Of a stretch of DNA of 64,000 nucleotides, positions 1 through 64,000 are shown in pieces. The stretch covers positions 2,858,001 to 2,922,000 of the forward strand of contig NZ_CP051293.1 of the NCBI RefSeq assembly GCF_013170805.1, given 5' to 3'. The notes beneath the pieces are model-generated. The model was not told the origin of the DNA. It worked only from the letters and a program-made list of their open reading frames with translations, and made no database searches. Source of the stretch: Mesorhizobium sp. NZP2077 (GTDB lineage Bacteria > Pseudomonadota > Alphaproteobacteria > Rhizobiales > Rhizobiaceae). Position 1 is the stretch's first letter. Each line of letters opens with the position of its first letter. The translations under genes were made by a program, and so were the position numbers.

Positions 1-110
1 AGCAAGGTGCCGAGCACCAGGCTGATCAGCGACAGCACCACCGTCATGCCGAGGCCGCGCAAGGCGAGGGGATAGGAACCGGCGAGGCTGAGGAACTGTT
101 GCCAGATCAT
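1..110 (-). CDS. Amino-acid ABC transporter permease, N-terminal part only
   Basis: Only the first 36 codons are inside the window; the gene continues past position 1. It begins MIWQQFLSLAGSYPLAL and runs into a hydrophobic stretch typical of the first membrane helix of HisM/GlnP-type permeases. Its ATG overlaps the stop of the permease gene upstream in the ATGA arrangement (107-110), so the two are translationally coupled and probably form a heterodimeric inner-membrane channel. The family is inferred from the neighbour and the helix pattern, because the EAA loop is not visible. Confidence 0.8.
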   Translation of the reverse strand, partial: MIWQQFLSLAGSYPLALRGLGMTVVLSLISLVLGTL

Positions 111-778
111 GTCCGCGCCCCCGCTGTGCCGAGCCAGCGGCTGGACAGAACTGCCAGTCCTTTGAGGCAGTAGTAGAGCAGCAGGTAGAAGGCGGCGATG
201 GTGAGAAAGCCTTCCGCCGGCATGAAACGGTCGGAGGCGAGCAGTTGCCCGGCGCGCGTCAGTTCGGCGACCGAGATCAGCGACAGCAGGGCGGAATCCT
301 TGACCAGCACGATCGCCTGGCCGAGCAGCGGCGGGATCGTCACCTTGAAGGCTTGCGGCAGCACCACCAGCCGCATGCGCTGAACATAGGTCATGCCCGA
401 GGCGACGCTGGCTTCGACCTGGCCGCGCGGGATCGACAGGATGCCGGCGCGAATGATCTCGGCGATATAGGCGCCGCTGTTCAGGGACAGCGCCAGGATG
501 CCAACGACGAGTTCCGGCAGGACGAAGCCGAGCCGGGGCAGGCCGAAATAGAGGAAATAGAGCTGCGCCAGCAAGGGCGTGGCGCGCACGGCGTCGATAT
601 AGGCCTTGGCCGGGGCGCGAAACAGCCAGCCGCGCTGCAAATTCATGGCGCACAGCACGATGCCCACGACGAGCGCGCCGACGAAGGACAGCGCCGACAG
701 CCAGACGGTCGTGATCAGCCCCTGCCCGAACAGAGGCAGATATTCGACGATGGTGCGGAAACTGAAATTTTCGAGCAT
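107..778 (-). CDS. Polar amino-acid ABC transporter permease
   Basis: A 223-residue inner-membrane permease of the HisMQ/GlnP family. Several hydrophobic segments are visible, with the conserved LSLNSGAYIAEIIRAGILSI region followed by the cytoplasmic coupling loop around EASVASGM and PQAFKVTIPPL. It would carry a polar amino acid delivered by the binding protein encoded upstream at 883-1671. A perfect 17-bp hairpin (825-870) lies between the two genes. It overlaps the next permease by 4 bp. The ATPase of this importer is not in the window. Substrate is not determinable from sequence alone. Confidence 0.92.
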   Translation of the reverse strand: MLENFSFRTIVEYLPLFGQGLITTVWLSALSFVGALVVGIVLCAMNLQRGWLFRAPAKAYIDAVRATPLLAQLYFLYFGLPRLGFVLPELVVGILALSLNSGAYIAEIIRAGILSIPRGQVEASVASGMTYVQRMRLVVLPQAFKVTIPPLLGQAIVLVKDSALLSLISVAELTRAGQLLASDRFMPAEGFLTIAAFYLLLYYCLKGLAVLSSRWLGTAGART

Positions 779-824
779 CGTGGGTGAAGTCCCAGAGTGC
801 GGGAAGCGGCGGACGCAGCGAATT

Positions 825-870
825 CCGAGCGGCTTCGCGCGGCGCCTAAGATGCGCGCGAAGCCGCTCGG
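825..870. promoter_or_regulatory. Perfect intercistronic hairpin between binding-protein and permease genes
   Basis: Perfect inverted repeat with 17-nt arms (825-841 and 854-870) and a 12-nt loop, in the gap between the substrate-binding protein gene and the first permease gene. On the transcribed minus strand there is no T-run after the stem, so it looks more like an mRNA-stabilising or partially attenuating stem than a full terminator. This is a known way to make more binding protein than permease. On the plus strand it is followed by TTTTATT, but no plus-strand gene ends there. Confidence 0.7.
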
Positions 871-882
871 TTTTATTGCTGC

Positions 883-1671
883 TTAGTGATCCTTCTTCCA
901 GGCGTCGGAATTCACCCAGTAGTCGAGGTTCTTCTGCAGGCGGCCGTCGATGGTGACCTGGTTGAGGAACAGGTTCATCCAGATCAGCAGGTCCGGCTCG
1001 TCATAGCGGGTGGCGAAGGCAAGCGGCTCCTTCGACAGAAGATCCGGCATGATGGTGAAGCTGCCGGCCGGGTAGGCCGTCTGCTGGCCCTTGACCGCCG
1101 AGATGTCGTTGACGCCGCAATCGGCCTGGCCGTTGTTGACGGCGTCGAGCAGCAGCGGGCCGCCGCCCTTGTAGCTCTTGATGTCGGCATCGGGGAAGGC
1201 GGCCTTGGCTTCCTTCTCACCGGTGGCGCCGAGCAGCACGGCGATCTTGGTGCCCTTGGCCTTGCAGTCCTCGGTGGTCTTGAACTTGCTGTCGGCCTTG
1301 GTGAAGACGGTGCTGCCCGTATACATGTAAGGCGTGGTGAAGGCGACCTTCATGCCGCGCGCCAGCGTCGGCGTCATGTCGGCGACCAGCAGATCGGCCT
1401 TGCCCGAAAGCAGCGCCGGGATCAGGCCATCCCAGTCGAAGTCGAGGAAGGTGATTTTCACACCCATTTCCTTGGCCATCAGTTCGGCGAGTTCAACCGA
1501 ACTTCCGGTGCGTTCGCCATTGGCGCCGACCAGCGAGAAGGGCGGTCCTTGAGTCTGCACCGCAACCCGCAATTCGCCGCGCTTGGTGATCTCGTCGAGC
1601 GTTCCGGCACTGGCGGCGGCGGTCAAGCCCGCGAGCGCAAGTCCGGCGATGAAAAGTCTGGCAATCTTCAT
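883..1671 (-). CDS. Polar amino-acid ABC transporter substrate-binding protein
   Basis: A 262-residue periplasmic binding protein of family 3. It has a Sec signal peptide (MKIARLFIAGLALAG to the ASAG cleavage region) followed by LDEITKRGELRVAV, the classic start of this fold, and the ADLLVADMT hinge region. The ATG at 1671 was chosen because it gives the signal peptide and has a good GGAGG ribosome site 7 nt upstream; a longer reading frame continues upstream without signal-like sequence. It supplies the permeases encoded downstream. Two cysteines (TEDCKAKG and QADCGVND) could form a disulfide. Ligand unknown, perhaps lysine or a related amino acid given the dehydrogenase upstream. Confidence 0.92.
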   Translation of the reverse strand: MKIARLFIAGLALAGLTAAASAGTLDEITKRGELRVAVQTQGPPFSLVGANGERTGSSVELAELMAKEMGVKITFLDFDWDGLIPALLSGKADLLVADMTPTLARGMKVAFTTPYMYTGSTVFTKADSKFKTTEDCKAKGTKIAVLLGATGEKEAKAAFPDADIKSYKGGGPLLLDAVNNGQADCGVNDISAVKGQQTAYPAGSFTIMPDLLSKEPLAFATRYDEPDLLIWMNLFLNQVTIDGRLQKNLDYWVNSDAWKKDH

Positions 1672-1775
1672 TTTGGTATTCCTCCCTGTTGGATGTTGTT
1701 TTGCCCGCGGATTCCCTTGGGCGCTTTTTTGAGCGGCGGCGCCGTTTGCCGGCGGCAGCCACCGTTCGAAAATTC

Positions 1776-2936
1776 TCAGTCCCAGGCCACCGTTTCGGTA
1801 ACCTTGATGCCGCGCTTGGCCAGTTCGTCGAAGAAGGGTTCGTCGGGCACATGCAGCAGCGGGTTGAGCAGGCCCGGTGTGGTGATCTCGCGCCGCGCGA
1901 GCATCTGCGCCACGATGCTGGCGGGGTAGCCGACGCCGAGACTCATGCCGAACAGGCCGGAGGTCAGGTCGCGCTCGATGATCAAATCGGATGTCACTGT
2001 CTTGGCGCGGCCGTCGCCGAGGCCGGAAAAGACATTGCGCATCACGCACAGGTCCTTTTCGCCGGGGCCATATTGCAGTTGCGGGCCGAGCAGCCGGCCG
2101 AGGAATTCGCGCGGGCTGTTGGAGGTGCCGGGCACCTTGTCCTCGGACAGGAAACCGAGTTCCTTCAGCGGCGCCCAGAAGGCCGACCATCCGGGCCAGC
2201 GCAGCGTATAGCGGCCGGAGCGGCGCAGCCCTTTTGCCGCGGGAAGCATCTCGACATAGTGCAGCGCATCACCATTGGGGAAGGCTTCCAGCGTGCCGAG
2301 GCCGGCGACCTCGATCTCATGGATGAAATGACTGTCGTGCTGGCGGGCGGCCGGTACGGCGACGCGTTCGCCGTTCTCGATCATCACGCTGTCACGGTTC
2401 TGGCTGACCAGAACCATGTCGAAGTTCCAGCTCACCTTGTAGCAAAGCGGCTTCGCCATCGCCTTCGGCTCGGGGATGCCGCCGCAATAGGAATCGATCG
2501 CGGTGATCGTATCGAACTGTTTTGCGGCGCGGGCGTAGAGCACGAGGTCGATGCCGGGGTCGAGCCCGCATTCGGTCATAACAGACACACCGGCCTGTTC
2601 GGCGGCCGGCGCCAGGTCTGCGATGGCCTTGCCGTAATTGGTGGTGACCAGCGGCGTGCGGGTTGCGATCGCGACCTGCACCGCTTCGCGCATCAATGGC
2701 TGCGGCAGCAGATCGATGGCGGCGTCGGCATCGGCAAGCACATCGGCAAGCGCCGGTCCGATCGCGCCCTCAGGCACGACGAAGCGCACGCGGGCAAGGT
2801 CGGTCAGATCAGCCAGCCGGGCCGCACCATCGGGCGCGGTATCGACGCAGATCACCTCCTCGACACCGCTGGCGACGAGATCGGCGATGGCGGCCCGGCC
2901 TTGCAGGCCAAGGCCGCCGAGAACCGCGATCTTCAT
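1776..2936 (-). CDS. Saccharopine dehydrogenase-like oxidoreductase
   Basis: A 386-residue protein with an N-terminal Rossmann nucleotide-binding site (MKIAVLGGLGLQGRAAI, GxGxxG-like) and the saccharopine dehydrogenase C-terminal-type domain, seen in TECGLDPGIDLVLYARA and the YTLRWPGW segment. This family covers saccharopine, lysine and carboxynorspermidine dehydrogenases, so an NAD(P)-linked step in amino-acid breakdown is likely. It lies between the AsnC-type regulator (4-bp overlap) and the amino-acid importer. The context suggests uptake and catabolism of one amino acid under that regulator. The exact substrate is inference. Confidence 0.82.
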   Translation of the reverse strand: MKIAVLGGLGLQGRAAIADLVASGVEEVICVDTAPDGAARLADLTDLARVRFVVPEGAIGPALADVLADADAAIDLLPQPLMREAVQVAIATRTPLVTTNYGKAIADLAPAAEQAGVSVMTECGLDPGIDLVLYARAAKQFDTITAIDSYCGGIPEPKAMAKPLCYKVSWNFDMVLVSQNRDSVMIENGERVAVPAARQHDSHFIHEIEVAGLGTLEAFPNGDALHYVEMLPAAKGLRRSGRYTLRWPGWSAFWAPLKELGFLSEDKVPGTSNSPREFLGRLLGPQLQYGPGEKDLCVMRNVFSGLGDGRAKTVTSDLIIERDLTSGLFGMSLGVGYPASIVAQMLARREITTPGLLNPLLHVPDEPFFDELAKRGIKVTETVAWD

Positions 2937-3433
2937 GCTGGCTCCTTGCGGTCATCAGACCAGCAGCCTTCGGGAAGGCTGACCCATTTGTTGCAGGACG
3001 CCATGACGACGAAGGTCTCGCTGCGCACGACTTCGCCCGGCTCGCCGGCGCCCGGGATCAGCTCGCTGGTGACGCGGTAAAGATCGGCGACGTCGCCGGC
3101 CACGGTCACGTCGACGATGATGTCGAAGCGTCCGGTGACCACCGAAGCCGAGTTGACAAAGGGCAGTTCGGAAATGCGCTGCGCCAGTTCGCGGGCCCGG
3201 CCGCGCCCCTGGGCATTGATGCCGACAATGGCCGAGATCAGCTCGGGGCGCTCGGTCAGGTTCAGCAGTCCGACGATCTTGAGCAGATTGCGATCGAGCA
3301 AATTGCGCAGCCGCGAGCGTACCGTCGGCACCGAAATCGCCAACATCTCGGCGAGGCGGTTGATGCCCGGCTGGGCGTCCTGCGACAGCTGTTTGACCAG
3401 CCGCCGATCGGTCAGATCGAGATGTTCCCGCAA
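2933..3433 (-). CDS. Lrp/AsnC family transcriptional regulator
   Basis: A 166-residue regulator. The N-terminal winged helix-turn-helix is clear (LDLTDRRLVKQLSQDAQPGI then LAEMLAISVPTVRSRLRNLL), followed by the RAM ligand-binding domain with VNSASVVTGRFDIIVDV. An in-frame TGA just upstream leaves a TTG at 3433 as the only reasonable start. It overlaps the dehydrogenase gene by 4 bp. Lrp/AsnC proteins often sense the amino acid handled by their neighbours and repress themselves; inverted repeats in the upstream 170 bp (3441-3480) would suit this. Confidence 0.9.
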   Translation of the reverse strand: MREHLDLTDRRLVKQLSQDAQPGINRLAEMLAISVPTVRSRLRNLLDRNLLKIVGLLNLTERPELISAIVGINAQGRGRARELAQRISELPFVNSASVVTGRFDIIVDVTVAGDVADLYRVTSELIPGAGEPGEVVRSETFVVMASCNKWVSLPEGCWSDDRKEPA

Positions 3434-3440
3434 AAGTGCA

Positions 3441-3480
3441 CTCTTTCATAAAGAGAAAAAATGTTGGCAATATTTTTGCC
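3441..3480. promoter_or_regulatory. Candidate operator region of the AsnC-type regulator
   Basis: Two short perfect inverted repeats lie immediately upstream of the TTG start: CTCTTT-N3-AAAGAG (3441-3455) and GGCAA-N5-TTGCC (3466-3480). The surrounding 100 bp is clearly AT-richer than the coding DNA around it, as expected for a promoter. Lrp/AsnC proteins bind degenerate AT-rich palindromes and often autoregulate. The assignment is inference. The rest of the gap up to 3600 shows nothing else recognisable. Confidence 0.4.
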
Positions 3481-3600
3481 TATATGAAAATAAGCTACGG
3501 CATAGCTTTCTAGAAAGCAAGTCGTTGTTTTTAGCAGGGATGGCAATCGTGCGCTGGCCGGCGTAGGGTTGCGCCCGCCTTTCTGTCAGGGCTGTCTGGC

Positions 3601-4476
3601 TCAGGCCAGCGCCGCGGCGAGCAGCTTTGCCTGCGGCGTCAACTCGTCGAAGCTGCGGGCGCAGAGGTTGAGCTGACGCGTCGCCCAGTCGTCGCCGAGG
3701 CGCAGGCTGCGAAGCCGGCGGGCCGAGCGGCGCGTGGCACTTTCCGGTACGATGGCGATGCCGGCGCCTTGCGCGACCAGCCGGCAGACATTGTCGAGAC
3801 CGGGCACGCGGATGCGGATATGCAGATGGCCGCCAACCCGGGCGGCCTGGCGGGTAATGTGTTCCTGCAGCGCGTTACCGAGGCTGAGGCCAACAAAGGA
3901 TTCGCTCAGGATGTCGGCGAGGTTGACGGCGTGCTGGCCGGCGAGCCCCGGCCAGTTCCGCGCGGTGATCACCACCAGCCGGTCGACGAAGAACGGTTTC
4001 TGCTCGAGATGCGAAAGACCGGCCCAGGTGGCGGCAATGCCGAGATCGGCGCCACCGCTGGCCACTGCCTCGGCGATTTCGTGGCTGGGGCGTTCGTCCA
4101 GATCGAGGTCGATGCCGGGATGCGCCACCAAAAAGGCCGGCAGGATGTCGCGCAGCAGCTCGGCCGTGGCGGCGGTGTTGGCCATCAGGCGCACGCGGGC
4201 GCGCAGGCCGCCGGCATAGGCGCCGAGGTCGCCGGCCATTGCCTCGATCTGGTTCTGCACCGCGCGCGCATGATGCAGTAGCGCCTGGCCGGCGGCTGTC
4301 GGCACCACGCCGCGGCGGCGTCGTTCCAGCAGCGGCGCGCCGAGCCGCTGCTCCATGCCCTTGATACGGGCACTCGCCGAGGCCAGCGCCAGCCCGGCGA
4401 GTTCCGCGCCATGGGTGATGCTGCCGCGCTCGGCGACCAGCAGGAACAGCCGGAGATCGGTGAGATCGAAGCGCAT
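3601..4476 (-). CDS. LysR family transcriptional regulator
   Basis: A 291-residue LysR regulator. The helix-turn-helix is at residues 1-60 (FDLTDLRLFLLVAERGSITH, then ASARIKGMEQRLGAPLLERRRRGV), and the rest is the substrate-binding-like effector domain. The start at 4476 (MRFDLTDLRLF) fits the family; upstream in-frame sequence is low-complexity and not family-like. It is transcribed divergently from the TauE/SafE gene, with a 350-bp gap that carries a small open frame. Control of that exporter is the natural guess. Inducer unknown. Confidence 0.9.
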   Translation of the reverse strand: MRFDLTDLRLFLLVAERGSITHGAELAGLALASASARIKGMEQRLGAPLLERRRRGVVPTAAGQALLHHARAVQNQIEAMAGDLGAYAGGLRARVRLMANTAATAELLRDILPAFLVAHPGIDLDLDERPSHEIAEAVASGGADLGIAATWAGLSHLEQKPFFVDRLVVITARNWPGLAGQHAVNLADILSESFVGLSLGNALQEHITRQAARVGGHLHIRIRVPGLDNVCRLVAQGAGIAIVPESATRRSARRLRSLRLGDDWATRQLNLCARSFDELTPQAKLLAAALA

Positions 4477-4601
4477 TCTTTTGCTCCTGCGGGTCGCGCA
4501 GCTTCGGCTACAGCCTTCGTCCAGAACGAAGGCTGACAGCGCAACTTCCACATTGTGCGCGGGCCGCATGTCAGTCAAATCTTTTGCGATGGAGATTTTC
4601 G

Positions 4602-4808
4602 ATGAGCGAAAAAGCGACAGGCCGGCAAGGGCTGGGAATTCTTGAAAGCATGGCGATCGCTCTGGCGGTCGCCGTGGCTTCGCTTGCCATGGCGCAGGCG
4701 CAGCCCGGGTTGCGGGGATGTACGACAAGGGCCGCTTCAATCAGTCCCGATGCCGCGCCGGCGAAATCCAGGGATGCCGACGCGACGGACATGCTGCTGC
4801 ATGACTGA
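4602..4808 (+). CDS. Possible small exported protein (68 residues)
   Basis: An open frame starting MSEKATGRQGLGILESMAIA with a strong GGAG ribosome site 7 nt before the ATG, placed just upstream of the TauE/SafE gene and in the same direction. Residues 14-38 are hydrophobic and alanine-rich, ending AMAQAQ, like an uncleaved anchor or a signal peptide; the rest is polar. No family is recognised. It could be a leader gene co-transcribed with the exporter or a chance frame in the intergenic region. Kept because of the ribosome site. Confidence 0.35.
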   Translation: MSEKATGRQGLGILESMAIALAVAVASLAMAQAQPGLRGCTTRAASISPDAAPAKSRDADATDMLLHD

Positions 4809-4829
4809 TCCCATGGCGAAGGCGCGGTC

Positions 4830-5579
4830 GTGCTGAGCGTGGGCATCATCGCCTGGATCGGCGCCGTCTTTCTCGCTGCCGGCTTCGTCAAGGGCGTGGT
4901 CGGCATGGGGCTGCCGACCGTGGCGATGGGATTGCTGGCAGTGACGATGCCGCCGGCGCAAGCGGCCGCACTGCTGCTGATCCCGTCGCTGGTCACCAAT
5001 CTCTGGCAGTTGTTCAGCGGTCCCTCCTTCGCCGGGCTGTGCAAACGGCTGCGGACGATGATGGCCGGCATCATGCTCGGCACCGTCGCCGGGGCAGGGG
5101 TGCTCACCGGCGCACATGCGGGCGCGGCCTCGGCAGGGCTTGGCGCAGCACTTGTGCTTTACGCCGTTCTCGGCCTGCTCAAGCTTGGCTTCACCACGCC
5201 GGCGCGCCACGAGGTCTTGATGTCACCGCTGGTCGGCGTGGCGACCGGGCTGGTCACCGGCGCCACCGGCGTCTTCGTCATCCCGGCGGTGCCCTATCTG
5301 CAATCGCTGCGGCTGGAGAAGGAGAATCTCATCCAGGTGCTCGGCCTGTCCTTCACCGTATCGACGGCAGCCCTTGCCATCGGCCTGTTCAGGACAGGCG
5401 CGCTCGTATCGCCGACGGCGCAGCTTTCGGGGTCGATCCTGGCGCTGCTGCCGGCACTGGCCGGCATGTTCATCGGCCAGACGCTGCGCCAGACGATGAG
5501 CGTCGAGACGTTTCGCAAGGTGTTTTTCGTGGGGCTGCTGGCACTTGGAGCTTATCTTGCGTTGGAGGCCGCGCTCTAG
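4830..5579 (+). CDS. TauE/SafE family anion exporter
   Basis: A 249-residue membrane protein with the TauE/SafE signature near the start (AGFVKGVVGMGLPTVAMGLL) and its repeat in the second half (GVATGLVTGATGVFVIPAVPYL). About seven to eight hydrophobic segments are visible. The family moves sulfite, sulfoacetate or other organosulfur anions across the inner membrane. The start is a GTG at 4830; no in-frame ATG lies upstream. Pairing with a divergent LysR gene is common for this family and suggests substrate-induced export. The substrate cannot be told from sequence. Confidence 0.88.
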   Translation: MLSVGIIAWIGAVFLAAGFVKGVVGMGLPTVAMGLLAVTMPPAQAAALLLIPSLVTNLWQLFSGPSFAGLCKRLRTMMAGIMLGTVAGAGVLTGAHAGAASAGLGAALVLYAVLGLLKLGFTTPARHEVLMSPLVGVATGLVTGATGVFVIPAVPYLQSLRLEKENLIQVLGLSFTVSTAALAIGLFRTGALVSPTAQLSGSILALLPALAGMFIGQTLRQTMSVETFRKVFFVGLLALGAYLALEAAL

Positions 5580-5588
5580 CCCCCAGCG

Positions 5589-5774
5589 TCACGCAGCGTC
5601 CCACGGAGGCTTTGTCGTCATTGTACGGCGCAACCGGTGGTTCGGATCCTGCGGCGCGTCGAGACGCTCCAGAAAAGCAGCGTAGATATCCGGCTCGACA
5701 GTAAACATGACACGGTTGAGCAACGTGTCCTCAGTGGCGCGCTGCAACGCCTCAAGCACGAGGTCGTTGCACAT
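5589..5774 (-). pseudogene. Truncated DUF1778 (TacA-type) antitoxin remnant
   Basis: A 61-residue frame starting MCNDLVLEALQRATEDTLL with a good AAAGGAG ribosome site. The C-terminal half matches the toxin-wrapping tail of DUF1778 antitoxins (FTVEPDIYAAFLERLDAP then NHRLRRTM). Normal members are about 90 residues and begin with a ribbon-helix-helix DNA-binding domain, which is missing here. The partner GNAT toxin expected directly downstream is also absent. It may be an expressed orphan fragment or plain debris of a lost toxin-antitoxin pair. Confidence 0.6.
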
Positions 5775-5873
5775 GGATGGCTCCTTTCCTGCCTTTGACA
5801 GCATAGCATAGCGACAATGTCACTACGATCTGTCGGTCCCGCCGGTTGGTTTACCCGATAAAAAGTTGCGCCC

Positions 5874-6431
5874 TCACTCGGCAATCGACCGAATGGGCCT
5901 CGCCGGGTTGCCGCCGACAAGCGTGTTCGGGGGAACGTCCTTCGTCACCACCGAGCCCGCCGCGACAACAGAGTTTTCGCCGACCGTCACGCCGCCGATG
6001 ACCGTTGCGCCGGCGGCGATCCAGACGTTGCGCTCGATGACGATCGGCTTCGCGGTCGTGAAGGCGCGCCGCCGGGATGGTTCGAGGGGATGGTCCGATG
6101 TGATGAGGCTGACATTCGGCCCGATCAGCACATCGTCGGCGATGTCGAGCCCGCCAAGATCATAAAACGTGCAGTTCTGATTGATGAAGACATTGCGCCC
6201 GACGCGGATGTCGGCCCCGCCCGTCGTGTAGAAGGGCGGAATCAACAGGAAGCTGTCATCGACCTTTTTGCCAATGAGTTCGCTGAACAAGGCGCGGATT
6301 TCTTCCGCGTCATCGAACGTCAAGCGGTTGAGGTTGGCGGTGATCGCCATCGCCCGTTTGACGTCCGCCAGCATGGCCGCCGATTCCGGCGTTCTCCCGG
6401 CGATTATCCCCGTGCGATCCTCATGCGCCAT
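5874..6431 (-). CDS. Sugar O-acetyltransferase (NodL/LacA/Maa type)
   Basis: A 185-residue left-handed beta-helix acetyltransferase. Hexapeptide repeats run from about residue 70 to the end (IRVGRNVFINQNC, IGPNVSLIT, IAAGATVIGGVTVGENSVVA) and the family-typical SDHPLEPSRR loop with its catalytic histidine is intact. It would acetylate a sugar or lipo-oligosaccharide from acetyl-CoA. The ATG at 6431 has a GAGGAAAC ribosome site; a much longer frame upstream does not look like this family. NodL belongs to this group in rhizobia, but nothing nearby links it to nod genes. Confidence 0.9.
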   Translation of the reverse strand: MAHEDRTGIIAGRTPESAAMLADVKRAMAITANLNRLTFDDAEEIRALFSELIGKKVDDSFLLIPPFYTTGGADIRVGRNVFINQNCTFYDLGGLDIADDVLIGPNVSLITSDHPLEPSRRRAFTTAKPIVIERNVWIAAGATVIGGVTVGENSVVAAGSVVTKDVPPNTLVGGNPARPIRSIAE

Positions 6432-6553
6432 TCGCTGTTTCCTCAGGGGCGCGGTCGAACGAATGTTGGCGCAAGGCGGCCGCGCCGGGATGCGCCCCTG
6501 TCTGCTGTTTGAGCATGATTCCGAAAGCCGGTTCCAGCTCTCGGGGGCAGAGC

Positions 6554-7003
6554 TTACCGAACCACCAGTACCGGAATTTCGGTGTAGGACAGCACCTCCG
6601 CCGTCTGGCTGCCCAGAAGCAGCTTGCCCAGGCCGCGGCGGCCATGCGAGGCCATCACGATCAGGTCGCAGCCTTGCGCCTGCGACAGTTCCAGGATCGC
6701 TTCGGCCGGCCGTTTGTCCTCGACATGGATCACCTCGGCGGACACGCCGGCCGCGTCGGCAGAAGCCTTGCACTTGGCCAGAACCTCCTTGCCGTATTTG
6801 CGCGATTCTTCCTGGAAGACGGCCAGTTCATCGCCCGCCGCATAGCCGGCCATGGCGCCGCCCCAGGCGAAGATCGGGAATTGTTCCGAGACAGTGACGA
6901 AGGTGACGGTGGCGCCGATGCCTTTTGCCAGCGTGAGGCCATGGGTAACGCCCTTGTCGGCCAGTTCCGATCCGTCGGTGGCGATGAGCAGATGTTTGTA
7001 CAT
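6554..7003 (-). CDS. Universal stress protein (UspA family)
   Basis: A 149-residue single-domain Usp protein. It starts MYKHLLIATDGSELADKG, and the ATP-binding signature is at the end: GCDLIVMASHGRRGLGKLLLGS followed by TAEVL and IPVLVVR. The FAWGGAMAGYAAG insertion is typical of the long alphaproteobacterial Usp type. A perfect TTGAT-N4-ATCAA anaerobox lies about 107 bp upstream (7110-7123), so FNR/FixK control under low oxygen is likely. Usp genes are established members of such regulons in rhizobia. Confidence 0.93.
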   Translation of the reverse strand: MYKHLLIATDGSELADKGVTHGLTLAKGIGATVTFVTVSEQFPIFAWGGAMAGYAAGDELAVFQEESRKYGKEVLAKCKASADAAGVSAEVIHVEDKRPAEAILELSQAQGCDLIVMASHGRRGLGKLLLGSQTAEVLSYTEIPVLVVR

Positions 7004-7109
7004 GATGATCTGACCTGTTGTGCAAGGGCCGGCGCCCTTGGGGTGGCTGGAGCCTTGGAGCGGCTTATCCTGATATAAGTTCGCTACCGGCTTCATCACA
7101 GGGCCACCT

Positions 7110-7123
7110 TGATGCGGATCAAG
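7110..7123. promoter_or_regulatory. FNR/FixK anaerobox upstream of usp
   Basis: The sequence TTGATGCGGATCAA is a perfect match to the TTGAT-N4-ATCAA consensus bound by FNR, FnrN and FixK. It sits about 107 bp before the usp start codon, a distance that allows activation of a promoter with a moderate 5' leader. An FNR-type regulator is encoded in this window at 58484-59239. The identical 14-mer also occurs before the SQR-like gene (31628-31641). Confidence 0.75.
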
Positions 7124-7210
7124 GCCAGGCGCGTGGGGAGAAATCAAACCAATTTCAGGCGAGTCATAGCCCGCCATCAGCGATGCGGCCACCTGTCTGC
7201 AAACATTGCT

Positions 7211-7248
7211 GATCGAAAACGAATGGGCTGATCGCAAACGAATGGCCG
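7211..7248. repeat. Imperfect 19-bp tandem repeat
   Basis: Two adjacent 19-nt units (7211-7229 and 7230-7248), each beginning GATCG-AAACGAATGG, differing at about three positions. They lie between usp and the phosphodiesterase gene and run into the hairpin at 7244-7267. No function is apparent. Confidence 0.6.
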
Positions 7249-7267
7249 CCGAGCATGCCCGGCGGCC
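7244..7267 (-). terminator. Hairpin downstream of the phosphodiesterase gene
   Basis: A stem with GGCCGCCG and CGGCGGCC arms around a short centre, starting 26 nt after the stop codon of the minus-strand phosphodiesterase gene. The following minus-strand sequence has only a weak T tract (CATTCGTTTGC). It may act as a terminator or 3'-end protector. The strand is assigned from the neighbouring gene. Confidence 0.45.
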
Positions 7268-7292
7268 AATTGTGAAACGGTACGATCCGGGC

Positions 7293-8825
7293 CTAGAACG
7301 GTGTCGCGGGCAACTCCTGGGTGCCTTCGAGCTTCACGGCCTGGAGTTCGTTCGCGTTATAGCCAAGAGCCCGCAGGATGGTGGGAGCGACCTGCGTCGT
7401 CTGCACCAGAGTTGGCACCGACCTCGGCTTGAGCGAAGGACTGCTGATGAGAAGCGCCACGTTGCGATCGTTCGCATTGGCGCCGCCGTGCTCGGCAATC
7501 TTCGAACCGGATGTGTAGACCACACCCGGATTGACCGTGGCTATGAAGTCCGGCGTACGGCTGTCGGTGGCCGGATCTAGATAGGCGAGGGCAAGGACAT
7601 TCGGCGGCTGGATCTGGGCGATGCCTTCAGCCTTGCTGGATTTCTCGAGATAATCCTGCGCCGCCGCGAGGTTCTTGACCCTGTCTTGCGGTTTGAGCCA
7701 GATCAGCGCGGCGTCGTCGGCGATGTGGAAGGCATAGCCCGGTGTCTTCGTATAAGGATCATCGTCCAGCGGCTGGAACGTCGCGGGGTCGATGGGCGAC
7801 TGGCCATGCTTAGAGGCAAGTATGATCAGGGTCGAACTGGCAAGGTGGTTGTCCTTGAGGGCGACCATCAGTTCGCCGATGGCGCTGTCCACATAGGCGA
7901 GCTGCCCGGCAAGACCGTTGCCAGGCGCGCCGCTGGCATCCAGATAGCCGCCCACCAGACCGGCCTCGTCACCGGGACCGGACTTGGGGAGTTTCTGGCC
8001 CACGCTCACCGCCTGGAAATTCATACCGAAAATCGTGGGAACCGCCGCGGGATGCGCGCCGGTGCTGTCGAGGCCTTTGATTTCGTTGATCACCGCATGA
8101 ACCCGCGCTTCATCAAAGTCACGCTCGGCCTTGAAGCTGCCCGTCGTCTTGACCTTCGTGCCGGGAATCAAGCTGTCCTGTTCCAGCGCGTAGAGGTCGT
8201 CGACGCCTTTTCCTGAAGGTCCGTTCAGCCATTCGTAGGCCGGGTGCTTGTCGGACCAGGCCGTGCGGCCACCATGCGCTTTCACGATTTCGAAGACGTT
8301 GTTGACCCGCACGAAATCATGCGGATAGACCACCGAGCATTTGCCGTTGATCAGCGTCATCGGCAGCTTTGCCGGGTCGATCTGGCTGCGGTAATCGCCC
8401 GGCTTGCCACCAGCATCAAGGCGCGTCGAATCGACGTCGATGTTCTCGGCGAAGGCCACCTCGGCACCCGGCTCGCCCTTGCAATCCGAGGCCGGCGCGA
8501 AATAGGTGCGGTCGTAGCTGTCGTCGTAGAACACGCCCGTCGATTTGGGCGTGCCGCCGGTTACCTGTGCCACAAGGCCAGGAAACGAGTCGGACGGGGC
8601 GCTGGCGAGAGCATTCGGATAGAAAATCCCGGTATGGGCGAGCGCGGCGAACGAGCTTGTCGGATTTGCGGCGACATAGTTTGCCAGATCGAGTGCATGA
8701 AGCCCGTCGACGCTGATGAGCAATACGTGCTTGTAGGGTGCGGCGTTGGCGCTGGAAACAGACAGCGCGCCCGCCAACGCCGTCGTAAGCGTGCCGGCGG
8801 CCAGCGCCAGAGATAGCATTTTCAT
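7293..8825 (-). CDS. Secreted alkaline-phosphatase superfamily phosphodiesterase
   Basis: A 510-residue protein with a signal peptide (MKMLSLALAAGTLTTALAGA to the SANA-A site). The metal-binding start LLISVDGLHALDL and the nucleophile region SDSFPGLVAQVTGGTPKSTG identify the type I phosphodiesterase/nucleotide pyrophosphatase branch. Further metal ligands are likely in ILASKHGQSPIDP and KIAEHGGAN. It probably hydrolyses nucleotides or other phosphodiesters in the periplasm to recover phosphate. The start at 8825 has a GAGGGA ribosome site; a longer frame upstream lacks a signal peptide. It is a single gene with flanking intergenic DNA. Confidence 0.87.
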   Translation of the reverse strand: MKMLSLALAAGTLTTALAGALSVSSANAAPYKHVLLISVDGLHALDLANYVAANPTSSFAALAHTGIFYPNALASAPSDSFPGLVAQVTGGTPKSTGVFYDDSYDRTYFAPASDCKGEPGAEVAFAENIDVDSTRLDAGGKPGDYRSQIDPAKLPMTLINGKCSVVYPHDFVRVNNVFEIVKAHGGRTAWSDKHPAYEWLNGPSGKGVDDLYALEQDSLIPGTKVKTTGSFKAERDFDEARVHAVINEIKGLDSTGAHPAAVPTIFGMNFQAVSVGQKLPKSGPGDEAGLVGGYLDASGAPGNGLAGQLAYVDSAIGELMVALKDNHLASSTLIILASKHGQSPIDPATFQPLDDDPYTKTPGYAFHIADDAALIWLKPQDRVKNLAAAQDYLEKSSKAEGIAQIQPPNVLALAYLDPATDSRTPDFIATVNPGVVYTSGSKIAEHGGANANDRNVALLISSPSLKPRSVPTLVQTTQVAPTILRALGYNANELQAVKLEGTQELPATPF

Positions 8826-9047
8826 GGAAGGTCCCTCATGTCGCGGCCCGCGATGGATCAAGAAATGGGCGCGAGGGATCAAGGATAGGTGCGGGCACAT
8901 GACAGGTTCATGAAAACTCGGTGGCAGGGACCTTACGGATTGGTAAGGCGGCGGTGATGGCGCTGAAGTGCTGCGATGGCGGCCGGGGTCTTTCGCTGTG
9001 TTGTGCCGACCGCTACAGCTTGGCGTGACATCAAGGAAAGGCAGCCC

Positions 9048-9629
9048 ATGAGCAACGCATATCCGCAAATCCACCTGGTCCGGCATGGCGAGACGGCGTG
9101 GAGCCTTTCGGGTCAGCATACCGGCCGCACCGACATGCCGCTGACGCCTGCCGGCGAAGCCGCCGCGCGGGGCGTGGCGGATCGGCTCAAGGGTCTTTCG
9201 TTTTCGGCGGTTTGGTCGAGCCCCTCGCAGCGTGCCTACAACACCAGCGTGCTGGCCGGCTTTGGCGCGACTAGCGTCAGAAACGATGATCTGCAGGAGT
9301 GGGACTACGGCGCCTATGAAGGGCGCACCACCAAGGACATCCTGGCCGAGCGGCCGGGATGGAACGTCTTTCGCGACGGCTGCCCAAAAGGCGAGATGGC
9401 GGCCGATGTCGGCGCCCGCGCCGACAGGATCATCAGACAGCTTCGCGACGCAGGTGGCTCGATCCTGATATTCTCCAGCGCGCATTTCCTGCGCGTGCTG
9501 ACCGCCCGCTGGCTCGGCCTGCCGCCGGAAGGCGGCGCGCTGTTCGTGCTCGATACGGCGAGCATCAGCGTGCTCGGCTACGAGCATGATCTGAGCGAGC
9601 CGGTGGTGCGCAAGTGGAACCTGAAGTAG
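9048..9629 (+). CDS. Histidine phosphatase family protein (phosphoglycerate mutase-like)
   Basis: A 193-residue cytosolic protein. The RHG catalytic motif is at residues 11-14 (IHLVRHGETAWSLSGQHTG), the acid region follows in LQEWDYGAYEGRTT, and the second catalytic histidine is in IFSSAHFLRVL. This is the branch containing alpha-ribazole phosphatases and broad acid phosphatases, so a small phosphoester is the likely substrate. The ATG at 9048 is preceded by AAGGAAAG. The next small gene follows after 10 bp and is probably co-transcribed. Confidence 0.9.
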   Translation: MSNAYPQIHLVRHGETAWSLSGQHTGRTDMPLTPAGEAAARGVADRLKGLSFSAVWSSPSQRAYNTSVLAGFGATSVRNDDLQEWDYGAYEGRTTKDILAERPGWNVFRDGCPKGEMAADVGARADRIIRQLRDAGGSILIFSSAHFLRVLTARWLGLPPEGGALFVLDTASISVLGYEHDLSEPVVRKWNLK

Positions 9630-9639
9630 GCGGGCGCCC

Positions 9640-9963
9640 ATGGATGACATTCGGACGAAGCTGCTGCTTTCCGTGCAACGCGCGCTGCTCGGCGCCGTTT
9701 CGCCGAGGCTTCGGGCGGTTACCTGCGGCTGGGAAGGGTTTGAGATCACGCTTCGCTTCGTGTTTGACGGCGAGGTCGCCGATTCCGATCTTGAAGATGC
9801 TGGGATCGTCGCGACCGAAGTGGCCGCCGACTTCCCGGAACCCTGGACTGTGGACGAGGACGTCGCTCGACTGGACTATCCCGACGATCCGCGCCCAGGC
9901 GCGCTCGCGCTTTGGGCATTCCGGCGCAAGGAGAGCGCCGGGGAGACAGTAAATCCAGACTGA
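9640..9963 (+). CDS. Small acidic hypothetical protein, possibly immunity-like
   Basis: A 107-residue soluble acidic protein starting MDDIRTKLLLSVQRALLGAV. The middle (EGFEITLRFVFDGEVADSD then VATEVAADFP) is reminiscent of a widespread small alpha/beta family that often appears as stand-alone immunity-like genes, but I cannot assign a named family with confidence. No toxin or secretion gene is next to it. It follows the histidine phosphatase gene by 10 bp. Confidence 0.7.
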   Translation: MDDIRTKLLLSVQRALLGAVSPRLRAVTCGWEGFEITLRFVFDGEVADSDLEDAGIVATEVAADFPEPWTVDEDVARLDYPDDPRPGALALWAFRRKESAGETVNPD

Positions 9964-9995
9964 ACGATTGGCAGCGGCGGCCAGACATCAGCATT

Positions 9996-10397
9996 CTATT
10001 TATCGAACTTCCGGATCGCTTCTGCGCTGACCGGAGTGAAGAAATTCACCAGGTTGCCGTCGGGGTCGCGAAACAGCAGCGAGCGGTTGCCCCAGGGCAT
10101 GGTGGTGGGCTGCTGCACGGTCACGTTCCTGATCAAGTCCGACAGCCGGGCGAATTCGGCATCGACGTCGCCGACACGGAATTCCAGGATGGCGGTGTGG
10201 TTGTCGGCGGGGCGGGCGATGTCGCCGCCGAACAGCATCAAGGTGCGCGTGCTGCCGATCGCCAGCGTGCACGAAGGTGTCGCCAGTTCGGCGAAGTCCT
10301 CCGTGTAGACCATGACCGGCATGCCGGTGATCTCGCCGTAGAAGCGCACGAGGCGCTGAACGTCCGAGGTGATGATGCGGACAGAAACGAAATTCAT
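9996..10397 (-). CDS. VOC superfamily (glyoxalase/bleomycin resistance-like) protein
   Basis: A 133-residue protein with two beta-alpha-beta-beta-beta modules of the vicinal oxygen chelate fold: VSVRIITSDVQRLVRFYGEI near the start and AILEFRVGDVDAEFARLSDL in the middle, ending with LLFRDPDGNLVNFF. The final glutamate metal ligand typical of lyases is replaced by asparagine (DGNLVNFF), so the metal site may be altered. Function unknown; the fold covers isomerases, dioxygenases and drug-binding proteins. Confidence 0.85.
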   Translation of the reverse strand: MNFVSVRIITSDVQRLVRFYGEITGMPVMVYTEDFAELATPSCTLAIGSTRTLMLFGGDIARPADNHTAILEFRVGDVDAEFARLSDLIRNVTVQQPTTMPWGNRSLLFRDPDGNLVNFFTPVSAEAIRKFDK

Positions 10398-10485
10398 CGC
10401 AGGCTCCTTGATCGCTGAAGCCCGGCCGGGCTCCCGACCAATCTATAGGCCAGGCCTCCCGCCAGCTTTCTGTCAGGAGAGACGG

Positions 10486-11551
10486 CTACGCTTTCGTTTC
10501 GAACCAACTCTCGTGCACCATTGGCGGCAGGCTGAAGGCGGCGAACAGCTCTGCCGCGAGCGGGCCGACATAGACCGTCAGCGAGGCGATGCCGCCATCG
10601 GCGGGCTCGATGACATGCAGCGACTGGGCGCGCCATTCGGGATGCTGATGGCGCTGTGCGTAGATCGCAACCGCCGGCTGGCCGTTGGCCCGTGTCGCGA
10701 CCGCGCGGTAGCCGGCGAAATTGCTCCACACGGTTTTGAAGAAGCCGTGGATCGCGGAGCGTCCCTTGGTACCAGTCACGCCATGGCGGCATGTGGTAGG
10801 TGGCGTCCTCGCGCAGCAACGCGATGAAGCCGTCGAGATTCGCCGCCTGCCAGGCCTGCATGTAACGGTCGAGCAGCGCACCTTCCTCCGGGCTGGGCTG
10901 CGATCGCTGCAAGGGACGTCCCTGCGGATAGCGCCCGCCGAGTGTCGTACGCGCCCGCTGCAAGGCGCTGTTGACCGAGGCGGTTGAGCCGCCCAGCAAC
11001 TGCGCGGTCCCCAGCGCCGACCAACCCAGCACGTCGCACAGCAGAAGGGCTGCGCGTTGCCGGGGCGGCAGCAACTGGATGGCGGCGACGAAGGCGAGCC
11101 GCACAGCCTCGTTTGTCTCGTAGCGCGCGTCCGGGCCGGGTTCGCCATCGGCGATGTCCGGCAGCTCGGCGTCGGGGTAGGGCTCCAGCCAGGAAAGCTC
11201 GGTGGCCGGCCCGGCAGCGGCGCGGCCTTCGCTCGGCGGCCGGTCCGGGGGCTCGAGGATGCGATGCGCCGACGACCGCGCCTTTATGGCGTTCAGGCAG
11301 GCGTTGGTGGCGATGGTGTAGAGCTAGCCGCGCGGTGAGCCACGCCCGTCGAATTGCGCGCGGCCGCGCCAGGCCTTCAGCAGCGTCTCCTGCACGAGAT
11401 CGTCGGCCTCGTGCAGCGAGCCCATCATCCGGTAGCAATGCAGCTTCAGCTCGCGGCGGTGGGTCGTTGTCAGGCGCTCGAAGGCAGGCCGATCGAGGAT
11501 CGGCCTGCCTGTCGGGCCCAGCGGCTCAAGCGGGCCGGGAGCGTCTGTCAT
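10486..11551 (-). pseudogene. ECF sigma factor with SnoaL-like tail, doubly disrupted
   Basis: Three frame segments together give one protein of the SigG/SigX5 type: sigma region 2 (RRELKLHCYRMMGSLHEADD then QETLLKAW), region 4 (LPPRQRAALLLCDVLGWSA) and a SnoaL-like C-terminal domain (TYHMPPWRDWY, then AIHGFFKTVW in another frame). Two lesions are visible. At 11324-11326 a TAG replaces the TGG expected in the conserved GRGSPRG-W-LYTIATNACL stretch. Near 10762-10772 one extra base shifts the frame inside the SnoaL-like domain. The gene is therefore probably dead, unless these are sequencing errors. The SDR gene upstream on the same strand may be its former partner. Confidence 0.8.
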
Positions 11552-11593
11552 GTCGAGCCTGCCGTGCGGAGTTTATCTCTCACCCTGCGCGCC

Positions 11594-12340
11594 TCATGCC
11601 GCCGCTGCAAGGCCGCTGCCGCTGACCGTGAAGGCGGTTCCCTGCGCCTTGCCGCCGGCTAGCGCGACCACGGCGCGTCCGACATCGGCGGGTGTCTGGA
11701 CATCGCTCATGCTGGCCAGGAAATCCGCCGGGCTGATGCCGAGATAGGCGGAGATGCCAGTAATGCCGCGCTGGCCGACGCCGGTGCCGGCCATGATGCG
11801 CATCGGCGCCAGCGCCATGAAGCGCAAGCCAAGACCAAGCCGGTCGGCTTCCTTCTGGCTGTGGGCGGCCAGGAACATCTGCATGCGCTTGGCGCCGGAA
11901 TAGCCGCCGGAGTTCGGCGGGCCGCCGCTGAATGCCGCGCCGCTGGAAATCAGCACCACGCGGCTACCCGGCTTCAGCGCCCCTTGCAGGGCCGCCTTGC
12001 AGAACAGGAACGATGCCTTGACGTCGGTCTGCCAATTCGCCGAGAAATCGTCCCAGCTCTGGTCCTGGATGGACGCCGACGGAGCGAAGGCACCGGCGCA
12101 GATTACCAGCACGTCCGGCTGCATGGCGGCAAACACCGCGTCGGGCGCGGTGTCCTGCGTGGCGTCGGCGGCAAGCGTCTTCACGCCTGACGCCTCCCAG
12201 GCGAGTTCCTTCAAAGCTTCCATGCCGCGAGCGACGGCAAGCACCGTCGCCCCCTCGCTGAGCGCAGCTTTCACGATCGAGCGGCCGACACCCCGGCTGC
12301 CTCCGACCACGGCGACATTTTGACCTTTCAACGATTGCAT
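11594..12340 (-). CDS. Short-chain dehydrogenase/reductase
   Basis: A 248-residue SDR. The cofactor site reads NVAVVGGSRGVGRSIVKAAL (TGxxxGxG-like), followed by the LVICAGAF segment, and the catalytic tetrad is represented by SSGAAFSG and SGAKRM, where the usual YxxxK is changed to YSGAK (tyrosine and lysine retained). NAD(P)-dependent redox of an unknown carbonyl or alcohol is expected. It lies 42 bp upstream of the damaged sigma-factor gene on the same strand, an arrangement seen for some ECF sigma factors and an oxidoreductase target. Confidence 0.87.
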   Translation of the reverse strand: MQSLKGQNVAVVGGSRGVGRSIVKAALSEGATVLAVARGMEALKELAWEASGVKTLAADATQDTAPDAVFAAMQPDVLVICAGAFAPSASIQDQSWDDFSANWQTDVKASFLFCKAALQGALKPGSRVVLISSGAAFSGGPPNSGGYSGAKRMQMFLAAHSQKEADRLGLGLRFMALAPMRIMAGTGVGQRGITGISAYLGISPADFLASMSDVQTPADVGRAVVALAGGKAQGTAFTVSGSGLAAAA

Positions 12341-12563
12341 GGCTCACCTCGCCTTTTTCCGGCCCGGAGGATTCCGGCGCCTGTAGGTGAAGACAGCGCG
12401 GGTGAGCGGAAATCATCGGTGGGGCAAAAAAAGAACTTTGACGGGGCGCTTGTCAGGCGGCCCTCATTCGTCCCCCGTTTGCCAAAGATCTGCTTGAGGC
12501 GATAAACTGGACAGCCCATCGCCGACCTCTTGGGCGCAACAATAACCCTGGGAGGAATGTACA

Positions 12564-12833
12564 ATGACGACGCTGTTCGTGAGACATACCGTGTCCGACT
12601 ATAAGGCCTGGCGCAAAGTCTATGACGGGTTCGCCCCGGTGCAAAAGTCCGGCGGCGTGAAGGCAGAGACCGTCTATCAGGCGGCGGACAACCCCAACGA
12701 CGTCACCGTAACGCATGATTTCGCCAGTGTCGCCGAGGCGCAGGCCTTCATCAAAAATCCAAAATTGAAAGAGGCGATGGGAAACGCCGGCGTGGTCGGC
12801 GCGCCGACCATGTGGATCACCAACAAGGCCTGA
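12564..12833 (+). CDS. Small ferredoxin-fold (ABM-like) protein
   Basis: An 89-residue protein beginning TTLFVRHTVSDYKAWRKVYD, a pattern typical of small dimeric alpha-beta barrel proteins related to antibiotic biosynthesis monooxygenases (often annotated as cyclase-like). The VTVTHDFASVAEAQAFIKNP segment fits the second half of the fold. A strong GGAGG lies before the ATG. No enzymatic residues can be assigned. It is probably a single gene, divergent from the SDR across about 220 bp in which nothing else is seen. Confidence 0.75.
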   Translation: MTTLFVRHTVSDYKAWRKVYDGFAPVQKSGGVKAETVYQAADNPNDVTVTHDFASVAEAQAFIKNPKLKEAMGNAGVVGAPTMWITNKA

Positions 12834-12874
12834 TCGACGGCTCCAACTCTGACTGCCGGTGCTGCAACAAAATG

Positions 12875-12896
12875 GCCAGGCCGCTTCCGGCCTGGC
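12875..12896. terminator. Hairpin after the ABM-like gene
   Basis: A perfect 9-bp stem, GCCAGGCCG and CGGCCTGGC around a CTTC loop, 42 nt after the stop codon at 12833. No T-run follows on the plus strand; AAAA precedes it, which would give TTTT on the minus strand. A terminator role is plausible but not certain. Confidence 0.45.
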
Positions 12897-13106
12897 GGGC
12901 GGGACGCTTGGCTCAACTGGCCAGCGGCACTGGGGAGGATTTATTGTAAAAACCAAGATGCATCAGCGGCGTATCCGAACTCTATTCTGATAACCAAGAA
13001 TTGATTGGACGTACTGCTTCCGTGATTGGCCGTTTTCTTGGTGCCGTCATAGCGTCGTCACTTGGAGAATTGACCGGGGAGAATTCACCGGGCAGAGGAG
13101 GGCGAC

Positions 13107-13508
13107 ATGATTTTCCGCACAACAAGTGTGACAACGGGGCTTGCGCTTCTGGTGTTTGCGGCCTGTCCGGCTGCTGCGGACACCCACCAGAAGACAGCGC
13201 TTTCCGGCCACGAGATCTATGTTTTCGGCGGTGCTAGCCTGAACTTGGACTGTTCCAGCGCAGGCAGGGATGACGTGAGAGTGGTCTCCGGTCCAACCCA
13301 CGGAAATGTAAGACTCGTTCGGGGCAAGGTGTATGCGACTTATCCCAAATCGAACGAGCGTTCAAAATGCAATTCCCGCATGGTGAATGGCATCAGGGCA
13401 CTTTACCGGTCGAAAGACGGTTTCAAGGGTTGGGACCAGGTAACATTTTCGGTTCACACCTATGAGGGCAATGCCTTCAAATATGTCACCAACATCAAGG
13501 TCGAGTAG
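13107..13508 (+). CDS. Secreted small protein, paralogue 1 of 3
   Basis: A 133-residue protein with a signal peptide (MIFRTTSVTTGLALLVFAAC, cleavage near AAA-D). The mature part has two conserved cysteines (NLDCSSAGRDDVR and ERSKCNSRMV) and the pattern GPTHGNVRLV ... LYRSKDGFKGWDQVTFSVHT. The HG-V ... GF-G-D-x-F arrangement resembles single cadherin-like/Big_9-type beta-sandwich domains, with the cysteine pair as a likely added disulfide; that fold call is inference. A strong GAGG ribosome site precedes the ATG. Copies 2 and 3 follow in tandem. Confidence 0.8.
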   Translation: MIFRTTSVTTGLALLVFAACPAAADTHQKTALSGHEIYVFGGASLNLDCSSAGRDDVRVVSGPTHGNVRLVRGKVYATYPKSNERSKCNSRMVNGIRALYRSKDGFKGWDQVTFSVHTYEGNAFKYVTNIKVE

Positions 13509-13602
13509 CGGATCTCAGCCGGAATACTGAGGGCGGAGCCGCAATCGCCCGCCCGCATCTCGGCCGAAGGGAGACGTCATGCAGCCAGGGGATCGCTGAG
13601 AA

Positions 13603-14010
13603 ATGGTGTATAGAATCGCAGGTTTCGTAGCGGCATTGACGGCTTTGGGATTGGCGGCCTGGCCCGCCGCCGCGGGGTCGACAAGCTATCGAAAGACAGC
13701 GCTATCCGGACAGGAGATTTATATCTTCAGGGATGTGAGCCTGAATGTGGACTGTTCGAGCGCGGGCGCGGACGATGTCAGGATCATCGCGGGCCCAAGC
13801 CATGGCAAGGTCAGGCTTGTGCACGCAAAGCTCTATACCGGTTTCGCCAAAGCGAATGAGCGCTCGAAATGCAACACGCACAAGGTCGATGGCATCAAGG
13901 GGCTTTACCGGTCAAATCCCGGATTCAAGGGACATGACGAGGTGACTTTTTCGACCCATACCTATACGGGAAATGCCTATAAGGCGGTCGTGAGTATTGA
14001 CGTCGAATAG
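13603..14010 (+). CDS. Secreted small protein, paralogue 2 of 3
   Basis: A 135-residue paralogue of the preceding gene, with signal peptide (to AWPAAAG) and the same landmarks: NVDCSSAGADDVRII, GPSHGKVRLVHAKLY, ERSKCNTHKVDG and NPGFKGHDEVTFSTHTYTG. It lies 94 bp downstream of copy 1 without an obvious promoter, so the two are probably co-transcribed. It is more similar to copy 1 than to copy 3. Function unknown; an extracytoplasmic binding or matrix role is possible. Confidence 0.8.
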   Translation: MVYRIAGFVAALTALGLAAWPAAAGSTSYRKTALSGQEIYIFRDVSLNVDCSSAGADDVRIIAGPSHGKVRLVHAKLYTGFAKANERSKCNTHKVDGIKGLYRSNPGFKGHDEVTFSTHTYTGNAYKAVVSIDVE

Positions 14011-14140
14011 AGCTTTGCGGGCGAAGCCTCGTTGCTCATCTCTCCAGCAAACCGGAGATGAGTTATTGTATAGGTCAAAATTCATCGGAACATTATCAAA
14101 AGTCTATTCTGATAGAATCAGCAAGTATGGGAAAGCCAAG

Positions 14141-14554
14141 ATGATCTGCCGAGCGACTGGTATCATAGCGATGGTTGCCCTCCTAGGGCTCGCTGTCTGT
14201 CCCGCGGCCGCGATGGCGCGTTGGTCAAGCCAAGAGAAGACAGCACCCTCTGGAAAAGAGGTCTCTGTCATCAAAGGCTCGAGTCTGAACCCAGACTGTT
14301 CAAATGAGGGTAGACAAGATGGAAGGGCAATCGCTGGGCCGAGTCACGGAAAGATCAGGATCGTGTTTGGAAAGATTTATCCTGTCTACCCCAAGGGGAG
14401 TGACCGCTATAAATGTGACGCTCGAAAAGTTGACGGAGTAAGTGGTCTTTACAAGTCAAATCCTGGATTTAAAGGGCGGGATCAGATAACGTTTTCGATC
14501 CATACAATTACGGGAGAGTCGTATACGGTTGTCATAAATATTACCGTTAAATGA
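14141..14554 (+). CDS. Secreted small protein, paralogue 3 of 3 (diverged)
   Basis: A 137-residue paralogue with signal peptide (MICRATGIIAMVALLGLAVC to AAAMA) and the same core: NPDCSNEGRQDG, GPSHGKIRIVFGKIY, YKCDARKVDGVSGLYKSNPG. Both core cysteines are conserved. Its base composition is visibly AT-richer than copies 1 and 2. It has its own upstream region sharing two blocks with the region before copy 1 at identical spacing. The ATG at 14141 was chosen because it starts the signal peptide; the frame is open further upstream. Confidence 0.75.
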   Translation: MICRATGIIAMVALLGLAVCPAAAMARWSSQEKTAPSGKEVSVIKGSSLNPDCSNEGRQDGRAIAGPSHGKIRIVFGKIYPVYPKGSDRYKCDARKVDGVSGLYKSNPGFKGRDQITFSIHTITGESYTVVINITVK

Positions 14555-14565
14555 CAGCGTAGCGC

Positions 14566-15288
14566 TCACCCACCCACCAACACCAGTTCCTCCGCTGTCA
14601 AATGCCGCGCCGTGCCCTTGGCGAGGTCGCCGAGCGGCAGGCCGCCGACGGCGATGCGGATGAGGCGCTTGACCTCGATGCCGTGGGCGGCGAGCAGGCG
14701 GCGTATGTGGCGGTTGCGGCCTTCGTCGAGCACGATCTCCAGCCAGGCGGTGCGGCCGCCGCTGCGCAAAAGCGCGATCGAGTTTGCCGTCAGGCTCTCG
14801 CCGTCGACGGTGACGCCCGCGCGCAGCGTCTCCAGCATCGCCTCGTCCGGCACCGCACCGACCTGGACGTGATAGGTCTTGGGCAGATGCGAGGCCTGGT
14901 CCATCAGCCGGTTGGCGAAGCGTGTGTCGTTGGTCATCAGAATCAGGCCTTCGCTCGCCTTGTCGAGGCGGCCGACCGGCGAGACGAAGGGCAGATCGAG
15001 CCCTTCGAGACAGGCATAGACGGTGTCGCGCTGTTGCGGGTCGTCGCGGGTGGTGACCAGCCCGCGCGGCTTGTTGAGCATGACATAGACCTTGCGCTCG
15101 GCAACCACCTCTTCGCCATCGACGACGATGCGGTCGCGGTTCAGGTCGACGCGCAATGCGGCATCGCGCACCACCTTGCCCCCGACGCGCACGCGGCCCT
15201 CGGCAATCAGCACCTCGGCTTGCGTGCGCGAGCACAGGCCGAGTTTGGACAGGGCGCGGTTCAAGCTGACACCGGGGGATTTGGCCAT
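14566..15288 (-). CDS. RluB/RsuA-type rRNA pseudouridine synthase
   Basis: A 240-residue enzyme with an N-terminal S4 RNA-binding domain (SLNRALSKLGLCSRTQAEVL, EGRVRVGG) and the pseudouridine synthase domain: MLNKPRGLVTT, then the catalytic aspartate in SPVGRLDKASEGLILMTND, and the RNRHIRRLL motif near the end. It would convert a uridine in ribosomal RNA to pseudouridine. The start at 15288 is chosen at the first residues typical of the S4 domain; an alternative ATG at 15342 would add 18 residues. It runs convergently with the paralogue cluster. Confidence 0.92.
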   Translation of the reverse strand: MAKSPGVSLNRALSKLGLCSRTQAEVLIAEGRVRVGGKVVRDAALRVDLNRDRIVVDGEEVVAERKVYVMLNKPRGLVTTRDDPQQRDTVYACLEGLDLPFVSPVGRLDKASEGLILMTNDTRFANRLMDQASHLPKTYHVQVGAVPDEAMLETLRAGVTVDGESLTANSIALLRSGGRTAWLEIVLDEGRNRHIRRLLAAHGIEVKRLIRIAVGGLPLGDLAKGTARHLTAEELVLVGG

Positions 15289-15490
15289 GTGTGGCCTGGT
15301 GATCGCCGGCCTGCCGGCATCGTGTATCCGCCGTGATGTCATGGCCGTCGCTCTGGTGTCGGTTGGGCTGACTGATGGCACGGGCGGGGGCGAGTTCGCA
15401 AGCTGCCGGCGGCGGGCGCGCTGGCATAACCGGTTTGACAAGGATTCGGAAAAGAGCGGGTTGAACTTCTCAAGCTCTGTCTCATATTCG

Positions 15491-16267
15491 ATGCATCGGG
15501 GTTTATATGGGCGGCAAGATTGCGTGCGAAGTATTGCAGATGAAATTGATTCCATTCACGGGGTAGACACACCGGTCACGGATTTGAGCCCGTCCGACCG
15601 CGACCGGATGTTTGCGTTGTACGAGACCTACTACGAGGCCGTCGACCGCAACGGTTTCGAGCGCGATCTCGCCGAGAAGGATGCCGTCGTGATCATCCGG
15701 CGCGACCGGGAGATCATTGGGTTCTCGACCTACCTCGTCAGGCCGCAGACGATCGGCGAGGACACTGTCCACTATCTCTTTTCCGGCGACACCGTTCTCC
15801 ATTCGGCGCGCTGGGGCGACCCTATGCTGCTGCGCGGTTTCTTCCGCGCGGCGGGCGCCGCCAAGGCAAGGGTGGGGGGCCGCCTGTTCTGGTTCCCCAT
15901 CATAGGCGGGCACAGGACATTCCGCATCCTGCCCAACTTCTTCCGCGATTTCGTTCCCGCCATCGATGGCCAGGATTCAGCCCGCCTGCAGCTGATCCGC
16001 GACACAATTGCGGCCGCCCGCTATGGGGACTATTTCGATCCGGCCACGGGGTTGGTCGATTTCGGCCCGTCCCAGGGCCATTTGCGGCAACAATGGGCCG
16101 ATGTCGAGCAAACGGCGGTCCGCAACCGCTTCGCCGCTTTCTTCCTGAGAGCCAATCCCTTTTACTTCCGAGGCGTCGAGCTTGCCTGCCTGGCTGAGTT
16201 CGACGCAAGCAATCTGAAGCGTTATGGCGCAGCGAGTTTTGCCGAAGGGCTGAACCATGGTTGCTGA
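15491..16267 (+). CDS. GNAT-like acyltransferase candidate of the GH3 locus
   Basis: A 258-residue soluble protein. Residues 25-75 (LSPSDRDRMFALYETYYEAV then DAVVIIRRDREIIGFSTYLV) have the strand-helix pattern of the GNAT N-terminal half, but no clear acetyl-CoA P-loop (Q/RxxGxG/A) is visible, so a GNAT-like fold is a guess. FWFPIIGGHRTFRILPNFF is distinctive. The gene overlaps the GH3 gene by 11 bp, so the two products are almost certainly made together. It could tailor or present an acyl substrate for the GH3 enzyme. Confidence 0.75.
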   Translation: MHRGLYGRQDCVRSIADEIDSIHGVDTPVTDLSPSDRDRMFALYETYYEAVDRNGFERDLAEKDAVVIIRRDREIIGFSTYLVRPQTIGEDTVHYLFSGDTVLHSARWGDPMLLRGFFRAAGAAKARVGGRLFWFPIIGGHRTFRILPNFFRDFVPAIDGQDSARLQLIRDTIAAARYGDYFDPATGLVDFGPSQGHLRQQWADVEQTAVRNRFAAFFLRANPFYFRGVELACLAEFDASNLKRYGAASFAEGLNHGC

Positions 16268-17840
16268 AGCCTGGGCGCAGATTGCCGGTGCGACCGCCGC
16301 TGCCGAGGCTGTTTTCCAGTCCCGGCTCGACAGTGTCGAGGCCACGCAGCGCGCCGTCTTGCGGCGGCTTGTCAACGCCAATGCCGCGACAGCGTTCGGA
16401 GCTGACCAAGGCTTCGCCGGCGTCACTTCGGCGGAAACCTTTCGCGATCTGGTGCCGATCTGCGACTACGAGATGGTGTCGCCCTATATCGAACGAGTGG
16501 TCAGCGGGGGTGACAACGTGCTGACCGCCGAACCGGTCCGGTTCCTGGAACAGACCGGCGGCAGTTCCGGCGGCTCGAAATTTATTCCTTATACGGATAC
16601 GGGCCTGCAGGCCTTCACCGATTGCCTTTATCCCTGGCTGGCGAACCTGATCCGCCGCCGCCCGGGCATCAGGCGTGGACGCAGCTATTTTGCACTGAGC
16701 CCAGTGGGCCGCGGCGCGAACGAGCGCGTCGGCGCACACAGGTTGGGCAGTCCAGTGCCTTTCGCCTATTTCGGCGCCTTGCGCGACAGCCTGATCGAAC
16801 TTTCCGCCGTGCCGATGCACCTGCGGTTGCTCACCGATTTCGCCAACTGGCAGAGGCAGACCTGCCTGCATCTTTTGGCCGCTGAGGATCTTGCCCTGAT
16901 CTGGGTCTGGAGCCCGACCTATCTGACGGAAATCCTGCGCGCGATGCAACGCGATGGCGGAAGCCTGTTGGCGGAACTGGCTGAGAAGCTGCGCGCTACG
17001 CAGACGGCGGATGCGGTGCGCAGTCGCATTGCCGTGCTGGAACGCGCGCTTGGGAATTCGCAACTGTCGGAGATCTGGCCTCGCCTCGACACGATCAGCT
17101 GCTGGACCGACGCCTCGAGCAGCGGCTTTGCCGCCGCATTGCAGGCGCAATTCCCGCACGTGTTCATCCAGTCCAAGGGGCTGATGTCCACCGAAGCCGC
17201 CGTTTCATTCCCCTACGGCGATGGCCCCGGCTGTATACTGGCATCGCAAAGCGGGTTCTTCGAGTTTGTCGATGAAGGCGGTGCCTGCCTTTTCGCCTCG
17301 CAGTTGGAAGCCGGTCGGATCTACAGGCTGATCGTTACCACGGGCTCCGGTCTCTACCGCTACGACACGCAGGACATGATCGAGGTCACTGGATATAGCG
17401 GGGATACGCCGCGCCTGCGCTTCCATGGCCGTGCCGGCATGGCGTCCGATCTCTGTGGCGAGAAGCTCACGGAAGCTTTCGTCGCGCGCTGTCTGGCCGA
17501 GATCGGGCTCGATCATCGAACCTATGCGCTGCTGGTGGCGGTCGCGGCCCCACACCCGCACTACCGGCTTTTCGTCGAGGCTGGTCAAGGGCGCACCGTC
17601 GACGCGTTTGATGAAAGTCTCGACCACGCGCTCAAGGCCAATCCGCAATATGAATATGCCCGTCGGATCGGCCAGCTCGAGCCGTTGCGGGCCAAAGGCG
17701 TCGACGACCTCTATGGCAGGCTGAAGCGCCACCGCACGGCGGGCGGCACCAGTATTGCCGGGATGAAGGCGCCGATACTGCTCGGGCGATCGGACGCGGC
17801 GCTTCTAGCAGCGCTCGAAGCGGATCAGGGGGAGATCTAG
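16257..17840 (+). CDS. GH3-family acyl-acid adenylating/amido synthetase
   Basis: A 527-residue member of the GH3 branch of the ANL superfamily. The three ATP/AMP motifs can be placed: FLEQTGGSSGGSKFIPYTDT (motif I, around residue 97), LMSTEAAVSFPYG (motif II) and YRYDTQDMIEVTGYSG (motif III), then FHGRAGMASDLCGEKLTEAF. Plant GH3 enzymes adenylate acyl acids such as jasmonate or auxin and join them to amino acids; bacterial members are largely uncharacterised. It overlaps the upstream gene by 11 bp and lies beside a P450 and an ATP-grasp-like gene, suggesting a small specialised-metabolite pathway. Substrates unknown. Confidence 0.88.
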   Translation: MVAEAWAQIAGATAAAEAVFQSRLDSVEATQRAVLRRLVNANAATAFGADQGFAGVTSAETFRDLVPICDYEMVSPYIERVVSGGDNVLTAEPVRFLEQTGGSSGGSKFIPYTDTGLQAFTDCLYPWLANLIRRRPGIRRGRSYFALSPVGRGANERVGAHRLGSPVPFAYFGALRDSLIELSAVPMHLRLLTDFANWQRQTCLHLLAAEDLALIWVWSPTYLTEILRAMQRDGGSLLAELAEKLRATQTADAVRSRIAVLERALGNSQLSEIWPRLDTISCWTDASSSGFAAALQAQFPHVFIQSKGLMSTEAAVSFPYGDGPGCILASQSGFFEFVDEGGACLFASQLEAGRIYRLIVTTGSGLYRYDTQDMIEVTGYSGDTPRLRFHGRAGMASDLCGEKLTEAFVARCLAEIGLDHRTYALLVAVAAPHPHYRLFVEAGQGRTVDAFDESLDHALKANPQYEYARRIGQLEPLRAKGVDDLYGRLKRHRTAGGTSIAGMKAPILLGRSDAALLAALEADQGEI

Positions 17841-17918
17841 GATGATGCCGCATCTCCTTGGCATGGAATCGAAAATCCGGGTTGCCGGGCAAGGTCGCGA
17901 AGACCGCAGGCAGACGGG

Positions 17919-19124
17919 TCAGGCCGTCAGGCGCAAGGTCAACGCGTCCAGGCCGCGGATGGAGGAATTGTCCATCCAGCGGGCGGCAACCGGTTCGATG
18001 GTGTTCCAACGGGCGAGTGCGGCTTCCAGCACCGCGGTACCTTCCATTTCCGCGAGCGCCCTGCCGATGCATACGTGCGCGCCCCGGCCGAAGGCCAAAT
18101 TCTGCTTGCCGGCCCGGCCAAGGTCGAAACGCGACGCATCAGCAAACTGGGCGGGATCGCGGTTGGCGGCGCCGACGAGGAGCACCAACAGATCGTCCTT
18201 CTCGATTTCCTGGCCGTCAAGCATGACGGGTTCGAGTGGCCAGCGGCAGATCTTCTGTACAGGGCTTTCCAGCCGCAGCGTTTCGGCAACGGCATTGGCG
18301 GCAAGCCGGCGGTCTCTACGCAGGGCGGACCACTGGGAAGGCTGGTGAGCAAGATGGAACAGCATGTTGCCGATAAGGTGCACCGTGGTCTCGTGGCCGG
18401 CAAAGGCAAGGAAGGCAATGTTGCGACCGGCGGCCGTCAGCCCCAGCGCCTCGACAAGACTGGCAAGCCCAGTCAGCAGCGGCGGTACCTGCCCGGCGGC
18501 AAGCAGACGACGCAGATGCTCCACGAAATAGTCGGACATTTCGTCGGCCGGGTTGCCATGGCCGCCAAACGCTTCGTCGAAGCCGGCATCGAGAATGGTG
18601 CGGATCGAGCCCGACCATGCCCGGATCATCGGCATGTCCTCGTCCGGCACGCCAAGCAGGCGGCAGATGACCCATTCGGGTACGGCGCGCGTGAAGGCGG
18701 CCACGACATCAATCGTGCCGGACTGGCCGGCATCGCCGACAAGGTCCTCGACCGCTTCGTCCACGACGGGACGCAATGCTGCCATGCCTTTGCCGACAAA
18801 GGGTTGCTGCAGCGCCTGGCGCAGGGCGGTGTGGGCGCTGCCCTCCTGATAGATCAGCCAGTCGCGGATCGCGGAAGACGGCTCGGCGGTCCCGCCGCCC
18901 GGCGGTACATGCGACAGCTTGCGATTGGCGAGGCTGCTCGAAACGAGATCGTAGCCGGTGAGGTAGACATCGCCCCAAGGCGCTCGCCAGACCGGAGCGC
19001 GCCGTCGCATTTCATCATGGATCGCGTAGGTGTCCGCGGCACCTTCGAAGGCGCCGGCACGAATGCCTTGCCATGGATGCCGCACGGCTTCGAATGCAGG
19101 ACTGGAAGAAGGCTCGTTATGCAT
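17919..19124 (-). CDS. Cytochrome P450
   Basis: A 401-residue soluble bacterial P450. The I-helix oxygen-activation motif is AFAGHETTVHLIG, the K-helix ExxR is ETLRLESPV, and the heme-cysteine signature is LAFGRGAHVCIGRALAEME. It would hydroxylate or otherwise oxidise a small molecule using ferredoxin electrons; no ferredoxin or reductase gene is adjacent. It faces the GH3 gene convergently (78 bp apart) and is divergent from the ATP-grasp-like gene (74 bp apart), so it shares a promoter region with the latter. Product and substrate unknown. Confidence 0.94.
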   Translation of the reverse strand: MHNEPSSSPAFEAVRHPWQGIRAGAFEGAADTYAIHDEMRRRAPVWRAPWGDVYLTGYDLVSSSLANRKLSHVPPGGGTAEPSSAIRDWLIYQEGSAHTALRQALQQPFVGKGMAALRPVVDEAVEDLVGDAGQSGTIDVVAAFTRAVPEWVICRLLGVPDEDMPMIRAWSGSIRTILDAGFDEAFGGHGNPADEMSDYFVEHLRRLLAAGQVPPLLTGLASLVEALGLTAAGRNIAFLAFAGHETTVHLIGNMLFHLAHQPSQWSALRRDRRLAANAVAETLRLESPVQKICRWPLEPVMLDGQEIEKDDLLVLLVGAANRDPAQFADASRFDLGRAGKQNLAFGRGAHVCIGRALAEMEGTAVLEAALARWNTIEPVAARWMDNSSIRGLDALTLRLTA

Positions 19125-19198
19125 CGACTTTCGAGAAACCCCACCTTTCCAGCCCGCACAGGTTTGCGCCAGGCACGCCTGGATATCGACGCCCGGCC

Positions 19199-20260
19199 AT
19201 GACCAGCGATCAGGGACCGATCTATTATTTCTGCACGCGCCAACACGCTTACACGATGGGCGTGCTGCTTGGCTATTACCGCCACGGGCTTGGTGATCTG
19301 GTCCGGATCATTCCCTATGAGTTGGCGGGAAGGCTCGGCCCAGTCACTCCCGGCACCTTCATCTTCACCGATTTCGAAAGGCTGTCGCCGGCGCGGTTGG
19401 AGGCCGCGATTGCATTGCATGGCCGCATCGCCTTGCTCAATCCAGGTCTGTTGCGCCTCAACGACCCGGCAATCGTGCCGCGGCGCTTCGACTTGCTGAA
19501 GCGGCTCAAGGGCGCCGGCCTGAACGATTTCGATGTGTATCGCCTGGGGGAGCGCAAGTCTGTTCGCCGGTTTCCGGTTTTCGTGCGCTGGGAGAGCCAG
19601 CATGAGCCGCCGCTGACCGGGCTGATCGACGGCGCCGATGCGCTGGAGGCGGCGATTGCCGGCCTGCCGGGCCATGTTCGCCAGGACCCCGACCTGATGA
19701 TTGTGGAATATGGCGCGGCCCCTTCGGCCGACGGCCGGTTTCGCAAGTACTCGGCCTACAAGGTCGGGCCGACGATCTATCCGCAGCACTGCTTCATCAA
19801 TGAGAACTGGTACATCAAGTTTCCCGGCACCCGCTTCACTGAAGCCGACAGAGCCGAAAGCCGCGCCTATGTAGCCGACAATCCGCATGCCACGCAGATC
19901 GAGCGTGTCTTTGCGCTGGCAGGCATCGATTACGGCCGCATCGACTACGGCATCGTCGATGGCCGGGTGCAGACCTTCGAGATCAACAACAATCCAACGG
20001 TTCTGGCGCGGCCGCCTGACTGGGATCCTGGTGTGGATTACAGCCGCTACGCTGAGATGCATGAGCGCGCCCTGCGCGGCATCATGCGGCGGCCGTCCGG
20101 CCCCAACCTGTTGCTCGGCGACTGCTCGATGAGCGTCGATGCCATGCACGTCGATGCCATGCACGCGGTGCGGCAGCGCATTGCAGGATTTTCCCGGCGG
20201 CGGCGGCTGTCGCTGCGGCCGCTGAAGAAGCGGCTGGCGCGGCTGTTCGGCCGGGGGTGA
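19199..20260 (+). CDS. ATP-grasp-like ligase candidate
   Basis: A 353-residue protein. The C-terminal part has the ATP-grasp metal-binding pattern RIDYGIVDGRVQTFEINNNP (E-x-N-x-N), preceded by IVEYGAAP and a substrate-facing loop FRKYSAYKVG. The N-terminal half carries a short nucleotide-like domain (IFTDFERLSPARLEAA). ATP-grasp enzymes join carboxylates to amines via acyl phosphates, so an amide or peptide bond is plausible. Near the C-terminus the pentapeptide VDAMH is duplicated by a 15-bp tandem repeat. The ATG at 19199 overlaps the end of a frame continuing from upstream, but family-like sequence starts here. Confidence 0.72.
   Translation: MTSDQGPIYYFCTRQHAYTMGVLLGYYRHGLGDLVRIIPYELAGRLGPVTPGTFIFTDFERLSPARLEAAIALHGRIALLNPGLLRLNDPAIVPRRFDLLKRLKGAGLNDFDVYRLGERKSVRRFPVFVRWESQHEPPLTGLIDGADALEAAIAGLPGHVRQDPDLMIVEYGAAPSADGRFRKYSAYKVGPTIYPQHCFINENWYIKFPGTRFTEADRAESRAYVADNPHATQIERVFALAGIDYGRIDYGIVDGRVQTFEINNNPTVLARPPDWDPGVDYSRYAEMHERALRGIMRRPSGPNLLLGDCSMSVDAMHVDAMHAVRQRIAGFSRRRRLSLRPLKKRLARLFGRG
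20135..20164. repeat. In-frame 15-bp tandem duplication
   Basis: The unit GTCGATGCCATGCAC occurs twice back to back (20135-20149 and 20150-20164), giving VDAMHVDAMH near the C-terminus of the ATP-grasp-like protein. The frame is preserved. Identity is exact, so the duplication looks recent. Confidence 0.9.
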
Positions 20261-20301
20261 AGAACAATCTGGTGCCGCCCAAGCCGCGCCGGCTGGGCGA
20301 C

Positions 20302-21168
20302 TTATCTGGTGGCGGCTGCAACCAGCATTTCGCATGGCCCTTCGAACTGTCCGTCCTGTTCGAACTGGCCAAGCGCGGTTTCGATTTCGGCCCAGGCGTC
20401 GTCCTGCTCGCTGGGCGACAGGCCGGCCAGCATCTGGTGCAGCGCGCCGAACGATTCCTGCTCGAACTGCAGGCATTCGAGCGCCGATCGCAGCCGCACC
20501 GGCGCGTTGACCTTCTCGATGCGCACGTCGTGGAACCCCGCATCGGTCAGGCGCTTGGCCAGCACCGCCGGGTCGCCCAGGCTGAACGGCCCGGGCTGGC
20601 CGGGCAGGGGCGCGGGCAGCGCGGCGCGGCGGCGGATGATGCCGACCGGAATGGAGAAGAACGGGTTCCTGTCGGCGGTGGAATAGACGATGGCGCCAAC
20701 CTTGCCACCTGGCTTCAGATGATCGCGCATGCCGCCCAGCGCCCGGTTCTGGTCGGGAAAATAGATCAGCCCGACGCGCGAGATCGCCGCGTCGAATGGT
20801 TCGGCCGAAATGGCATCCAGCATTTCGCCATCGGCGACGGCGGTGTCGACATTGGCGTAGCCGGCCAGCCTCGCATTCTCGGCGGCAAAGTTCAGAATGC
20901 CGGCCGAGATGTCGGTGGCCAGCACATAGCCCGTCGGCCCGACACGCCGCGCCGCCGTCAGCGTCTGTTCGCCGGCACCGGCAGCGACGTCGAGGACCCG
21001 GCTGCCCTTGCCGACATCGGTCATGTCAAGCATCAGTTCGGTGGCGAGTCCGAGCCAGCGGGTCAACAGCGAACCCCAGCGGTTCCAGGCCTCGGCGGCG
21101 CTGTCCCATTGCCTGCGGGTGGTTTCCTTGAACTTTGCCGGATCGAAAATCGGTTGCTGCATGGTCAT
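20302..21168 (-). CDS. Class I SAM-dependent methyltransferase
   Basis: A 288-residue methyltransferase. SAM-binding motif I is VLDVAAGAGEQTLTAARRVG, followed by YVLATDISAGILNFAAENA and the acidic post-loop AVADGEMLD; the UbiE/arsenite-methyltransferase style LKPGGKVGAIVYS is present. Substrate unknown. The ATG at 21168 has a GGAGG ribosome site. It is divergent from a LysR gene that probably regulates it. It borders the GH3/P450/ATP-grasp locus and could belong to it, but the convergent orientation and its own regulator leave this open. Confidence 0.88.
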   Translation of the reverse strand: MTMQQPIFDPAKFKETTRRQWDSAAEAWNRWGSLLTRWLGLATELMLDMTDVGKGSRVLDVAAGAGEQTLTAARRVGPTGYVLATDISAGILNFAAENARLAGYANVDTAVADGEMLDAISAEPFDAAISRVGLIYFPDQNRALGGMRDHLKPGGKVGAIVYSTADRNPFFSIPVGIIRRRAALPAPLPGQPGPFSLGDPAVLAKRLTDAGFHDVRIEKVNAPVRLRSALECLQFEQESFGALHQMLAGLSPSEQDDAWAEIETALGQFEQDGQFEGPCEMLVAAATR

Positions 21169-21285
21169 GACTTCCTCCGCGAAGGCACTATTGCCTTGCC
21201 GGAAAGCCTAGGGGTGGCGTAATTCTGGTGCCATTCTCGAAATCTCGACGCCCATTTTGCAAAATTGCACGGATCGGGGTCCAGG

Positions 21286-22176
21286 ATGCATTGGGATGAC
21301 TTGCGGATTTTCCTGGCCGTCGCGCGCGACGGCTCGATAAGCGGCGCCGCAAAACGCATGAACATCCAGCACTCCACCGTGTCGAGGCGTATCCGGCTGC
21401 TGGAGACGCAGCTTGGCACGCGGCTGATCGAGCGCAAGAAATCCGGCTACGAACTGACGCCGGCAGGCGACGAACTGAGGATGGCGGCCGGCAAGATGGA
21501 GCTGGAAGTGCTTGAGGTCGAAGGCGCGCTCGGCGGCCAGGAAGACCGCGTCGCAGGCGAGCTCAGGGTGTCGGCGATCAACAACATGGCTTCATCAGTG
21601 CTGATGCCGATCTTCGCCGGCTTCAGCGCGGCCTACCCAGATATCCGCCTGCATGTGCAGGTCTCCAACAAATATGTCAGCCTCGCCGAACGCCATGCCG
21701 ACATCGCCATCCGGCTGACCAACACGCCGCTCGACACGCTGGTCGGCACCCGGCTCACCAATGTGGCGTCGGCCGTCTACGGGGAGCGGCGCTATCTCGA
21801 GGGTCTGCGCGCCAGCGGCGCCACGCCGAGCTGGCTTGGCGTGGAGTGCTGCGCCTTCCACCAATCCTGGACCCATGCGGCATGCCCGGACCACCGCCAC
21901 AGTTTCTTCGTCGACGACACGCTGCTGACGCTGGCTGCCCTGAAGCAGGGGCTGGGCATCGCCTATCTGCCCTGCTTCATGGGCGATAGCGCCGGCGAAC
22001 TGGAGCGCTTTCGCGAACCGGACCCGATCCACGATCTTGGGCTCTGGCTGCTCTACCATCCGGACCTCAAGCGAACCAAGCGCGTCAGGATGTTTCGCGA
22101 ACACATGATGGCGGCCATCCGCGACCAGAGCGCGCTGTTCGAAGGCCTCCTGCCACAGCCATCAGGATCGGCTTGA
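21286..22176 (+). CDS. LysR family transcriptional regulator
   Basis: A 296-residue LysR protein. The helix-turn-helix is MHWDDLRIFLAVARDGSISG followed by MNIQHSTVSRRIRLLETQLG; the effector domain follows. The ATG at 21286 aligns with the family start, while an upstream in-frame start (21265) adds seven unlikely residues. It is divergent from the methyltransferase gene with 117 bp between them, containing AT-rich promoter sequence. Inducer unknown. Confidence 0.92.
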   Translation: MHWDDLRIFLAVARDGSISGAAKRMNIQHSTVSRRIRLLETQLGTRLIERKKSGYELTPAGDELRMAAGKMELEVLEVEGALGGQEDRVAGELRVSAINNMASSVLMPIFAGFSAAYPDIRLHVQVSNKYVSLAERHADIAIRLTNTPLDTLVGTRLTNVASAVYGERRYLEGLRASGATPSWLGVECCAFHQSWTHAACPDHRHSFFVDDTLLTLAALKQGLGIAYLPCFMGDSAGELERFREPDPIHDLGLWLLYHPDLKRTKRVRMFREHMMAAIRDQSALFEGLLPQPSGSA

Positions 22177-22205
22177 CAGGAACCTGGCATCGGACCGCAG
22201 GCCGT

Positions 22206-22901
22206 TCATACCGCCGTGCCGACCAGCGCGCCGATGCCGGCGGTGAGCGCCATGGCGAAGGCGCCCCAGAAGGTGACGCGCAGCGTTGCGCGAAGGATGT
22301 TGGCGCCGCCCGCCCTGGCGCCGATGGCGCCGAGAAAGCCAAGGAAAAGCAGGGAGGCCACCGAAACCGCCAGCACCAGCATGGAGGCCGGCGACACCAG
22401 CACCATGAGCAACGGCATAGCCGCACCGACGCTGAAGGTCGCCGCCGAGGTCAGCGCCGCCTGGATCGGCCGCGCCGTGGTCATTTCGGAAATGCCGAGT
22501 TCGTCATGGGCGTGCGCGGCCAGTGCATCCCTGACCATCAGCTGATCGGCGACCTGCCGCGCCAGGCCTGTCTCCAACCCGCGATTGACGTAGATCTGCG
22601 CCAGTTCCTCGCGCTCGAATTCCGGCTGCGTCCTGAGTTCCTCGCGTTCGCGGGCAAGGTCGGCATTCTCGGTGTCCGACTGGGAGCTGACCGAGACATA
22701 CTCGCCGGCCGCCATCGACATGGCGCCGGCGACCAGCCCGGCTATGCCGGCAACCAGAACCTGCGAAGTCGGCGCGGCGGCCGAGGCTACGCCGACGATA
22801 AGGCTGGCGGTCGAGACGATGCCGTCATTGGCCCCTAGCACCGCGGCGCGTAGCCAGCCGATACGTGACACCAGATGGTTTTCGACATGCAGGCGGCTCA
22901 T
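22206..22901 (-). CDS. VIT1/CCC1-type iron/manganese transporter
   Basis: A 231-residue membrane protein of the vacuolar iron transporter family. The first helix carries LRAAVLGANDGIVSTASLIV, then AGAMSMAAGEYVSVSSQSD, both diagnostic. A cytoplasmic acidic/helical metal-binding region (LAREREELRTQPEFEREELA) separates helices 2 and 3, and three further helices follow. It likely moves Fe2+ or Mn2+ out of the cytoplasm. It overlaps the upstream OsmC gene by 4 bp, suggesting a shared stress-related operon. Confidence 0.92.
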   Translation of the reverse strand: MSRLHVENHLVSRIGWLRAAVLGANDGIVSTASLIVGVASAAAPTSQVLVAGIAGLVAGAMSMAAGEYVSVSSQSDTENADLAREREELRTQPEFEREELAQIYVNRGLETGLARQVADQLMVRDALAAHAHDELGISEMTTARPIQAALTSAATFSVGAAMPLLMVLVSPASMLVLAVSVASLLFLGFLGAIGARAGGANILRATLRVTFWGAFAMALTAGIGALVGTAV

Positions 22902-23302
22902 GCTTTTCTCCTGATCGTGCCTTCGAGTTTCGTGGCGGCGGCGACTGTGTTGGAAATCGTGCCGTATTTGCGGACGTTCTTGTGCAGCAGCTCCAGCCGC
23001 TGGTCGGTTTCATCGGTGTCGACGACAAGCTCGTAGTCGATCGAGGCAATCCCCGGCGGGCTGTCGCGCCGAACGGCATGCAACGCGACCCTGACGCCGC
23101 GCAGCTTGAAACCAAGCATTGGCGTCACGCGCTCGATGCCCTTGATCATACAGGCGGCGATGGCCGCGAGAAGCAGTTCGGCTGGATTGAAGGCATCGGC
23201 CCGGCCCTCGAGACAGGTGTCGAGAACAAGCGCGGCGTTCTTGGTGGTAGCCACGCTGCCTCGTGCATCGGTCCGTCTGGCTTCAACGCTGTATTCGAAC
23301 AT
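22898..23302 (-). CDS. OsmC family peroxiredoxin-like protein
   Basis: A 134-residue OsmC/Ohr fold protein: EYSVEARRTDARGSVAT, then FNPAELLLAAIAACMIKGIE with the first redox cysteine. The second cysteine typical of Ohr is not seen at the expected place, so it is closer to the YhfA/OsmC-like branch. Roles in organic peroxide or sulfur-compound handling are known for the fold. It is the first gene of a two-gene unit with the VIT transporter (ATGA overlap). Confidence 0.85.
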   Translation of the reverse strand: MFEYSVEARRTDARGSVATTKNAALVLDTCLEGRADAFNPAELLLAAIAACMIKGIERVTPMLGFKLRGVRVALHAVRRDSPPGIASIDYELVVDTDETDQRLELLHKNVRKYGTISNTVAAATKLEGTIRRKA

Positions 23303-23378
23303 GGTGCCACCTGCTTCGCCGCCCGTGCAGCGGGCGCCGTGCAGGGGGTTCTAGCCTGTGTTCGAGAGCCCGGAGTTG

Positions 23379-23583
23379 ATCCAGGTCAGAATCCGGCCGC
23401 CCTGTTCGCGTTCATGTGCACGGCACCCGGTAGATCGCCGGAATAACCAGCACCGTCAGCAGCGTCGAGGAGGCCAGGCCGAACAGCAGCGAGATCGCCA
23501 GCCCCTGGAAGATCGGATCGTTCAGGATCAACGCCGCGCCGATCATGGCGGCAATCGCGGTCAGCAGGATCGGCCTGAACCGG
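23379..23583. repeat. Duplicated 3' end of RND efflux gene, copy A
   Basis: These 205 bp align without length change to 25658-25862, the 3' end and downstream flank of the intact RND permease gene, in the same orientation and with strong but imperfect identity. The two copies flank a segment with three unrelated genes. Upstream homology stops abruptly at 23583, where the sequence changes from the family codons to unrelated DNA. Confidence 0.85.
23414..23583 (-). pseudogene. RND efflux permease, C-terminal fragment
   Basis: The minus strand encodes about 55 residues matching the C-terminus of the intact RND pump at 25691-28888: RFRPILLTAIAAMIGAALIL, then DPIFQGLAISLLFG and TVLVIPAIYRV, with its own stop at 23414-23416. 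The remaining roughly 1000 residues are missing. Differences from the intact copy are mostly conservative, so this is an old duplicate or a separate homologue's remnant and not a fresh copy. Confidence 0.88.
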
Positions 23584-23691
23584 TAGTACCGGGCGCCTTG
23601 TCTTGTCTCTGATAGCCGAGCCCTACCTGGACCTCATGTTGCCACAATCGGACAATGCGATGGAGCAAGTATCAGCGATGGATCCATCAAA

Positions 23692-24174
23692 GTGAAGAGC
23701 GCCGTATTTCCTGCCGTCGTGGTGCTCGCCGGTATGACGGTGCCGGCGTGGGCCGATGCGGTATGCATGGCCAGCATCGGGCGGTTTGAGCCCGGGCAAT
23801 ATGCCTGCCTGAGGGTCGGCGGGGCGAGCCACCTGGCCCGCTGCGAGGTGAACCTCAATATCCTGTCTTGGAAAGAGGTCCTTGACCATTGCCCGGGTGA
23901 CCCGGCGCCAGCACCCGCGCCGACTACATCCGTCTGCCGGGCCAACGGCCAGTTCACCCTGGGCGGCGGCTTTGCCTGTCTCGTCGTGGCCGGCGACACG
24001 CACCTCGCGCGCTGCGACACCGTGCTCAATGCTTCGTCCTGGACCAACGTTCAGGAAGGCTGCCCCGGTCCGCCGCAAGCTCAAGTCACTCCGGATTCCC
24101 AGGCATATCCATTGCTCGAGCATCCGTTGTCTGGTCCTCGACGCCTGATTGAACGATTGCGTGACGCGCTGTGA
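23692..24174 (+). CDS. Secreted protein with two cysteine-rich repeats
   Basis: A 160-residue protein starting at a GTG, with a signal peptide (MKSAVFPAVVVLAGMTVPAW to ADA). The mature part holds two homologous units of about 45 residues: CMASIGRFEPGQYACLRVGG ... ARCEVNLNILSW ... DHCPG and CRANGQFTLGGGFACLVVAG ... ARCDTVLNASSW ... EGCPG. Each has four cysteines in the same spacing, so two disulfides per unit are likely. A proline-rich linker joins them. No family recognised. It sits in the segment flanked by the RND-end duplication. Confidence 0.72.
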   Translation: MKSAVFPAVVVLAGMTVPAWADAVCMASIGRFEPGQYACLRVGGASHLARCEVNLNILSWKEVLDHCPGDPAPAPAPTTSVCRANGQFTLGGGFACLVVAGDTHLARCDTVLNASSWTNVQEGCPGPPQAQVTPDSQAYPLLEHPLSGPRRLIERLRDAL

Positions 24175-24438
24175 TGCCGGTAAGGGGCGAGATTGGCGTC
24201 GTCATCAAGGTGAAGGACTTTGTCTGAAGTTGACCTTATGGCATGGCTCAATGGCATCGCCTCCACCACTGGATTCCGAATACCCGATCACCGTAGACTG
24301 AAAACGACAGCATCGCCCTCTGCAAACCGCCGGTCAAAACGGCCCTGCATCGCGTCCCTGCTTGCACTCGGGTTCGCGCCGCTGGTGTGCGGGCGGCAAC
24401 CTGTGTGGAGTTTTGGAAGAAGCGGTCGTCTGCAGAAA
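24175..24438. other. Intergenic region with no recognisable gene
   Basis: These 264 bp lie between the stop of the secreted two-repeat protein and the stop of the Crp/Fnr-family gene (convergent). A 100-codon plus-strand frame (24220-24522) overlaps the regulator gene and has no family-like features or good ribosome site, so it is not called. No clear terminator is seen. Confidence 0.5.
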
Positions 24439-24993
24439 TCAAATTGTGTCACGCCTTCGGCGCCAGGCGATTTCGCGATAAAGCGCCTCGGGACTGACAC
24501 CTACTTCACGGGCCAACGTTGACCAGTGTCCCCTGGCGGGAAGACTCCCATGCCAGGACACCCATGCATCAAGGCGGGCCGCGACTGTCTTGAGGGACAA
24601 GATCTCCGACTGCAGTCGCGCCTGCTGGACCTCGTGGCCGAGATGGCGCGCCCACGCGATCGCCAGCTCTGTGTCTTCCTCGATCCGGGTGAGCAGGCCG
24701 GCGCGCGGAATGGCCCAGGTCACGGCAGCAACCTCCGTTCGGGCCGCGCAATGGTAAGAGGCGGAATACAACGAGGCTTCCGCCAGGATGGAATTTGGAC
24801 CCGCACGTTGAAGGATCAGGGCCGTCCCATTGTCCTGATGCCTGACCAGATGAACGACGCCCGAACGCACGACGTGAATGAACCGGACGGGATCACCCAG
24901 ATGAAACACCGGTGCTCCCGCCGCGAACTCGATCTCGCGGCCTTCCAGACGGTCGAGCAAGGCAATTAGCGGGAGCGACATGATTTCTATCAT
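24439..24993 (-). CDS. Crp/Fnr family regulator without iron-sulfur cysteines
   Basis: A 184-residue regulator. A cNMP-binding-like barrel (FAAGAPVFHLGDPVRFIHVV, then GTALILQRAGPNSILAEASL) is followed by a dimerisation helix and a C-terminal helix-turn-helix (LAREVGVSPEALYREIAWRR). It lacks an N-terminal cysteine cluster and is shorter than Crp. The start at 24993 or the in-frame ATG at 24981 are both possible; both lie inside a perfect palindrome (24978-24995), so the protein may repress itself. It is divergent from the His/Met-rich protein gene, its probable target. Confidence 0.85.
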   Translation of the reverse strand: MIEIMSLPLIALLDRLEGREIEFAAGAPVFHLGDPVRFIHVVRSGVVHLVRHQDNGTALILQRAGPNSILAEASLYSASYHCAARTEVAAVTWAIPRAGLLTRIEEDTELAIAWARHLGHEVQQARLQSEILSLKTVAARLDAWVSWHGSLPARGHWSTLAREVGVSPEALYREIAWRRRRDTI

Positions 24994-24995
24994 GT
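24978..24995. promoter_or_regulatory. Perfect palindrome over the start of the Crp/Fnr-type gene
   Basis: ACATGAT-N4-ATCATGT with perfect 7-bp arms; the inner part TGAT-N4-ATCA matches the half-site layout of Crp/Fnr-family operators. It covers the start codon(s) of the regulator gene and ends about 50 bp before the divergent His/Met-rich protein gene. It could serve both for autorepression and for control of the neighbour. Inference from sequence only. Confidence 0.6.
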
Positions 24996-25045
24996 AGCGT
25001 TGCTCGAGGCTGTGGCAAGCATGCCTGGTCAACGGAGCAATTGCC

Positions 25046-25618
25046 ATGATACGCGCCCTCGCAGTCGCCGCCTGCCTGGTTTCTTCCGCAGCCTGTGCCC
25101 AGCAAGCCCAGTCAGGCGGTATGGACCATAAGATGCATATGCAGATGATGAGCGGGCAAGCCACAGGTGCCGAGGTTCCGACGGAGCCCGGCCAAGGTGC
25201 GTTCGCGGCGATCCAGGAGATCGTGGCCATCCTTGAGGCTGATCCCGACACGGATTGGTCCAAAGTGGACATCGACGCCCTGCGCGCGCATCTCGTCGAC
25301 ATGAACGCGGTTACTTTGGCCGCCGATGTGAGGAGCGAGCCGGTCGCGGGCGGAACCCGATTCCTGGTCACAGGTTCGGGAGCCGTTCAGGATTCAGTGC
25401 GTCGGATGGTGAAGGCCCATGCGGCGACGATGAACGGGGTAGACGGTTGGCGTTTCGACGCTTCCGATATCGACGGCGGCGCATCGCTGACCGTGTGGCC
25501 CCCGGCGGAGGATGCCGCCAAACTGCGCGGCCTCGGGTTCTTCGGGCTCATGGCTCGGGGGATGCACCATCAGCACCACCACATGATGATAGCGCGAGGC
25601 GAAGACCCTCATCTCTGA
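25046..25618 (+). CDS. Exported His/Met-rich protein, possible metal binder
   Basis: A 190-residue protein with a signal peptide (MIRALAVAACLVSSAACA, cleavage before QQ by AxA rule). Just after the cleavage site comes GGMDHKMHMQMMSGQ, and near the C-terminus GMHHQHHHMMIARGED, both dense in His and Met and suited to binding copper or another soft metal. The middle region is a predicted alpha/beta domain without recognisable family. It is divergent from the Crp/Fnr-type gene, whose palindrome lies in the shared promoter. A periplasmic metal or redox sensor/buffer is a reasonable guess. Confidence 0.75.
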   Translation: MIRALAVAACLVSSAACAQQAQSGGMDHKMHMQMMSGQATGAEVPTEPGQGAFAAIQEIVAILEADPDTDWSKVDIDALRAHLVDMNAVTLAADVRSEPVAGGTRFLVTGSGAVQDSVRRMVKAHAATMNGVDGWRFDASDIDGGASLTVWPPAEDAAKLRGLGFFGLMARGMHHQHHHMMIARGEDPHL

Positions 25619-25657
25619 AACGGGAGCTGGAAAATTCTTCACCTGAATATTTTCGCG

Positions 25658-25862
25658 TGATCCAGGTCATAATCCGGCCCTCCGACACCTTCACGTGCGC
25701 AGCACCCGGTAGATCGCCGGAATAACCAGTACCGTCAGCAGTGTCGATGAGGCGAGGCCAAACAGCAGCGAGATCGCCAGCCCCTGGAAGATCGGGTCGG
25801 TCAGGATCACGGCCGCGCCGATCATGGCAGCAAGTGCGGTGAGCAGGATCGGCTTGAACCGG
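25658..25862. repeat. Duplicated 3' end of RND efflux gene, copy B (native)
   Basis: This is the native copy, comprising the last 57 codons of the intact RND permease gene plus 33 bp beyond its stop. It pairs with 23379-23583 over the same 205-bp length in direct orientation. The shared downstream flank (around ATCCAGGTCA-AATCCGG) shows that the duplication extended past the gene. Confidence 0.85.
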
Positions 25863-28800
25863 ATCGCGCCGGCCTCGATCAGGACCTCGCGCAACGGCCT
25901 GTCGGGCGACGCCGCGTGGCGGATGAAATCGACCAGCAGGATCGAATTGCGCACGATGATGCCGGCCAGCGCGATGAAGCCGATCATCGAGGTGGCGGTG
26001 AACGGTGCGCCGAAGAGCCAATGTCCGCCGAGGATGCCGATGAAGGTCAGCGGGATCGGCGTCAGGATCACCAGCGGCACCTTGAACGAGCCGAACTGGG
26101 CGACGACCAGGATGTAGATGCCGAGAAGGGCGACGCCGAAGGCAGCGCCCATGTCGCGGAAGGTCACCCAGGTGACCTCCCATTCGCCGTCCCACAAAAG
26201 CGTCGGCCGGCTTTCATCCTCCGGCTGGCCATGCAGCGAGATCGCGGGCTTTTGCAGTCCGGTCCAGTCCTGCGCGTCGATGGCCTTGCTGACGGCTAGC
26301 ATGCCGTAAAGCGGCGCCTCGAAGCTGCCGGCAAGCTCGGCCGTCACCATTTCGGCGGCACGGCCATTGTGTCTGAACACCGGGAACGAAGCGCGCTCCG
26401 GCGTCACCCGCACGACATCGCCGAGTTCGACCACGCCGCGGTCGCCGGGCAGGACATTGGCCGGAATGGGCGTGGTCAGGAAGCGCTCGTCGAGCGTCCT
26501 TTCACCCTTCGGCCGTTCGATGCGGATCGGGATCGGCTGGCGGCCACCGCCGCGATGCGAATAGCCGACGGTCTTCCCGCCATTGAGGATGGCGAGCGTG
26601 TCGAAGACGTCGGTTTCCTCGACATGGAAGAACTCCGCATCGTCGGTGGAAATCGTGGCGCGCAGCCGGCGTGCTGGCTGTCCCCAGGAATTGTCGACAT
26701 CGACGATGAAGGGCACGGAGCGGAACGCCGTCTCGATCTTTTCGGCGACCTTGCGGCGCGTCTCGCCGTCGGGTCCGTAGACCTCCGCCAGCAGCGTTGC
26801 CATCACGGGCGGACCGGGCGGCGGCTCGACCACCTTCAGGCTGGTGCCTTGCGGCACGGGGATCGTGGCGATGCGCTGGCGCACGTCGAGCGCGATCTCG
26901 TGGCTGGAGCGGGCACGGTCCGCTTTCGGCAGCAGGTTGAGCGCCACGTCTCCCTGCTGCGGCTCAGTGCGCAGGACGGCATGGCGGACGAGGCCGTTGA
27001 AATTGAAGGGCGCCGCCGTTGCGGCGTGTGTCTGGACCGATCGGACCTCCTTCAGCTCGAGAACCCTGGCCGCGACGGCCTGCGCCACCGCATCGGTCGC
27101 CTCGACGGAAGACCCTTCCGGCAGGTCGATGGTGACCGACAATTCGGACTTGTTGTCGAAGGGCAGGAGCTTGACCGTGACATGTTCAGTGTAAAACAGC
27201 GCGAGCGAGCCCAGCGTCAGCATGCCGACGGCAAGCAGGAACGCCCAGCTCGCCTTCTTGGAGGCCAGGATCGGCCGGGCGACTGCGGTGTAGGCGCGGC
27301 CGAGCGGACCACCATTGCCATGGTCCCCATGGGCATGCACCGGCGCGCGTCCGGCGAGTTTAAGCATCAGCCACGGCGTCACCATCACCGCGACGAAGAA
27401 GGAGAAGATCATCGCCGCCGAGGCATTGGCCGGGATCGGGCTCATATAGGGGCCCATCATTCCCGAGACGAACAGCATCGGCAGCAGTGCGGCGACCACG
27501 GTCAAGGTGGCGACGATGGTCGGGTTGCCGACTTCGGCCACCGCCTCGATCGCCGCCTGTCGGCGGTCGCGTCCGCCGCCCATGGCCCAGTGGCGCGAGA
27601 TGTTCTCGATCACCACGATGGCGTCGTCGACGAGTATGCCGATGGAAAAGATCAGCGCGAACAGCGAGACGCGGTTCAGCGTGTAGCCCATGACGCGCGA
27701 GGCGAACAGCGTGAGCAGGATGGTCACCGGAATGACGACGGCCACGACCATGGCTTCGCGGCGGCCGATGGCGACCCAGACCAGCAGGATGATCGAGATC
27801 GTCGCCAGGCCGAGATGATAGAGAAGCTCGTTGGCCTTGTCGTTGGCGGTCTCGCCGTAGTTGCGCGTCACGTCGATCGCGATATCGCCCGGGATCAATC
27901 CGCCCTGGAGCAGGGCGACCCGGTGCAGGATGGCGTCGGCGACCGCGACCGCGTTCGAGCCGGCGCGCTTGGCGATGGCGAGCGTGACCGACGGCACACG
28001 CTCCACGCCAGCGCCAGCCCTGGTGACCGTGGACACAAGCGCATCACCGGTGTCGGTGGCGAAGGCGACGTCGGCGACGTCGCGGACATAGACGGGGCGG
28101 TTGTCGCGCGAGGTCAGGAGCAGGTTGCCGATCTGGTCGGGCGAGGCCAGCGTCTCGCCGGCGACGATGTCGATCTGCTCGCCCTTGTCGCGCACGCGTC
28201 CGGCCGGAAAGGCCTTGTTGGCGCCTGACACCTTGGCCGCGAGCTGCTGCAAGGTGACGCCATAAAGGGCGAGCTTTTCCGGGTTCGGATCGACGCGGAT
28301 GATTTCACCGGTGTCGCCGACCAGGTAGGTCAGGCCGACATTGTCGATCTTGGCGATCTCGGTGCGCAGTTCGCGCGCGATGCGGGTCAAGTCGTTCGCC
28401 GTCAAGCGCGCGGCCGCCTCCGGCTTCGGCAATAGCGTCAGCGTGACGATGGCGACATCGTCGATGCCGCGGCCGACGATCAGCGGCTCGGGCACGCCAA
28501 CGGGAATGCGGTCCATGTTGGCGCGCACCTTGTCGTGGACGCGCAGAACGGCGGCGTCGGACGAGGTACCGACGACGAAGCGGGCGGTGACCATCACCTG
28601 GTCGTCGCGCGTCTGCGAATAGACATGTTCGACGCCGTCGATGCCCTTGACGATCGTCTCCAGCGGCTCGGTTATCAGTTTGACGGCATCGTCGGCCTTC
28701 AGCCCGTCGGCGCGTACGAAGATGTCGACCATCGGCACCGAGATCTGCGGTTCCTCCTCGCGTGGCAGCGTGAGCAGCGCCACCAACCCGAAGACGAAGG

Positions 28801-28888
28801 CGGCGATCAGGAACAGCGGCGTCAGCGGCGAAACGATGAAAGCCCGCGTCAGCGCGCCGGCGATACCGAACGAGGCAGGACCTTTCAT
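25691..28888 (-). CDS. RND efflux transporter permease
   Basis: A 1065-residue RND pump of full length with the N-terminal helix, large periplasmic loops, the central helix bundle and its repeat. Landmarks are PREEEPQISVPMVDIFV, the transmembrane helix 4 segment LFALIFSIGILVDDAIVVIE with its acidic pair for proton relay, and a C-terminal bundle (FIALAGIIVRNSILLVDFI). It overlaps the adaptor gene by 4 bp and would work with it and an outer-membrane factor encoded elsewhere. The linked DUF2892 gene and BigR-like element suggest a link to sulfide or persulfide stress. Substrate unknown. Confidence 0.94.
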   Translation of the reverse strand: MKGPASFGIAGALTRAFIVSPLTPLFLIAAFVFGLVALLTLPREEEPQISVPMVDIFVRADGLKADDAVKLITEPLETIVKGIDGVEHVYSQTRDDQVMVTARFVVGTSSDAAVLRVHDKVRANMDRIPVGVPEPLIVGRGIDDVAIVTLTLLPKPEAAARLTANDLTRIARELRTEIAKIDNVGLTYLVGDTGEIIRVDPNPEKLALYGVTLQQLAAKVSGANKAFPAGRVRDKGEQIDIVAGETLASPDQIGNLLLTSRDNRPVYVRDVADVAFATDTGDALVSTVTRAGAGVERVPSVTLAIAKRAGSNAVAVADAILHRVALLQGGLIPGDIAIDVTRNYGETANDKANELLYHLGLATISIILLVWVAIGRREAMVVAVVIPVTILLTLFASRVMGYTLNRVSLFALIFSIGILVDDAIVVIENISRHWAMGGGRDRRQAAIEAVAEVGNPTIVATLTVVAALLPMLFVSGMMGPYMSPIPANASAAMIFSFFVAVMVTPWLMLKLAGRAPVHAHGDHGNGGPLGRAYTAVARPILASKKASWAFLLAVGMLTLGSLALFYTEHVTVKLLPFDNKSELSVTIDLPEGSSVEATDAVAQAVAARVLELKEVRSVQTHAATAAPFNFNGLVRHAVLRTEPQQGDVALNLLPKADRARSSHEIALDVRQRIATIPVPQGTSLKVVEPPPGPPVMATLLAEVYGPDGETRRKVAEKIETAFRSVPFIVDVDNSWGQPARRLRATISTDDAEFFHVEETDVFDTLAILNGGKTVGYSHRGGGRQPIPIRIERPKGERTLDERFLTTPIPANVLPGDRGVVELGDVVRVTPERASFPVFRHNGRAAEMVTAELAGSFEAPLYGMLAVSKAIDAQDWTGLQKPAISLHGQPEDESRPTLLWDGEWEVTWVTFRDMGAAFGVALLGIYILVVAQFGSFKVPLVILTPIPLTFIGILGGHWLFGAPFTATSMIGFIALAGIIVRNSILLVDFIRHAASPDRPLREVLIEAGAIRFKPILLTALAAMIGAAVILTDPIFQGLAISLLFGLASSTLLTVLVIPAIYRVLRT

Positions 28889-29847
28889 GGCGTGATCACG
28901 ACATCGCCGGCCGCGAGGCCTGTCAGGACCTCGACATAGTCGCCGTCGGCGCGCTTGGTCCGCTCGCCGGTGACCACCGCGCGTTCGGCCTGTGTGCCGC
29001 CGGCGGCGACGCGCACGAAATCGATCCCCGAGCGGGTTGCGATCGCGGAAACCGGCACCAGCAGCGCGGAGCGCTCGGCGACCGGCAGTTCGACCAGGAC
29101 ACGGGCATCGATGAAATTGGTGTCGAGATTGTCGACCTCGACGTCGGCGATGACGCGGCCATTGTCGATCTGCGGATAGATCTTGGCGAGGCGGCCGGCG
29201 GCTCCCTTGCCGCCGGCATTGATGCGGATGGCGGCTCCCTCACTCAGGGACGCAGCGTAACGTTCCGGAACGGCCAGCCGCAGGAACACGCCGCCGCCAC
29301 CGATGGTGGCGACCACTTCACCGGCCATGATGACAGCGCCGCGCGTCACCGGCACGGTCAGCACGCGGCCATCGCCGGGAGCAAAGACATCGCCTTCGGC
29401 ACCCTGCTGCACGATCACCGAACGCTGGGCCTCGGTCGCGGCAAGCTGGCTGCGCGCGACGTCGACCTCGGTGCGCAGCTGGTCAAGGCGCTGCGCGGTC
29501 ATGACACCCTTGTCGACCAGCGTCTGCCCGCGCGCGAGTTCGGATTGCGCTGTGTCCAGCTGTGCCTGCAGCGCGCGCAACTGCGCGTCCAGCGCCGCGA
29601 CCTGGAAGGCGATCTTGTCGTCCTGAACGGTGGCGATCTTCTGCCCCGCCTTGACCAGTTCACCCTCGGTGACAGCCAGGTCGACGATCAGCCCGCCGAT
29701 GCGGGCGCGCGCCGGAACGGTGTCGCGCGCCTCGACACGCCCATAGACCGCCTTCCATTCGGTCACGGTCGTCGGCGCCAGGGTCAGCGTGCCGGCAAGC
29801 ACTGGAAAGGTCGCCAGCAACGCGGCGACCAAAAGGGGCATGCGCAT
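28885..29847 (-). CDS. RND efflux periplasmic adaptor (membrane fusion protein)
   Basis: A 320-residue adaptor with signal peptide (MRMPLLVAALLATFPVLAGT). It has a biotinyl-lipoyl-like half (RARIGGLIVDLAVTEGELVK), a coiled-coil hairpin (LDAQLRALQAQLDTAQSEL, then TEVDVARSQLAATEAQ) and the second lipoyl half (GDVFAPGDGRVLTVPVTRGA). It bridges the RND pump to an outer-membrane channel. The stop overlaps the pump start (ATGA). It follows the DUF2892 gene by 12 bp, so the three genes form one operon. Confidence 0.92.
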   Translation of the reverse strand: MRMPLLVAALLATFPVLAGTLTLAPTTVTEWKAVYGRVEARDTVPARARIGGLIVDLAVTEGELVKAGQKIATVQDDKIAFQVAALDAQLRALQAQLDTAQSELARGQTLVDKGVMTAQRLDQLRTEVDVARSQLAATEAQRSVIVQQGAEGDVFAPGDGRVLTVPVTRGAVIMAGEVVATIGGGGVFLRLAVPERYAASLSEGAAIRINAGGKGAAGRLAKIYPQIDNGRVIADVEVDNLDTNFIDARVLVELPVAERSALLVPVSAIATRSGIDFVRVAAGGTQAERAVVTGERTKRADGDYVEVLTGLAAGDVVITP

Positions 29848-29859
29848 GCGGGTCTTCCC

Positions 29860-30060
29860 TTAGAATGCGCATCCCGGCTTGACGCCGAGCTTGCGGAAGA
29901 CCATCGCCGCCGGACAGAAGCCGGTGAACGCCGATTGCAGCATGTTCAAGCCGACGAAGACCGTCAGCCAGACAAACAGCGGCGAGACAAAGGCGGTGAG
30001 CACGACGGACAGCAGCACCATGATGCCGGCGAAAGCGAGAACAGAACGGTCCAGGGACAT
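29860..30060 (-). CDS. DUF2892 (YgaP-type) small membrane protein
   Basis: A 66-residue protein with two hydrophobic helices (VLAFAGIMVLLSVVLTAF and FVWLTVFVGLNMLQSAFTGF) and the family-typical end GFCPAAMVFRKLGVKPGCAF with CP. The ATG at 30060 has a GGAG site 6 nt upstream; two further ATGs lie just before it. DUF2892 proteins are regularly encoded with rhodanese, sulfide dioxygenase and BigR genes and are thought to act in sulfur-species handling at the membrane. It is the first gene of the adaptor/RND operon and has a shared AT-rich element upstream. Confidence 0.88.
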   Translation of the reverse strand: MSLDRSVLAFAGIMVLLSVVLTAFVSPLFVWLTVFVGLNMLQSAFTGFCPAAMVFRKLGVKPGCAF

Positions 30061-30076
30061 CGTCATCTCCATTTGT

Positions 30077-30097
30077 ATATGATCACATCTAAATATA
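30077..30097. promoter_or_regulatory. Candidate BigR/SqrR operator upstream of the DUF2892/RND operon
   Basis: An AT-rich element with ATATGATCACAT (30077-30088) and an AAATATA extension, directly upstream of the operon's first gene. The 12-mer reappears with one mismatch, inverted, just before the BigR-like gene (31736-31747). Shared, unusually AT-rich elements before the regulator and before its likely target are what a common operator would look like. The gap 30098-30214 shows nothing further. Confidence 0.5.
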
Positions 30098-30214
30098 GGA
30101 ATGTTATCGTTGGCCGCAAGAGGCGGTGCCGACTTTGCCGCTGGCGGTTGCGGGCCTTCGACTGGGCCGCCAGCCGCCGTCCGCCCGAGGGCCGGTCGCG
30201 GCGGCTTGCCCCGG

Positions 30215-31522
30215 TCAGGCAACCGGTACATCCGCTGGCGCCTCGACCTTGATCTGCTTGAGCTTGTCGATGCCCAGCGCCTGCAGTGCGAGGCGCTCGT
30301 AGAAGGGCTCGGACTTGCCGGTCCTGATCTTGTGCAGGAAATACTTCTCGAAACCGACCTTGGCGGTGTGCACCCATTTGCCGGAGGACGACCAGTTGAC
30401 GTTGCGCGGCGGGATCTGCGGCTGCGCCACGAAGGCGACGCCGGAATCGCCGAAATCGGCGAGGCAGACCGCGTTCCACGTGCCCTGGGCATCGGGCTCG
30501 GCGCCCTTCACCAGCCGACCGATGTTGCGCGCGGTCGCGGTGACCATGGATTCGATCATGAAGCCGGTCTTGGGCACGCCCACCGGAACCGGTGTCTTGC
30601 CGATCGGCGGGATGGCGACGCAAACGCCGACCGCGAATATTTCGGGGAAGGCCGGGTTGCGCTGGTGCTTGTCGACGAGGATGAAGCCGCGCGGATTGGT
30701 CAGCCCCTCGATGCCGCGCACCGCCGCCACGCCACGGAAGGCCGGCAGCATCATGGCGTAGGTAAGCGGCAATTCATGCGACTGCCTGACCGAGCCATCG
30801 TCGGCGATTTCCTGGACGAACATCTTGCCGGGCTCGACCTTGTCGACCTTGGCGTTGCAGATCCACTTGATGTGATGCTGGCGCATCTCGCTCTCGAGCA
30901 GGCCCTTGGTATCGCCGACGCCGTCGAGGCCGAGATGGCCGATATAGGGTTCGGAGGTGACGAAGGTCATGGGTACGCGGTCGCGCACCCTGGCGTCGCG
31001 CAACGCCTTGTCGAGGATGAAGGTGAATTCGTATGCCGGTCCGAAGCAGGACGCGCCCTGGACCGCGCCGATGACGACCGGACCCGGCTTGGCGACGAGC
31101 GCATCGAAGGCCGTCCTGGCCTTGATTGCGTGGTCGATGTGGCAGACCGACTGGGTGTTGTGCTCCGGCCCGAGGCCCTCGATCTCATCGAAAGCGAGTT
31201 CGGGGCCGGTGGCGATCACCAGATAGTCATAGGAGAGGGATGAGCCGTCGTTGAGTTCCACCGTGCGTTCGGCCGGGTGGACGCGCTTGGCTCCCTGCGG
31301 ATGAAAACCGATGTTGCGCCGTGCCAGCACAGGAGCAAGGTCGATCTCAACCGCCTGCCTGTCTCGCCAGCCCACGGCGACCCAAGGGTTGGATGGCACG
31401 AACGAATAATGGCTGCCATTGTTGATTACGGAGACCTTGTGTTCCCTCGCCAGTTCGTCGCGAAGCTCATAGGCCATGATGGTGCCTCCCAGTCCGGCAC
31501 CCAGGACAACAACATGCACCAT
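30215..31522 (-). CDS. Sulfide:quinone oxidoreductase-like flavoprotein
   Basis: A 435-residue FAD/NAD(P)-binding protein: HVVVLGAGLGGTIMAYELRD (FAD site), YDYLVIATGPELAFDEIEGL, and the C-terminal membrane-facing region. Cysteines at VQGASCFGPAYEF and FAVGVCVAIPP are in positions where SQR-type enzymes carry redox cysteines, so oxidation of sulfide to quinone-linked persulfide is likely. The ATG at 31522 follows a GGAGG site. It is divergent from the BigR-like sensor gene and has a perfect anaerobox about 106 bp upstream, pointing to control by both reactive sulfur and oxygen. Confidence 0.85.
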   Translation of the reverse strand: MVHVVVLGAGLGGTIMAYELRDELAREHKVSVINNGSHYSFVPSNPWVAVGWRDRQAVEIDLAPVLARRNIGFHPQGAKRVHPAERTVELNDGSSLSYDYLVIATGPELAFDEIEGLGPEHNTQSVCHIDHAIKARTAFDALVAKPGPVVIGAVQGASCFGPAYEFTFILDKALRDARVRDRVPMTFVTSEPYIGHLGLDGVGDTKGLLESEMRQHHIKWICNAKVDKVEPGKMFVQEIADDGSVRQSHELPLTYAMMLPAFRGVAAVRGIEGLTNPRGFILVDKHQRNPAFPEIFAVGVCVAIPPIGKTPVPVGVPKTGFMIESMVTATARNIGRLVKGAEPDAQGTWNAVCLADFGDSGVAFVAQPQIPPRNVNWSSSGKWVHTAKVGFEKYFLHKIRTGKSEPFYERLALQALGIDKLKQIKVEAPADVPVA

Positions 31523-31627
31523 GCTTTTTCCTCCTTCGCGGCGTGGCCTTTGGCGCAACGCCGACATTGCGGTTCCCACGCAGGGAGCGGCATTGACCAA
31601 TCCTGCGCCATTGTGGCCGGCCACGAC

Positions 31628-31641
31628 TTGATGCGGATCAA
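31628..31641. promoter_or_regulatory. FNR/FixK anaerobox upstream of the SQR-like gene
   Basis: TTGATGCGGATCAA, identical in all 14 bases to the box before the usp gene (7110-7123). It lies about 106 bp before the SQR-like start codon and about 105 bp before the BigR-like start, so it could act on either. The most natural reading is oxygen-dependent expression of the SQR-like gene. Confidence 0.7.
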
Positions 31642-31735
31642 ACGAGCGCGCTGGCGTGAATCTCCAGCGCGTCGATCCATCGGCTTGACAGGCGCCGGCG
31701 TCAGGCTAATATTATTTGTAACTCTTAATATGATA

Positions 31736-31747
31736 ATGTGTTCATAT
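31736..31747. promoter_or_regulatory. Candidate BigR/SqrR operator at the regulator's own start
   Basis: ATGTGTTCATAT, whose complement ATATGAACACAT matches 11 of 12 bases of the element upstream of the DUF2892/RND operon. It overlaps the start codon of the BigR-like gene and sits in an AT-rich stretch from about 31706. Binding here would give autorepression, as is usual for ArsR-family regulators. Confidence 0.5.
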
Positions 31748-32081
31748 GCGCAACATAAAAATAGCCGAACTGGACAAGCGGGCGCGTGAGGCGTCCGAAC
31801 TGCTCGCCGCGATGGCAAATGAAAAACGGCTGATGATCCTGTGCCACCTGCTGGACGGCGAGACGAGCGTGAACGAACTGGCCGAACTGGTTGCGATGAA
31901 CCAGTCGGCGCTGTCGCAGCAACTTTCAAAGTTGCGCGCGCTCAAGCTCGTGGACACGAGACGCGACGCCCAGCAGGTCTACTACCGGTTGGCTTCTTTG
32001 GAGGTCGAGCGAATCCTGCAGACGCTCTACGGCATCTATTGCGATCCGCAGACAAGGATCGCCAAGGTCGGCAGCCGGTAG
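31746..32081 (+). CDS. BigR/SqrR-type persulfide-sensing ArsR regulator
   Basis: A 111-residue ArsR-family winged-helix protein (EASELLAAMANEKRLMILCH, then NQSALSQQLSKLRALKLVDT). Cysteines 33 (in MILCHLL) and 99 (in GIYCDP) are 66 residues apart, the same spacing as the sensing pair in BigR and SqrR, which form a polysulfide bridge and leave DNA. The motif context matches as well. It is divergent from the SQR-like gene and shares an upstream element with the DUF2892/RND operon, so these are its probable targets. Confidence 0.87.
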   Translation: MRNIKIAELDKRAREASELLAAMANEKRLMILCHLLDGETSVNELAELVAMNQSALSQQLSKLRALKLVDTRRDAQQVYYRLASLEVERILQTLYGIYCDPQTRIAKVGSR

Positions 32082-32107
32082 GCTGCCGCCCGACAGCAGG
32101 AACCGCG

Positions 32108-32992
32108 TTATGCCGCTTGCTCGGCTTCACTGGCGATCCCGTTCAGCACCTCGATCGCCTCGCGCGGCAGTTCCAGCTCTGCCGCCGCCAGGTTCTCGCG
32201 GAGGTGGCCGACCGAGGAGGTGCCTGGGATGAGCAGGATGTTGGGCGCGCGGCGCAACAGCCAGGCAAGCGCCACCTGCATCGGGGTCGCGCCAAGTTTG
32301 CGCGCGACATTGGCCAGCGTGTCCGACTGCAGCGGCGTGAAGCCGCCAAGCGGGAAGAATGGCACATAGGCGATACCGGCGGCGGCAAGCTCGTCGATCA
32401 ACGCGTCATCCTCGCGATGCGCGATGTTGTACTGGTTCTGCACGCAGACGATGTCGGCGATGCCGCGTCCCTGTGCGATCTGGGTGGATGTGACGTTGCT
32501 CAGGCCGATATGGCGTATGAGGCCCTGGCGCTGCAGTTCGGCGAGCGTGTTCAATTGCGGCTCGAGCGATCCTTCGGCGGGGCCGTGGATGCCATGCATG
32601 GAGCGCAGGTTCACCACCTCGATCACATCAAGCCCAAGATTGCGCAGATTGTCGTGCACGGCCTGCGTCAACTGCTGCGGCGACATTGCGGGAATCCACG
32701 ATGCATCCGCGCCGCGTCGGGCGCTGACCTTGGTGACGATGGTGAGGCCGGCGGGGTAGGGGTGGAGCGCCTCGCGGATGATGTGGTTGGTGACGTGCGG
32801 GCCGTAGAAATCCGATGTATCGATGTGGTCGACGCCGCTGGCGATCGCCTCGCGCAGCACGGCAAGGGCAGCGTCGCGGTCCTTCGGCGGGCCGAAGACG
32901 CCGGGTCCGGCCAGTTGCATGGCGCCGTAGCCGAGTCGCTTCACGCTGCGGTCGCCGAGTTTGTAGGTTCCGGCTTTGCTGATGTCGGTCAT
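32108..32992 (-). CDS. Aldo/keto reductase
   Basis: A 294-residue TIM-barrel reductase. The catalytic aspartate and tyrosine are in GVDHIDTSDFYGPHVTN, the lysine in LTIVTKVSARR, and the histidine position is occupied in VVNLRSMHGI. The cofactor end LLIPGTSSVGHLRENLAAAE is typical. It reduces an aldehyde or ketone with NADPH. It is divergent from a LysR gene (93 bp apart) that probably controls it; such pairs are common in rhizobia. Confidence 0.92.
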   Translation of the reverse strand: MTDISKAGTYKLGDRSVKRLGYGAMQLAGPGVFGPPKDRDAALAVLREAIASGVDHIDTSDFYGPHVTNHIIREALHPYPAGLTIVTKVSARRGADASWIPAMSPQQLTQAVHDNLRNLGLDVIEVVNLRSMHGIHGPAEGSLEPQLNTLAELQRQGLIRHIGLSNVTSTQIAQGRGIADIVCVQNQYNIAHREDDALIDELAAAGIAYVPFFPLGGFTPLQSDTLANVARKLGATPMQVALAWLLRRAPNILLIPGTSSVGHLRENLAAAELELPREAIEVLNGIASEAEQAA

Positions 32993-33085
32993 GGTCTCAT
33001 CTCCTTTGGATCAACCCAATGTAGACAAAGCGCGCCTGCACGATAATATGGTGCAATCGGCACAACCTGTGCGGAAAGGCGAACA

Positions 33086-33991
33086 ATGGCAACGGATCTG
33101 GGTGACCTCCAGGCATTCATGGCGGTGGCGCGCGCCGGCGGCTTTCGCGAAGCGGCGCGGGTGGGCAGCGTCAGCGCCTCCAGCCTGTCGGAGACGGTGC
33201 GGCGGCTGGAGACCGGGCTCGGCGTGCGGCTCCTCAACCGCACGACGCGCAGCGTGGCGCCCACCGAGGCCGGCGCGCGCCTGCTCGAGCGGCTCGGCCC
33301 GGCGCTGGGCGAGGTCGAGGCGGCGCTCGACGTGGTCAATGGCTTTCGCGGCCGCCCGGCCGGCACGCTGCGGCTCAACGTGCCGGTCGTCGCGGCGAAG
33401 CTGGTGCTGCCACGCCTGTTGCCGTCTTTCCTCGCCGCCTATCCCGACATTCGCGTGGACGTGACAGCGGAGGACAGTTTCGTCGACATATTGGCGAGCG
33501 GCTGCGACGCCGGCATCCGCTATGAAGAGCGGCTGGAGCAGGACATGATCGCGGTGCCGATCGGCCCGCGCCGGCAGCGCTTTGCCACCGCCGCCGCACC
33601 AGCCTATCTCGACCGGCATGGCCGGCCCGAGCATCCGCGCGACCTGCTCGATCACGCCTGCCTGCGCGGCCGCTTCGCCAGCGGCCTGACGCCGCCTTGG
33701 GAGTTCGAACGCGACGGCGAGGTGGTGAGCGTCGAACCGACCGGCCCGCTTCTGGTCAGCACCGGCACGGCCATGGCGCTGGCGCTTGAAGTGTCGATCG
33801 CCGGCGGCGGCATCGTCTCGCTGTTCGAGGACTGGTTGCGCCCCTATTTCGACGATGGCCGGCTGGAGCCGGTGCTGGAGCCGTGGTGGCAGGAATTTTC
33901 CGGCCCGTTCCTCTACTACCCCGGCCGCCGCCTGACGCCGGCACCGCTGCGGGCGTTCATCGACTTTGTTGGTGGGATGCGCTGGGGGTGA
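33086..33991 (+). CDS. LysR family transcriptional regulator
   Basis: A 301-residue LysR protein: TDLGDLQAFMAVARAGGFRE, then SASSLSETVRRLETGLGVRL and LLNRTTRSVAPTEAG for the winged helix-turn-helix, followed by the effector domain with DVTAEDSFVDILASGCDAGI. It belongs to the subgroup next to oxidoreductase genes and is divergent from the aldo/keto reductase gene. Effector unknown. Confidence 0.92.
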   Translation: MATDLGDLQAFMAVARAGGFREAARVGSVSASSLSETVRRLETGLGVRLLNRTTRSVAPTEAGARLLERLGPALGEVEAALDVVNGFRGRPAGTLRLNVPVVAAKLVLPRLLPSFLAAYPDIRVDVTAEDSFVDILASGCDAGIRYEERLEQDMIAVPIGPRRQRFATAAAPAYLDRHGRPEHPRDLLDHACLRGRFASGLTPPWEFERDGEVVSVEPTGPLLVSTGTAMALALEVSIAGGGIVSLFEDWLRPYFDDGRLEPVLEPWWQEFSGPFLYYPGRRLTPAPLRAFIDFVGGMRWG

Positions 33992-34142
33992 GGGCCGCCC
34001 TGGCAATGCAACCTGGCTGCGCATCTGAACAATCCAAACGCGAACTGTAACGCTTTGTTTTCTTGCCCGGCGTATCCACGAGGACAGCGTCGCCAATGCC
34101 GACGCACCCTCGACGCATGAAAGAAGGGGGACGCGCAAGAAA

Positions 34143-36056
34143 ATGGGTTCGCCCTGGTCTGAATTGCTGGCCAACCTCGCGGTCGTTGCGATGTTCGTTT
34201 CGGTCTGGATCCACACGCATGTGTGGCTGGATCGCAGGCCGGCCGTTGTAAAGGCCGCGGCCTTCGGCCTGCTGATGGGCGCCGGCGCCATCATCCTGAT
34301 GCTGACGCCGATGCAGTTGCAGCCGGGCGTCATGGTCGATCTCCGGGTGACGATGATTGCCGTTGCCGGCTTCTTCGGTGGTCCTGTCGCCGGCAGTGTC
34401 GCCGGCGTCATGGCCAGTGCCTTCCGGGTTTTCGACGGCGGCATCGGCGCTTTCGCTGGCGCGGTCGGGATCGCGGCCACCATGCTGATCGGTATTGCCG
34501 GCAATCTTGCGCTGAGGGGCCGCGCCCCCACCATGGCCGATATCATGATCCTGGGTGCGGCCGCCGCGTGCGGATCGCTGCTTGGCCTCAGCGTCCTGCC
34601 GCGGTCCATTATCGAGACGGTTCTGCCGAAGGTGGTGTTCCCGTCCAGCCTGCTTATCTTTGTCTCCGTGGCGATGTCGGGGCTGGCGATCTACCAGGAG
34701 CGGCGGCGCATCGAAGCGCTGCAGTCGCGGCGCATCTTCAAGGCCGTGGTCGAGACGTTGCCCGATTGCCTCAACGTCAAGGATCTCGACGGGCGGTTCA
34801 TCGCCGCCAATCCGGCAACGGCCGAACTGATGCAGGCGGCAAACGCGAAGGCGCTGATCGGCAAGACGGATTTTGACTTTTATCCCAGCGAAACGGCGCA
34901 GGAATTCCGCAAGGACGAACTGGCCGTCCTGGCATCCGGCGTCTCCACCACCATCGAGCAGCATCTGCACCACGAGGACGGCACCGACGCCTGGCTGGCG
35001 ACGCTGAAGGCGCCGTTTCGCGACAAGGCAGGCACCGTCGTCGGCCTGATCACGCACAATCGCGACATCACCCATCGCAAGCAGCTGGAGACCGAACTGG
35101 CGGAGAGCCAGGCGAGGCTCGGAGACGCGCTGACGCACATGGCCGACGGCCTGGTGATGTTCGATCCCGATGGCAGGCTGATGCTGTGCAACGCCCAGTA
35201 CCGCGCCATGTTTCCGAAGACGGCCGATATGAGGGTGCCGGGTGCCGATTACCGCGACATCCTGCGTGCGTCGGTCGCGCGCGGCGAAAGTGTCACGCCG
35301 CCGGACGCGGTCGAGGCGTGGATCGCCGACATCATGGCCTTGCAGACGCTTGCCAGCCACCGCCAGATACGGCTCGCCGATGGGCGCTGGCTGGACGTGC
35401 GGACCCGTCCGACCGGCGATGGGGGCAGCCTGAGCGTGTTTTCCGACATCACCGAGGCCAAGCAGGTCGAGGCTGAATTGATGGCGGCCAATGAGAAGCT
35501 GAATCTCCTGGCGCACCGCGACGGGCTGACAGAACTGTTGACGCGGCGGGCCTTCGACGACGCGCTGGCGCGCGAATTCGCCCGTGGCCGGCGCAACGCG
35601 ACGCCGCTCAGCCTGCTGCTGATCGACGTCGACTGGTTCAAGCGCTTCAACGACCTTTACGGCCATCCGGCGGGCGATGAATGCCTGCGTGCCGTCAGCC
35701 GCTGCATCGAAGCGACGGCGCGGCGGCGGGCCGACGCAGCGGCCCGCTATGGCGGCGAGGAGTTCGCGCTGATCCTGCCCGAAACCGACGCGCGGGGTGC
35801 CTTCGTCATCGCCGAAACGCTGCGGGGCAAGGTGCGCGACCTCGGGCTCGCGCATGCCGGCAGCGAGAAGGGCATCGTCACCGTCAGCATCGGGGTCGGC
35901 ACGTTCGACGGCAGCGCGGCGATCGAGATCGCCGATCTGCTGCGTCGCGCCGACGAAGCGCTCTATGGCGCCAAGGCCGCCGGGCGCGACCGGGTGCATG
36001 GCTGGCGCCCGCATCTCAACCAGCCACGCTCGTCGGGTTCCCGGCGCAAAGCGTGA
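34143..36056 (+). CDS. Membrane diguanylate cyclase with two PAS domains
   Basis: A 637-residue protein. Residues 1-185 hold a LytS-like 5TMR membrane sensor (LRVTMIAVAGFFGGPVAGSV). A PAS domain follows (FKAVVETLPDCLNVKDLDGR to NRDITHRKQLE), then a second PAS-like domain of the PAS_7 type (ADGLVMFDPDGRLMLCNAQY). The GGDEF domain is intact: LIDVDWFKRFNDLYGHPAGD and the active-site AARYGGEEFALILPE. It should make c-di-GMP from GTP in response to an unknown signal. No EAL domain. A second-messenger role in motility or surface attachment is likely. Confidence 0.93.
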   Translation: MGSPWSELLANLAVVAMFVSVWIHTHVWLDRRPAVVKAAAFGLLMGAGAIILMLTPMQLQPGVMVDLRVTMIAVAGFFGGPVAGSVAGVMASAFRVFDGGIGAFAGAVGIAATMLIGIAGNLALRGRAPTMADIMILGAAAACGSLLGLSVLPRSIIETVLPKVVFPSSLLIFVSVAMSGLAIYQERRRIEALQSRRIFKAVVETLPDCLNVKDLDGRFIAANPATAELMQAANAKALIGKTDFDFYPSETAQEFRKDELAVLASGVSTTIEQHLHHEDGTDAWLATLKAPFRDKAGTVVGLITHNRDITHRKQLETELAESQARLGDALTHMADGLVMFDPDGRLMLCNAQYRAMFPKTADMRVPGADYRDILRASVARGESVTPPDAVEAWIADIMALQTLASHRQIRLADGRWLDVRTRPTGDGGSLSVFSDITEAKQVEAELMAANEKLNLLAHRDGLTELLTRRAFDDALAREFARGRRNATPLSLLLIDVDWFKRFNDLYGHPAGDECLRAVSRCIEATARRRADAAARYGGEEFALILPETDARGAFVIAETLRGKVRDLGLAHAGSEKGIVTVSIGVGTFDGSAAIEIADLLRRADEALYGAKAAGRDRVHGWRPHLNQPRSSGSRRKA

Positions 36057-36097
36057 GCCCCGGGCTGTCATATCAATGTCATCATCGGTTGCTATTG

Positions 36098-36121
36098 ATC
36101 CATAAATCCGGATATATGGAT
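36098..36121. promoter_or_regulatory. Candidate ArsR operator before the first arsR
   Basis: An inverted repeat ATCCATA-N10-TATGGAT (36098-36104 and 36115-36121) that ends 2 bp before the ATG of the first arsR gene, in AT-rich sequence. ArsR repressors bind 12-2-12-like palindromes at such positions and repress their own operon. Confidence 0.6.
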
Positions 36122-36123
36122 TC

Positions 36124-36456
36124 ATGGACAAGACAACATCATTGCTGGCGCTCGCGGCGCTCGGTCAGGAAACAAGGCTGGAGGTGTTCCGGCTGTTGGT
36201 TCGGGCCGGGGCCGAGGGTGTGCCGGCAGGCGAGATCGCGACGCGACTGGGCACGGTGCAGAACACCATGTCGGCGCATCTGAAAATCCTCGGCCAGGCC
36301 GGGCTGGTGCAAGCCGAGCGTGAAGGCCGCAGCATCCGCTATACGGCCGACATGACCGGGTTTCGCGATCTCCTGGCCTATCTGATGGAGGATTGCTGCA
36401 ACGGCGCCCCGGAGCTTTGCCAGCCGATCATCCAGGCCGTGACCTGCAAATGTTGA
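36124..36456 (+). CDS. arsR: ArsR family arsenic-responsive repressor
   Basis: A 110-residue winged-helix repressor: LAALGQETRLEVFRLLVRAG, then TVQNTMSAHLKILGQAGLVQ. The C-terminus carries cysteines 91, 92 and 99 (MEDCCNGAPELC) and a final CKC. A CC-x(5-6)-C site near the C-terminus is the As(III)-binding arrangement of the Acidithiobacillus-type ArsR and differs from the E. coli type. First gene of the arsenic island; the arsenate reductase follows after 10 bp. Confidence 0.9.
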   Translation: MDKTTSLLALAALGQETRLEVFRLLVRAGAEGVPAGEIATRLGTVQNTMSAHLKILGQAGLVQAEREGRSIRYTADMTGFRDLLAYLMEDCCNGAPELCQPIIQAVTCKC

Positions 36457-36466
36457 GGTGAGCGCC

Positions 36467-36976
36467 ATGAGCGATCGAATCTACAACGTTCTGTTTCTCT
36501 GCACCGGCAACGCGGCAAGGTCGATCCTGGCCGAAGCCATCCTCAATCGTCTGGGCGCCGGCAAGTTCAAGGCTTATTCGGCCGGATCGCAGCCGAAAGG
36601 GCAGGTCCATCCCCTCGCACTCCAGCTTTTGAAAAACCTCAACCACGACACGTCCTTTGCCCGCTCGAAGAGCTGGGAGGAGTTCGCGGCGCCTGGCGCG
36701 CCGGAAATGGATTTCGTTTTCACCGTTTGCGACAACGCCGCCAACGAATCCTGCCCGATCTGGCCGGGCCAGCCGATGACCGCGCACTGGGGCGTGCCCG
36801 ATCCTGCCGCGGCTGAAGGCACCGATGTCGAAAAGCATCTGGCCTTTGCTGAGGCCTATCGCATGCTCGGCAACCGGATCTCGATCTTCGTCAGCCTGCC
36901 GATGAATGTCGTCGACAGCCTTGCCCTGCAGAAGCGGCTGGACGAGATCGGCCGAAGCCTGCCCAAGGCCAGCTGA
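36467..36976 (+). CDS. arsC: Arsenate reductase, low-molecular-weight phosphatase type
   Basis: A 169-residue enzyme of the LMW protein tyrosine phosphatase fold. The P-loop is VLFLCTGNAARSILAEAIL (CTGNxxRS), the general acid lies in HWGVPDPAA, and further cysteines (VCDNAANESCPIW) fit the redox relay of thioredoxin-linked ArsC. It reduces arsenate to arsenite. The ATG at 36467 has a GAGG site 8 nt upstream; a GTG 9 nt earlier is also in frame. It lies between arsR and acr3. Confidence 0.9.
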   Translation: MSDRIYNVLFLCTGNAARSILAEAILNRLGAGKFKAYSAGSQPKGQVHPLALQLLKNLNHDTSFARSKSWEEFAAPGAPEMDFVFTVCDNAANESCPIWPGQPMTAHWGVPDPAAAEGTDVEKHLAFAEAYRMLGNRISIFVSLPMNVVDSLALQKRLDEIGRSLPKAS

Positions 36977-36992
36977 GCCAAGAGGAACCACG

Positions 36993-38102
36993 ATGTCAGA
37001 TCACATTCTGAATGCGGGCGAAACGACGCAGCCGAGCATCGGCTTCGTCGAAAAATACCTCACGGTGTGGGTGGCGCTGTGCATCGTCGCCGGTGTTGCC
37101 CTCGGCCATTTGCTGCCGGGCGTGTTCGGCGCGATCGCGTCCGCCGAGATCGCCAAGGTCAACATTCCCGTCGCGGTGCTGATCTGGCTGATGATCGTGC
37201 CCATGCTGCTGCGTGTCGATTTCGCCTCGCTGGCCAGTGTCGGCACCTATTGGCGAGGGATCGGGGTCACGCTGTTCATCAACTGGGCGGTGAAGCCGTT
37301 TTCCATGGCGGTGCTGGGCTGGCTCTTCATCGGCTGGCTGTTCCGGCCCTGGTTGCCCGCCGCGCAAATCGATTCCTACATAGCCGGGCTGATCATTCTC
37401 GCGGCGGCACCTTGCACGGCCATGGTGTTCGTCTGGTCTAACCTTACGCGCGGCGAGCCGAACTTCACGCTGTCGCAGGTGGCGCTCAACGACGCGATCA
37501 TGATCGTTGCCTTCGCGCCCATCGTCGGCCTGCTTCTCGGGCTGTCGGCGATCACCGTGCCATGGGGCACGCTGGTGCTGTCGGTTGCCCTTTACATCAT
37601 CCTGCCGGTGCTGGTTGCTCAACTGATCCGCGGGCGCCTGCTGGCGGCGAAGGGGCAGGGCGGGCTCGATGCGCTGCTGGCCGCGATGCAGCCCTTGTCG
37701 CTGATTGCCCTGCTGGCGACGCTGGTGCTGTTGTTCGGCTTCCAGGGCGAGCAGATTATTGCCCAGCCGATGGTTATCGCGCTGCTGGCGGTACCGATCC
37801 TGATCCAGGTCTATTTCAACTCCGGTCTCGCCTATATGCTCAACCGGCTCTCCGGTGAACGGCATTGCGTGGCCGGACCATCGGCCTTGATCGGCGCGTC
37901 CAACTTCTTCGAATTGGCGGTCGCGGCCGCAATCGCGCTTTTCGGGCTGAATTCCGGTGCGGCGCTGGCAACCGTGGTGGGCGTGCTGATCGAGGTTCCC
38001 GTCATGCTTTCCGTGGTGTGGATCGTGAACCGAAGCAAAGGCTGGTACGAACAGGGGGCCGCCGTCCGCAACGCCACATCCCGCGAGAGGACCCGGCAAT
38101 GA
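36993..38102 (+). CDS. acr3: Acr3-type arsenite efflux permease
   Basis: A 369-residue membrane protein with ten predicted helices. Family-specific landmarks are IPVAVLIWLMIVPMLLRVDF, the essential cysteine region in LIILAAAPCTAMVFVWSNLT, and ALIGASNFFELAVAAAIALF. It exports arsenite using the proton motive force. It starts 17 bp after arsC with a GAGGAA site and overlaps the next arsC-type gene by 4 bp. This is the export half of the arsenic island. Confidence 0.94.
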   Translation: MSDHILNAGETTQPSIGFVEKYLTVWVALCIVAGVALGHLLPGVFGAIASAEIAKVNIPVAVLIWLMIVPMLLRVDFASLASVGTYWRGIGVTLFINWAVKPFSMAVLGWLFIGWLFRPWLPAAQIDSYIAGLIILAAAPCTAMVFVWSNLTRGEPNFTLSQVALNDAIMIVAFAPIVGLLLGLSAITVPWGTLVLSVALYIILPVLVAQLIRGRLLAAKGQGGLDALLAAMQPLSLIALLATLVLLFGFQGEQIIAQPMVIALLAVPILIQVYFNSGLAYMLNRLSGERHCVAGPSALIGASNFFELAVAAAIALFGLNSGAALATVVGVLIEVPVMLSVVWIVNRSKGWYEQGAAVRNATSRERTRQ

Positions 38103-38515
38103 CCATCACCATCTATCACAACCCGGCCTGTGGCACGTCGCGCAACACGCTGGCGATCATCCGCCAGTCCGGCGAGGAGCCGCAGGTGATCGAATATCTG
38201 AAGAACCCGCCGTCGCGCGCCAGGCTTATCGAATTGATCGAGGCGATGGCGATGACGCCACGCGACTTGTTGCGCGAGAAGGGCACGCCCTACGCCGAGC
38301 TCGGCCTTGGCGATTCCAAATGGAGCGACGACGAGATTCTCGATTTCATGCTGGCGCATCCGATCCTGATCAACCGGCCGATCGTGGTGAGCCCGCTCGG
38401 CGTCGTGCTCGCCCGGCCATCGGAAGCGGTGCTCGATATCCTGCCCAATCCGGATATCGGCCCGTTCACCAAGGAGGACGGCGAGGTCGTCGTCGGTGGC
38501 AAGCGGGTTGTCTGA
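38099..38515 (+). CDS. arsC: Arsenate reductase, glutaredoxin type
   Basis: A 138-residue protein of the ArsC/Spx thioredoxin-like family: ITIYHNPACGTSRNTLAIIR with the catalytic cysteine 11 in CGTS, YLKNPPSRARLIELIEAM, and LINRPIVVSPLGVVLARPSE with the substrate-binding arginines. It reduces arsenate with glutathione/glutaredoxin. It is not homologous to the phosphatase-type ArsC encoded 1.1 kb upstream, so the island carries both chemistries. Its ATG overlaps the acr3 stop. Confidence 0.93.
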   Translation: MTITIYHNPACGTSRNTLAIIRQSGEEPQVIEYLKNPPSRARLIELIEAMAMTPRDLLREKGTPYAELGLGDSKWSDDEILDFMLAHPILINRPIVVSPLGVVLARPSEAVLDILPNPDIGPFTKEDGEVVVGGKRVV

Positions 38516-38520
38516 AGCTT

Positions 38521-38540
38521 ATTTCGATATTTTTCGAAAT
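38521..38540. promoter_or_regulatory. Candidate operator before the second arsR
   Basis: Inverted repeat ATTTCGA-N6-TCGAAAT (38521-38527 and 38534-38540), 40 bp before the second arsR start. The nine bases ATTTCGATA reappear at 38914-38922 before the flavoprotein gene. An ArsR-family operator is likely. Confidence 0.55.
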
Positions 38541-38580
38541 ATGGCTTGACGGCTGCTGTCACTGGCTGCATCGTATTTCC

Positions 38581-38901
38581 ATGAAACTCGAACAAGCAGC
38601 GAAGCAATTGGAAGCGCTCGGCAATCCGACGCGGCTGAACCTCTATCGTATCCTGGTGAGGGCCGGCCAGGCCGGCCGGCCGGTCGGCACTCTCCAAGAG
38701 AGCCTCGGCATCGCCGCCTCGACGCTGTCGCATCATCTGCACCGGCTGATCCTGACCGGTCTGGTCAGCCAGGAGCGGCAGGCGACGACGCTGATCTGCC
38801 GCGCCAACTATCCCATGATGAACGATCTCATCGGCTTCCTGGCCGACGAATGCTGTGCGGACGCAGCTTGCAATCCGGCGGCCGGTGACGCGGCCGCATA
38901 A
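38581..38901 (+). CDS. Second ArsR family repressor
   Basis: A 106-residue winged-helix repressor: QLEALGNPTRLNLYRILVRA and AASTLSHHLHRLILTGLVSQ. The C-terminal metalloid site is C91-C92-x4-C97 (DECCADAACN), shifted in spacing from the first ArsR, so the two may differ in affinity or metalloid preference. It has its own upstream palindrome and starts a second transcription unit with the flavoprotein and MFS genes. Confidence 0.9.
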   Translation: MKLEQAAKQLEALGNPTRLNLYRILVRAGQAGRPVGTLQESLGIAASTLSHHLHRLILTGLVSQERQATTLICRANYPMMNDLIGFLADECCADAACNPAAGDAAA

Positions 38902-38913
38902 ATTTTGCCTGCT

Positions 38914-38922
38914 ATTTCGATA
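38914..38922. promoter_or_regulatory. Half-site shared with the second arsR operator
   Basis: ATTTCGATA, identical to 38521-38529, 21 bp before the flavoprotein start codon. It is followed by AT-rich ATAC with no perfect second arm. It may be a weak internal operator of the second ArsR. Confidence 0.4.
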
Positions 38923-38942
38923 ATACCGGAAGGATAGAAGCT

Positions 38943-40334
38943 ATGGTCACGCAAAACGATCTGCCCATCGCCATCATCGGCGCCGGCCCGGTTGGCCTGG
39001 CGGCCGCCGTCCATCTCTCGGCCCGGGGCCTGCCGGTGAAGCTTTATGAGGCCGGCAGCGACGTCGCGGCCAATCTGCGCGATTGGGGCCATGTCCGGGT
39101 ATTTACGCCCTGGCGCTATTGCGTCGATGAGGCGGCCGGCAGGCTGCTCGAAAGCCATGGCTGGCGGATGCCGGACGCGGAAGCGTTCCCGACCGCCGAT
39201 GAACTCGTCGCGCACTATCTCGAGCCGCTCGCCATGCTGCCGGAACTCTCGCCGACGATCGAGACCAATGCGCGTATCGTTTCCATATCGCGCTGGGGCG
39301 CCGACAAGGTGCGCGGCAGTGAGCGCGCGACGCGGCCGTTCATGCTCGTCGTCGAGACCGCCAATGGCACCAGGCGCGACAGCGCGCGGGCGGTCATCGA
39401 CGCCTCGGGGACATGGCGCACGCCCAATCCGCTCGGCGCCGGCGGCATCGCGGCCGAGGGCGAGGCGGACTTCGCCGACCGGATTGCCTACGGCATTCCC
39501 GATGTCCTGGGCCGCGACCGCGCGCTTTATGCCGGCCGCACGACGCTGGTTGCGGGTTCTGGCCACTCGGCGGCCAATGCCTTGCTCGACCTTGCCAGGC
39601 TGGCGGATGCCGCGCCTGGCACGTCTTTCATCTGGGCGGTGCGCGGAACCGACCTCGTGCGCATCTATGGCGGTGGCGGTGCCGACCAATTGCCGGCGCG
39701 CGGCGAACTCGGCGCCGATGTGCGCGATCTCGCCGAAAGCGGCAGCGTCAAGCTGGTCACCGGCTTTGCGACGCTTGCCATACACGAGCGCGACGGCCGG
39801 CTGATCGTCGAGGGGCAAAGCGAGGAGGGCCTGGTGCAACTCAGGCCGGTCGACCGCATCATCGCCGCGACGGGACAGCGCCCGAACCTGTCGCTGACAA
39901 GGGAACTCAGGCTCGATCTCGATCCGTGGCTGGAAAGCGTCAAGGCGCTCGGTCCGCTCATCGATCCCAACGAGCATTCCTGCGGCGACGTGCCGCCGCA
40001 CGGCCACCGTGAACTCGGCCATCCGGAGCCCGGCTTCTACACGGTCGGCATCAAGAGCTATGGTCGCGCACCAACCTTCCTGCTCTTGACCGGCTACGAG
40101 CAGGTCCGCTCGGTCGCGGCGGCGATCGCGGGCGACATGGCGGCGGCCGATGCGGTGCAACTGATCCTGCCCGAAACCGGTGTCTGCACAGTGCCGGCCG
40201 GCCGCGCGTCGCAGGGTTGTTGCGGCGGGCCGGCACCGGTTGAGGTCGATGCCTGCTGCGTGGCGGATGCCGACGCCAAGGCCGCCGGCAAAGGCGGTTG
40301 CGGCTGTGCCGGCAAGATGGAAGCCGCCGAGTGA
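38943..40334 (+). CDS. Arsenic-island FAD-dependent oxidoreductase with Cys-rich tail
   Basis: A 463-residue flavoprotein: PIAIIGAGPVGLAAAVHLSA (FAD site) and TTLVAGSGHSAANALLDLAR (NADPH-like site), arranged like class B monooxygenases or thioredoxin reductase-like enzymes. The last 50 residues contain a cluster of cysteines (SQGCCGG, DACCVAD, GGCGCAG) after a typical catalytic core, a plausible metalloid-binding tail. It is preceded by the second arsR and overlaps the MFS gene by 4 bp. Similar flavoproteins occur in ars operons (ArsO-like), but the reaction is not established here. Confidence 0.82.
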   Translation: MVTQNDLPIAIIGAGPVGLAAAVHLSARGLPVKLYEAGSDVAANLRDWGHVRVFTPWRYCVDEAAGRLLESHGWRMPDAEAFPTADELVAHYLEPLAMLPELSPTIETNARIVSISRWGADKVRGSERATRPFMLVVETANGTRRDSARAVIDASGTWRTPNPLGAGGIAAEGEADFADRIAYGIPDVLGRDRALYAGRTTLVAGSGHSAANALLDLARLADAAPGTSFIWAVRGTDLVRIYGGGGADQLPARGELGADVRDLAESGSVKLVTGFATLAIHERDGRLIVEGQSEEGLVQLRPVDRIIAATGQRPNLSLTRELRLDLDPWLESVKALGPLIDPNEHSCGDVPPHGHRELGHPEPGFYTVGIKSYGRAPTFLLLTGYEQVRSVAAAIAGDMAAADAVQLILPETGVCTVPAGRASQGCCGGPAPVEVDACCVADADAKAAGKGGCGCAGKMEAAE

Positions 40335-41572
40335 GCGACGGCAAGATCCCTGCCTCGGCCATCTGGGCGCTGGGCGCCACCCAGATCATCGGCTATGGCA
40401 CGCTCTATTACAGCTACAGCATCCTGGCGCCGGCGGTGGCGGCGGAGCTCGCCTGGTCGCAGCAATGGGTGTTCGCCGTGCTGTCGGCGTCGCTGCTGGC
40501 GAGCGCCGTTCTGGCGCCGTTTGCAGGCAGCCTCGCGGACCGTGTCGGGGCGGGGCGGCTGATGGTGCCGGGATCGCTGGCGGCGGCGGGCGCGTTGCTG
40601 TTGTGCGCGCTGGCGCCGGGGCGCGCCGGCTTTGCGCTCGGCGTGCTGGCCATGGAACTCGCCTCCTGCTTCGTGCTCTACAGCACGGCCTTCGTCGCCA
40701 TCGTGCAACTCGGTGGCGCGCGGCGCGGCATCACCCATCTCACCTTGATCGCCGGCTTCGCCTCGACGCTGTTCTGGCCCTTGACGACGCTGCTGCACCA
40801 GCATCTCGGCTGGCGCGAGGTTCTCGTTCTTTTTGCCGCACTCAACGCCTTTGTCTGCCTGCCGATCCATTGGTGGCTGAGCAGGCTTTCCAGCCATGCC
40901 GGAAAGGCGCGGGAGAGGATCATCCCGGCCACATCAGGCCTGTCGAACCCCGCGCCCGGCCGGCGATGGTCGCCTCTATTCGTCCTGGTGCTGGCCGGAT
41001 TTGCCATAGAGGGCTTCATGCTTTCGGCTGTTCTCGTGCAGATGGTGCCCCTGCTTGGCCTGGTCGGTCTCGGTGGAGCCTCGGTGCTGGTCGCCAGCCT
41101 GTTTGGCCCGTCGCAAGTGGCGAGCCGGTTCGTCAACATGCTGTTCGGCCGGGGCCTGACGCAGACATCGCTGGCCCTTGGCGCGACCGCAGCACTCGCC
41201 GGCGGCCTTGCGGTGCTGCTGCTGGTGGCGCCGTCCGTTCCCGGCGCCATGCTGTTTGCCGTGCTTTTCGGCTTCGGCTCGGGGCTGATGAGCATTGTCG
41301 GCGGCACGCTGCCGCTCGAATTGTTCGGCCAGGAGCGCTACGGTTCCTATGTCGGCTGGATCACGGCGGCGCGCCAGTTCAGTTCCGCCTTCGCCCCGTT
41401 CGGCCTCACCTTGATGATATCAGGGCTCGGCGTTTTCCCGGCACTGTGGCTCAATGTCGTGGTCGGCCTGTTCGGCATCGTGGCCTTTGCCGCCGTGGCG
41501 TTGATCAGCCGGCAATCGCGCAAGGGTGAGGAGAGCGGCTCGGCCGTTATCCTTGCTTCCGAGAGGTTATGA
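40331..41572 (+). CDS. MFS transporter of the arsenic island
   Basis: A 413-residue, twelve-helix major facilitator protein: IWALGATQIIGYGTLYYSYS near the start, the loop-2 signature FAGSLADRVGAGRLMVPGSL, and FGFGSGLMSIVGGTLPLELF in the second half. The GTG at 40331 overlaps the flavoprotein stop, so expression is coupled. MFS exporters such as ArsK or ArsJ occur in arsenic operons; which substrate this one moves is not clear, but an organoarsenical or a product of the flavoprotein is a fair guess. It overlaps the convergent GT25 gene by 6 bp. Confidence 0.87.
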   Translation: MSDGKIPASAIWALGATQIIGYGTLYYSYSILAPAVAAELAWSQQWVFAVLSASLLASAVLAPFAGSLADRVGAGRLMVPGSLAAAGALLLCALAPGRAGFALGVLAMELASCFVLYSTAFVAIVQLGGARRGITHLTLIAGFASTLFWPLTTLLHQHLGWREVLVLFAALNAFVCLPIHWWLSRLSSHAGKARERIIPATSGLSNPAPGRRWSPLFVLVLAGFAIEGFMLSAVLVQMVPLLGLVGLGGASVLVASLFGPSQVASRFVNMLFGRGLTQTSLALGATAALAGGLAVLLLVAPSVPGAMLFAVLFGFGSGLMSIVGGTLPLELFGQERYGSYVGWITAARQFSSAFAPFGLTLMISGLGVFPALWLNVVVGLFGIVAFAAVALISRQSRKGEESGSAVILASERL

Positions 41573-42325
41573 TCTGGCCAGTGGCAAGCGTAGAGGCACG
41601 GCGTCGACCTTCTCGGTTGCGAAAAACGCCCTGTTTCGAAGAAACCCGAACGTGCGCGTCGCCTCTACACTTATCCTGTTGATTAGCCGCTTGGTTATGT
41701 GGGGCCTTGGAACGAGTTGGATCAGGCTCGCGGGTCTATCCCCAGCAAAGAAATGCGCCTGAGCGCAAAGAGCGGGCGTCAACTGGTAGGTCGTATTGCG
41801 CGCGGCGCTCATCTGATTGGGGCTGAAAAGCGCGAGATCGACCGGCGCCTTGAGACGCTTCGTATTTGTGAGCAGTTTTTCGGCGGCCGCTTTGGAAAGC
41901 ACATACCCGCACGAGCCCAGGTGCTGTCCGAAAAGCCGCGTTGCCGAGTATCCATTTTTTACGCGGATGTGCCGGTTGCCAATCCGCACCCCGCCAAAGA
42001 ATGTTTCCAGTTTGACAACGTCGGCGTCTCTCGGGACCCAAGTGTCATCGGCCAGCATGGCCCCTGCGTCATGGCTGAAAACAACGTCGTCCTCGAACAC
42101 GACGCCATACCGGTCGGGGCCATCCGCGATGATTTGCCAGCAACGACGATGACTGAGAAAGCAGCAGATTTCCGCGTCGGTGAGCGGAGGCGCGACAAAC
42201 GGAACCCCAGTGGCCGCATCGACACCGGCAACGCGTTCAAAAGCAACGCCAATGCGAGAAAATTCCACTGCGACGGCGGCAAGTCGATCGACTGAGCGAT
42301 CAAGATTAATCACCAGGCACTTCAC
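41567..42325 (-). CDS. Glycosyltransferase family 25 (LPS core-type)
   Basis: A 252-residue GT25 enzyme: KCLVINLDRSVDRLAAVAVE at the start, LTDAEICCFLSHRRCWQIIA with the SHRR-like motif, and the acidic GVVFEDDVVFSHD motif that binds the metal-nucleotide sugar. It probably adds a galactose or other hexose to lipopolysaccharide or a surface glycan. The GTG at 42325 is preferred because of a GGGGGG site 7 nt upstream and the family start; a TTG at 42340 is the alternative. No other glycan genes are adjacent. It looks AT-richer than its neighbours. Confidence 0.87.
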   Translation of the reverse strand: MKCLVINLDRSVDRLAAVAVEFSRIGVAFERVAGVDAATGVPFVAPPLTDAEICCFLSHRRCWQIIADGPDRYGVVFEDDVVFSHDAGAMLADDTWVPRDADVVKLETFFGGVRIGNRHIRVKNGYSATRLFGQHLGSCGYVLSKAAAEKLLTNTKRLKAPVDLALFSPNQMSAARNTTYQLTPALCAQAHFFAGDRPASLIQLVPRPHITKRLINRISVEATRTFGFLRNRAFFATEKVDAVPLRLPLARS

Positions 42326-42498
42326 TATCGTTCCCCCCAAATGAAATCTTATATACTTCGCGTCGCTTGCTTCAAGTGGAAAACTATAGGAATTTTCTGA
42401 AGAAATTTCGCCTATGCGATCGATTCAAACAACAGTCAAATTCCGCACTCAACCAATCTCGAAAAGCAACTGTCTCACCGAGCGGAAAGGGTTATGCC

Positions 42499-42761
42499 AT
42501 GGCTGTTTCCCGCCAAAAGGAGTCACTGGCCGAGGTGCTCGCGCGTCTTGCCTACAGCTACTGGAGCACGCTGTCGGCCTCGCGCCTGGCGGACGCACCG
42601 GAAAACCACACTCTGTTCAGCTTCGCCCTGGCGCCGGCGGATGGAGGGACGCTGCTGACGCTGACGCTCAGTGACTTTGCCGAACCGGCGATCCGTCCGC
42701 ATGCCGATCTCTATTGGGGCCGACCTTGCAGATCCTGAAGGCGGTGTGCGAGCGTAGTTGA
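42499..42761 (+). pseudogene. SRPBCC (AHSA1-like) domain remnant, frameshifted
   Basis: The plus strand encodes the C-terminal half of a START/AHSA1-like fold: ARLAYSYWSTLSA, DAPENHTLFSFALAPADGGT and LTLTLSDFAEPAIRPHADLYWG. After YWG the frame breaks: one missing base near 42720 switches the natural continuation TLQILKAVCERS into another frame, ending at 42761. The N-terminal half is absent. A fragment left by deletion or recombination. Confidence 0.65.
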
Positions 42762-42796
42762 GCAAGGGCGGGCGCTACCGCAGCCGCCCCCAGCCT

Positions 42797-43624
42797 TTAC
42801 CCCCTGGGGCGCTTGGCCAAGACGCGAATAGCGTCGGCGACCTTGCTGTCGATCGGGTTGTAGACCGTCAGGTTCAGATCCGGCCTGCCGTCGACCGCGA
42901 AGGACGAGTATTCCAGCTCGATGTCACCCAGTTCCGGGTGCTTCAGGCGCTTTGTGCCGTCGCCATGGGCGAGCACATCGTTCTCCTGCCACAACTTGGC
43001 GAACTCGGCGCTGCCGCTGCACAGTTCGTCCACCAACTGGGTAACCTCGGAGACCGCGCCGCCACGCGCCGCATCGGCGCGGAAGGCGCCGACCACGAAA
43101 CGGGCGAGGTTTTCCCAATCGTGCTGCTTGGCGCGGATGTGGGGCGTGAGGAACATGAAGCGCAGGACGTTGCGCCGGCCGGCGGGAATGGCGCCATAGT
43201 CGGTCAGCACGATCTCGGCGGCGCGGTTCCAGGCAACGACGTCCCAGGTCGCGGTCTTGATCAGAGCGGGGCTGGCATCGAGCGTGTCGATGAGGCGCTG
43301 CAGCCGGGGGCTGACGCCCTCGTCGCCCCGGTAGCGGACCTCGGGTGGGCGCCCGAGCCCGAGCATGAAGAGATGTTCGCGCTCCGCTTCGGTCAACAGC
43401 AACCCCTTGGCGATGCGGTTCAGCACATCGGCCGAAGGCGCGCCGCCACGGCCCTGTTCCAGCCAGGTGTACCAGGTCGGGCTGATGTTGGCGCGCTGGG
43501 CGACCTCTTCGCGGCGCAGCCCCGGCGTGCGCCGGCGGCCGGAAAAGCCGAACGAGGCGGGATCGAGCCGGGTGCGCCGGTCCTTCAGGAAGGCAGCGAG
43601 CGTGCCGGGGGAACTGGTGGGCAT
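42797..43624 (-). CDS. XRE family regulator with MmyB-like C-terminal domain
   Basis: A 275-residue regulator. The helix-turn-helix reads RRTPGLRREEVAQRANISPT, then WYTWLEQGRGGAPS, and the C-terminal ligand-binding PAS-like MmyB domain is evident in ALIKTATWDVVAWNRAAEIV and LNLTVYNPIDSKVADAIRVL. This group is common in actinobacteria and rhizobia and usually sits next to a short-chain dehydrogenase it controls. Here it is divergent from such a gene (43726), 101 bp away. The ligand is not known, fatty acyl-like molecules have been proposed for the family. Confidence 0.92.
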   Translation of the reverse strand: MPTSSPGTLAAFLKDRRTRLDPASFGFSGRRRTPGLRREEVAQRANISPTWYTWLEQGRGGAPSADVLNRIAKGLLLTEAEREHLFMLGLGRPPEVRYRGDEGVSPRLQRLIDTLDASPALIKTATWDVVAWNRAAEIVLTDYGAIPAGRRNVLRFMFLTPHIRAKQHDWENLARFVVGAFRADAARGGAVSEVTQLVDELCSGSAEFAKLWQENDVLAHGDGTKRLKHPELGDIELEYSSFAVDGRPDLNLTVYNPIDSKVADAIRVLAKRPRG

Positions 43625-43725
43625 CCTGTTAGCCGTCCTGTTAAAGATTATACCATGATAAGGTCACTACTTTAATGGAATAATAGACCGTCGATATTAC
43701 GCAGGCAACTGTCAGGAGATTTTGC

Positions 43726-44610
43726 ATGCGTATCTTTCTCACCGGCGCGACCGGTTTCATCGGTTCGGCCATCGTTTCCGAACTCATCCAGGCCGGCCAT
43801 CAGGTGGTCGGCGTCACCCGCTCCGACGCCGGCGCCGAGGCGCTCACCGCCGCGGGCGCCGAGGTGCATCGCGGGACGCTCGAGGAACCCGAGGGCCTGC
43901 GCGACGGTGCGGCGAAGGCGGATGCCGTGATCCACACCGCGTTCGACCATGACTTTTCTCGATTTGCGGAAAACTGCGAAAAGGACAAGCGCGTCATCGC
44001 CGCCCTCGGCGGCGCCCTTGCCGGATCCGACCGCCCGCTGGTGATCACCTCCGGCGTCGGCATGGGTAGCCCCGGACATGGCCAGTTGGCGATCGAGGAC
44101 GTCTTCAACGCCAGCCATGCCAATCCGCGCATTGCCTCCGAACTCGCCGGCAATGCCTTGCTGGAAGCCGGCGTCAACGTCTCGGTGATGCGCCTGCCGC
44201 AGGTGCACAATCCGGTCAAGCAGGGGCTCATCACACCGCTGATCGAGATCGCGCGTGAAAAAGGCGTCTCGGCCTATGTCGGCGAAGGCCGCAACCGGTT
44301 TTCAGCGGGACATCTCCTCGATGCGGCAAGACTTTACCGGCTCGCCGTGGAGAAGGCGCAGCCGGGCGCGCGCTATCATGCGGTCGGTGAGGAAGGCGTC
44401 GAGGTGCGCGCCATCGCCGAGGCGCTCGGTCGCGGCCTGAAATTGCCTGTTGTTTCGATCGCGCCGGAAAAGGCGGCGGGGCATTTCGGCTGGATGGCGA
44501 TGTTCGCGCCGATGGACCTGCCGGCTTCGAGCGCGCTGACACAGGCAAGGCTCGGCTGGCATCCGACCGGCCCGACGCTGATCGCCGATCTCGACGCCAT
44601 GCGGTATTGA
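43726..44610 (+). CDS. NAD-dependent epimerase/SDR family oxidoreductase
   Basis: A 294-residue extended SDR: MRIFLTGATGFIGSAIVSEL with the GxxGxxG site, then AVIHTAFDHDFSRF and LVITSGVGMG. The usual YxxxK is not apparent, as in several atypical SDRs of this group. It is divergent from the XRE/MmyB gene, which probably represses it. Substrate unknown. Upstream sequence (43625-43725) includes AT-rich promoter DNA (ATTATACCATGATAA). Confidence 0.9.
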   Translation: MRIFLTGATGFIGSAIVSELIQAGHQVVGVTRSDAGAEALTAAGAEVHRGTLEEPEGLRDGAAKADAVIHTAFDHDFSRFAENCEKDKRVIAALGGALAGSDRPLVITSGVGMGSPGHGQLAIEDVFNASHANPRIASELAGNALLEAGVNVSVMRLPQVHNPVKQGLITPLIEIAREKGVSAYVGEGRNRFSAGHLLDAARLYRLAVEKAQPGARYHAVGEEGVEVRAIAEALGRGLKLPVVSIAPEKAAGHFGWMAMFAPMDLPASSALTQARLGWHPTGPTLIADLDAMRY

Positions 44611-44628
44611 GGCGCTGATAAAGCGGCT

Positions 44629-45327
44629 TCAGCCGGGGCTGACGGCGTAGCGCAAATGAACAAGCCCATGCGCTAGGGTTTCGCAGCTTGTCAGCGACAA
44701 CTGCATCTTGCCGGCGAGGCCGCTTTCGCCGAACTCGACGAAACCCTGATTTGCCGCCCGCGCATCGAGCGCTGGCGCGACGAGCAGGCTGAGTTCGTCG
44801 ACAAGCCCGGCCGCGAAGAACGAGCCGTTAATGCCGGCGCCGCCCTCGAGCAGCAGCCGGCTTATGCCGAGTTCATGCGCGAGCACATCGAGCATGGCGG
44901 CGAGGTCGATATCGGCCGTTTCCGAGACGATATAGGACACGCCGTCGGCGGCGAGCTCGGCCAGATGGCTGTCGGAGACGCCGTGCCCAAGCAGCACCAC
45001 GACATGGTCGCCGCCGACATCGGGCTTGGCAAAATGCAGCTTGCCAGAGGCGTCGAGCGCCACGGCAAAGCTGCCCGCATCGCGTTGGGCGAAATGGTGC
45101 GGCCGGTCGACCTTGCCGGTATTGGTCGGCGGGTGCGCGCCGGCCTTGGTCATCTCGGCCATGGTGACACGACCGACGATCCACGCGTCACCTTCGAGAT
45201 CTTCGTGAATCTGTTCATAGAGGCCTGACCACTCGGCCCGGGTCCCGTCCGGGCTCGTGGTGTAGCGGCTCGGATGCAGGCTGCCATCAAGCGATGCGAG
45301 CATATGGCAGATGATGCGCGGCTTCAT
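44629..45327 (-). CDS. RibD C-terminal/dihydrofolate reductase-like protein
   Basis: A 232-residue single-domain reductase of the RibD/YwjB group: RIICHMLASLDGSLHPSRYT, then DAWIVGRVTMAEMTKAGAHP and the nucleotide-binding end ISRLLLEGGAGINGSFFAAG. It probably reduces a pterin- or riboflavin-like substrate with NADPH. It is convergent with the SDR gene with only 18 bp between, and divergent from the hydrolase gene; the 194-bp gap shows no clear operator. Confidence 0.9.
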   Translation of the reverse strand: MKPRIICHMLASLDGSLHPSRYTTSPDGTRAEWSGLYEQIHEDLEGDAWIVGRVTMAEMTKAGAHPPTNTGKVDRPHHFAQRDAGSFAVALDASGKLHFAKPDVGGDHVVVLLGHGVSDSHLAELAADGVSYIVSETADIDLAAMLDVLAHELGISRLLLEGGAGINGSFFAAGLVDELSLLVAPALDARAANQGFVEFGESGLAGKMQLSLTSCETLAHGLVHLRYAVSPG

Positions 45328-45521
45328 GCAATTCTCCGGAGATGGCTTTATCGGTTCAGGTCGACTTCAAAGTAGCGCCGGACCAAGGGAATGGAAGGCA
45401 AACCTCTCCCCAAGTTGCAAGCCTTTATACGGGTCGTCACTATGAACAGGCTGAACGCGTTCCACATTGGCATTGCGGGAGTACGCTTGAAGAGATGCCG
45501 CCGCGAAGCGAGGACTGACGG

Positions 45522-46082
45522 ATGGCCAATATGATCCTGTTTCACTCTGTTCTCGGCCTGCGCGACAATGAGCGACATCTTGCTGAACGGCTTCGCGCTG
45601 CGGGCCACGCCGTCACGTTGCCGGACCTTTATCGGGGTGCGGTAACCGACGATCTCGACGAAGGGTTCGCAATCAAGGCGCGGATAGGCTGGGATGCCAT
45701 CTGCCTCGAGGCGCGAGACGCTCTGGATCCGATGCCCGGCGATACGGTGCTGGCAGGCATCTCGATGGGCGCCGGCGTGGTGGCCGAAGTCTGGGCGTCA
45801 CGTCCGCTAGCCGCAGGGGTGCTGCTGTTTCACGGACTGGCGACCGTGCCTGGGAATACACGGCCCGGCCTGCCGGTCCAACTGCACGTCGCGGACACCG
45901 ATCCATTCTTCCCCGACGCGGATGTCCGCGCCTGGCAGGAAAGCGCGGAGACTGCGCGAGCTGATGTGCAAGTCTACCGCTATCCAGACTCGGGACATTA
46001 TTTTTCGGATCCGGCGCTGCCGGACTACAATGAGACGTCCGCCGCGCAGCTCTGGAGCCGTTCTCTGGCATTCCTGATGTAG
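45522..46082 (+). CDS. Dienelactone hydrolase family protein
   Basis: A 186-residue alpha/beta hydrolase: MILFHSVLGLRDNERHLAER, then the nucleophile elbow AGISMGAGVVAE (serine instead of the cysteine in classical dienelactone hydrolases), the aspartate in HVADTDPFF and the histidine in PDSGHYF. It is short but complete for the DLH family. Substrate unknown. It is a single gene. Confidence 0.88.
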   Translation: MANMILFHSVLGLRDNERHLAERLRAAGHAVTLPDLYRGAVTDDLDEGFAIKARIGWDAICLEARDALDPMPGDTVLAGISMGAGVVAEVWASRPLAAGVLLFHGLATVPGNTRPGLPVQLHVADTDPFFPDADVRAWQESAETARADVQVYRYPDSGHYFSDPALPDYNETSAAQLWSRSLAFLM

Positions 46083-46301
46083 GAGAAGTCACCCGATCCG
46101 AAAATCCAAAATTCCGACAATTCCGATAATTGGCCGCCCAACACTGTTATATCGATGTTGCACAAATGGTTGACCCTGGGTTAGCATCCTCGGGCTGATG
46201 CCGATGGGAGGCAGTTTTTGCAACGGATATCAGCTGGAGCGGCATGCGCTGTCTTGCGCAAGGAGGATGCTCCAACACTTTGAACCGACGCATTGTCGCT
46301 T

Positions 46302-46325
46302 CCCAAGACCGGTCCCGGTCTTGGG
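46302..46325. promoter_or_regulatory. Perfect 24-bp palindrome before the sugar-binding protein gene
   Basis: CCCAAGACCGG and CCGGTCTTGGG with only 2 bp between, 31 bp before the ATG at 46357. With almost no loop it fits an operator for a dimeric repressor better than an RNA hairpin. No T-run follows. The rest of 46083-46301 holds AT-rich promoter-like sequence and no gene. Confidence 0.55.
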
Positions 46326-46356
46326 GATGATGCGTCTCTGTGGAGAAGGATCAACC

Positions 46357-47304
46357 ATGAACAGACGCGAATTCCTGATGACGTCCGTGGCGGCGGGCGC
46401 GATGATGCTGGCAGCACCTTCGGCGTTCGCCGAGGACAAGCTCACCATACTGGGCTCGGTGCCCAATCTCGGCTTTCCGTTCTTCGTGCACATGCTGAAC
46501 GAGATCAAGGCGGAAGCCGCAGCCCAGGGCGTCAATTTGACCGAGAGCGACGGCCAGAACTCGGCCACCAAGCAGACCGCTGATATCGAGGCGGCGCTGG
46601 TGCAGAAGGTCAACGCCATCGTCATTTCGCCGCTCGACGTCAACGCTCTGGCGCCAGCCATCGAGGAAGCCGTCAAGGCCGGCGTACCCGTGGTGACGAT
46701 CGACCGCCGCGTCGACGGTGTCCAGGGCATCCTGGCCCATGTCGGTGCCGACAATGTCAAGGGCGGCGAGGCCGAGGCGCAGGCCATGGTGGTGGCGTTC
46801 CCCAACGGTGCCAAGCTGTTCCATCTGCAGGGCCAGCCGGGCGCGGGACCTGCGATCGACCGCAACAAGGGCGTGCACAATGTGCTCGATCCCCTGAAGG
46901 ACAAGTACCAGATCATCTTCGAGCAGACCGCCAATTTCGCCCGCGCCGAGGCGCTGTCGGTGACGGAAGCCGGCCTTGCCGCCAACGGCAAGCCGGACGC
47001 CATCATCTGTGCCAATGACGACATGGCGCTCGGCGCGCTCGAAGCGTGCGCGGCGCGCAACTTCACCGACGTCAAGATCTACGGTTTTGACGCACTTCCC
47101 GAGGCGCTGGTTGCGGTTCGCGACGGCAAGCTCGCCGGCACGGTCGAACAGTTCCCCGGCCAGCAGTCGCGCACCGCCGTGCAGATCGCGGTCGCCTACG
47201 CCAAGAACAAGACCGAACCGAAGGAAAAGCTGGTGCTGTTGACGCCGATCGTCATCGGCAAGGACAATCTCGACAAGGCGGAGAGGCTGAGCGAGACGAA
47301 GTAG
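46357..47304 (+). CDS. Sugar ABC transporter substrate-binding protein (RbsB-like)
   Basis: A 315-residue periplasmic protein with a twin-arginine-like signal (MNRREFLMTSVAAGAMMLAA to AFA). The type I binding-protein fold is clear: LGFPFFVHMLNEIKAEAAAQ, VNAIVISPLDVNALAPAIEE, VPVVTIDRRVDG and AIICANDDMALGALEA. It belongs to the ribose/xylose/inositol group. The ATG at 46357 has a GGAGAAGG site. A perfect hairpin follows the gene (47340-47370), before the ATPase gene. Confidence 0.93.
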   Translation: MNRREFLMTSVAAGAMMLAAPSAFAEDKLTILGSVPNLGFPFFVHMLNEIKAEAAAQGVNLTESDGQNSATKQTADIEAALVQKVNAIVISPLDVNALAPAIEEAVKAGVPVVTIDRRVDGVQGILAHVGADNVKGGEAEAQAMVVAFPNGAKLFHLQGQPGAGPAIDRNKGVHNVLDPLKDKYQIIFEQTANFARAEALSVTEAGLAANGKPDAIICANDDMALGALEACAARNFTDVKIYGFDALPEALVAVRDGKLAGTVEQFPGQQSRTAVQIAVAYAKNKTEPKEKLVLLTPIVIGKDNLDKAERLSETK

Positions 47305-47339
47305 AACTTGGCGGGGAAAGGCTCATTGGCAAGGATGGC

Positions 47340-47370
47340 GGGACAGCGCCCCAGAAGTGGGCGCTGTCCC
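47340..47370. promoter_or_regulatory. Perfect intercistronic hairpin after the sugar-binding protein gene
   Basis: GGGACAGCGCCC (47340-47351) and its exact complement (47359-47370) around a 7-nt loop, 36 nt after the stop of the binding protein and before the ATPase start. No T-run follows on the plus strand. It probably protects or partially terminates the upstream mRNA. The same GGGACAGCGCC core occurs in the mosaic repeat at 56247-56420, so the stem may derive from that repeat family. Confidence 0.7.
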
Positions 47371-47398
47371 GCTGCCTGCCGCAATCCGGGAGCAACCC

Positions 47399-48979
47399 TT
47401 GCCAGCTGAAGCCGCTCTGCTCGCCGTCGAGGGCGTCACCAAGCATTTTTCAGGCGTCACCGCGCTCAGCGACGTCTCGCTCGACATCCGCCCCGGCGAA
47501 ATTCTCGGCCTGCTCGGCGAAAACGGCGCCGGCAAGTCGACGCTCTTGAAAATCCTGTCGGGCGTCATGCCGCCGTCCAGCGGGCGTATCACTTTCGATG
47601 GCGCCGACTATGCGCCGGCGAGCCCGCAGGATGCCAAGCGGCTCGGCATCGTCACCATCTACCAGGAACTCAGCCTGATCCCGACGTTGACGGTGGCGGA
47701 GAACATTTTTATCGGCCGCGCGCCGACCGGGCCGCTTGGTCTGGTGAGCTGGCGGCGAATGGAGGCGTCGTCGCGAGAAATCATCGCCCGCGTCGGTCTT
47801 TCCATCGACCCGATGACGCCGGTGTCGGCGCTGTCGGTGGCCGAGCAACAGCTGGTCGAGATCGCCCGCGCGCTGTCGCTGAAGAGCCGGCTGATCATCA
47901 TGGACGAGCCGACCTCGGCGCTGACCGAGACCGAGGTGCAGCGGCTGTTGTCGATCATGGACCGGCTGCGCCAGGACAAGGTCGCCATCATGTTCGTCAC
48001 CCACCGGCTGGAGGAGGCCTCCGCCATCTGCGACCGCATGACCGTGCTGCGCGACGGCCGGCTGGCCGGCCATCTCGACCGCCGGGGCGGGCCGATCCAG
48101 TTGCCGCGGATCATCGAGAAGATGGTTGGCCGCGCCGCCTCGGAACTTTACGCGCGGCCGGCGCAGCGCGCGGTTGCCGGCGATGTCGTGCTGTCGGTGC
48201 GCGGGTTGCGCACCGTGCGCGATCCGGAGGCGCCGCATGCCATCGTGCTCGACGGCGTCGACATCGACCTCAAGGCCGGTGAGATCCTCGGCGTTGCCGG
48301 CCTTGTCGGCTCCGGCCGCACGGAGCTGGCGCGCGCCATCTTCGGCGCCGACCGCATCGCTGCGGGCACCATCACGCTCGACGGCAGGCCCATCGCGCCG
48401 GCCTCGCCGGCCGATGCGATCGCGCTCGGCATCGGCCTGGTGCCGGAGGACCGCAAGCACCAGGCGATCTTTGCCGCGCTCGGCATCCTGCCGAATTTCT
48501 CCGTCGCCTCGCTTGGTCGCTTCAGCAACGGTTTCGGCTTCATGGCCGAGCGGCGCGAGCGCGATGCGCTGTCAGGATTCCGCAAGATGCTGTCGATCCG
48601 CATGGCTTCCCCCGAGCAGGCGATCGAGGGCCTGTCGGGCGGCAACCAGCAGAAGGTGATCTTGGCGCGCTGGCTGGCGCGCGATCCCAAGGTGATGATC
48701 GTCGACGAGCCGACGCGCGGCGTCGATGTCGGCGCCAAGGCTGAGGTTCATCAGATCCTGGTGCAGCTTGCGGCGCGCGGCATTGCGGTGATGATGATCT
48801 CGTCCGAACTGCCCGAAGTGCTGGCGGTGTCGGACCGCATTGTCACCATGCGCCGGGGCCGCATTACCGGCGAGATGCCGGGCGTCGAGGCGAACGAGGA
48901 AAGATTGATGGAACTGATGGCGCTCGACAGGAAGCCACAGGACGAGGGGCAGCCACAGGACGAAGGGCGGGCACGATGA
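47399..48979 (+). CDS. Sugar ABC transporter ATP-binding protein (duplicated ATPase)
   Basis: A 526-residue protein with two ATPase domains. Domain 1 has GLLGENGAGKSTLLKILSGV (Walker A), LSVAEQQLVEIARALSLKSR and LIIMDEPTSALTETE (Walker B). Domain 2 has the degenerate Walker A VAGLVGSGRTELARAIFGAD and LSGGNQQKVILARWLARDP. This is the RbsA/XylG/MglA layout. The TTG at 47399 with a GGGAG site is preferred; a GTG at 47357 lies inside the hairpin. It overlaps the permease gene by 4 bp. Confidence 0.93.
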   Translation: MPAEAALLAVEGVTKHFSGVTALSDVSLDIRPGEILGLLGENGAGKSTLLKILSGVMPPSSGRITFDGADYAPASPQDAKRLGIVTIYQELSLIPTLTVAENIFIGRAPTGPLGLVSWRRMEASSREIIARVGLSIDPMTPVSALSVAEQQLVEIARALSLKSRLIIMDEPTSALTETEVQRLLSIMDRLRQDKVAIMFVTHRLEEASAICDRMTVLRDGRLAGHLDRRGGPIQLPRIIEKMVGRAASELYARPAQRAVAGDVVLSVRGLRTVRDPEAPHAIVLDGVDIDLKAGEILGVAGLVGSGRTELARAIFGADRIAAGTITLDGRPIAPASPADAIALGIGLVPEDRKHQAIFAALGILPNFSVASLGRFSNGFGFMAERRERDALSGFRKMLSIRMASPEQAIEGLSGGNQQKVILARWLARDPKVMIVDEPTRGVDVGAKAEVHQILVQLAARGIAVMMISSELPEVLAVSDRIVTMRRGRITGEMPGVEANEERLMELMALDRKPQDEGQPQDEGRAR

Positions 48980-49989
48980 GCGTGACGGAACAGAGCGAGC
49001 GCGGTGGCATCAATTTCGCCCGGCTGTTGATGAGCTTCGGGCCGCTGCTGTTCCTGGCAGCGCTGATCGTCGTCTTCACCGTGCTGAAGCCGAGCTTCAT
49101 GGATCCGATCAATTTGTTCAACATCACGCGCCAGATCTCGATCACCGGGCTGATCGCGCTCGGCATGACCTTCGTCATCCTCACCGCAGGCATCGATCTG
49201 TCGGTCGGCTCGCTGCTCGCCTTCTGCGGCATGGTCGCCGCCGTCGTCGCCAAGGGCGGCACCGCGAACACACTGTCGCTGTCGACCTCAGGCACGCAGG
49301 GCTATGGCTGGTTTGCCGCGCTGCTTGCCGCGGTCGTGGTGGGGGCTGCCGCAGGCGGCGTGCAGGGGCTCGCCATCACCCGGCTGAAAGTGCCGCCCTT
49401 TGTCGTCACGCTGGGCGGGCTGACGGTGTTTCGCGGGCTGACGCTGACCATCTCCAATGGCGGCCCGATTTCGGGCTTCGACGCCTCGATGCGCTGGTTC
49501 GGAACCGGCCTGATCGGCCCGGTGCCGGTGCCGGCGATCATCTTCGCCATTGCCGCGATCCTGTGCCACATCGTGCTGCGCTACACGCGCTATGGCCGCG
49601 CCGTCTATGCCGTCGGCGGCAATGCCGAGGCGGCACGGCTGTCGGGCCTGCGCGTCGACCGTATCCTGGTCTCGGTCTATGTCATCGTCGGCTTCTTCGC
49701 CGGGCTGGCCGCCTTCGTGCTGTCGGCCAGGCTGAATTCTTCGGAAGCGGTCGCCGGTATCGGCTACGAGCTGACGGTTATTTCGGCCGTCGTCATCGGC
49801 GGCACCTCGCTGTTCGGCGGCATCGGCTCGGTCGGCGGCACGGTGGTGGGCGCGGCGCTGATCGGCGTGCTGCAGAACGGGCTGCAGTTCAACAACGTCT
49901 CGTCCTACACGCAGAGCATCGTCATCGGGCTGATCCTGATCCTGGCGGTGGCGTTCGATCGGTGGCTGAAGTCGAGGGTGAGGCGGTAG
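48976..49989 (+). CDS. Sugar ABC transporter permease (RbsC-like)
   Basis: A 337-residue membrane protein with about nine helices. The family landmarks are ITGLIALGMTFVILTAGIDL, SVGSLLAFCGMVAAVVAKGG and AYELTVISAVVIGG-like GIGYELTVISAVVIGGTSLF. It completes the importer with the binding protein and ATPase upstream. The 4-bp overlap with the ATPase gene shows translational coupling. Sugar substrate unknown; it could be ribose, xylose, erythritol or inositol. Confidence 0.93.
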   Translation: MSVTEQSERGGINFARLLMSFGPLLFLAALIVVFTVLKPSFMDPINLFNITRQISITGLIALGMTFVILTAGIDLSVGSLLAFCGMVAAVVAKGGTANTLSLSTSGTQGYGWFAALLAAVVVGAAAGGVQGLAITRLKVPPFVVTLGGLTVFRGLTLTISNGGPISGFDASMRWFGTGLIGPVPVPAIIFAIAAILCHIVLRYTRYGRAVYAVGGNAEAARLSGLRVDRILVSVYVIVGFFAGLAAFVLSARLNSSEAVAGIGYELTVISAVVIGGTSLFGGIGSVGGTVVGAALIGVLQNGLQFNNVSSYTQSIVIGLILILAVAFDRWLKSRVRR

Positions 49990-49996
49990 GGGTCTT

Positions 49997-50153
49997 CCTT
50001 CTCCCCTTGTGGGAGAAGGTGGCCGCGAAGCGGCCGGATGAGGGGTGCTCCAGCTTGGCGATGCGTTTGAAATCGCCGTCTCACTCCGCTGGAACACCCC
50101 TCATCCGTCTCGGCGCTGCGCGCCGATCCACCTTCTCCCACAAGGGGAGAAGG
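49997..50153. repeat. Large palindromic intergenic mosaic repeat
   Basis: Outer arms of 26 bp (49997-50022 and 50128-50153) are exact inverted repeats beginning CCTTCTCCCCTTGTGGGAGA. Inside lie further inverted pairs, for example CGGATGAGGGGTG near 50036 against CACCCCTCATCCG near 50094 and two small GC stems. The layout is that of rhizobial intergenic mosaic elements, which are found in many copies between genes. It separates the sugar importer from the convergent phosphatase gene and may act as a bidirectional transcription end. Confidence 0.85.
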
Positions 50154-50165
50154 GAAGATCGCATT

Positions 50166-50744
50166 TCACCCCGCCAGCTTCTCCTCAATCACCCGCGCCG
50201 AATCCGGCACCAGCTGCCCGGTATGGTCGAAGCGCAGCACCACCACCCAGTTGAAGACATCGTCAGGCCATTTGCCGTTCGGCAGCAGCGTCTTGGGGTC
50301 GGCGCCGAAGGCCTTGATGAGTTTTCCCAGCTGGCCGTGATGCCAGGCGATCAGGATCGACTTGCCGTGGCTTTCAGTCGACAGCGCGGCGACGAGGTTC
50401 TGGACTTCGTGGTCGGCGAAGCGCTGGTCGATCGGCAGTTTCAGCGCCCGGCTGAGCGGCGTCAGCGTCAGCCGTTCGCGCGCGCTGCTCTTGGAATCGG
50501 CGCTGGCCACCAGCATATCGGGCCGGAAGGCTACGCCGTCGAGCATGAAGGGCTGGAAATAGGCGACATAGGCTTTCGCGCGAGCTTCGCCTTCGGGCGA
50601 CAGACCGGGACCACTGTCGGGCTTTGCGCCATGGCGCACGATCAGCACCGTAGCGTTGGCAAGCCCTGTCGTGCTGTCGCCGGCGGCATGGGCGGACAAG
50701 GCAAGCGCCATGATCCACAGGGCTACGAGAACAAAGCGTTTCAT
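50166..50744 (-). CDS. Exported histidine phosphatase family protein
   Basis: A 192-residue protein with a signal peptide (MKRFVLVALWIMALALSAHA). The RHG motif is LIVRHGAKPDSGPGLSPEGE, and the second histidine is in ILIAWHHGQLGKLIKAFG. It is therefore a periplasmic phosphatase-like protein of the phosphoglycerate mutase fold. Substrate unknown. It lies next to the large mosaic repeat. Confidence 0.85.
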   Translation of the reverse strand: MKRFVLVALWIMALALSAHAAGDSTTGLANATVLIVRHGAKPDSGPGLSPEGEARAKAYVAYFQPFMLDGVAFRPDMLVASADSKSSARERLTLTPLSRALKLPIDQRFADHEVQNLVAALSTESHGKSILIAWHHGQLGKLIKAFGADPKTLLPNGKWPDDVFNWVVVLRFDHTGQLVPDSARVIEEKLAG

Positions 50745-50798
50745 GGCGGGTCCTTCCCTGGTTTTCGAAGCACCAATCAGCGCAGCAATCCGACGGAA

Positions 50799-51212
50799 TC
50801 AGGGCCGGCGCGGCGCCAGCCCAGCCGGATGGTCAAATGCAGGCGTCTCAGGCCGCTTCGCGTGCCCACAGGCGGTGGCCGTAGCGGCGGAAGAAGCGCG
50901 CGACGAGGCGCTCTGCCTTGCCCTGGCGAGGTATGGCAGGCGCCGCTCCTGGCGCCAGCGCGGCATGTTGCGCCAGCAAGCGATGAAGCGGGCGGTATCC
51001 TCGATGGCTTCCTCCGCTGACAGCGCCGGGCCGATCACGGCGAGGAACAGCAGCTCCGACTGCTTCAGCTCGTCGATGACGGCCTTGCGCCCGAAATGGT
51101 CGTGGCGGGCCTGCGCAATGCCGTTGCGGCGGATCGCCTCGAAGGCTTCGAGCAAGGCAGGGCTGTCGCCGGTGTAATCGCAGGCGCGGGCAAAATCGGC
51201 GGCATCCATCAC
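50799..51212 (-). CDS. Hypothetical protein, probably frameshifted near its C-terminus
   Basis: A 137-residue frame starting MMDAADFARACDYTGDSPAL. The first 95 residues (to IACWRNMPRWRQERRLPYLA) look like real, helical protein. After about 50930 the GC-rich third-position pattern moves to another minus-strand frame, which reads KAERLVARFFRRYGHRLWAR and stops at 50848. One base change has therefore probably replaced a short basic C-terminus with an unrelated tail. No family recognised. It precedes the phage-like segment and has an upstream motif shared with the repressor region. Confidence 0.55.
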   Translation of the reverse strand: MMDAADFARACDYTGDSPALLEAFEAIRRNGIAQARHDHFGRKAVIDELKQSELLFLAVIGPALSAEEAIEDTARFIACWRNMPRWRQERRLPYLARARQSASSRASSAATATACGHAKRPETPAFDHPAGLAPRRP

Positions 51213-51264
51213 TGCTCCCGGGTCTGATGCGGCGAATTCGCTGCCGACTCATATTTGCGAGTGT

Positions 51265-51282
51265 ATATAAGCATAACTCAAA
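51265..51282 (-). promoter_or_regulatory. 18-bp motif shared with the S24-repressor region
   Basis: On the minus strand this reads TTTGAGTTATGCTTATAT, exactly as at 53148-53165 on the plus strand. Here it lies 53 bp before the minus-strand gene at 50799-51212. It is AT-rich and may be a promoter (TTGAG-type -35 and TATAT -10 region) or a binding site of the nearby repressor. The remaining gap to 51390 holds nothing else clear. Confidence 0.55.
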
Positions 51283-51390
51283 TTTAGGTAGAAGAGAAAC
51301 TTTTGGGAAAGTGTTAAAACGGCGACTCGACTCCTGGCTCGAAACGCAGGAATATAAGAACAAATCACGAACAAAAAGCGAGGAGGGGCG

Positions 51391-51693
51391 ATGGTATTGC
51401 CGGGCAGGGAAGCAGTAATCGCGCAGGTCGCCTCGATCTCGGTCGAATGCGCCGATTGCGGCCGCAACAGGTGGTGGCGGCCCGACCAGCTGAAGCGGTT
51501 CGGGGTGAACGGCAACACGCCGCTGGCGGCATTGTCGGGGCGCATCGTCTGCTCGGCCTGCCGCGCCGACGGGCTGCCGGGCACGGCGGTGTCGATCCAG
51601 GCGGCGTTCATCGACGAGCGCCAGCGCGTGCGCAGTGAAGCGCAGATGCTGAGCGAGCGGGAGGTGTTGGTGGAGGGGTCGAGGCGGGCTTGA
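51391..51693 (+). CDS. Small zinc-ribbon-like protein
   Basis: A 100-residue protein with two CxxC knuckles, C20-x2-C23 (ECADCGRN) and C54-x2-C57 (VCSACRAD), separated by a 30-residue basic/aromatic stretch (RWWRPDQLKRFGVN). A treble-clef or ribbon fold with one zinc is likely. A strong GAGGAGGGG ribosome site precedes the ATG. Similar small zinc proteins are common in phage-derived segments of rhizobia. Function unknown. Confidence 0.75.
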   Translation: MVLPGREAVIAQVASISVECADCGRNRWWRPDQLKRFGVNGNTPLAALSGRIVCSACRADGLPGTAVSIQAAFIDERQRVRSEAQMLSEREVLVEGSRRA

Positions 51694-51700
51694 GGGGGTG

Positions 51701-52009
51701 TCAGAAGTCATCGTCAACGGAGAGGATGACGTCTCGTCCGCCGTGAAAGATTCGGATGATCGTCACTGTCTTGTCTTTGATGGTGAATGCGATCGTCGCC
51801 CGCCTGCGATAGCCCACGGTGCGGAGGCCTTGCTTAACATCATCATGGCGAGTCCCGCGCTCGGGAGACGTATTAAAGTCCGAACAGTAATCGATGAGGC
51901 GATCGACATAGGCTCGCGCAGTCCGTTCGCCAGCCTGTGGAACCAGATAGGTCAGCAAATCCAGCAGTTCTTGCTATGCGGCCGTACTGAAGACGACCCT
52001 GTGCGTCAT
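51701..52009 (-). pseudogene. parE: ParE toxin with a nonsense codon at codon 12
   Basis: The ATG at 52009 overlaps the antitoxin stop (ATGA) and reads MTHRVVFSTAA, then TAG (51974-51976), then QELLDLLTYLVPQAGERTA and the rest of a complete RelE/ParE toxin, ending GLRTVGYRRRATIAFTIKD and IIRIFHGGRD. A CAG-to-TAG change would explain it. Restart at the TTG at 51958 is possible but would lack the first strand. The toxin is therefore probably inactive. Confidence 0.8.
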
Positions 52010-52296
52010 GCTTGGCGTGAACGCTTGCCCGCCAGTGCGTCAATACGGTTGTGAAGTCGCTTGCGCACTTCCTCGAGTGGCGAGACAAGCGAAGGATCCT
52101 TCTGCAGCGCATCCATTGTTGGCGCCACCTCTTCCCGCAGCCAGCGATCGACCGCTGCGTCGCGTGCGGCAAGAGTTCTCAAGCCATCGCGGATGACTTC
52201 GCTCTCCGTCGCGTACTCGCCGGATGAAACCTTGTCCTTTACCATCTGCGCCATCTCAAGCGGCAAGGTGATGGTCAGTGGCTGGGTGCTGCGCAT
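52006..52296 (-). CDS. parD: ParD-type antitoxin
   Basis: A 96-residue antitoxin of the ParD/CC2985 type: QPLTITLPLEMAQMVKDKVS, then SGEYATESEVIRDGLRTLAA forms the ribbon-helix-helix DNA-binding domain, and the C-terminal helices would wrap the toxin. The ATG at 52296 has GGGA 7 nt upstream; another ATG at 52302 is in frame. It overlaps the parE start by 4 bp. The antitoxin is intact whereas the toxin carries a stop codon. An AT-rich promoter region with TGATTTAATCATACA follows upstream. Confidence 0.87.
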   Translation of the reverse strand: MRSTQPLTITLPLEMAQMVKDKVSSGEYATESEVIRDGLRTLAARDAAVDRWLREEVAPTMDALQKDPSLVSPLEEVRKRLHNRIDALAGKRSRQA

Positions 52297-52392
52297 TTTC
52301 ATTCCCTAGGCAAATGTGAAGCGTATGATTTAATCATACACTTTTACGCAAGCTGCCGCCAGTCGAGTGATGGCCTCTGGGGTAATGACTCC

Positions 52393-53097
52393 TCAATACC
52401 CCAGCAATTCCTTCAGCGGTATAACCCGCCAGACATGCTTGATCGCGTAGCGGTTGAAGGTGATCGTCTTCGGCGGATTGTACTGCTCGACCACCAGCTC
52501 GCCCGCCGTGCGCTTGACCAGTTTCTTGATGAAGGCCTTGCCGTTGCGCTCGTTTTCTTCCGGAAAGGTCTCGATCACCACATGGTCGCCGGGCACCGCG
52601 TCGCGGCCGCCGCAATAGATGAGGTCGCCGGGTTCGTAGCGCGGCACCATGGAGTCGCTCAGCACATGCAGCGCGAACACCTTTGGCAGGTTGCGCACGC
52701 CCGGCGGGCGCTGGACGTAGCCGGCCGGCTCGCCGTTGAAGGTGAAGTCGCCGTCATCGCCGCCGACCGCGGCGCCCAGCACCTCGATATCCATTGATCC
52801 GGCGGGAAGCGGGCCGGCATCGGTGACGATCTCGGCGTCGGCCACCGGGCCGGCATCGTCGAGGAAGACGACCTGCCCCTGGCCGAGCGCGACCGGGTCG
52901 ACGCGCAGGAAGGCGGCGGTCTTCAACAGGTTCTCGGTCTTGGGCAGGTTGCGGCCGGTTTCCCAATTGCCGACGGCTGCGACATCGGTGTCGTTGTGCT
53001 CGGCAATGTGGCGCATGACCAGGCCGCGCTGCTTGCGCGCCTGGCGGATCGCCGCCCCGACCTTGATCGACAGTTCCGTTTTTGCCATGGCGCCCAT
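52393..53097 (-). CDS. Phage-type XRE/S24 peptidase repressor
   Basis: A 234-residue protein with an N-terminal helix-turn-helix (GAAIRQARKQRGLVMRHIAE, then AAVGNWETGRNLPKTENLLK) and a C-terminal S24 peptidase domain. The catalytic serine is in HVLSDSMVPRYEPGDLIYCG and the lysine in NGKAFIKKLVKRT, as in LexA and lambda CI-type repressors. It likely keeps the phage-like segment silent and is cleaved when RecA is activated. Starts at 53097 or 53088 are both possible. The divergent region carries a perfect palindrome (53123-53143). Confidence 0.9.
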   Translation of the reverse strand: MGAMAKTELSIKVGAAIRQARKQRGLVMRHIAEHNDTDVAAVGNWETGRNLPKTENLLKTAAFLRVDPVALGQGQVVFLDDAGPVADAEIVTDAGPLPAGSMDIEVLGAAVGGDDGDFTFNGEPAGYVQRPPGVRNLPKVFALHVLSDSMVPRYEPGDLIYCGGRDAVPGDHVVIETFPEENERNGKAFIKKLVKRTAGELVVEQYNPPKTITFNRYAIKHVWRVIPLKELLGY

Positions 53098-53122
53098 GTG
53101 AGCGATGAAAGCGGCTCTCGTC

Positions 53123-53143
53123 TATGAAAGAATGGCTTTCATA
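53123..53143. promoter_or_regulatory. Candidate operator of the S24-type repressor
   Basis: TATGAAAG-N5-CTTTCATA with perfect 8-bp arms, between the repressor start (53097) and the divergent gene (53172). A further half-site GATGAAAG lies at 53104-53111. This is the expected position for a repressor to control both itself and the opposite promoter. Confidence 0.65.
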
Positions 53144-53147
53144 TTTT

Positions 53148-53165
53148 TTTGAGTTATGCTTATAT
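53148..53165 (+). promoter_or_regulatory. 18-bp motif shared with the region at 51265
   Basis: TTTGAGTTATGCTTATAT, identical to the complement of 51265-51282. It ends 6 bp before the start codon of the divergent gene at 53172. Together with the palindrome just upstream it marks the control region of the phage-like segment. Confidence 0.55.
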
Positions 53166-53171
53166 CTGGCC

Positions 53172-53552
53172 ATGCAGAACCTGTCCAGCTTTCATGGCGC
53201 GATAGCGCCGGCCTCCCGTGAGGCGCATCCAGCGACCGAAGTCGCCAGCCATTCCCTTCCGCCCCGGCCGTCCTCCTCCCCGGCCAGGGCGAAGCCCGAG
53301 CGCCTTGATGCCTCGGGTCCGGTCCGCCCGTCACCGGCGGCCGGAACGGCCGGAGCCGCCGCTCCCCTCGGCTCCGGCCCCCAATTCGAACGGGCTGCTT
53401 TTGGCGGCCTATCCACGCGTTCCTGCATCCGCACGCAGGACGGCACCGTCATCCTGTTCGAGCCGATGACGGGCAGGGCGGTTTCCGCCCCAGACAGGAA
53501 GACGGCAGAGGCGCGGCTGGCGCGCCTCTGCGCCGGGCTCCGCTCCGGCTGA
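53172..53552 (+). CDS. Hypothetical protein divergent from the repressor
   Basis: A 126-residue frame starting MQNLSSFHGAIAPASREAHP. The N-terminal 80 residues are proline/alanine-rich and probably disordered; the last 40 (CIRTQDGTVILFEPMTGRAV, then AEARLARLCAGL) look like a small folded unit. It is transcribed away from the S24-type repressor gene, the position of an early phage gene. No family recognised and the ribosome site is weak, so the call is tentative. Confidence 0.45.
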   Translation: MQNLSSFHGAIAPASREAHPATEVASHSLPPRPSSSPARAKPERLDASGPVRPSPAAGTAGAAAPLGSGPQFERAAFGGLSTRSCIRTQDGTVILFEPMTGRAVSAPDRKTAEARLARLCAGLRSG

Positions 53553-53679
53553 TCCGGCCGCGAGCCGGCTTTCGCACCGAACACCCTGACCGTGGCCCCG
53601 ACCGGGCCCGAACCCTGAGCCTTACCGACGGTGCGCTTTCAAGCGCTGCCGAAGGCGGACCCTTGGATGGAGCCTGGAC

Positions 53680-54363
53680 ATGGCAAGCTACAGCGATGCC
53701 GAATTGCAAGAGATCGCCCGCTGGCTGAAGGACGGGCTTTCGGCCTCGAGGATCGCCGCGGCGTTCAGCGCGCTGCGCGGCAGTCCGGTGTCACGCAACG
53801 CCATTATCGGCGTCGTCCACCGCAACGCCATGCTGGGCGCGATCGGCTTTGCCCATGGCCGCGGGATGCCGCCGGTCGCCAGGCAAGCCGCCGGGGAGCG
53901 GGCAATGCGCAAGCCCTCGGCCGCAAAGCAGGCAAAGGACAAGGCCAACGGCAAGGCGGCTGCGGAAAACCGCGCCGGCGTCCATGCCGCCGACAGCACC
54001 GTCCTGCGCAAGAACAAGGTCCGGCCCAGACACGATTCTTCGCCGGCCTGGCTGCCGCCGCGCCTGTTCGTGCGCGAGGTGGGGGTGCTGATCGCCGATG
54101 GCGAAGCCTATCGTTTCAAGGTGCCGGCGCCGCCGCGCGGACCGATCGGCCGCCAACCGCATGGCGTGGCGATGCGCTTCATCGACTGCCTGTTTTCCCG
54201 CTGCCGCGCGCCGCTCGACCTGACGGTGGGAGAGGATGCCGAGAACGACGCGCCAGGCGGCCGGCCCGGCGCCGACATGCTGTGCTGCGGCATGCGCACA
54301 AGGGCGCTGAAAAGCTACTGCAGCTACCACCAGGCGCGGTTTCAGAGGCGAGTTTTGGAGTGA
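53680..54363 (+). CDS. GcrA family cell-cycle regulator-like protein
   Basis: A 227-residue GcrA-type protein. The N-terminal DNA-binding part shows LKDGLSASRIAAAFSALRGS and SRNAIIGVVHRN; the C-terminus has the sigma-70-interacting cysteine/tyrosine-rich pattern FIDCLFSRCRAPLDL, MLCCGMRT and SYCSYHQARF. Chromosomal GcrA controls methylation-dependent cell-cycle promoters; this copy sits in a phage-like context, where extra GcrA genes are often found. The middle third is a basic, low-complexity linker (SAAKQAKDKANGKAAAENRA). Confidence 0.85.
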   Translation: MASYSDAELQEIARWLKDGLSASRIAAAFSALRGSPVSRNAIIGVVHRNAMLGAIGFAHGRGMPPVARQAAGERAMRKPSAAKQAKDKANGKAAAENRAGVHAADSTVLRKNKVRPRHDSSPAWLPPRLFVREVGVLIADGEAYRFKVPAPPRGPIGRQPHGVAMRFIDCLFSRCRAPLDLTVGEDAENDAPGGRPGADMLCCGMRTRALKSYCSYHQARFQRRVLE

Positions 54364-54366
54364 GCA

Positions 54367-54602
54367 ACCCTTCTTCCCGTTTGCGGGGAGGTGAGACGTG
54401 GTCCGCGAAGCGGACGAAAAGCCAATTGCTTGGCTTTTCGAACGGCGAACGCCGGCAGACGGATGAGGGGCAGCGCTGAGATGGCAGGATTGAAAGCAGA
54501 TATGAACTTCAAGCATCCGATTCAGATGCCACTTATTGAAGCGCTGGCGCTGCCCCTCGTTGCCCTGCCGGGCATTTCTCCCCGTATATTGACGGGGAGA
54601 AA
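54367..54602. repeat. Palindromic mosaic repeat between gcrA and the DUF982 genes
   Basis: A compound repeat: a small GC stem (TCCG-N5-CGGA near 54402), a perfect hairpin CGAAAAGCCAA-N4-TTGGCTTTTCG (54415-54440), the pair AGGGGCAGCGC (near 54467) and GCGCTGCCCCT (near 54547), and a perfect hairpin TTTCTCCCCGT-N6-ACGGGGAGAAA (54575-54602). The layout and GGATGAGGGG motif relate it to the repeat at 49997-50153. No gene is seen inside. The stems probably end transcription from both sides. Confidence 0.75.
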
Positions 54603-54612
54603 GACGCTTGGC

Positions 54613-54921
54613 CTATTTCGGCATCTGCCGACCCTGCTTGGGCATGCGGCTCTGCACGCTGCGTGCCTCCAGCTTCATAGCCGGACCACCCTCGGCAACC
54701 AAGACCCCGGCGACGCGGGCAAAGCCGGTAAACACTTTGATGGCGTCGGATTCCGATATCTGCGCGGCGATCGCGGCACTGCAGGCGTTGAGCGCGCTGC
54801 GGTAGACGTGGCCGCGCCGCTCGATCGGCCAGCGCTGCAGGAAATCGGCGGCGTCGCTGACGCTGTCGATCTCCTCGACGTACCCGTCCATGCTGACTTT
54901 GAGCGGCACTCCGGTTTTCAT
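54613..54921 (-). CDS. DUF982 family protein
   Basis: A 102-residue protein of the rhizobial DUF982 family: EEIDSVSDAADFLQRWPIER, then YRSALNACSAAIAAQISESD and AIKVFTGFARVAGVLVA match the family pattern of I-S-A-FL-W, A-AC and AF-A-A. Function unknown. The ATG at 54921 is preferred over an upstream TTG at 54945. A second DUF982 gene lies 100 bp upstream on the same strand. These proteins are often seen in multiple copies in Mesorhizobium. Confidence 0.8.
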   Translation of the reverse strand: MKTGVPLKVSMDGYVEEIDSVSDAADFLQRWPIERRGHVYRSALNACSAAIAAQISESDAIKVFTGFARVAGVLVAEGGPAMKLEARSVQSRMPKQGRQMPK

Positions 54922-55020
54922 TGTACCCACGGCGTTCACCTTCAATCTCGACGCGGCTTTAAAGCCTGCGCTTATAAACGCATGAGGCCGTCGCGCGGTT
55001 GCATCTCCGTCGCGACAGTA

Positions 55021-55302
55021 TCACGGGTTGGCGGCGGCATCGAGCCATTCATGCGCGCGGCTTCTCGGCCTGGCCACAAATATGCCCTGCTGCCTGGCGG
55101 CCTTGCTGAAGGCCTCGAACGCGGTGCTCGGGCGGCAAGTGCCCTCGATGGCGAGCCTGACCAGCCTTGCGGCATCGAGATAGCTGGGCGCGGTCTTGTC
55201 GGGCCATTGCTGGCGCAGCGCCGTCTCAGCATCGGCCACCGAGCCGACCAGCATGGTCTTGTTGTCGCAAAAGCGCAGCGTAATCGGCATGAAAGCCGTC
55301 AT
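55021..55302 (-). CDS. DUF982 family protein
   Basis: A 93-residue DUF982 member: TMLVGSVADAETALRQQWPD, then SYLDAARLVRLAIEGTCRPS and AFEAFSKAARQQGIFV. The ATG at 55302 has a strong GGGAGG site 7 nt upstream. It is divergent from the DUF1376 gene. Sequence identity to the other DUF982 copy is low, so these are not a recent duplication. Function unknown. Confidence 0.8.
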   Translation of the reverse strand: MTAFMPITLRFCDNKTMLVGSVADAETALRQQWPDKTAPSYLDAARLVRLAIEGTCRPSTAFEAFSKAARQQGIFVARPRSRAHEWLDAAANP

Positions 55303-55388
55303 CGGCAAACCTCCCCTTGGATTGGTCGCGGCATAACGTGCGGATCTGCGGCTGGTTCCATTAGCTGGCGTGTAAGCAAGGGTCCGGC

Positions 55389-56009
55389 ATGAGCGAGCGG
55401 CCCTTCATGCAGCTCTACGTCTCCGATTTCGTCGGCGACACGTTGCAGCTCTCGACCGAACAGATCGGCGCCTACATGCTCATGCTGATGGCGATGTGGA
55501 ACGCCGGCGGCCGGCTGCCCGACGACGATGCCAAGCTGGCGCGGGTGGCGCGGCTTTCGCTCAAGAAATGGCGCGCCATCAGCGTCGATCTGTTGATCTT
55601 CTTCGAGCGCGAGGGCGGCGAGATCGGCCACAAGAGGCTGACCAAAGAGCTGCACAAGGCGCAGGTCAAAAGCGAGGCGAGGGCCGCCGCCGGGGCGCGC
55701 GGCGGCGTGGCTACTGCGTTGAAAACAAAGGCGCATGCGGGGGCAAATGCCGGCACTTTGCCGCGGCATTCTCCAGACTCCAGAAACCAGAGTGAAAAAG
55801 CTTCCGCTTTTTCCCCTGCGGATGAAACCAAAATGGCTCGCGTCTTTTCGGGGAAAAAACCGCCTGGCTGGCAGCGGCCGAAAACCCATTCCGACGCCGC
55901 CAACGCCATCATCGAGGAGATCCGCAGCCATGACCGCAGCCGAACTGCAGCAGGCGACGAAGGCGCTGGCCGCGATGTTCTCATGCTTCCCGCAATCCGT
56001 CCTGACTGA
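55389..56009 (+). CDS. DUF1376 domain protein (phage replication-like)
   Basis: A 206-residue protein with the DUF1376 domain at residues 1-90: FMQLYVSDFVGDTLQLSTEQ, GAYMLMLMAMWNAGGRLPDD and ARLSLKKWRAISVDLLIFFE. The domain is typical of prophage replication-initiation loci. The C-terminal half is a flexible, basic linker. Its last 27 codons overlap the next gene. Together with the S24-type repressor and GcrA it marks the segment as phage-derived. Confidence 0.85.
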   Translation: MSERPFMQLYVSDFVGDTLQLSTEQIGAYMLMLMAMWNAGGRLPDDDAKLARVARLSLKKWRAISVDLLIFFEREGGEIGHKRLTKELHKAQVKSEARAAAGARGGVATALKTKAHAGANAGTLPRHSPDSRNQSEKASAFSPADETKMARVFSGKKPPGWQRPKTHSDAANAIIEEIRSHDRSRTAAGDEGAGRDVLMLPAIRPD

Positions 56010-56235
56010 TGTCGAGATGCAGATGCGCGGCTATCTCGACGTGGTGCGCGACGCCGAGCTTGCCGATCTGCAGGCCGCCATCCAGCGCTTCGTGCGCGGC
56101 GAGGTGAAAAGCGGCAACGCCCAGTTCTGCCCGTCGAGCGCGCAGCTCTGCATTGAGGTGCGGGAGCGGCGGACGATGCGCGAGCTGATGGCGAGAAGGA
56201 CGGCTGCGGTTCCCGCGAGGCAGGTGGCGGGATGA
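55930..56235 (+). CDS. Small helical protein after DUF1376
   Basis: A 101-residue protein: MTAAELQQATKALAAMFSCF, then VEMQMRGYLDVVRDAELADL and FCPSSAQLCIEVRERRTMRE. It is mostly helical and resembles small phage replication-associated proteins that regularly follow DUF1376 genes; no named family is assigned. It overlaps the DUF1376 gene by 80 bp in another frame, as phage genes often do. Confidence 0.7.
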   Translation: MTAAELQQATKALAAMFSCFPQSVLTDVEMQMRGYLDVVRDAELADLQAAIQRFVRGEVKSGNAQFCPSSAQLCIEVRERRTMRELMARRTAAVPARQVAG

Positions 56236-56246
56236 TCAGACAGGTC

Positions 56247-56420
56247 GGCGGGACAGCGCCCCCCTCTGGCCTGCCGGCCATCTCCCCCACACGGGGGGAG
56301 ATCGGATGCGTCACGGCCTTCGCCAATGGCCAACGTTGGAGGAGGGCGCCGCTGACGACGCTGCCAATCTCCCCCTTGTGGGGGAGATGCCCGGCAGGGC
56401 AGAGGGGGCGCTGTCCCGCC
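56247..56420. repeat. Palindromic mosaic repeat ending the phage-like segment
   Basis: Outer arms of about 43 bp (56247-56290 and 56379-56420) are near-perfect inverted repeats beginning GGCGGGACAGCGCCC, with inner stems CATCTCCCCCAC and GTGGGGGAGAT. The GGGACAGCGCCC stem also forms the hairpin at 47340-47370. It lies between the last phage-like gene and a truncated gene start at 56466, so it may have served as a recombination site. Confidence 0.8.
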
Positions 56421-56465
56421 AACCTGTCTAACCAAAACACCACAACCAACCCAAGGAGCCACCCC

Positions 56466-56657
56466 ATGCCCAAAAAGACCAAACCCGCCAAACCGCAGGC
56501 GCCGAAGCTCCCCAAGGCCCAGGCCGGCGAGACGCTGGTGAGCCACAGGCAGGCGACGAAGGAGGCGAGACCGGCGACGCCGATGACAATCACCGCCATG
56601 CGCTTGCCCTGTTGCAGCCAGGCCGCGAACAGCAGCAGCGCCGGCCAGACGAGATAG
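56466..56657 (+). pseudogene. Truncated gene start fused to antisense acyltransferase DNA
   Basis: An excellent ribosome site (AAGGAG, 7 nt before the ATG) starts MPKKTKPAKPQAPKLPKAQ, a lysine/proline-rich N-terminus. After about codon 18 (position 56519) the DNA becomes the reverse complement of an acyltransferase-3 gene, and the frame continues only by chance to 56657. The original gene has thus lost everything but its first codons. The N-terminus is reminiscent of phage structural or DNA-binding proteins, but no family can be named. Confidence 0.6.
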
Positions 56658-57097
56658 AACTGCTCTTCCACCGAGAGCGACCAGAAATGGATGAACGGGT
56701 TGCTGAACGCATCGGCGGCGAAATAGTCGAACGACCAGCGCAGCAGCCACAAATTGATGGCATAGGCCGACGCATACATGGCGCCGCGCGAATAGAGCGC
56801 CTGCTCCTGCGGCGCCAGGATGAAGTAACCGGCTGCGAGCGTTGCCAGGATGACGAATACGGCTGCCGGCAAAAGCCGCCGGGCGCGGCGGGCATAGAAG
56901 CGCCAGAGGTCGAGCCGGCCGGTCTCGGTGATCTCGCGCATCAGATGCGTCGTGATCAGCCAGCCGGAAATGACGAAGAAGATGTCGACGCCGGCAAAGC
57001 CGCCGGGCAGGGCAGTGAGGCCGAAATGATAGGCAACGACGCCGCCGACCGCCAGCGCGCGCAACCCCTGTATATCGGGCCGGAACGATGCCGCCAT
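56519..57097 (-). pseudogene. Acyltransferase-3 (OafA-type), N-terminal fragment
   Basis: The minus strand encodes about 190 residues of a membrane O-acyltransferase: SFRPDIQGLRALAVGGVVAY, DIFFVISGWLITTHLMREIT, RFYARRARRLLPAAVFVILA and FIHFWSLSVEEQFYLVWPAL. The AAGGAG site before the ATG at 57097 is intact. Homology ends after TSVSPAWA near 56519, where unrelated DNA begins; roughly half or more of a normal 350-650 residue protein is missing. Intact members acetylate O-antigen or exopolysaccharide. Confidence 0.85.
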
Positions 57098-57310
57098 GAT
57101 CACTCCTTCGCTAGCCGGCCTCGCGTGTCGGCCTGGACAGGGAATATTGCAGTGCAGCAAATTTTTCGCAATGCAACATGGCAAAAAAGGGAAGATGGCA
57201 GAAATCGATCTCCTGGCCGGTGCCCGGATCGATCTGAATTTTAGCCGTCGCTTGACAAGCGGCGATGCGGCATCCCTATGTCAAAATGAGGGATTGGCAG
57301 GGATCAGCAG

Positions 57311-57400
57311 ATGAAAAAGACCTATACGAAGCCGGTGCTTGCAAAGCGCGAGAGATTGTCCACCGTCGTGGCGTGCCCGATTTCGCAGTGTGTAATGTAA
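57311..57400 (+). CDS. RiPP-leader-like peptide 1
   Basis: A 29-residue peptide, MKKTYTKPVLAKRERLSTVV and a short tail ACPISQCVM, with AGGGA 7 nt before the ATG. Residues 5-10 match the YxxPxL recognition motif of lasso-type RiPP leaders, which is read by the RRE domain of the maturation protease partner. Two cysteines are in the tail. No maturation gene (B, C or radical SAM) is nearby. Two related sequences follow within 320 bp. Confidence 0.65.
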   Translation: MKKTYTKPVLAKRERLSTVVACPISQCVM

Positions 57401-57404
57401 AATA

Positions 57405-57473
57405 AAGCCGGTTCTGGTGAAGCGCGAGAAGCTGTCCGGCGTCGTCGCCTTCGTGGCGTCCGGTCCGATCTGA
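57405..57473 (+). pseudogene. RiPP-leader-like peptide 2, start lost
   Basis: In frame from 57405 the DNA reads KPVLVKREKLSGVVAFVASG-PI then stop, clearly the same family as peptides 1 and 3. The MKKTY start is missing: the ATG at 57396 is out of frame and followed by TAA, and a TAA precedes the conserved part in frame. It abuts the end of peptide 1. A degenerate middle copy. Confidence 0.6.
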
Positions 57474-57624
57474 GCGTGCGTGGAGCCTTTTCGCCGGCCG
57501 TTCGTGGTGACAATGCAACAGGGCGGCATTTCCGGCCGCCTGCACCGCGCTGATATCTCGGCCGCGGCTTGACGCAATAGGTCCATGGTGCAATCTCGGC
57601 CCATCACTTGGGCAAGGGGATATC

Positions 57625-57717
57625 ATGAAGAAGACCTACGAAAAGCCGACGCTGCGCAAGCGCGAGCGGCTCTCCCGCGTCACCGCGATCGTTGCCGTGT
57701 CAGGAAAGCCGGTATAA
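57625..57717 (+). CDS. RiPP-leader-like peptide 3
   Basis: A 30-residue peptide, MKKTYEKPTLRKRERLSRVT followed by AIVAVSGKPV. It has an AAGGGG ribosome site and all lasso-leader landmarks except the glycine: Y5, P8, L10 and T20 fit YxxPxLxxxGxxxxxT, with glutamate at the glycine position. The short tail has no acidic residue for ring closure, so a lasso product is unlikely. It is similar to small alphaproteobacterial peptides annotated as putative RiPP precursors. Confidence 0.72.
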   Translation: MKKTYEKPTLRKRERLSRVTAIVAVSGKPV

Positions 57718-57754
57718 GCCGGCCGGGATTCGCAGCTCAACAAGAGGGCGGCGC

Positions 57755-58252
57755 TCAGCCTGCCGCCTTCGCACTCCGCCTGGCGTAAAGGCCTACGACT
57801 GCCGCCGCCACGACCAAAGCGGCAAACACCGACAGCTTCTGTTGCGTCGCGCCTTGCGGGCCGAAGGCGACGGCATACATGGCGCGGCCGGGGATGAAGG
57901 TCAAAAGCCCGGTAATGACCAGGCCGAAAATGTAGGTGCCCTGCATGATGCGGCGGTGGGCGGCAATGTTGCCGCCGCGCGCGGCCCGCACGCCGCGCCA
58001 CAGCATCACCAGCACCAACAGCGACAGAAGGTGGATCGGGCTGAACGGCCCCCACAGCCGGATCGTCCAAATGAACAGGCCGGAGCCGGCAACCGCCGCC
58101 ATCAGCGCCACCCAGACACGGCCAAGCGCCCGGTGCAGCCGGTCGCCCTTGGTGCGCCAGAGCTGCATGGCGCCGAGCAGCAGCGCGGCGATGGCGATCA
58201 GCGCATGGAGCTGGATGACCGGCGAAGCATGGAGCAAGGGGCTGAGCGACAT
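57755..58252 (-). CDS. DUF2306 family membrane protein
   Basis: A 165-residue membrane protein with four to five hydrophobic helices: VIQLHALIAIAALLLGAMQL, then RTKGDRLHRALGRVWVALMA with the conserved HRxLGRxW motif, and HRRIMQGTYIFGLVITGLLT. DUF2306 proteins are small haem- or quinone-like membrane proteins of unknown role. The ATG at 58252 follows GGAG. It is divergent from the FNR-type gene; the anaerobox at 58361 lies between the two, so it may be co-regulated. Confidence 0.82.
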   Translation of the reverse strand: MSLSPLLHASPVIQLHALIAIAALLLGAMQLWRTKGDRLHRALGRVWVALMAAVAGSGLFIWTIRLWGPFSPIHLLSLLVLVMLWRGVRAARGGNIAAHRRIMQGTYIFGLVITGLLTFIPGRAMYAVAFGPQGATQQKLSVFAALVVAAAVVGLYARRSAKAAG

Positions 58253-58360
58253 CGGTGTTCTCCGGGGGTGATGGATTATTGCCGCGAGAGCCATGCGCCG
58301 GCAAGACCGCCCGGACCCTTCTGGCGCCCGCGCGATTATTGCGTGCGATTCGCGTCAATT

Positions 58361-58374
58361 TTGATCCAGATCAA
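58361..58374. promoter_or_regulatory. FNR/FixK anaerobox upstream of the fnr-type gene
   Basis: TTGATCCAGATCAA, a perfect TTGAT-N4-ATCAA box, 110 bp before the FNR-type start codon and about 109 bp before the divergent DUF2306 gene. It suggests autoregulation and possible control of the neighbour. No other genes are seen in the 231-bp gap. Confidence 0.75.
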
Positions 58375-58483
58375 AGTGCCGAACGCTTATTCGCGGAAGC
58401 TCATCGACGAGGCGCAGTCGCCTTCAGGGCGGGGCCTCCGGCGGTTATTGGCCGCCGCGGTTTCAACGCATCGGAGGAGATGC

Positions 58484-59239
58484 ATGCAAAGCCCATCCAT
58501 CCAGCCGCTCTGTGAGCCGTGCGCTGTCCGCCAGGCATCGTCATGTGGCCACTTCAGCAAGGAATTGCGCGGCGAACTTGCGGCTATCTCGTATCTGCGC
58601 GCCTTCCGCAGGGGCGAGACCGTGCAGGCCGAGGGCGAAGACGTGGCTTTTGTCGGCAATGTCTTGTCGGGCATGCTGCGCATTCAAACAACCATCGGCG
58701 ACGGACGGCGCCGGCTGGTCGGTCTCTTGATGCCTTCGGACTTTTTCGGCAGGGCCCTCACGGGTCCCTCAAGGGTGGCGATCGGGGCGGCGTCCGACGC
58801 CATCGTCTGCTGTTTCGAGCGCGGCGCCTTCGAAAGCCTGTCCGGGCGATTTCCGCAGCTAGGCCGGGAATGGATGCACGACAGCCTCGACGAGATCGAC
58901 GCGGCGCGCGACTGGATGGTGCTTCTCGACAGCCCCTCCGTCAGCGCTTTGGTCGCAAGCTTCCTGTTGATGCTGTGCCGGCGTACCGAGGCCTGTACGT
59001 TGACGCCGACCGGACGCTTGCTGGTCAGCATCCCCATCAGCCGCAGCGACATGGCGGCCTATCTCGGCACGACGGTGGAGACCATCGGCAGGACCATGCG
59101 GAAAATGAGCAGCCTCAACATCATCAGGATCCATGAGCCCCGGCATTTCGAGGTTCTCGACGAGGCACGGCTGATGAAGCTGTCGAGCCATGAGGAACTG
59201 GTGCGCCACAACCGCGTGACGCTGGCCATCGCGCCGTGA
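58484..59239 (+). CDS. FNR/FnrN-type oxygen-responsive regulator
   Basis: A 251-residue Crp/Fnr regulator with the iron-sulfur cysteines: C10, C13 and C21 (LCEPCAVRQASSCGHF) and an internal C109 or C110 (AIVCCFERG). These fit the C-x2-C-x7-C plus distal C arrangement of FNR/FnrN, which binds an oxygen-labile 4Fe-4S cluster. The recognition helix TTVETIGRTMRKM retains E and R of the FNR ExxxR code, matching the TTGAT boxes; the usual serine is glycine. The ATG at 58484 has a GGAGGAG site. Likely master of the anaeroboxes in this window. Confidence 0.9.
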   Translation: MQSPSIQPLCEPCAVRQASSCGHFSKELRGELAAISYLRAFRRGETVQAEGEDVAFVGNVLSGMLRIQTTIGDGRRRLVGLLMPSDFFGRALTGPSRVAIGAASDAIVCCFERGAFESLSGRFPQLGREWMHDSLDEIDAARDWMVLLDSPSVSALVASFLLMLCRRTEACTLTPTGRLLVSIPISRSDMAAYLGTTVETIGRTMRKMSSLNIIRIHEPRHFEVLDEARLMKLSSHEELVRHNRVTLAIAP

Positions 59240-59269
59240 CTCTGGCGGGCGCCGCCTGGTGCGAGGGCC

Positions 59270-59545
59270 TTACGGGGTCGGCTCGATGACCTTGCGGCCG
59301 CGCGTCAGGTAGGCCAGCAGGCCGAGCAGCAGGAAGCCCACCACCCAGCATGCCACAAAGGCGACGATGCCGATGGCAGCGCCGAGGTCGACGCCGAGGC
59401 TGACGACGTTGCTGCTCAAGCCCGGCAGCTTGTCCGCGGCGCCCATGCCGACATCGGCGGCCCACAGCATCACGATGTTGAAGCCGATGAACAGGAGCAG
59501 GAAAAACCAACCGAAGAAGCCGCGCTTGTGCCTGACTGCTTCCAT
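59270..59545 (-). CDS. Small two-helix membrane protein
   Basis: A 91-residue protein with two hydrophobic helices, FGWFFLLLFIGFNIVMLWAA and AAIGIVAFVACWVVGFLLLG, separated by a polar loop, and a basic C-terminal TRGRKVIEPTP. No family recognised. It is convergent with the FNR-type gene (30 bp apart). Confidence 0.7.
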   Translation of the reverse strand: MEAVRHKRGFFGWFFLLLFIGFNIVMLWAADVGMGAADKLPGLSSNVVSLGVDLGAAIGIVAFVACWVVGFLLLGLLAYLTRGRKVIEPTP

Positions 59546-59846
59546 TTCTCAATGATCCTCCCCCCGACAAAAGCAACGCTTGTCTGTCGAAGTATGGACG
59601 CGCGACAACCTGCTGCCAATGCGAATCGCAAGTTGGCGGGACGTCGCAGTGTCCGGCGATTTGAAAAAATTCCCGGCACCGCGATCGTTCCCGCCGGCGG
59701 CGTCAAAAAAAAGGCCCCACCGGCAGGACCGGCGGGGCATGATCGGAGGTCTGCGATCGCCTTGGGAAGGCGATGCCAGCAGCAACGAGAGCGGCACGCA
59801 AAAAGTTTCACTTTTTTCTGCCGGGATTGCCGATGGCTGTTGAAGC
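59546..59846. other. Intergenic region ending the spermidine/putrescine-type operon
   Basis: About 300 bp between the small membrane protein gene and the last permease gene. The only clear element is the terminator at 59705-59738. Short frames here lack ribosome sites and family features. Confidence 0.5.
59705..59738 (-). terminator. Rho-independent terminator of the ABC operon
   Basis: On the minus strand: a GCCCCGCCGG / CCGGTGGGGC stem with a 5-nt loop followed by CTTTTTTTT. It lies about 110 nt after the stop of the last minus-strand ABC gene (59847) and is the clearest intrinsic terminator in the window. Confidence 0.85.
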
Positions 59847-60674
59847 TCAGCCGCTTCCAGCCCGGCGGCCCTGGCCGCGCCGTGCGAGAAGGTTTGCCAC
59901 CACCAGAAGAACGATCGACAGCGCCATCATCAGCGTCGCGGCGGCGGTGATGGCCGGCGAGAGCTTTTCACGCAGGCCGATGAACATTTCGAGCGGCATG
60001 GTGCGCTGGCCGGCACTGGCCAGGAACTGCACCACCACCACCTCGTCGAAGGAGGTGACGAAGGCGAAGGCAGCACCCGAAAGCACACCGGGCAGGATCA
60101 GCGGCAGCATCACGCGGAAGAATGATGTCAACGGTTTGGCGCCGGAGATGGCGGCGGCGCGCATCAGATTGCGGTCGAAGCCGGTGAGGCTGGCGCCGAC
60201 AGTGACGACGACGAACGGGCTGGCAAGTGCGGTATGCGCCAGGATGATCCCGGCATAGGTGCTGGCGAGGCCGACGCGGGCGTAGAACAGATACGAGCCG
60301 ACGGCGGTGATGACGACAGGCACGATCAGCGGCGACAGCAGCAGCGGCATGACGAGGCGGCGGCCGGGAAATTTCTCGTTGGAGAGAGCGATGGCCGTCA
60401 GCGTGCCCAGCGTGGTGGCGATCAGCGTCGTGCCAAAGGCGACGATCAGGCTGTTGCCGATCGCCGATTGCCAACGCTGCGTGCCCAGCACCACCTCGTA
60501 CCAGCGCGTCGACAGGCCTTCGAGCGGGAAGATGAAGAAGGCGCCGCTGTTGAAGGAGAGCGGCACCGGGATCAGGATCGGCACCAGCAGGAACAGGATG
60601 ACCAGTCCGCACCACAGCCAGAGCAGCGCTATGCGGATGCGTTCACCTGGGGTGGGGTAGGGCGAGAGCAGCAT
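59847..60674 (-). CDS. Polyamine-type ABC transporter permease (PotC/PotI-like)
   Basis: A 275-residue permease with six helices: ALLWLWCGLVILFLLVPILI first, then FGTTLIATTLGTLTAIALSN and the EAA-type loop LMRAAAISGAKPLTSFFRVM near residue 180. It pairs with the longer permease encoded 2 bp upstream. Belongs to the spermidine/putrescine/2-aminoethylphosphonate importer family. Last gene of the operon; a terminator follows. Confidence 0.92.
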   Translation of the reverse strand: MLLSPYPTPGERIRIALLWLWCGLVILFLLVPILIPVPLSFNSGAFFIFPLEGLSTRWYEVVLGTQRWQSAIGNSLIVAFGTTLIATTLGTLTAIALSNEKFPGRRLVMPLLLSPLIVPVVITAVGSYLFYARVGLASTYAGIILAHTALASPFVVVTVGASLTGFDRNLMRAAAISGAKPLTSFFRVMLPLILPGVLSGAAFAFVTSFDEVVVVQFLASAGQRTMPLEMFIGLREKLSPAITAAATLMMALSIVLLVVANLLARRGQGRRAGSG

Positions 60675-60676
60675 GG

Positions 60677-61957
60677 CTACACCATCTTCAGGCGGTCGAG
60701 GCCGAGGATCCGGGCGAAGATGCCGAACAGAGCCAGCGTGAAGACGAGCAGGATGAAGCTCAGTGCCGCCGCCATCTCCCAGTTCAGTTCGACATTGACG
60801 TAGTTGGCGATGAAATTGCTGATCAGCTGGTCGCTGGCGCCGCCGATCAGGGCCGGGGTGATGTAGTAGCCGAGGCACAGGATGAAGGTGAGCAGGCAGC
60901 CGGCCATCACGCCCGGGAAAACCTGCGGCAGGTAGACCCGCCGAAACGCGGTGAACGGTTTTGCGCCGAGCGAATAGGCGGCCTTCATCTGCGAGGGCGC
61001 GATGGTGCGCATGACGGAGTAGATCGGCAGCAGCGTAAACGGCAGCTGGATATGGGTCATGGCGATGATCAGGCCGATGCGGCTGTACATCAGGTCGAGC
61101 CGTTCGGAGGCGATGCCGAGCCACAGCAGCAGGTCGTTGACCAGGCCGAATTTCTGCAAGAGCACCGTCCACGCGGCGGTGCGCACCAGGATCGAGGTCC
61201 AGAACGGCAGCAGCACCGCGACGATCAGGATCGCTGCCAGCCCCTTCGGCACGCTCGATATGAGATAGGCCAAGGGGAAGCCGAGCAGCAAGGTGGCGAG
61301 CGTGACGGCGGCAGCGACGAAGAAGGTACGCGCGAACACTTGCAGGAAGATCGCCTGTTCGGGCGGCACGCGCTCGATGCCGCCATCGGCGTTCCATCTG
61401 AGGTCTAGCGCGCTGAGGAGATAGAACGAGGTGATCGCATGGGTGCCGTTGGCGATCACCGGCCAGGTGCCTGGGGCCGACCAGAAGGGCACGGATTTCA
61501 TGATGTCGAGCGGCGGCTTGCCGCCGGCGCCTTCGAGTTGGCGCACCGTCTTCAGCACCTGGCTGCGGGCGCCGGGCAGGCGGGCGTTGAGCCCCTTGGC
61601 CAGTTCATAAGCGGTGCCCTTGGCCTGGCTGTCGCTGAGGTCGGCGGCGAGCGCGATGAAGGCGGCGTCACCGGGCAGGCCCTGGCCGTTCCAACCGCCG
61701 AGCGCCTGGCTGGTGCGCGGCAAGGCATCGGCGATGGTCGGGTCGTAGACGGCGCGCGACAGCAACAGCACGATCGGGATGCCGAAGCTCAAGGCGAGGA
61801 GCAGGAGCAGGGGGGCAGCCAGCGCGAGCGTGCGCAGCCGGTCGCCGAATTCGGCGCGCCGCAGCGCCGCCGACACCGATTTCTGGTCGGCGTCGGCGGC
61901 TGACCGGCCGCGGGCCAGCGCGGGCCGGTCGAGTTCGCTGGGCTGCAGCGCCGACAT
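60677..61957 (-). CDS. Polyamine-type ABC transporter permease (PotB/PotH-like) with large periplasmic insert
   Basis: A 426-residue permease, longer than the usual 280-310. A cytoplasmic N-terminal tail precedes helix 1 (LALAAPLLLLLALSFGIPIV). About 130 extra residues follow (AFIALAADLSDSQAKGTAYE, then AGGKPPLDIMKSVPFWSAPG) before the normal membrane core (FFVAAAVTLATLLLGFPLAY, MKAAYSLGAKPFTAFRRVYL). The long insert between helices 1 and 2 is known in a subset of these permeases. It lies 7 bp after the binding-protein gene. Confidence 0.9.
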   Translation of the reverse strand: MSALQPSELDRPALARGRSAADADQKSVSAALRRAEFGDRLRTLALAAPLLLLLALSFGIPIVLLLSRAVYDPTIADALPRTSQALGGWNGQGLPGDAAFIALAADLSDSQAKGTAYELAKGLNARLPGARSQVLKTVRQLEGAGGKPPLDIMKSVPFWSAPGTWPVIANGTHAITSFYLLSALDLRWNADGGIERVPPEQAIFLQVFARTFFVAAAVTLATLLLGFPLAYLISSVPKGLAAILIVAVLLPFWTSILVRTAAWTVLLQKFGLVNDLLLWLGIASERLDLMYSRIGLIIAMTHIQLPFTLLPIYSVMRTIAPSQMKAAYSLGAKPFTAFRRVYLPQVFPGVMAGCLLTFILCLGYYITPALIGGASDQLISNFIANYVNVELNWEMAAALSFILLVFTLALFGIFARILGLDRLKMV

Positions 61958-61964
61958 ATCAGCC

Positions 61965-63016
61965 CTACTGCGCCAGCCAGGCGTTGAAGCGCTTGACCAG
62001 GTCCTCGCCGTAGTCGCCCCAGAACTCGGTGTCGGCGACGAGATAGGCGCCGGCCAGATGGTCGGGCGCATTGGGCAGTTTGGGCAAGGCCTCGGCCGCG
62101 ACGAAGGAGGCCGCATCCGTGCGCACCGGCCCGTAGGTGATGTAGCTGGCGAGCTTGGCGTTGTTTTCAGGCTTCGAGATATAGGCGAGGTATTTGTAGG
62201 CAAGCTCGGGGTTCTTGGCGCCCTTCGGAATGGCGATCATGTCGTATTCGAGGATCTGGTTGTTCCAGACGATCTTGAACGGCTTCTTGTCGGTGTCGAT
62301 GGCGTTCTGGATGCGGCCGTTCCAGGCGGTGGTCATCACCACTTCCTGCGAGGCCAGCAACTGCGCCGGCTGCGCGCCGGCATCCCACCAGACGATGTCC
62401 TTCTTGATGGTGTCGAGTTTCTTGAAAGCGCGGTCGACGCCTTCGGGGGTAGCCAGCACCTTGTAGACGTCGGCGGGGGCGACGCCATCGGCCATCAGCG
62501 CCCATTCGAGGTTCTGCGCCGGGAATTTGCGCATGGCGCGCTTGCCCGGGAATTTCTTGGTGTCGAAAAGGTCGAGCACGGAGGTCGGCGCTTCCTTCAG
62601 CACGGTCGGGTCATAGGCGAGGATGTCACCGTAAGCATCGAGGCCGACACCGCAATCGAGCGCCGAGCCTTCGATGAATTTGTCACGCGGGCCGATCTTG
62701 GAATAGTCGAGGCGCTCCAGAATGCCGGCGTCGCAGCCCTGCAGCACGGTTGCCGTTTCGACCGTCACCAGGTCGATCGGCACGTTGCCGGTGTCGACCA
62801 TGGCTTTGACCTTGCCGAGATCGCCGAGATATTCCTGCTCGAGAATCTTGGCGCCGGTCTCCTTGCTGAACGGCTCGAACCAGGCCTTGCGCTGGGCATC
62901 CTGCCAGGCGCCGCCGCTGGCCATGATCGACGTTCATCGGCGAAGGCGGCGTTACCGATGGAGAAAAGTGCGGTGGCTGCCGTGAATACGAGCAGCCGGG
63001 TCTTTGCGATTTTCAT
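61965..63016 (-). pseudogene. Polyamine-type ABC substrate-binding protein with apparent frameshift
   Basis: The signal peptide (MKIAKTRLLVFTAATALFSI to AFADE) starts at 63016 with a GGGGAAG ribosome site, but the mature protein (MASGGAWQDAQRKAWFEPFS through NAWLAQ) is in another frame. One base appears missing near 62926-62935, between DER and SIMASGG. The remaining 320 residues are an intact PotD/PotF-like binding protein (VPIDLVTVETATVLQGCDAG; VVMTTAWNGRIQNAIDTDKK). Either the gene is broken, the protein is made without export from an internal ATG, or the base is a sequencing error. Confidence 0.78.
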
Positions 63017-63057
63017 TTTTCTTCCCCTGTTTTTGAGATGGACCTGTTTTGGTTGGT

Positions 63058-64000
63058 TCAGGATGGACCTGTGTTGGCAGCGCCCGCCGCGGCATCGGCA
63101 GGAAAGGCGCGGCAGTCCTGGGGTGCGCAGGACACCGTGACGGCCTCGCCATTGGCCATGGTCGCTTCGGGGCCGACCTTGACGGTCAGCACCTGGTCGT
63201 TGCCGAGCCTGGCCAGCAGGCGCAGATGGTCGCCGAGGTAGATGCGGCCGTCGACCGTGGCGGGCAGGGCGTTGCCGCCCGCCGGCGTCAGGCTCAGCCG
63301 CTCCGGGCGGATGGCGACGTGGCAGGCCGCACCTTGCGCCACGCCGATGGCGAGCGCGGTGAGCTCGCCGCCGCCATTCAGCTTGACGCGGCATTCCTGG
63401 CCGGAGACGCGGTCGACGACGCCTTCCAGCGTGTTGTTTTCGCCGATGAAGCTCGCCACGAAGGAGCTTTGCGGGGCGTTGTAGAGATCGTCGGGCGAGC
63501 CGAGCTGGGCGATGGCGCCATTGTTGAAGACGGCGACGCGGTCCGACATGGTCAGCGCCTCGCTTTGGTCATGGGTGACGTAGACGATGGTGACGCCGAG
63601 CATGGTGTGGATCTGCTTGATCTCGAGCTGCATGTGTTCGCGCAGCTTCTTGTCGAGCGCGCCGAGCGGCTCGTCCATCAGCACCAGGCTCGGCTCGAAC
63701 ACCAGCGCGCGGGCCAGCGCCACGCGCTGCTGCTGGCCGCCCGAAAGCTGCGCCGGCCTGCGGTCGCCAAATTGCTTCAGCCGCACCATGTCCAACGCGC
63801 GGCCGACGCGGCCGGCAATGTCGGCCTTGCTCACCTGGCGGACTGAGAGCGGGAAGGCGACGTTCTCCTCGACGCTCATATGCGGAAACAGCGCGTAGTT
63901 CTGGAAGACCATGCCGATGTTGCGCTGGTAGGGCGGCAGCCGGTCGACCGGCTTGCCTTCCAGCGTGATGGTGCCGCCGGTCGGCCGTTCGAAACCGGCC
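63058..64000 (-). CDS. Polyamine-type ABC transporter ATP-binding protein, partial
   Basis: The last 313 or so codons of a PotA-like ATPase; the N-terminus with Walker A lies past position 64000. Visible landmarks: IGMVFQNYALFPHMSVEENV (Q-loop), AQLSGGQQQRVALARALVFE (signature), LVLMDEPLGALDKKLREHMQ (Walker B) and VTIVYVTHDQSEALTMSDRV (switch histidine), followed by a TOBE domain (ENNTLEGVVDRVSGQECRVK). It energises the permeases encoded downstream. It is the first visible gene of this operon. Confidence 0.93.
   Translation of the reverse strand, partial: AGFERPTGGTITLEGKPVDRLPPYQRNIGMVFQNYALFPHMSVEENVAFPLSVRQVSKADIAGRVGRALDMVRLKQFGDRRPAQLSGGQQQRVALARALVFEPSLVLMDEPLGALDKKLREHMQLEIKQIHTMLGVTIVYVTHDQSEALTMSDRVAVFNNGAIAQLGSPDDLYNAPQSSFVASFIGENNTLEGVVDRVSGQECRVKLNGGGELTALAIGVAQGAACHVAIRPERLSLTPAGGNALPATVDGRIYLGDHLRLLARLGNDQVLTVKVGPEATMANGEAVTVSCAPQDCRAFPADAAAGAANTGPS

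What the first reader, a model, noticed from the sequence alone, without database searches (positions are those of the whole stretch)
15491..20260. Accessory GH3 / P450 / ATP-grasp / GNAT-like biosynthetic locus
Four genes in 4.8 kb encode a GNAT-like protein, a GH3-family acyl-adenylating enzyme (overlapping it by 11 bp), a P450 and an ATP-grasp-like ligase sharing a 74-bp promoter region with the P450. GH3 enzymes in plants conjugate acyl hormones such as auxin and jasmonate to amino acids. Finding one in a probable plant symbiont next to an oxidase and a second amide-forming enzyme suggests a small pathway that makes or alters an amide-linked acyl compound, possibly a hormone conjugate. I know of no described pathway with this set. 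The methyltransferase at 20302 may belong to it. Function is inference; the domain calls are from visible motifs.
Basis: partly seen in the sequence, partly recalled or inferred. Interest (0 to 1): 0.82.

Follow-up and report, generated by a model that had tools for sequence, protein, structure and literature searches.

The report
GNAT–P450–ATP-grasp cassette with optional GH3
A soil and root bacterium carries a small, conserved set of genes that looks able to build an unknown oxidised amide compound; the plant-hormone-like GH3 enzyme in it is an optional extra rather than the heart of the pathway.

Summary
GH3 and P450 pass Pfam cut-offs; the 258- and 353-residue proteins match no curated family, but their models are GNAT and RimK/LysX/Ddl-type ATP-grasp folds. 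The genome is Mesorhizobium. GNAT, P450 and ATP-grasp occur together in one arrangement in 16 of 146 genus genomes; a 17th keeps only GNAT and a truncated GH3. GH3 is in 9 of the 16, and the tree needs at least three changes of its presence: it is optional. A second Mesorhizobium locus joins a diverged ATP-grasp, a P450 and an unrelated-looking GNAT (13 of 13 fetched). Elsewhere this ATP-grasp family sits beside HExxH hydroxylase-type genes (5 of 14 fetched loci). Separately, GNAT and GH3 are neighbours in 26 of 34 loci outside Mesorhizobium, about ten phyla, nearly all MAGs. The hormone reading gets no support (no nifH enrichment; pair widespread); the methyltransferase is not part. Best reading: an undescribed NRPS-free amide pathway (ligase, oxygenase, acyltransferase) of unknown product, with GH3 adding an optional second amide. 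No description turned up in the searches run.

The parts
15491..16267 (+). GNAT-fold acyltransferase-like protein of the type-1 cassette (no curated family; likely start GTG 15524); canonical GNAT pyrophosphate-loop motif not evident at the expected place
16257..17840 (+). GH3-family acyl-adenylate-forming amide synthetase; optional member of the cassette
   Evidence: Pfam GH3, GH3_M, GH3_C over cut-off; motifs TGGSSGGSK, STEA, GLYRYDTQD; in 9 of 16 cassette genomes
17919..19124 (-). Cytochrome P450, convergent with GH3; no redox partner among the four genes
   Evidence: Pfam p450 81.8 bits; AGHETT, ETLR, FGRGAHVCIG motifs; in 16 of 16 cassette genomes
19125..19198 (.). 74-bp divergent intergenic (presumed promoter) region between P450 and ATP-grasp
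   Evidence: Coordinates; divergent P450/ATP-grasp order in all 16 type-1 genomes; no promoter test run
19199..20260 (+). ATP-grasp carboxylate-amine ligase-like protein of an unnamed family

Best explanation
A small NRPS-independent biosynthetic cassette for an oxidised, amide-containing small molecule. Shown: the four genes, their folds and motifs, and conservation of GNAT-P450-ATP-grasp in one arrangement with GH3 optional. Inferred: the ATP-grasp ligase makes the core amide or peptide bond (acyl-phosphate chemistry, like RimK/LysX/Ddl), the P450 oxidises substrate or product, the GNAT N-acylates it (or protects the producer), and where GH3 is present it adds a second amide through an acyl-adenylate, giving a further conjugated variant. 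The product is probably a bacterial metabolite, not a plant-hormone conjugate.
For: Folds and motifs. Co-occurrence in 16 of 146 genus genomes in one arrangement. GH3 in 9 of 16, with at least three changes forced by starred branches. Purifying selection. A second Mesorhizobium locus combines a diverged ATP-grasp (39-44% identity) with a P450 and a GNAT without detectable sequence relation to the first (13 of 13 fetched, 13 of 15 known). Outside the genus the ATP-grasp family lies by HExxH-type genes in 5 of 14 fetched loci (4 pass TIGR04267, aKG-HExxH peptide beta-hydroxylase; the fifth matches a profile made from those four); in one (L206) a P450 and a fatty-acyl-AMP-ligase-like gene are there too. 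So ligase plus oxygenase recurs.
Against: No substrate, product or activity is known. None of the four genes is a transporter, carrier protein, precursor peptide or redox partner. 11 of 11 fetched more distant Mesorhizobium ATP-grasp homologues, and 9 of 14 fetched loci outside the genus, have none of the sought partners. Three of the 14 lie by polysaccharide or glycosyltransferase genes, which suggests another substrate class for part of the family. The GNAT has no clear canonical CoA loop, so it may not be an ordinary acetyltransferase.
Confidence: 0.45

Rival explanations
1. Hormone-conjugating locus: the GH3 enzyme joins auxin, jasmonate or a related plant acyl acid to an amino acid, and P450 and ATP-grasp modify the conjugate.
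For: GH3 domains and motifs intact; all 10 PDB sequences matched are plant GH3 enzymes; nifH is in 100 of 146 genus genomes including this one.
Against: The PDB matches are weak (best 74.7 bits, in one or two short stretches) and the only GH3 chains hit are plant ones, so they say little; a bacterial GH3, OlsH, makes N-acyl ornithine (PMC12493201). GH3 missing in 7 of 16 cassettes; no nifH enrichment; GNAT-GH3 pair in many phyla.
Confidence: 0.08
2. Amino-lipid or N-acyl amino acid pathway: GH3 (OlsH-like) and/or the GNAT attach a fatty acid to an amino acid, the P450 hydroxylates the acyl chain, and the ATP-grasp adds a second amino acid.
Confidence: 0.2
3. Glycan or surface-polymer modification: the ATP-grasp ligase amidates acidic sugars with an amino acid.
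For: ATP-grasp relatives lie near glycosyltransferase or polysaccharide genes in L119, L205 and a Paracoccus plasmid, L188.
Against: None of the four cassette genes is a glycosyltransferase; only 3 of 14 loci outside the genus showed this (neighbours were not annotated in all of them, nor in the flanks of the Mesorhizobium relatives); a P450 partner would be unusual.
Confidence: 0.1
4. The GNAT is a self-protection enzyme that acetylates a toxic dipeptide-like product of P450 and ATP-grasp, as in several small antimetabolite clusters (recalled, not tested).
For: The cassette keeps a GNAT in 16 of 16, and two GNATs without detectable sequence relation fill the place in types 1 and 2.
Against: In other phyla the same GNAT family is paired with GH3, and the close ATP-grasp is not seen there, which suggests a biosynthetic role.
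Confidence: 0.15

Closest known systems
OlsH, GH3-like N-acyl ornithine synthetase of Singulisphaera (PMC12493201; abstract, sections 6 and 8, and part 1 of 2 of section 9 read)
   Same: Bacterial GH3 of similar length (526 aa there, 527 here) with the three nucleotide-binding motifs; amide bond with ATP.
   Different: Ours is far below the OlsH model cut-off (49 of 620 bits), has no OlsI partner and sits with GNAT, P450 and ATP-grasp.
Plant GH3 acyl acid amido synthetases (JAR1, GH3.5, GH3.8, GH3.12)
   Same: Same Pfam domains and motif regions.
   Different: Only short local similarity; substrate pockets not compared here; GH3 is dispensable in the cassette.
RimK / LysX / ArgX / Ddl ATP-grasp ligases
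   Different: About 13% identity over the aligned part, two extra C-terminal helices, no curated family, oxygenase partners.
aKG-HExxH peptide beta-hydroxylase loci (TIGR04267) that hold ATP-grasp relatives
   Same: The same ATP-grasp family beside an oxygenase-type gene (5 of 14 fetched loci, 4 of them tested and over the TIGR04267 cut-off).
   Different: Types 1 and 2 have a P450 instead; no HExxH match in those Mesorhizobium loci.
Cyclodipeptide synthase-P450 operons (PMC2922099, passages only)
   Same: A small peptide-bond former with a P450; the P450 here also hits the CDPS-associated P450 model, below its cut-off.
   Different: The bond former is ATP-grasp-like, not a tRNA-dependent synthase.

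Membership tests
GH3 acyl acid amido synthetase | Pfam GH3 N, M and C domains over cut-off | tested here: met
   118.1, 58.8, 32.9 bits against 23.6
GH3 acyl acid amido synthetase | Three nucleotide-binding motifs | tested here: met
   TGGSSGGSK at 100, STEA at 311, GLYRYDTQD at 365; compared by eye with plant and OlsH motifs given in PMC12493201 section 6
GH3 acyl acid amido synthetase | ATP-dependent amide formation | not testable with these tools
   Needs an enzyme assay
OlsH (lyso-ornithine lipid synthetase) | NF052613 equivalog cut-off | tested here: not met
   49 bits, cut-off 620
Cytochrome P450 | Pfam p450 over cut-off; I-helix, ExxR and heme-Cys motifs | tested here: met
ATP-grasp superfamily | ATP-grasp fold | tested here: met
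ATP-grasp superfamily | Conserved metal/ATP-binding residues | tested here: met
   K183, E170, D249, E261, N263 invariant in 31 rows; their roles are assigned by recalled family knowledge, not by a call
Graspetide (RiPP) ligase | Match to a curated graspetide ATP-grasp model | tested here: not met
   No NCBIfam match at E<=1; that such models are in NCBIfam is recalled
Graspetide (RiPP) ligase | Precursor peptide gene beside the ligase | tested here: inconclusive
   The gaps inside the cassette are 74 and 78 bp; no systematic search for small ORFs
GNAT superfamily | GNAT fold | tested here: met
GNAT superfamily | Canonical Q/RxxGxG/A pyrophosphate loop after beta-4 (motif recalled) | tested here: inconclusive
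   Only RAAGAA at 119, inside a helix of the model; the loop before it has invariant W108 and near-invariant G109 instead
Acyl-homoserine-lactone / N-acyl amino acid synthase | LuxI/FeeM-type fold | tested here: inconclusive

The most novel reading that the evidence does not exclude
The ATP-grasp family of this window is the core of an undescribed class of NRPS-free pathways that pair a carboxylate-amine ligase with an oxygenase (P450 or aKG-HExxH hydroxylase) and an acyltransferase. Separately, GNAT-GH3 is an unrecognised two-enzyme amide-forming unit spread over about ten phyla, recruited into the Mesorhizobium cassette, where GH3 was then gained or lost more than once.
Probability: 0.35. 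Interest if true: 0.72.

Novelty: new variant of a known kind. Interest (0 to 1): 0.52.

Why it matters
If right, it gives a compact, testable route to unknown oxidised amides in rhizobia. Natural strains with and without GH3 are ready-made comparisons. It gives a context to two protein families without a name (the GNAT and the ATP-grasp). The GNAT-GH3 pair offers a handle on the many bacterial GH3 enzymes, of which the papers seen here give an assayed function to one, OlsH.

Tried and rejected
Hormone-conjugate reading: tested by association with nifH and by spread; no support. For type-2 genomes nifH was in 12 of 15 (p=0.39), also no link. Methyltransferase and LysR as cassette members: no methyltransferase match in the fetched stretches of the 15 other cassette genomes (hits with under 30-40% coverage were dropped); LysR hits there were 31-34% identical. 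OlsH identity: rejected by score. Plasmid relatives: 10 records with GH3 hits, all under 60% identity, and 2 with partial ATP-grasp hits; the Citrobacter operon had no match in E. coli genomes in 'near' mode. Relation of type-1 and type-2 GNATs: hhalign probability 0.3%. More distant Mesorhizobium ATP-grasp loci (L207-L217): none of 11 has the sought partners. GH3 clustering on the tree: 14 of 500 shuffles were as low as the observed 3 changes, so GH3 presence follows kinship in part. In one search the rsu pick for L169 was a wrong ORF, so its row (dN/dS 0.94) is set aside. The class and order scans scored only the best 3-7 candidates a genome, so their counts are lower bounds. Literature: nothing describing the cassette or the pair was found; these cover open-licence PMC papers only, and apart from the two papers named I saw listings only. 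PMC2922099 was seen in passages. What I recalled about ATP-grasp gene-neighbourhood surveys comes from no call.
Full report

Distribution in the genus. The window's genome is 7.69 Mb in two contigs, with one GH3 gene. Its genus holds G056, whose contig and coordinates are those of M. ciceri WSM4083. Of 146 genus genomes, 38 have an ATP-grasp match at E<=1e-20; 16 of these, the window's included, are close (56% identity or more). All 16 carry GNAT, P450 and ATP-grasp in one arrangement. GNAT is in 17 of 146. The seventeenth, G580, keeps GNAT and a GH3 matched only to residue 261, with no P450 or ATP-grasp match in the 15 kb read. GH3 is in 10 of 146: 9 of the 16 cassettes, and G580. In a three-protein tree GH3 presence needs at least three changes, which fits repeated loss; without an outgroup the direction is not shown, and the label is partly clustered (14 of 500 shuffles as low). 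The pseudouridine synthase gene rsu lies within the stretch read in 13 of 16, in varying orientation and distance, and not in G056, G560 and G538. dN/dS is 0.06-0.32 in 26 cassette-gene comparisons.

Type-2 locus. Fifteen further genomes have an ATP-grasp at 39-44% identity; I fetched 13 of the 15. All 13 have a P450 (25-36% identity in local tblastn) and a different GNAT of about 225 residues, between P450 and ATP-grasp. Of three of these GNATs scanned, one passes the Pfam Acetyltransf_1 cut-off (24.5 of 20.7 bits) and two fall just under (20.2 and 18). The two GNAT families show no detectable relation. The 13 are related genomes in two subgroups, not 13 independent events. Eleven fetched loci with more distant homologues have none of the partners.

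Outside the genus. In 385 genomes of the class, the own included, 19 have an ATP-grasp match and 49 a GH3 match, mostly distant; in 297 of the order 10 pass E<=1e-40, two of them Mesorhizobium. These are lower bounds. I read 14 ATP-grasp loci outside the genus, not all that were hit (G759 and the weak class hits were left out). Five carry an HExxH gene (L122, L201, L202, L203, L206): four were scanned and pass TIGR04267, the fifth matches a profile of those four. One (L206) has a P450 and an AMP-binding enzyme. Three lie by polysaccharide or glycosyltransferase genes (L119, L188, L205). Several copies of the ATP-grasp lie together in L116, L122 and L204.

GNAT-GH3 pair. A scan of species genomes with the GNAT alignment, by one peptide pattern that knows nothing of GH3, gave 46 loci: 12 Mesorhizobium and 34 others. 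Of the 34, 26 have GH3 within 1.5 kb downstream on the same strand, 2 farther off (Elusimicrobia), 6 none in the DNA held; in three of these six the contig ends within 4 kb. The 26 span about ten phyla by my reading of the record titles; 25 of the 26 are MAGs (the exception is Aeoliella straminimaris), so single cases may be binning errors. No close ATP-grasp was found in the 34. Neighbour clusters: a protein of about 360 residues in 19 of 34 loci, Rieske oxygenase in 17, FA desaturase in 10, SnoaL/DUF4440-like in 9, UnbU/UnbV-like fusion in 9, AurF-like in 4; B12-radical SAM genes in 15 of 34 by my count. I call the 360-residue protein a double GNAT by eye; it has no Pfam match, but its Citrobacter relative is annotated N-acetyltransferase. 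A PAP2-like cluster is under its Pfam cut-off. The operon is also on a Citrobacter plasmid: GNAT (1e-66), GH3, four radical SAM genes, an N-acetyltransferase, PAP2.

Symbiosis. nifH (E<=1e-60) is in 100 of 146 genus genomes, 8 of 16 with the cassette, 3 of 9 with GH3 and 5 of 7 without. No positive link; p=0.15, uncorrected for kinship.

Interpretation. Conserved together: ligase, oxygenase, acyltransferase. Optional: GH3. This points to an amide-forming small-molecule pathway in which GH3 is a tailoring step. The order of reactions, substrates and product are inference. The closest characterised bacterial relative of the GH3 that I saw is OlsH, yet ours is not an OlsH by the curated cut-off. 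I rate it a new variant of a known kind (NRPS-free amide biosynthesis), with the broader family claim as the novel case.

Noticed in passing
L027-L057 (e.g. L030, L041, L047-L049, L052, L057) and L185: Recurrent gene sets with B12-radical SAM genes, a double-GNAT-like protein, GNAT and GH3, or UnbUV-Rieske-GNAT-GH3-double GNAT, in many phyla and on a Citrobacter IncF plasmid; no known product.
   Followed up: partly
L122, L201, L202, L203, L206: Relatives of the window's ATP-grasp lie beside HExxH peptide beta-hydroxylase-type genes; L206 also has a P450 and a fatty-acyl-AMP-ligase-like gene.
   Followed up: partly
L204, L116, L122: Two or three ATP-grasp copies of this family near one another, in tandem in L204 and L116.
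   Followed up: no
L218 (G580): Degraded cassette: GNAT kept, GH3 truncated, P450 and ATP-grasp not found; a relaxase-like ORF (judged by eye) follows downstream.
   Followed up: partly
L172 4331-5332 and 8586-9119: The type-2 locus is flanked by an extracellular solute-binding protein and an ECF sigma factor; similar ORFs recur in 7 of the 13 type-2 loci.
   Followed up: no
window 13107-14551: Three neighbouring paralogous small proteins with signal-like starts by eye (second and third 59 and 51% identical to the first) upstream of the cassette; relatives of the first two lie by rsu in some other genomes.
   Followed up: no
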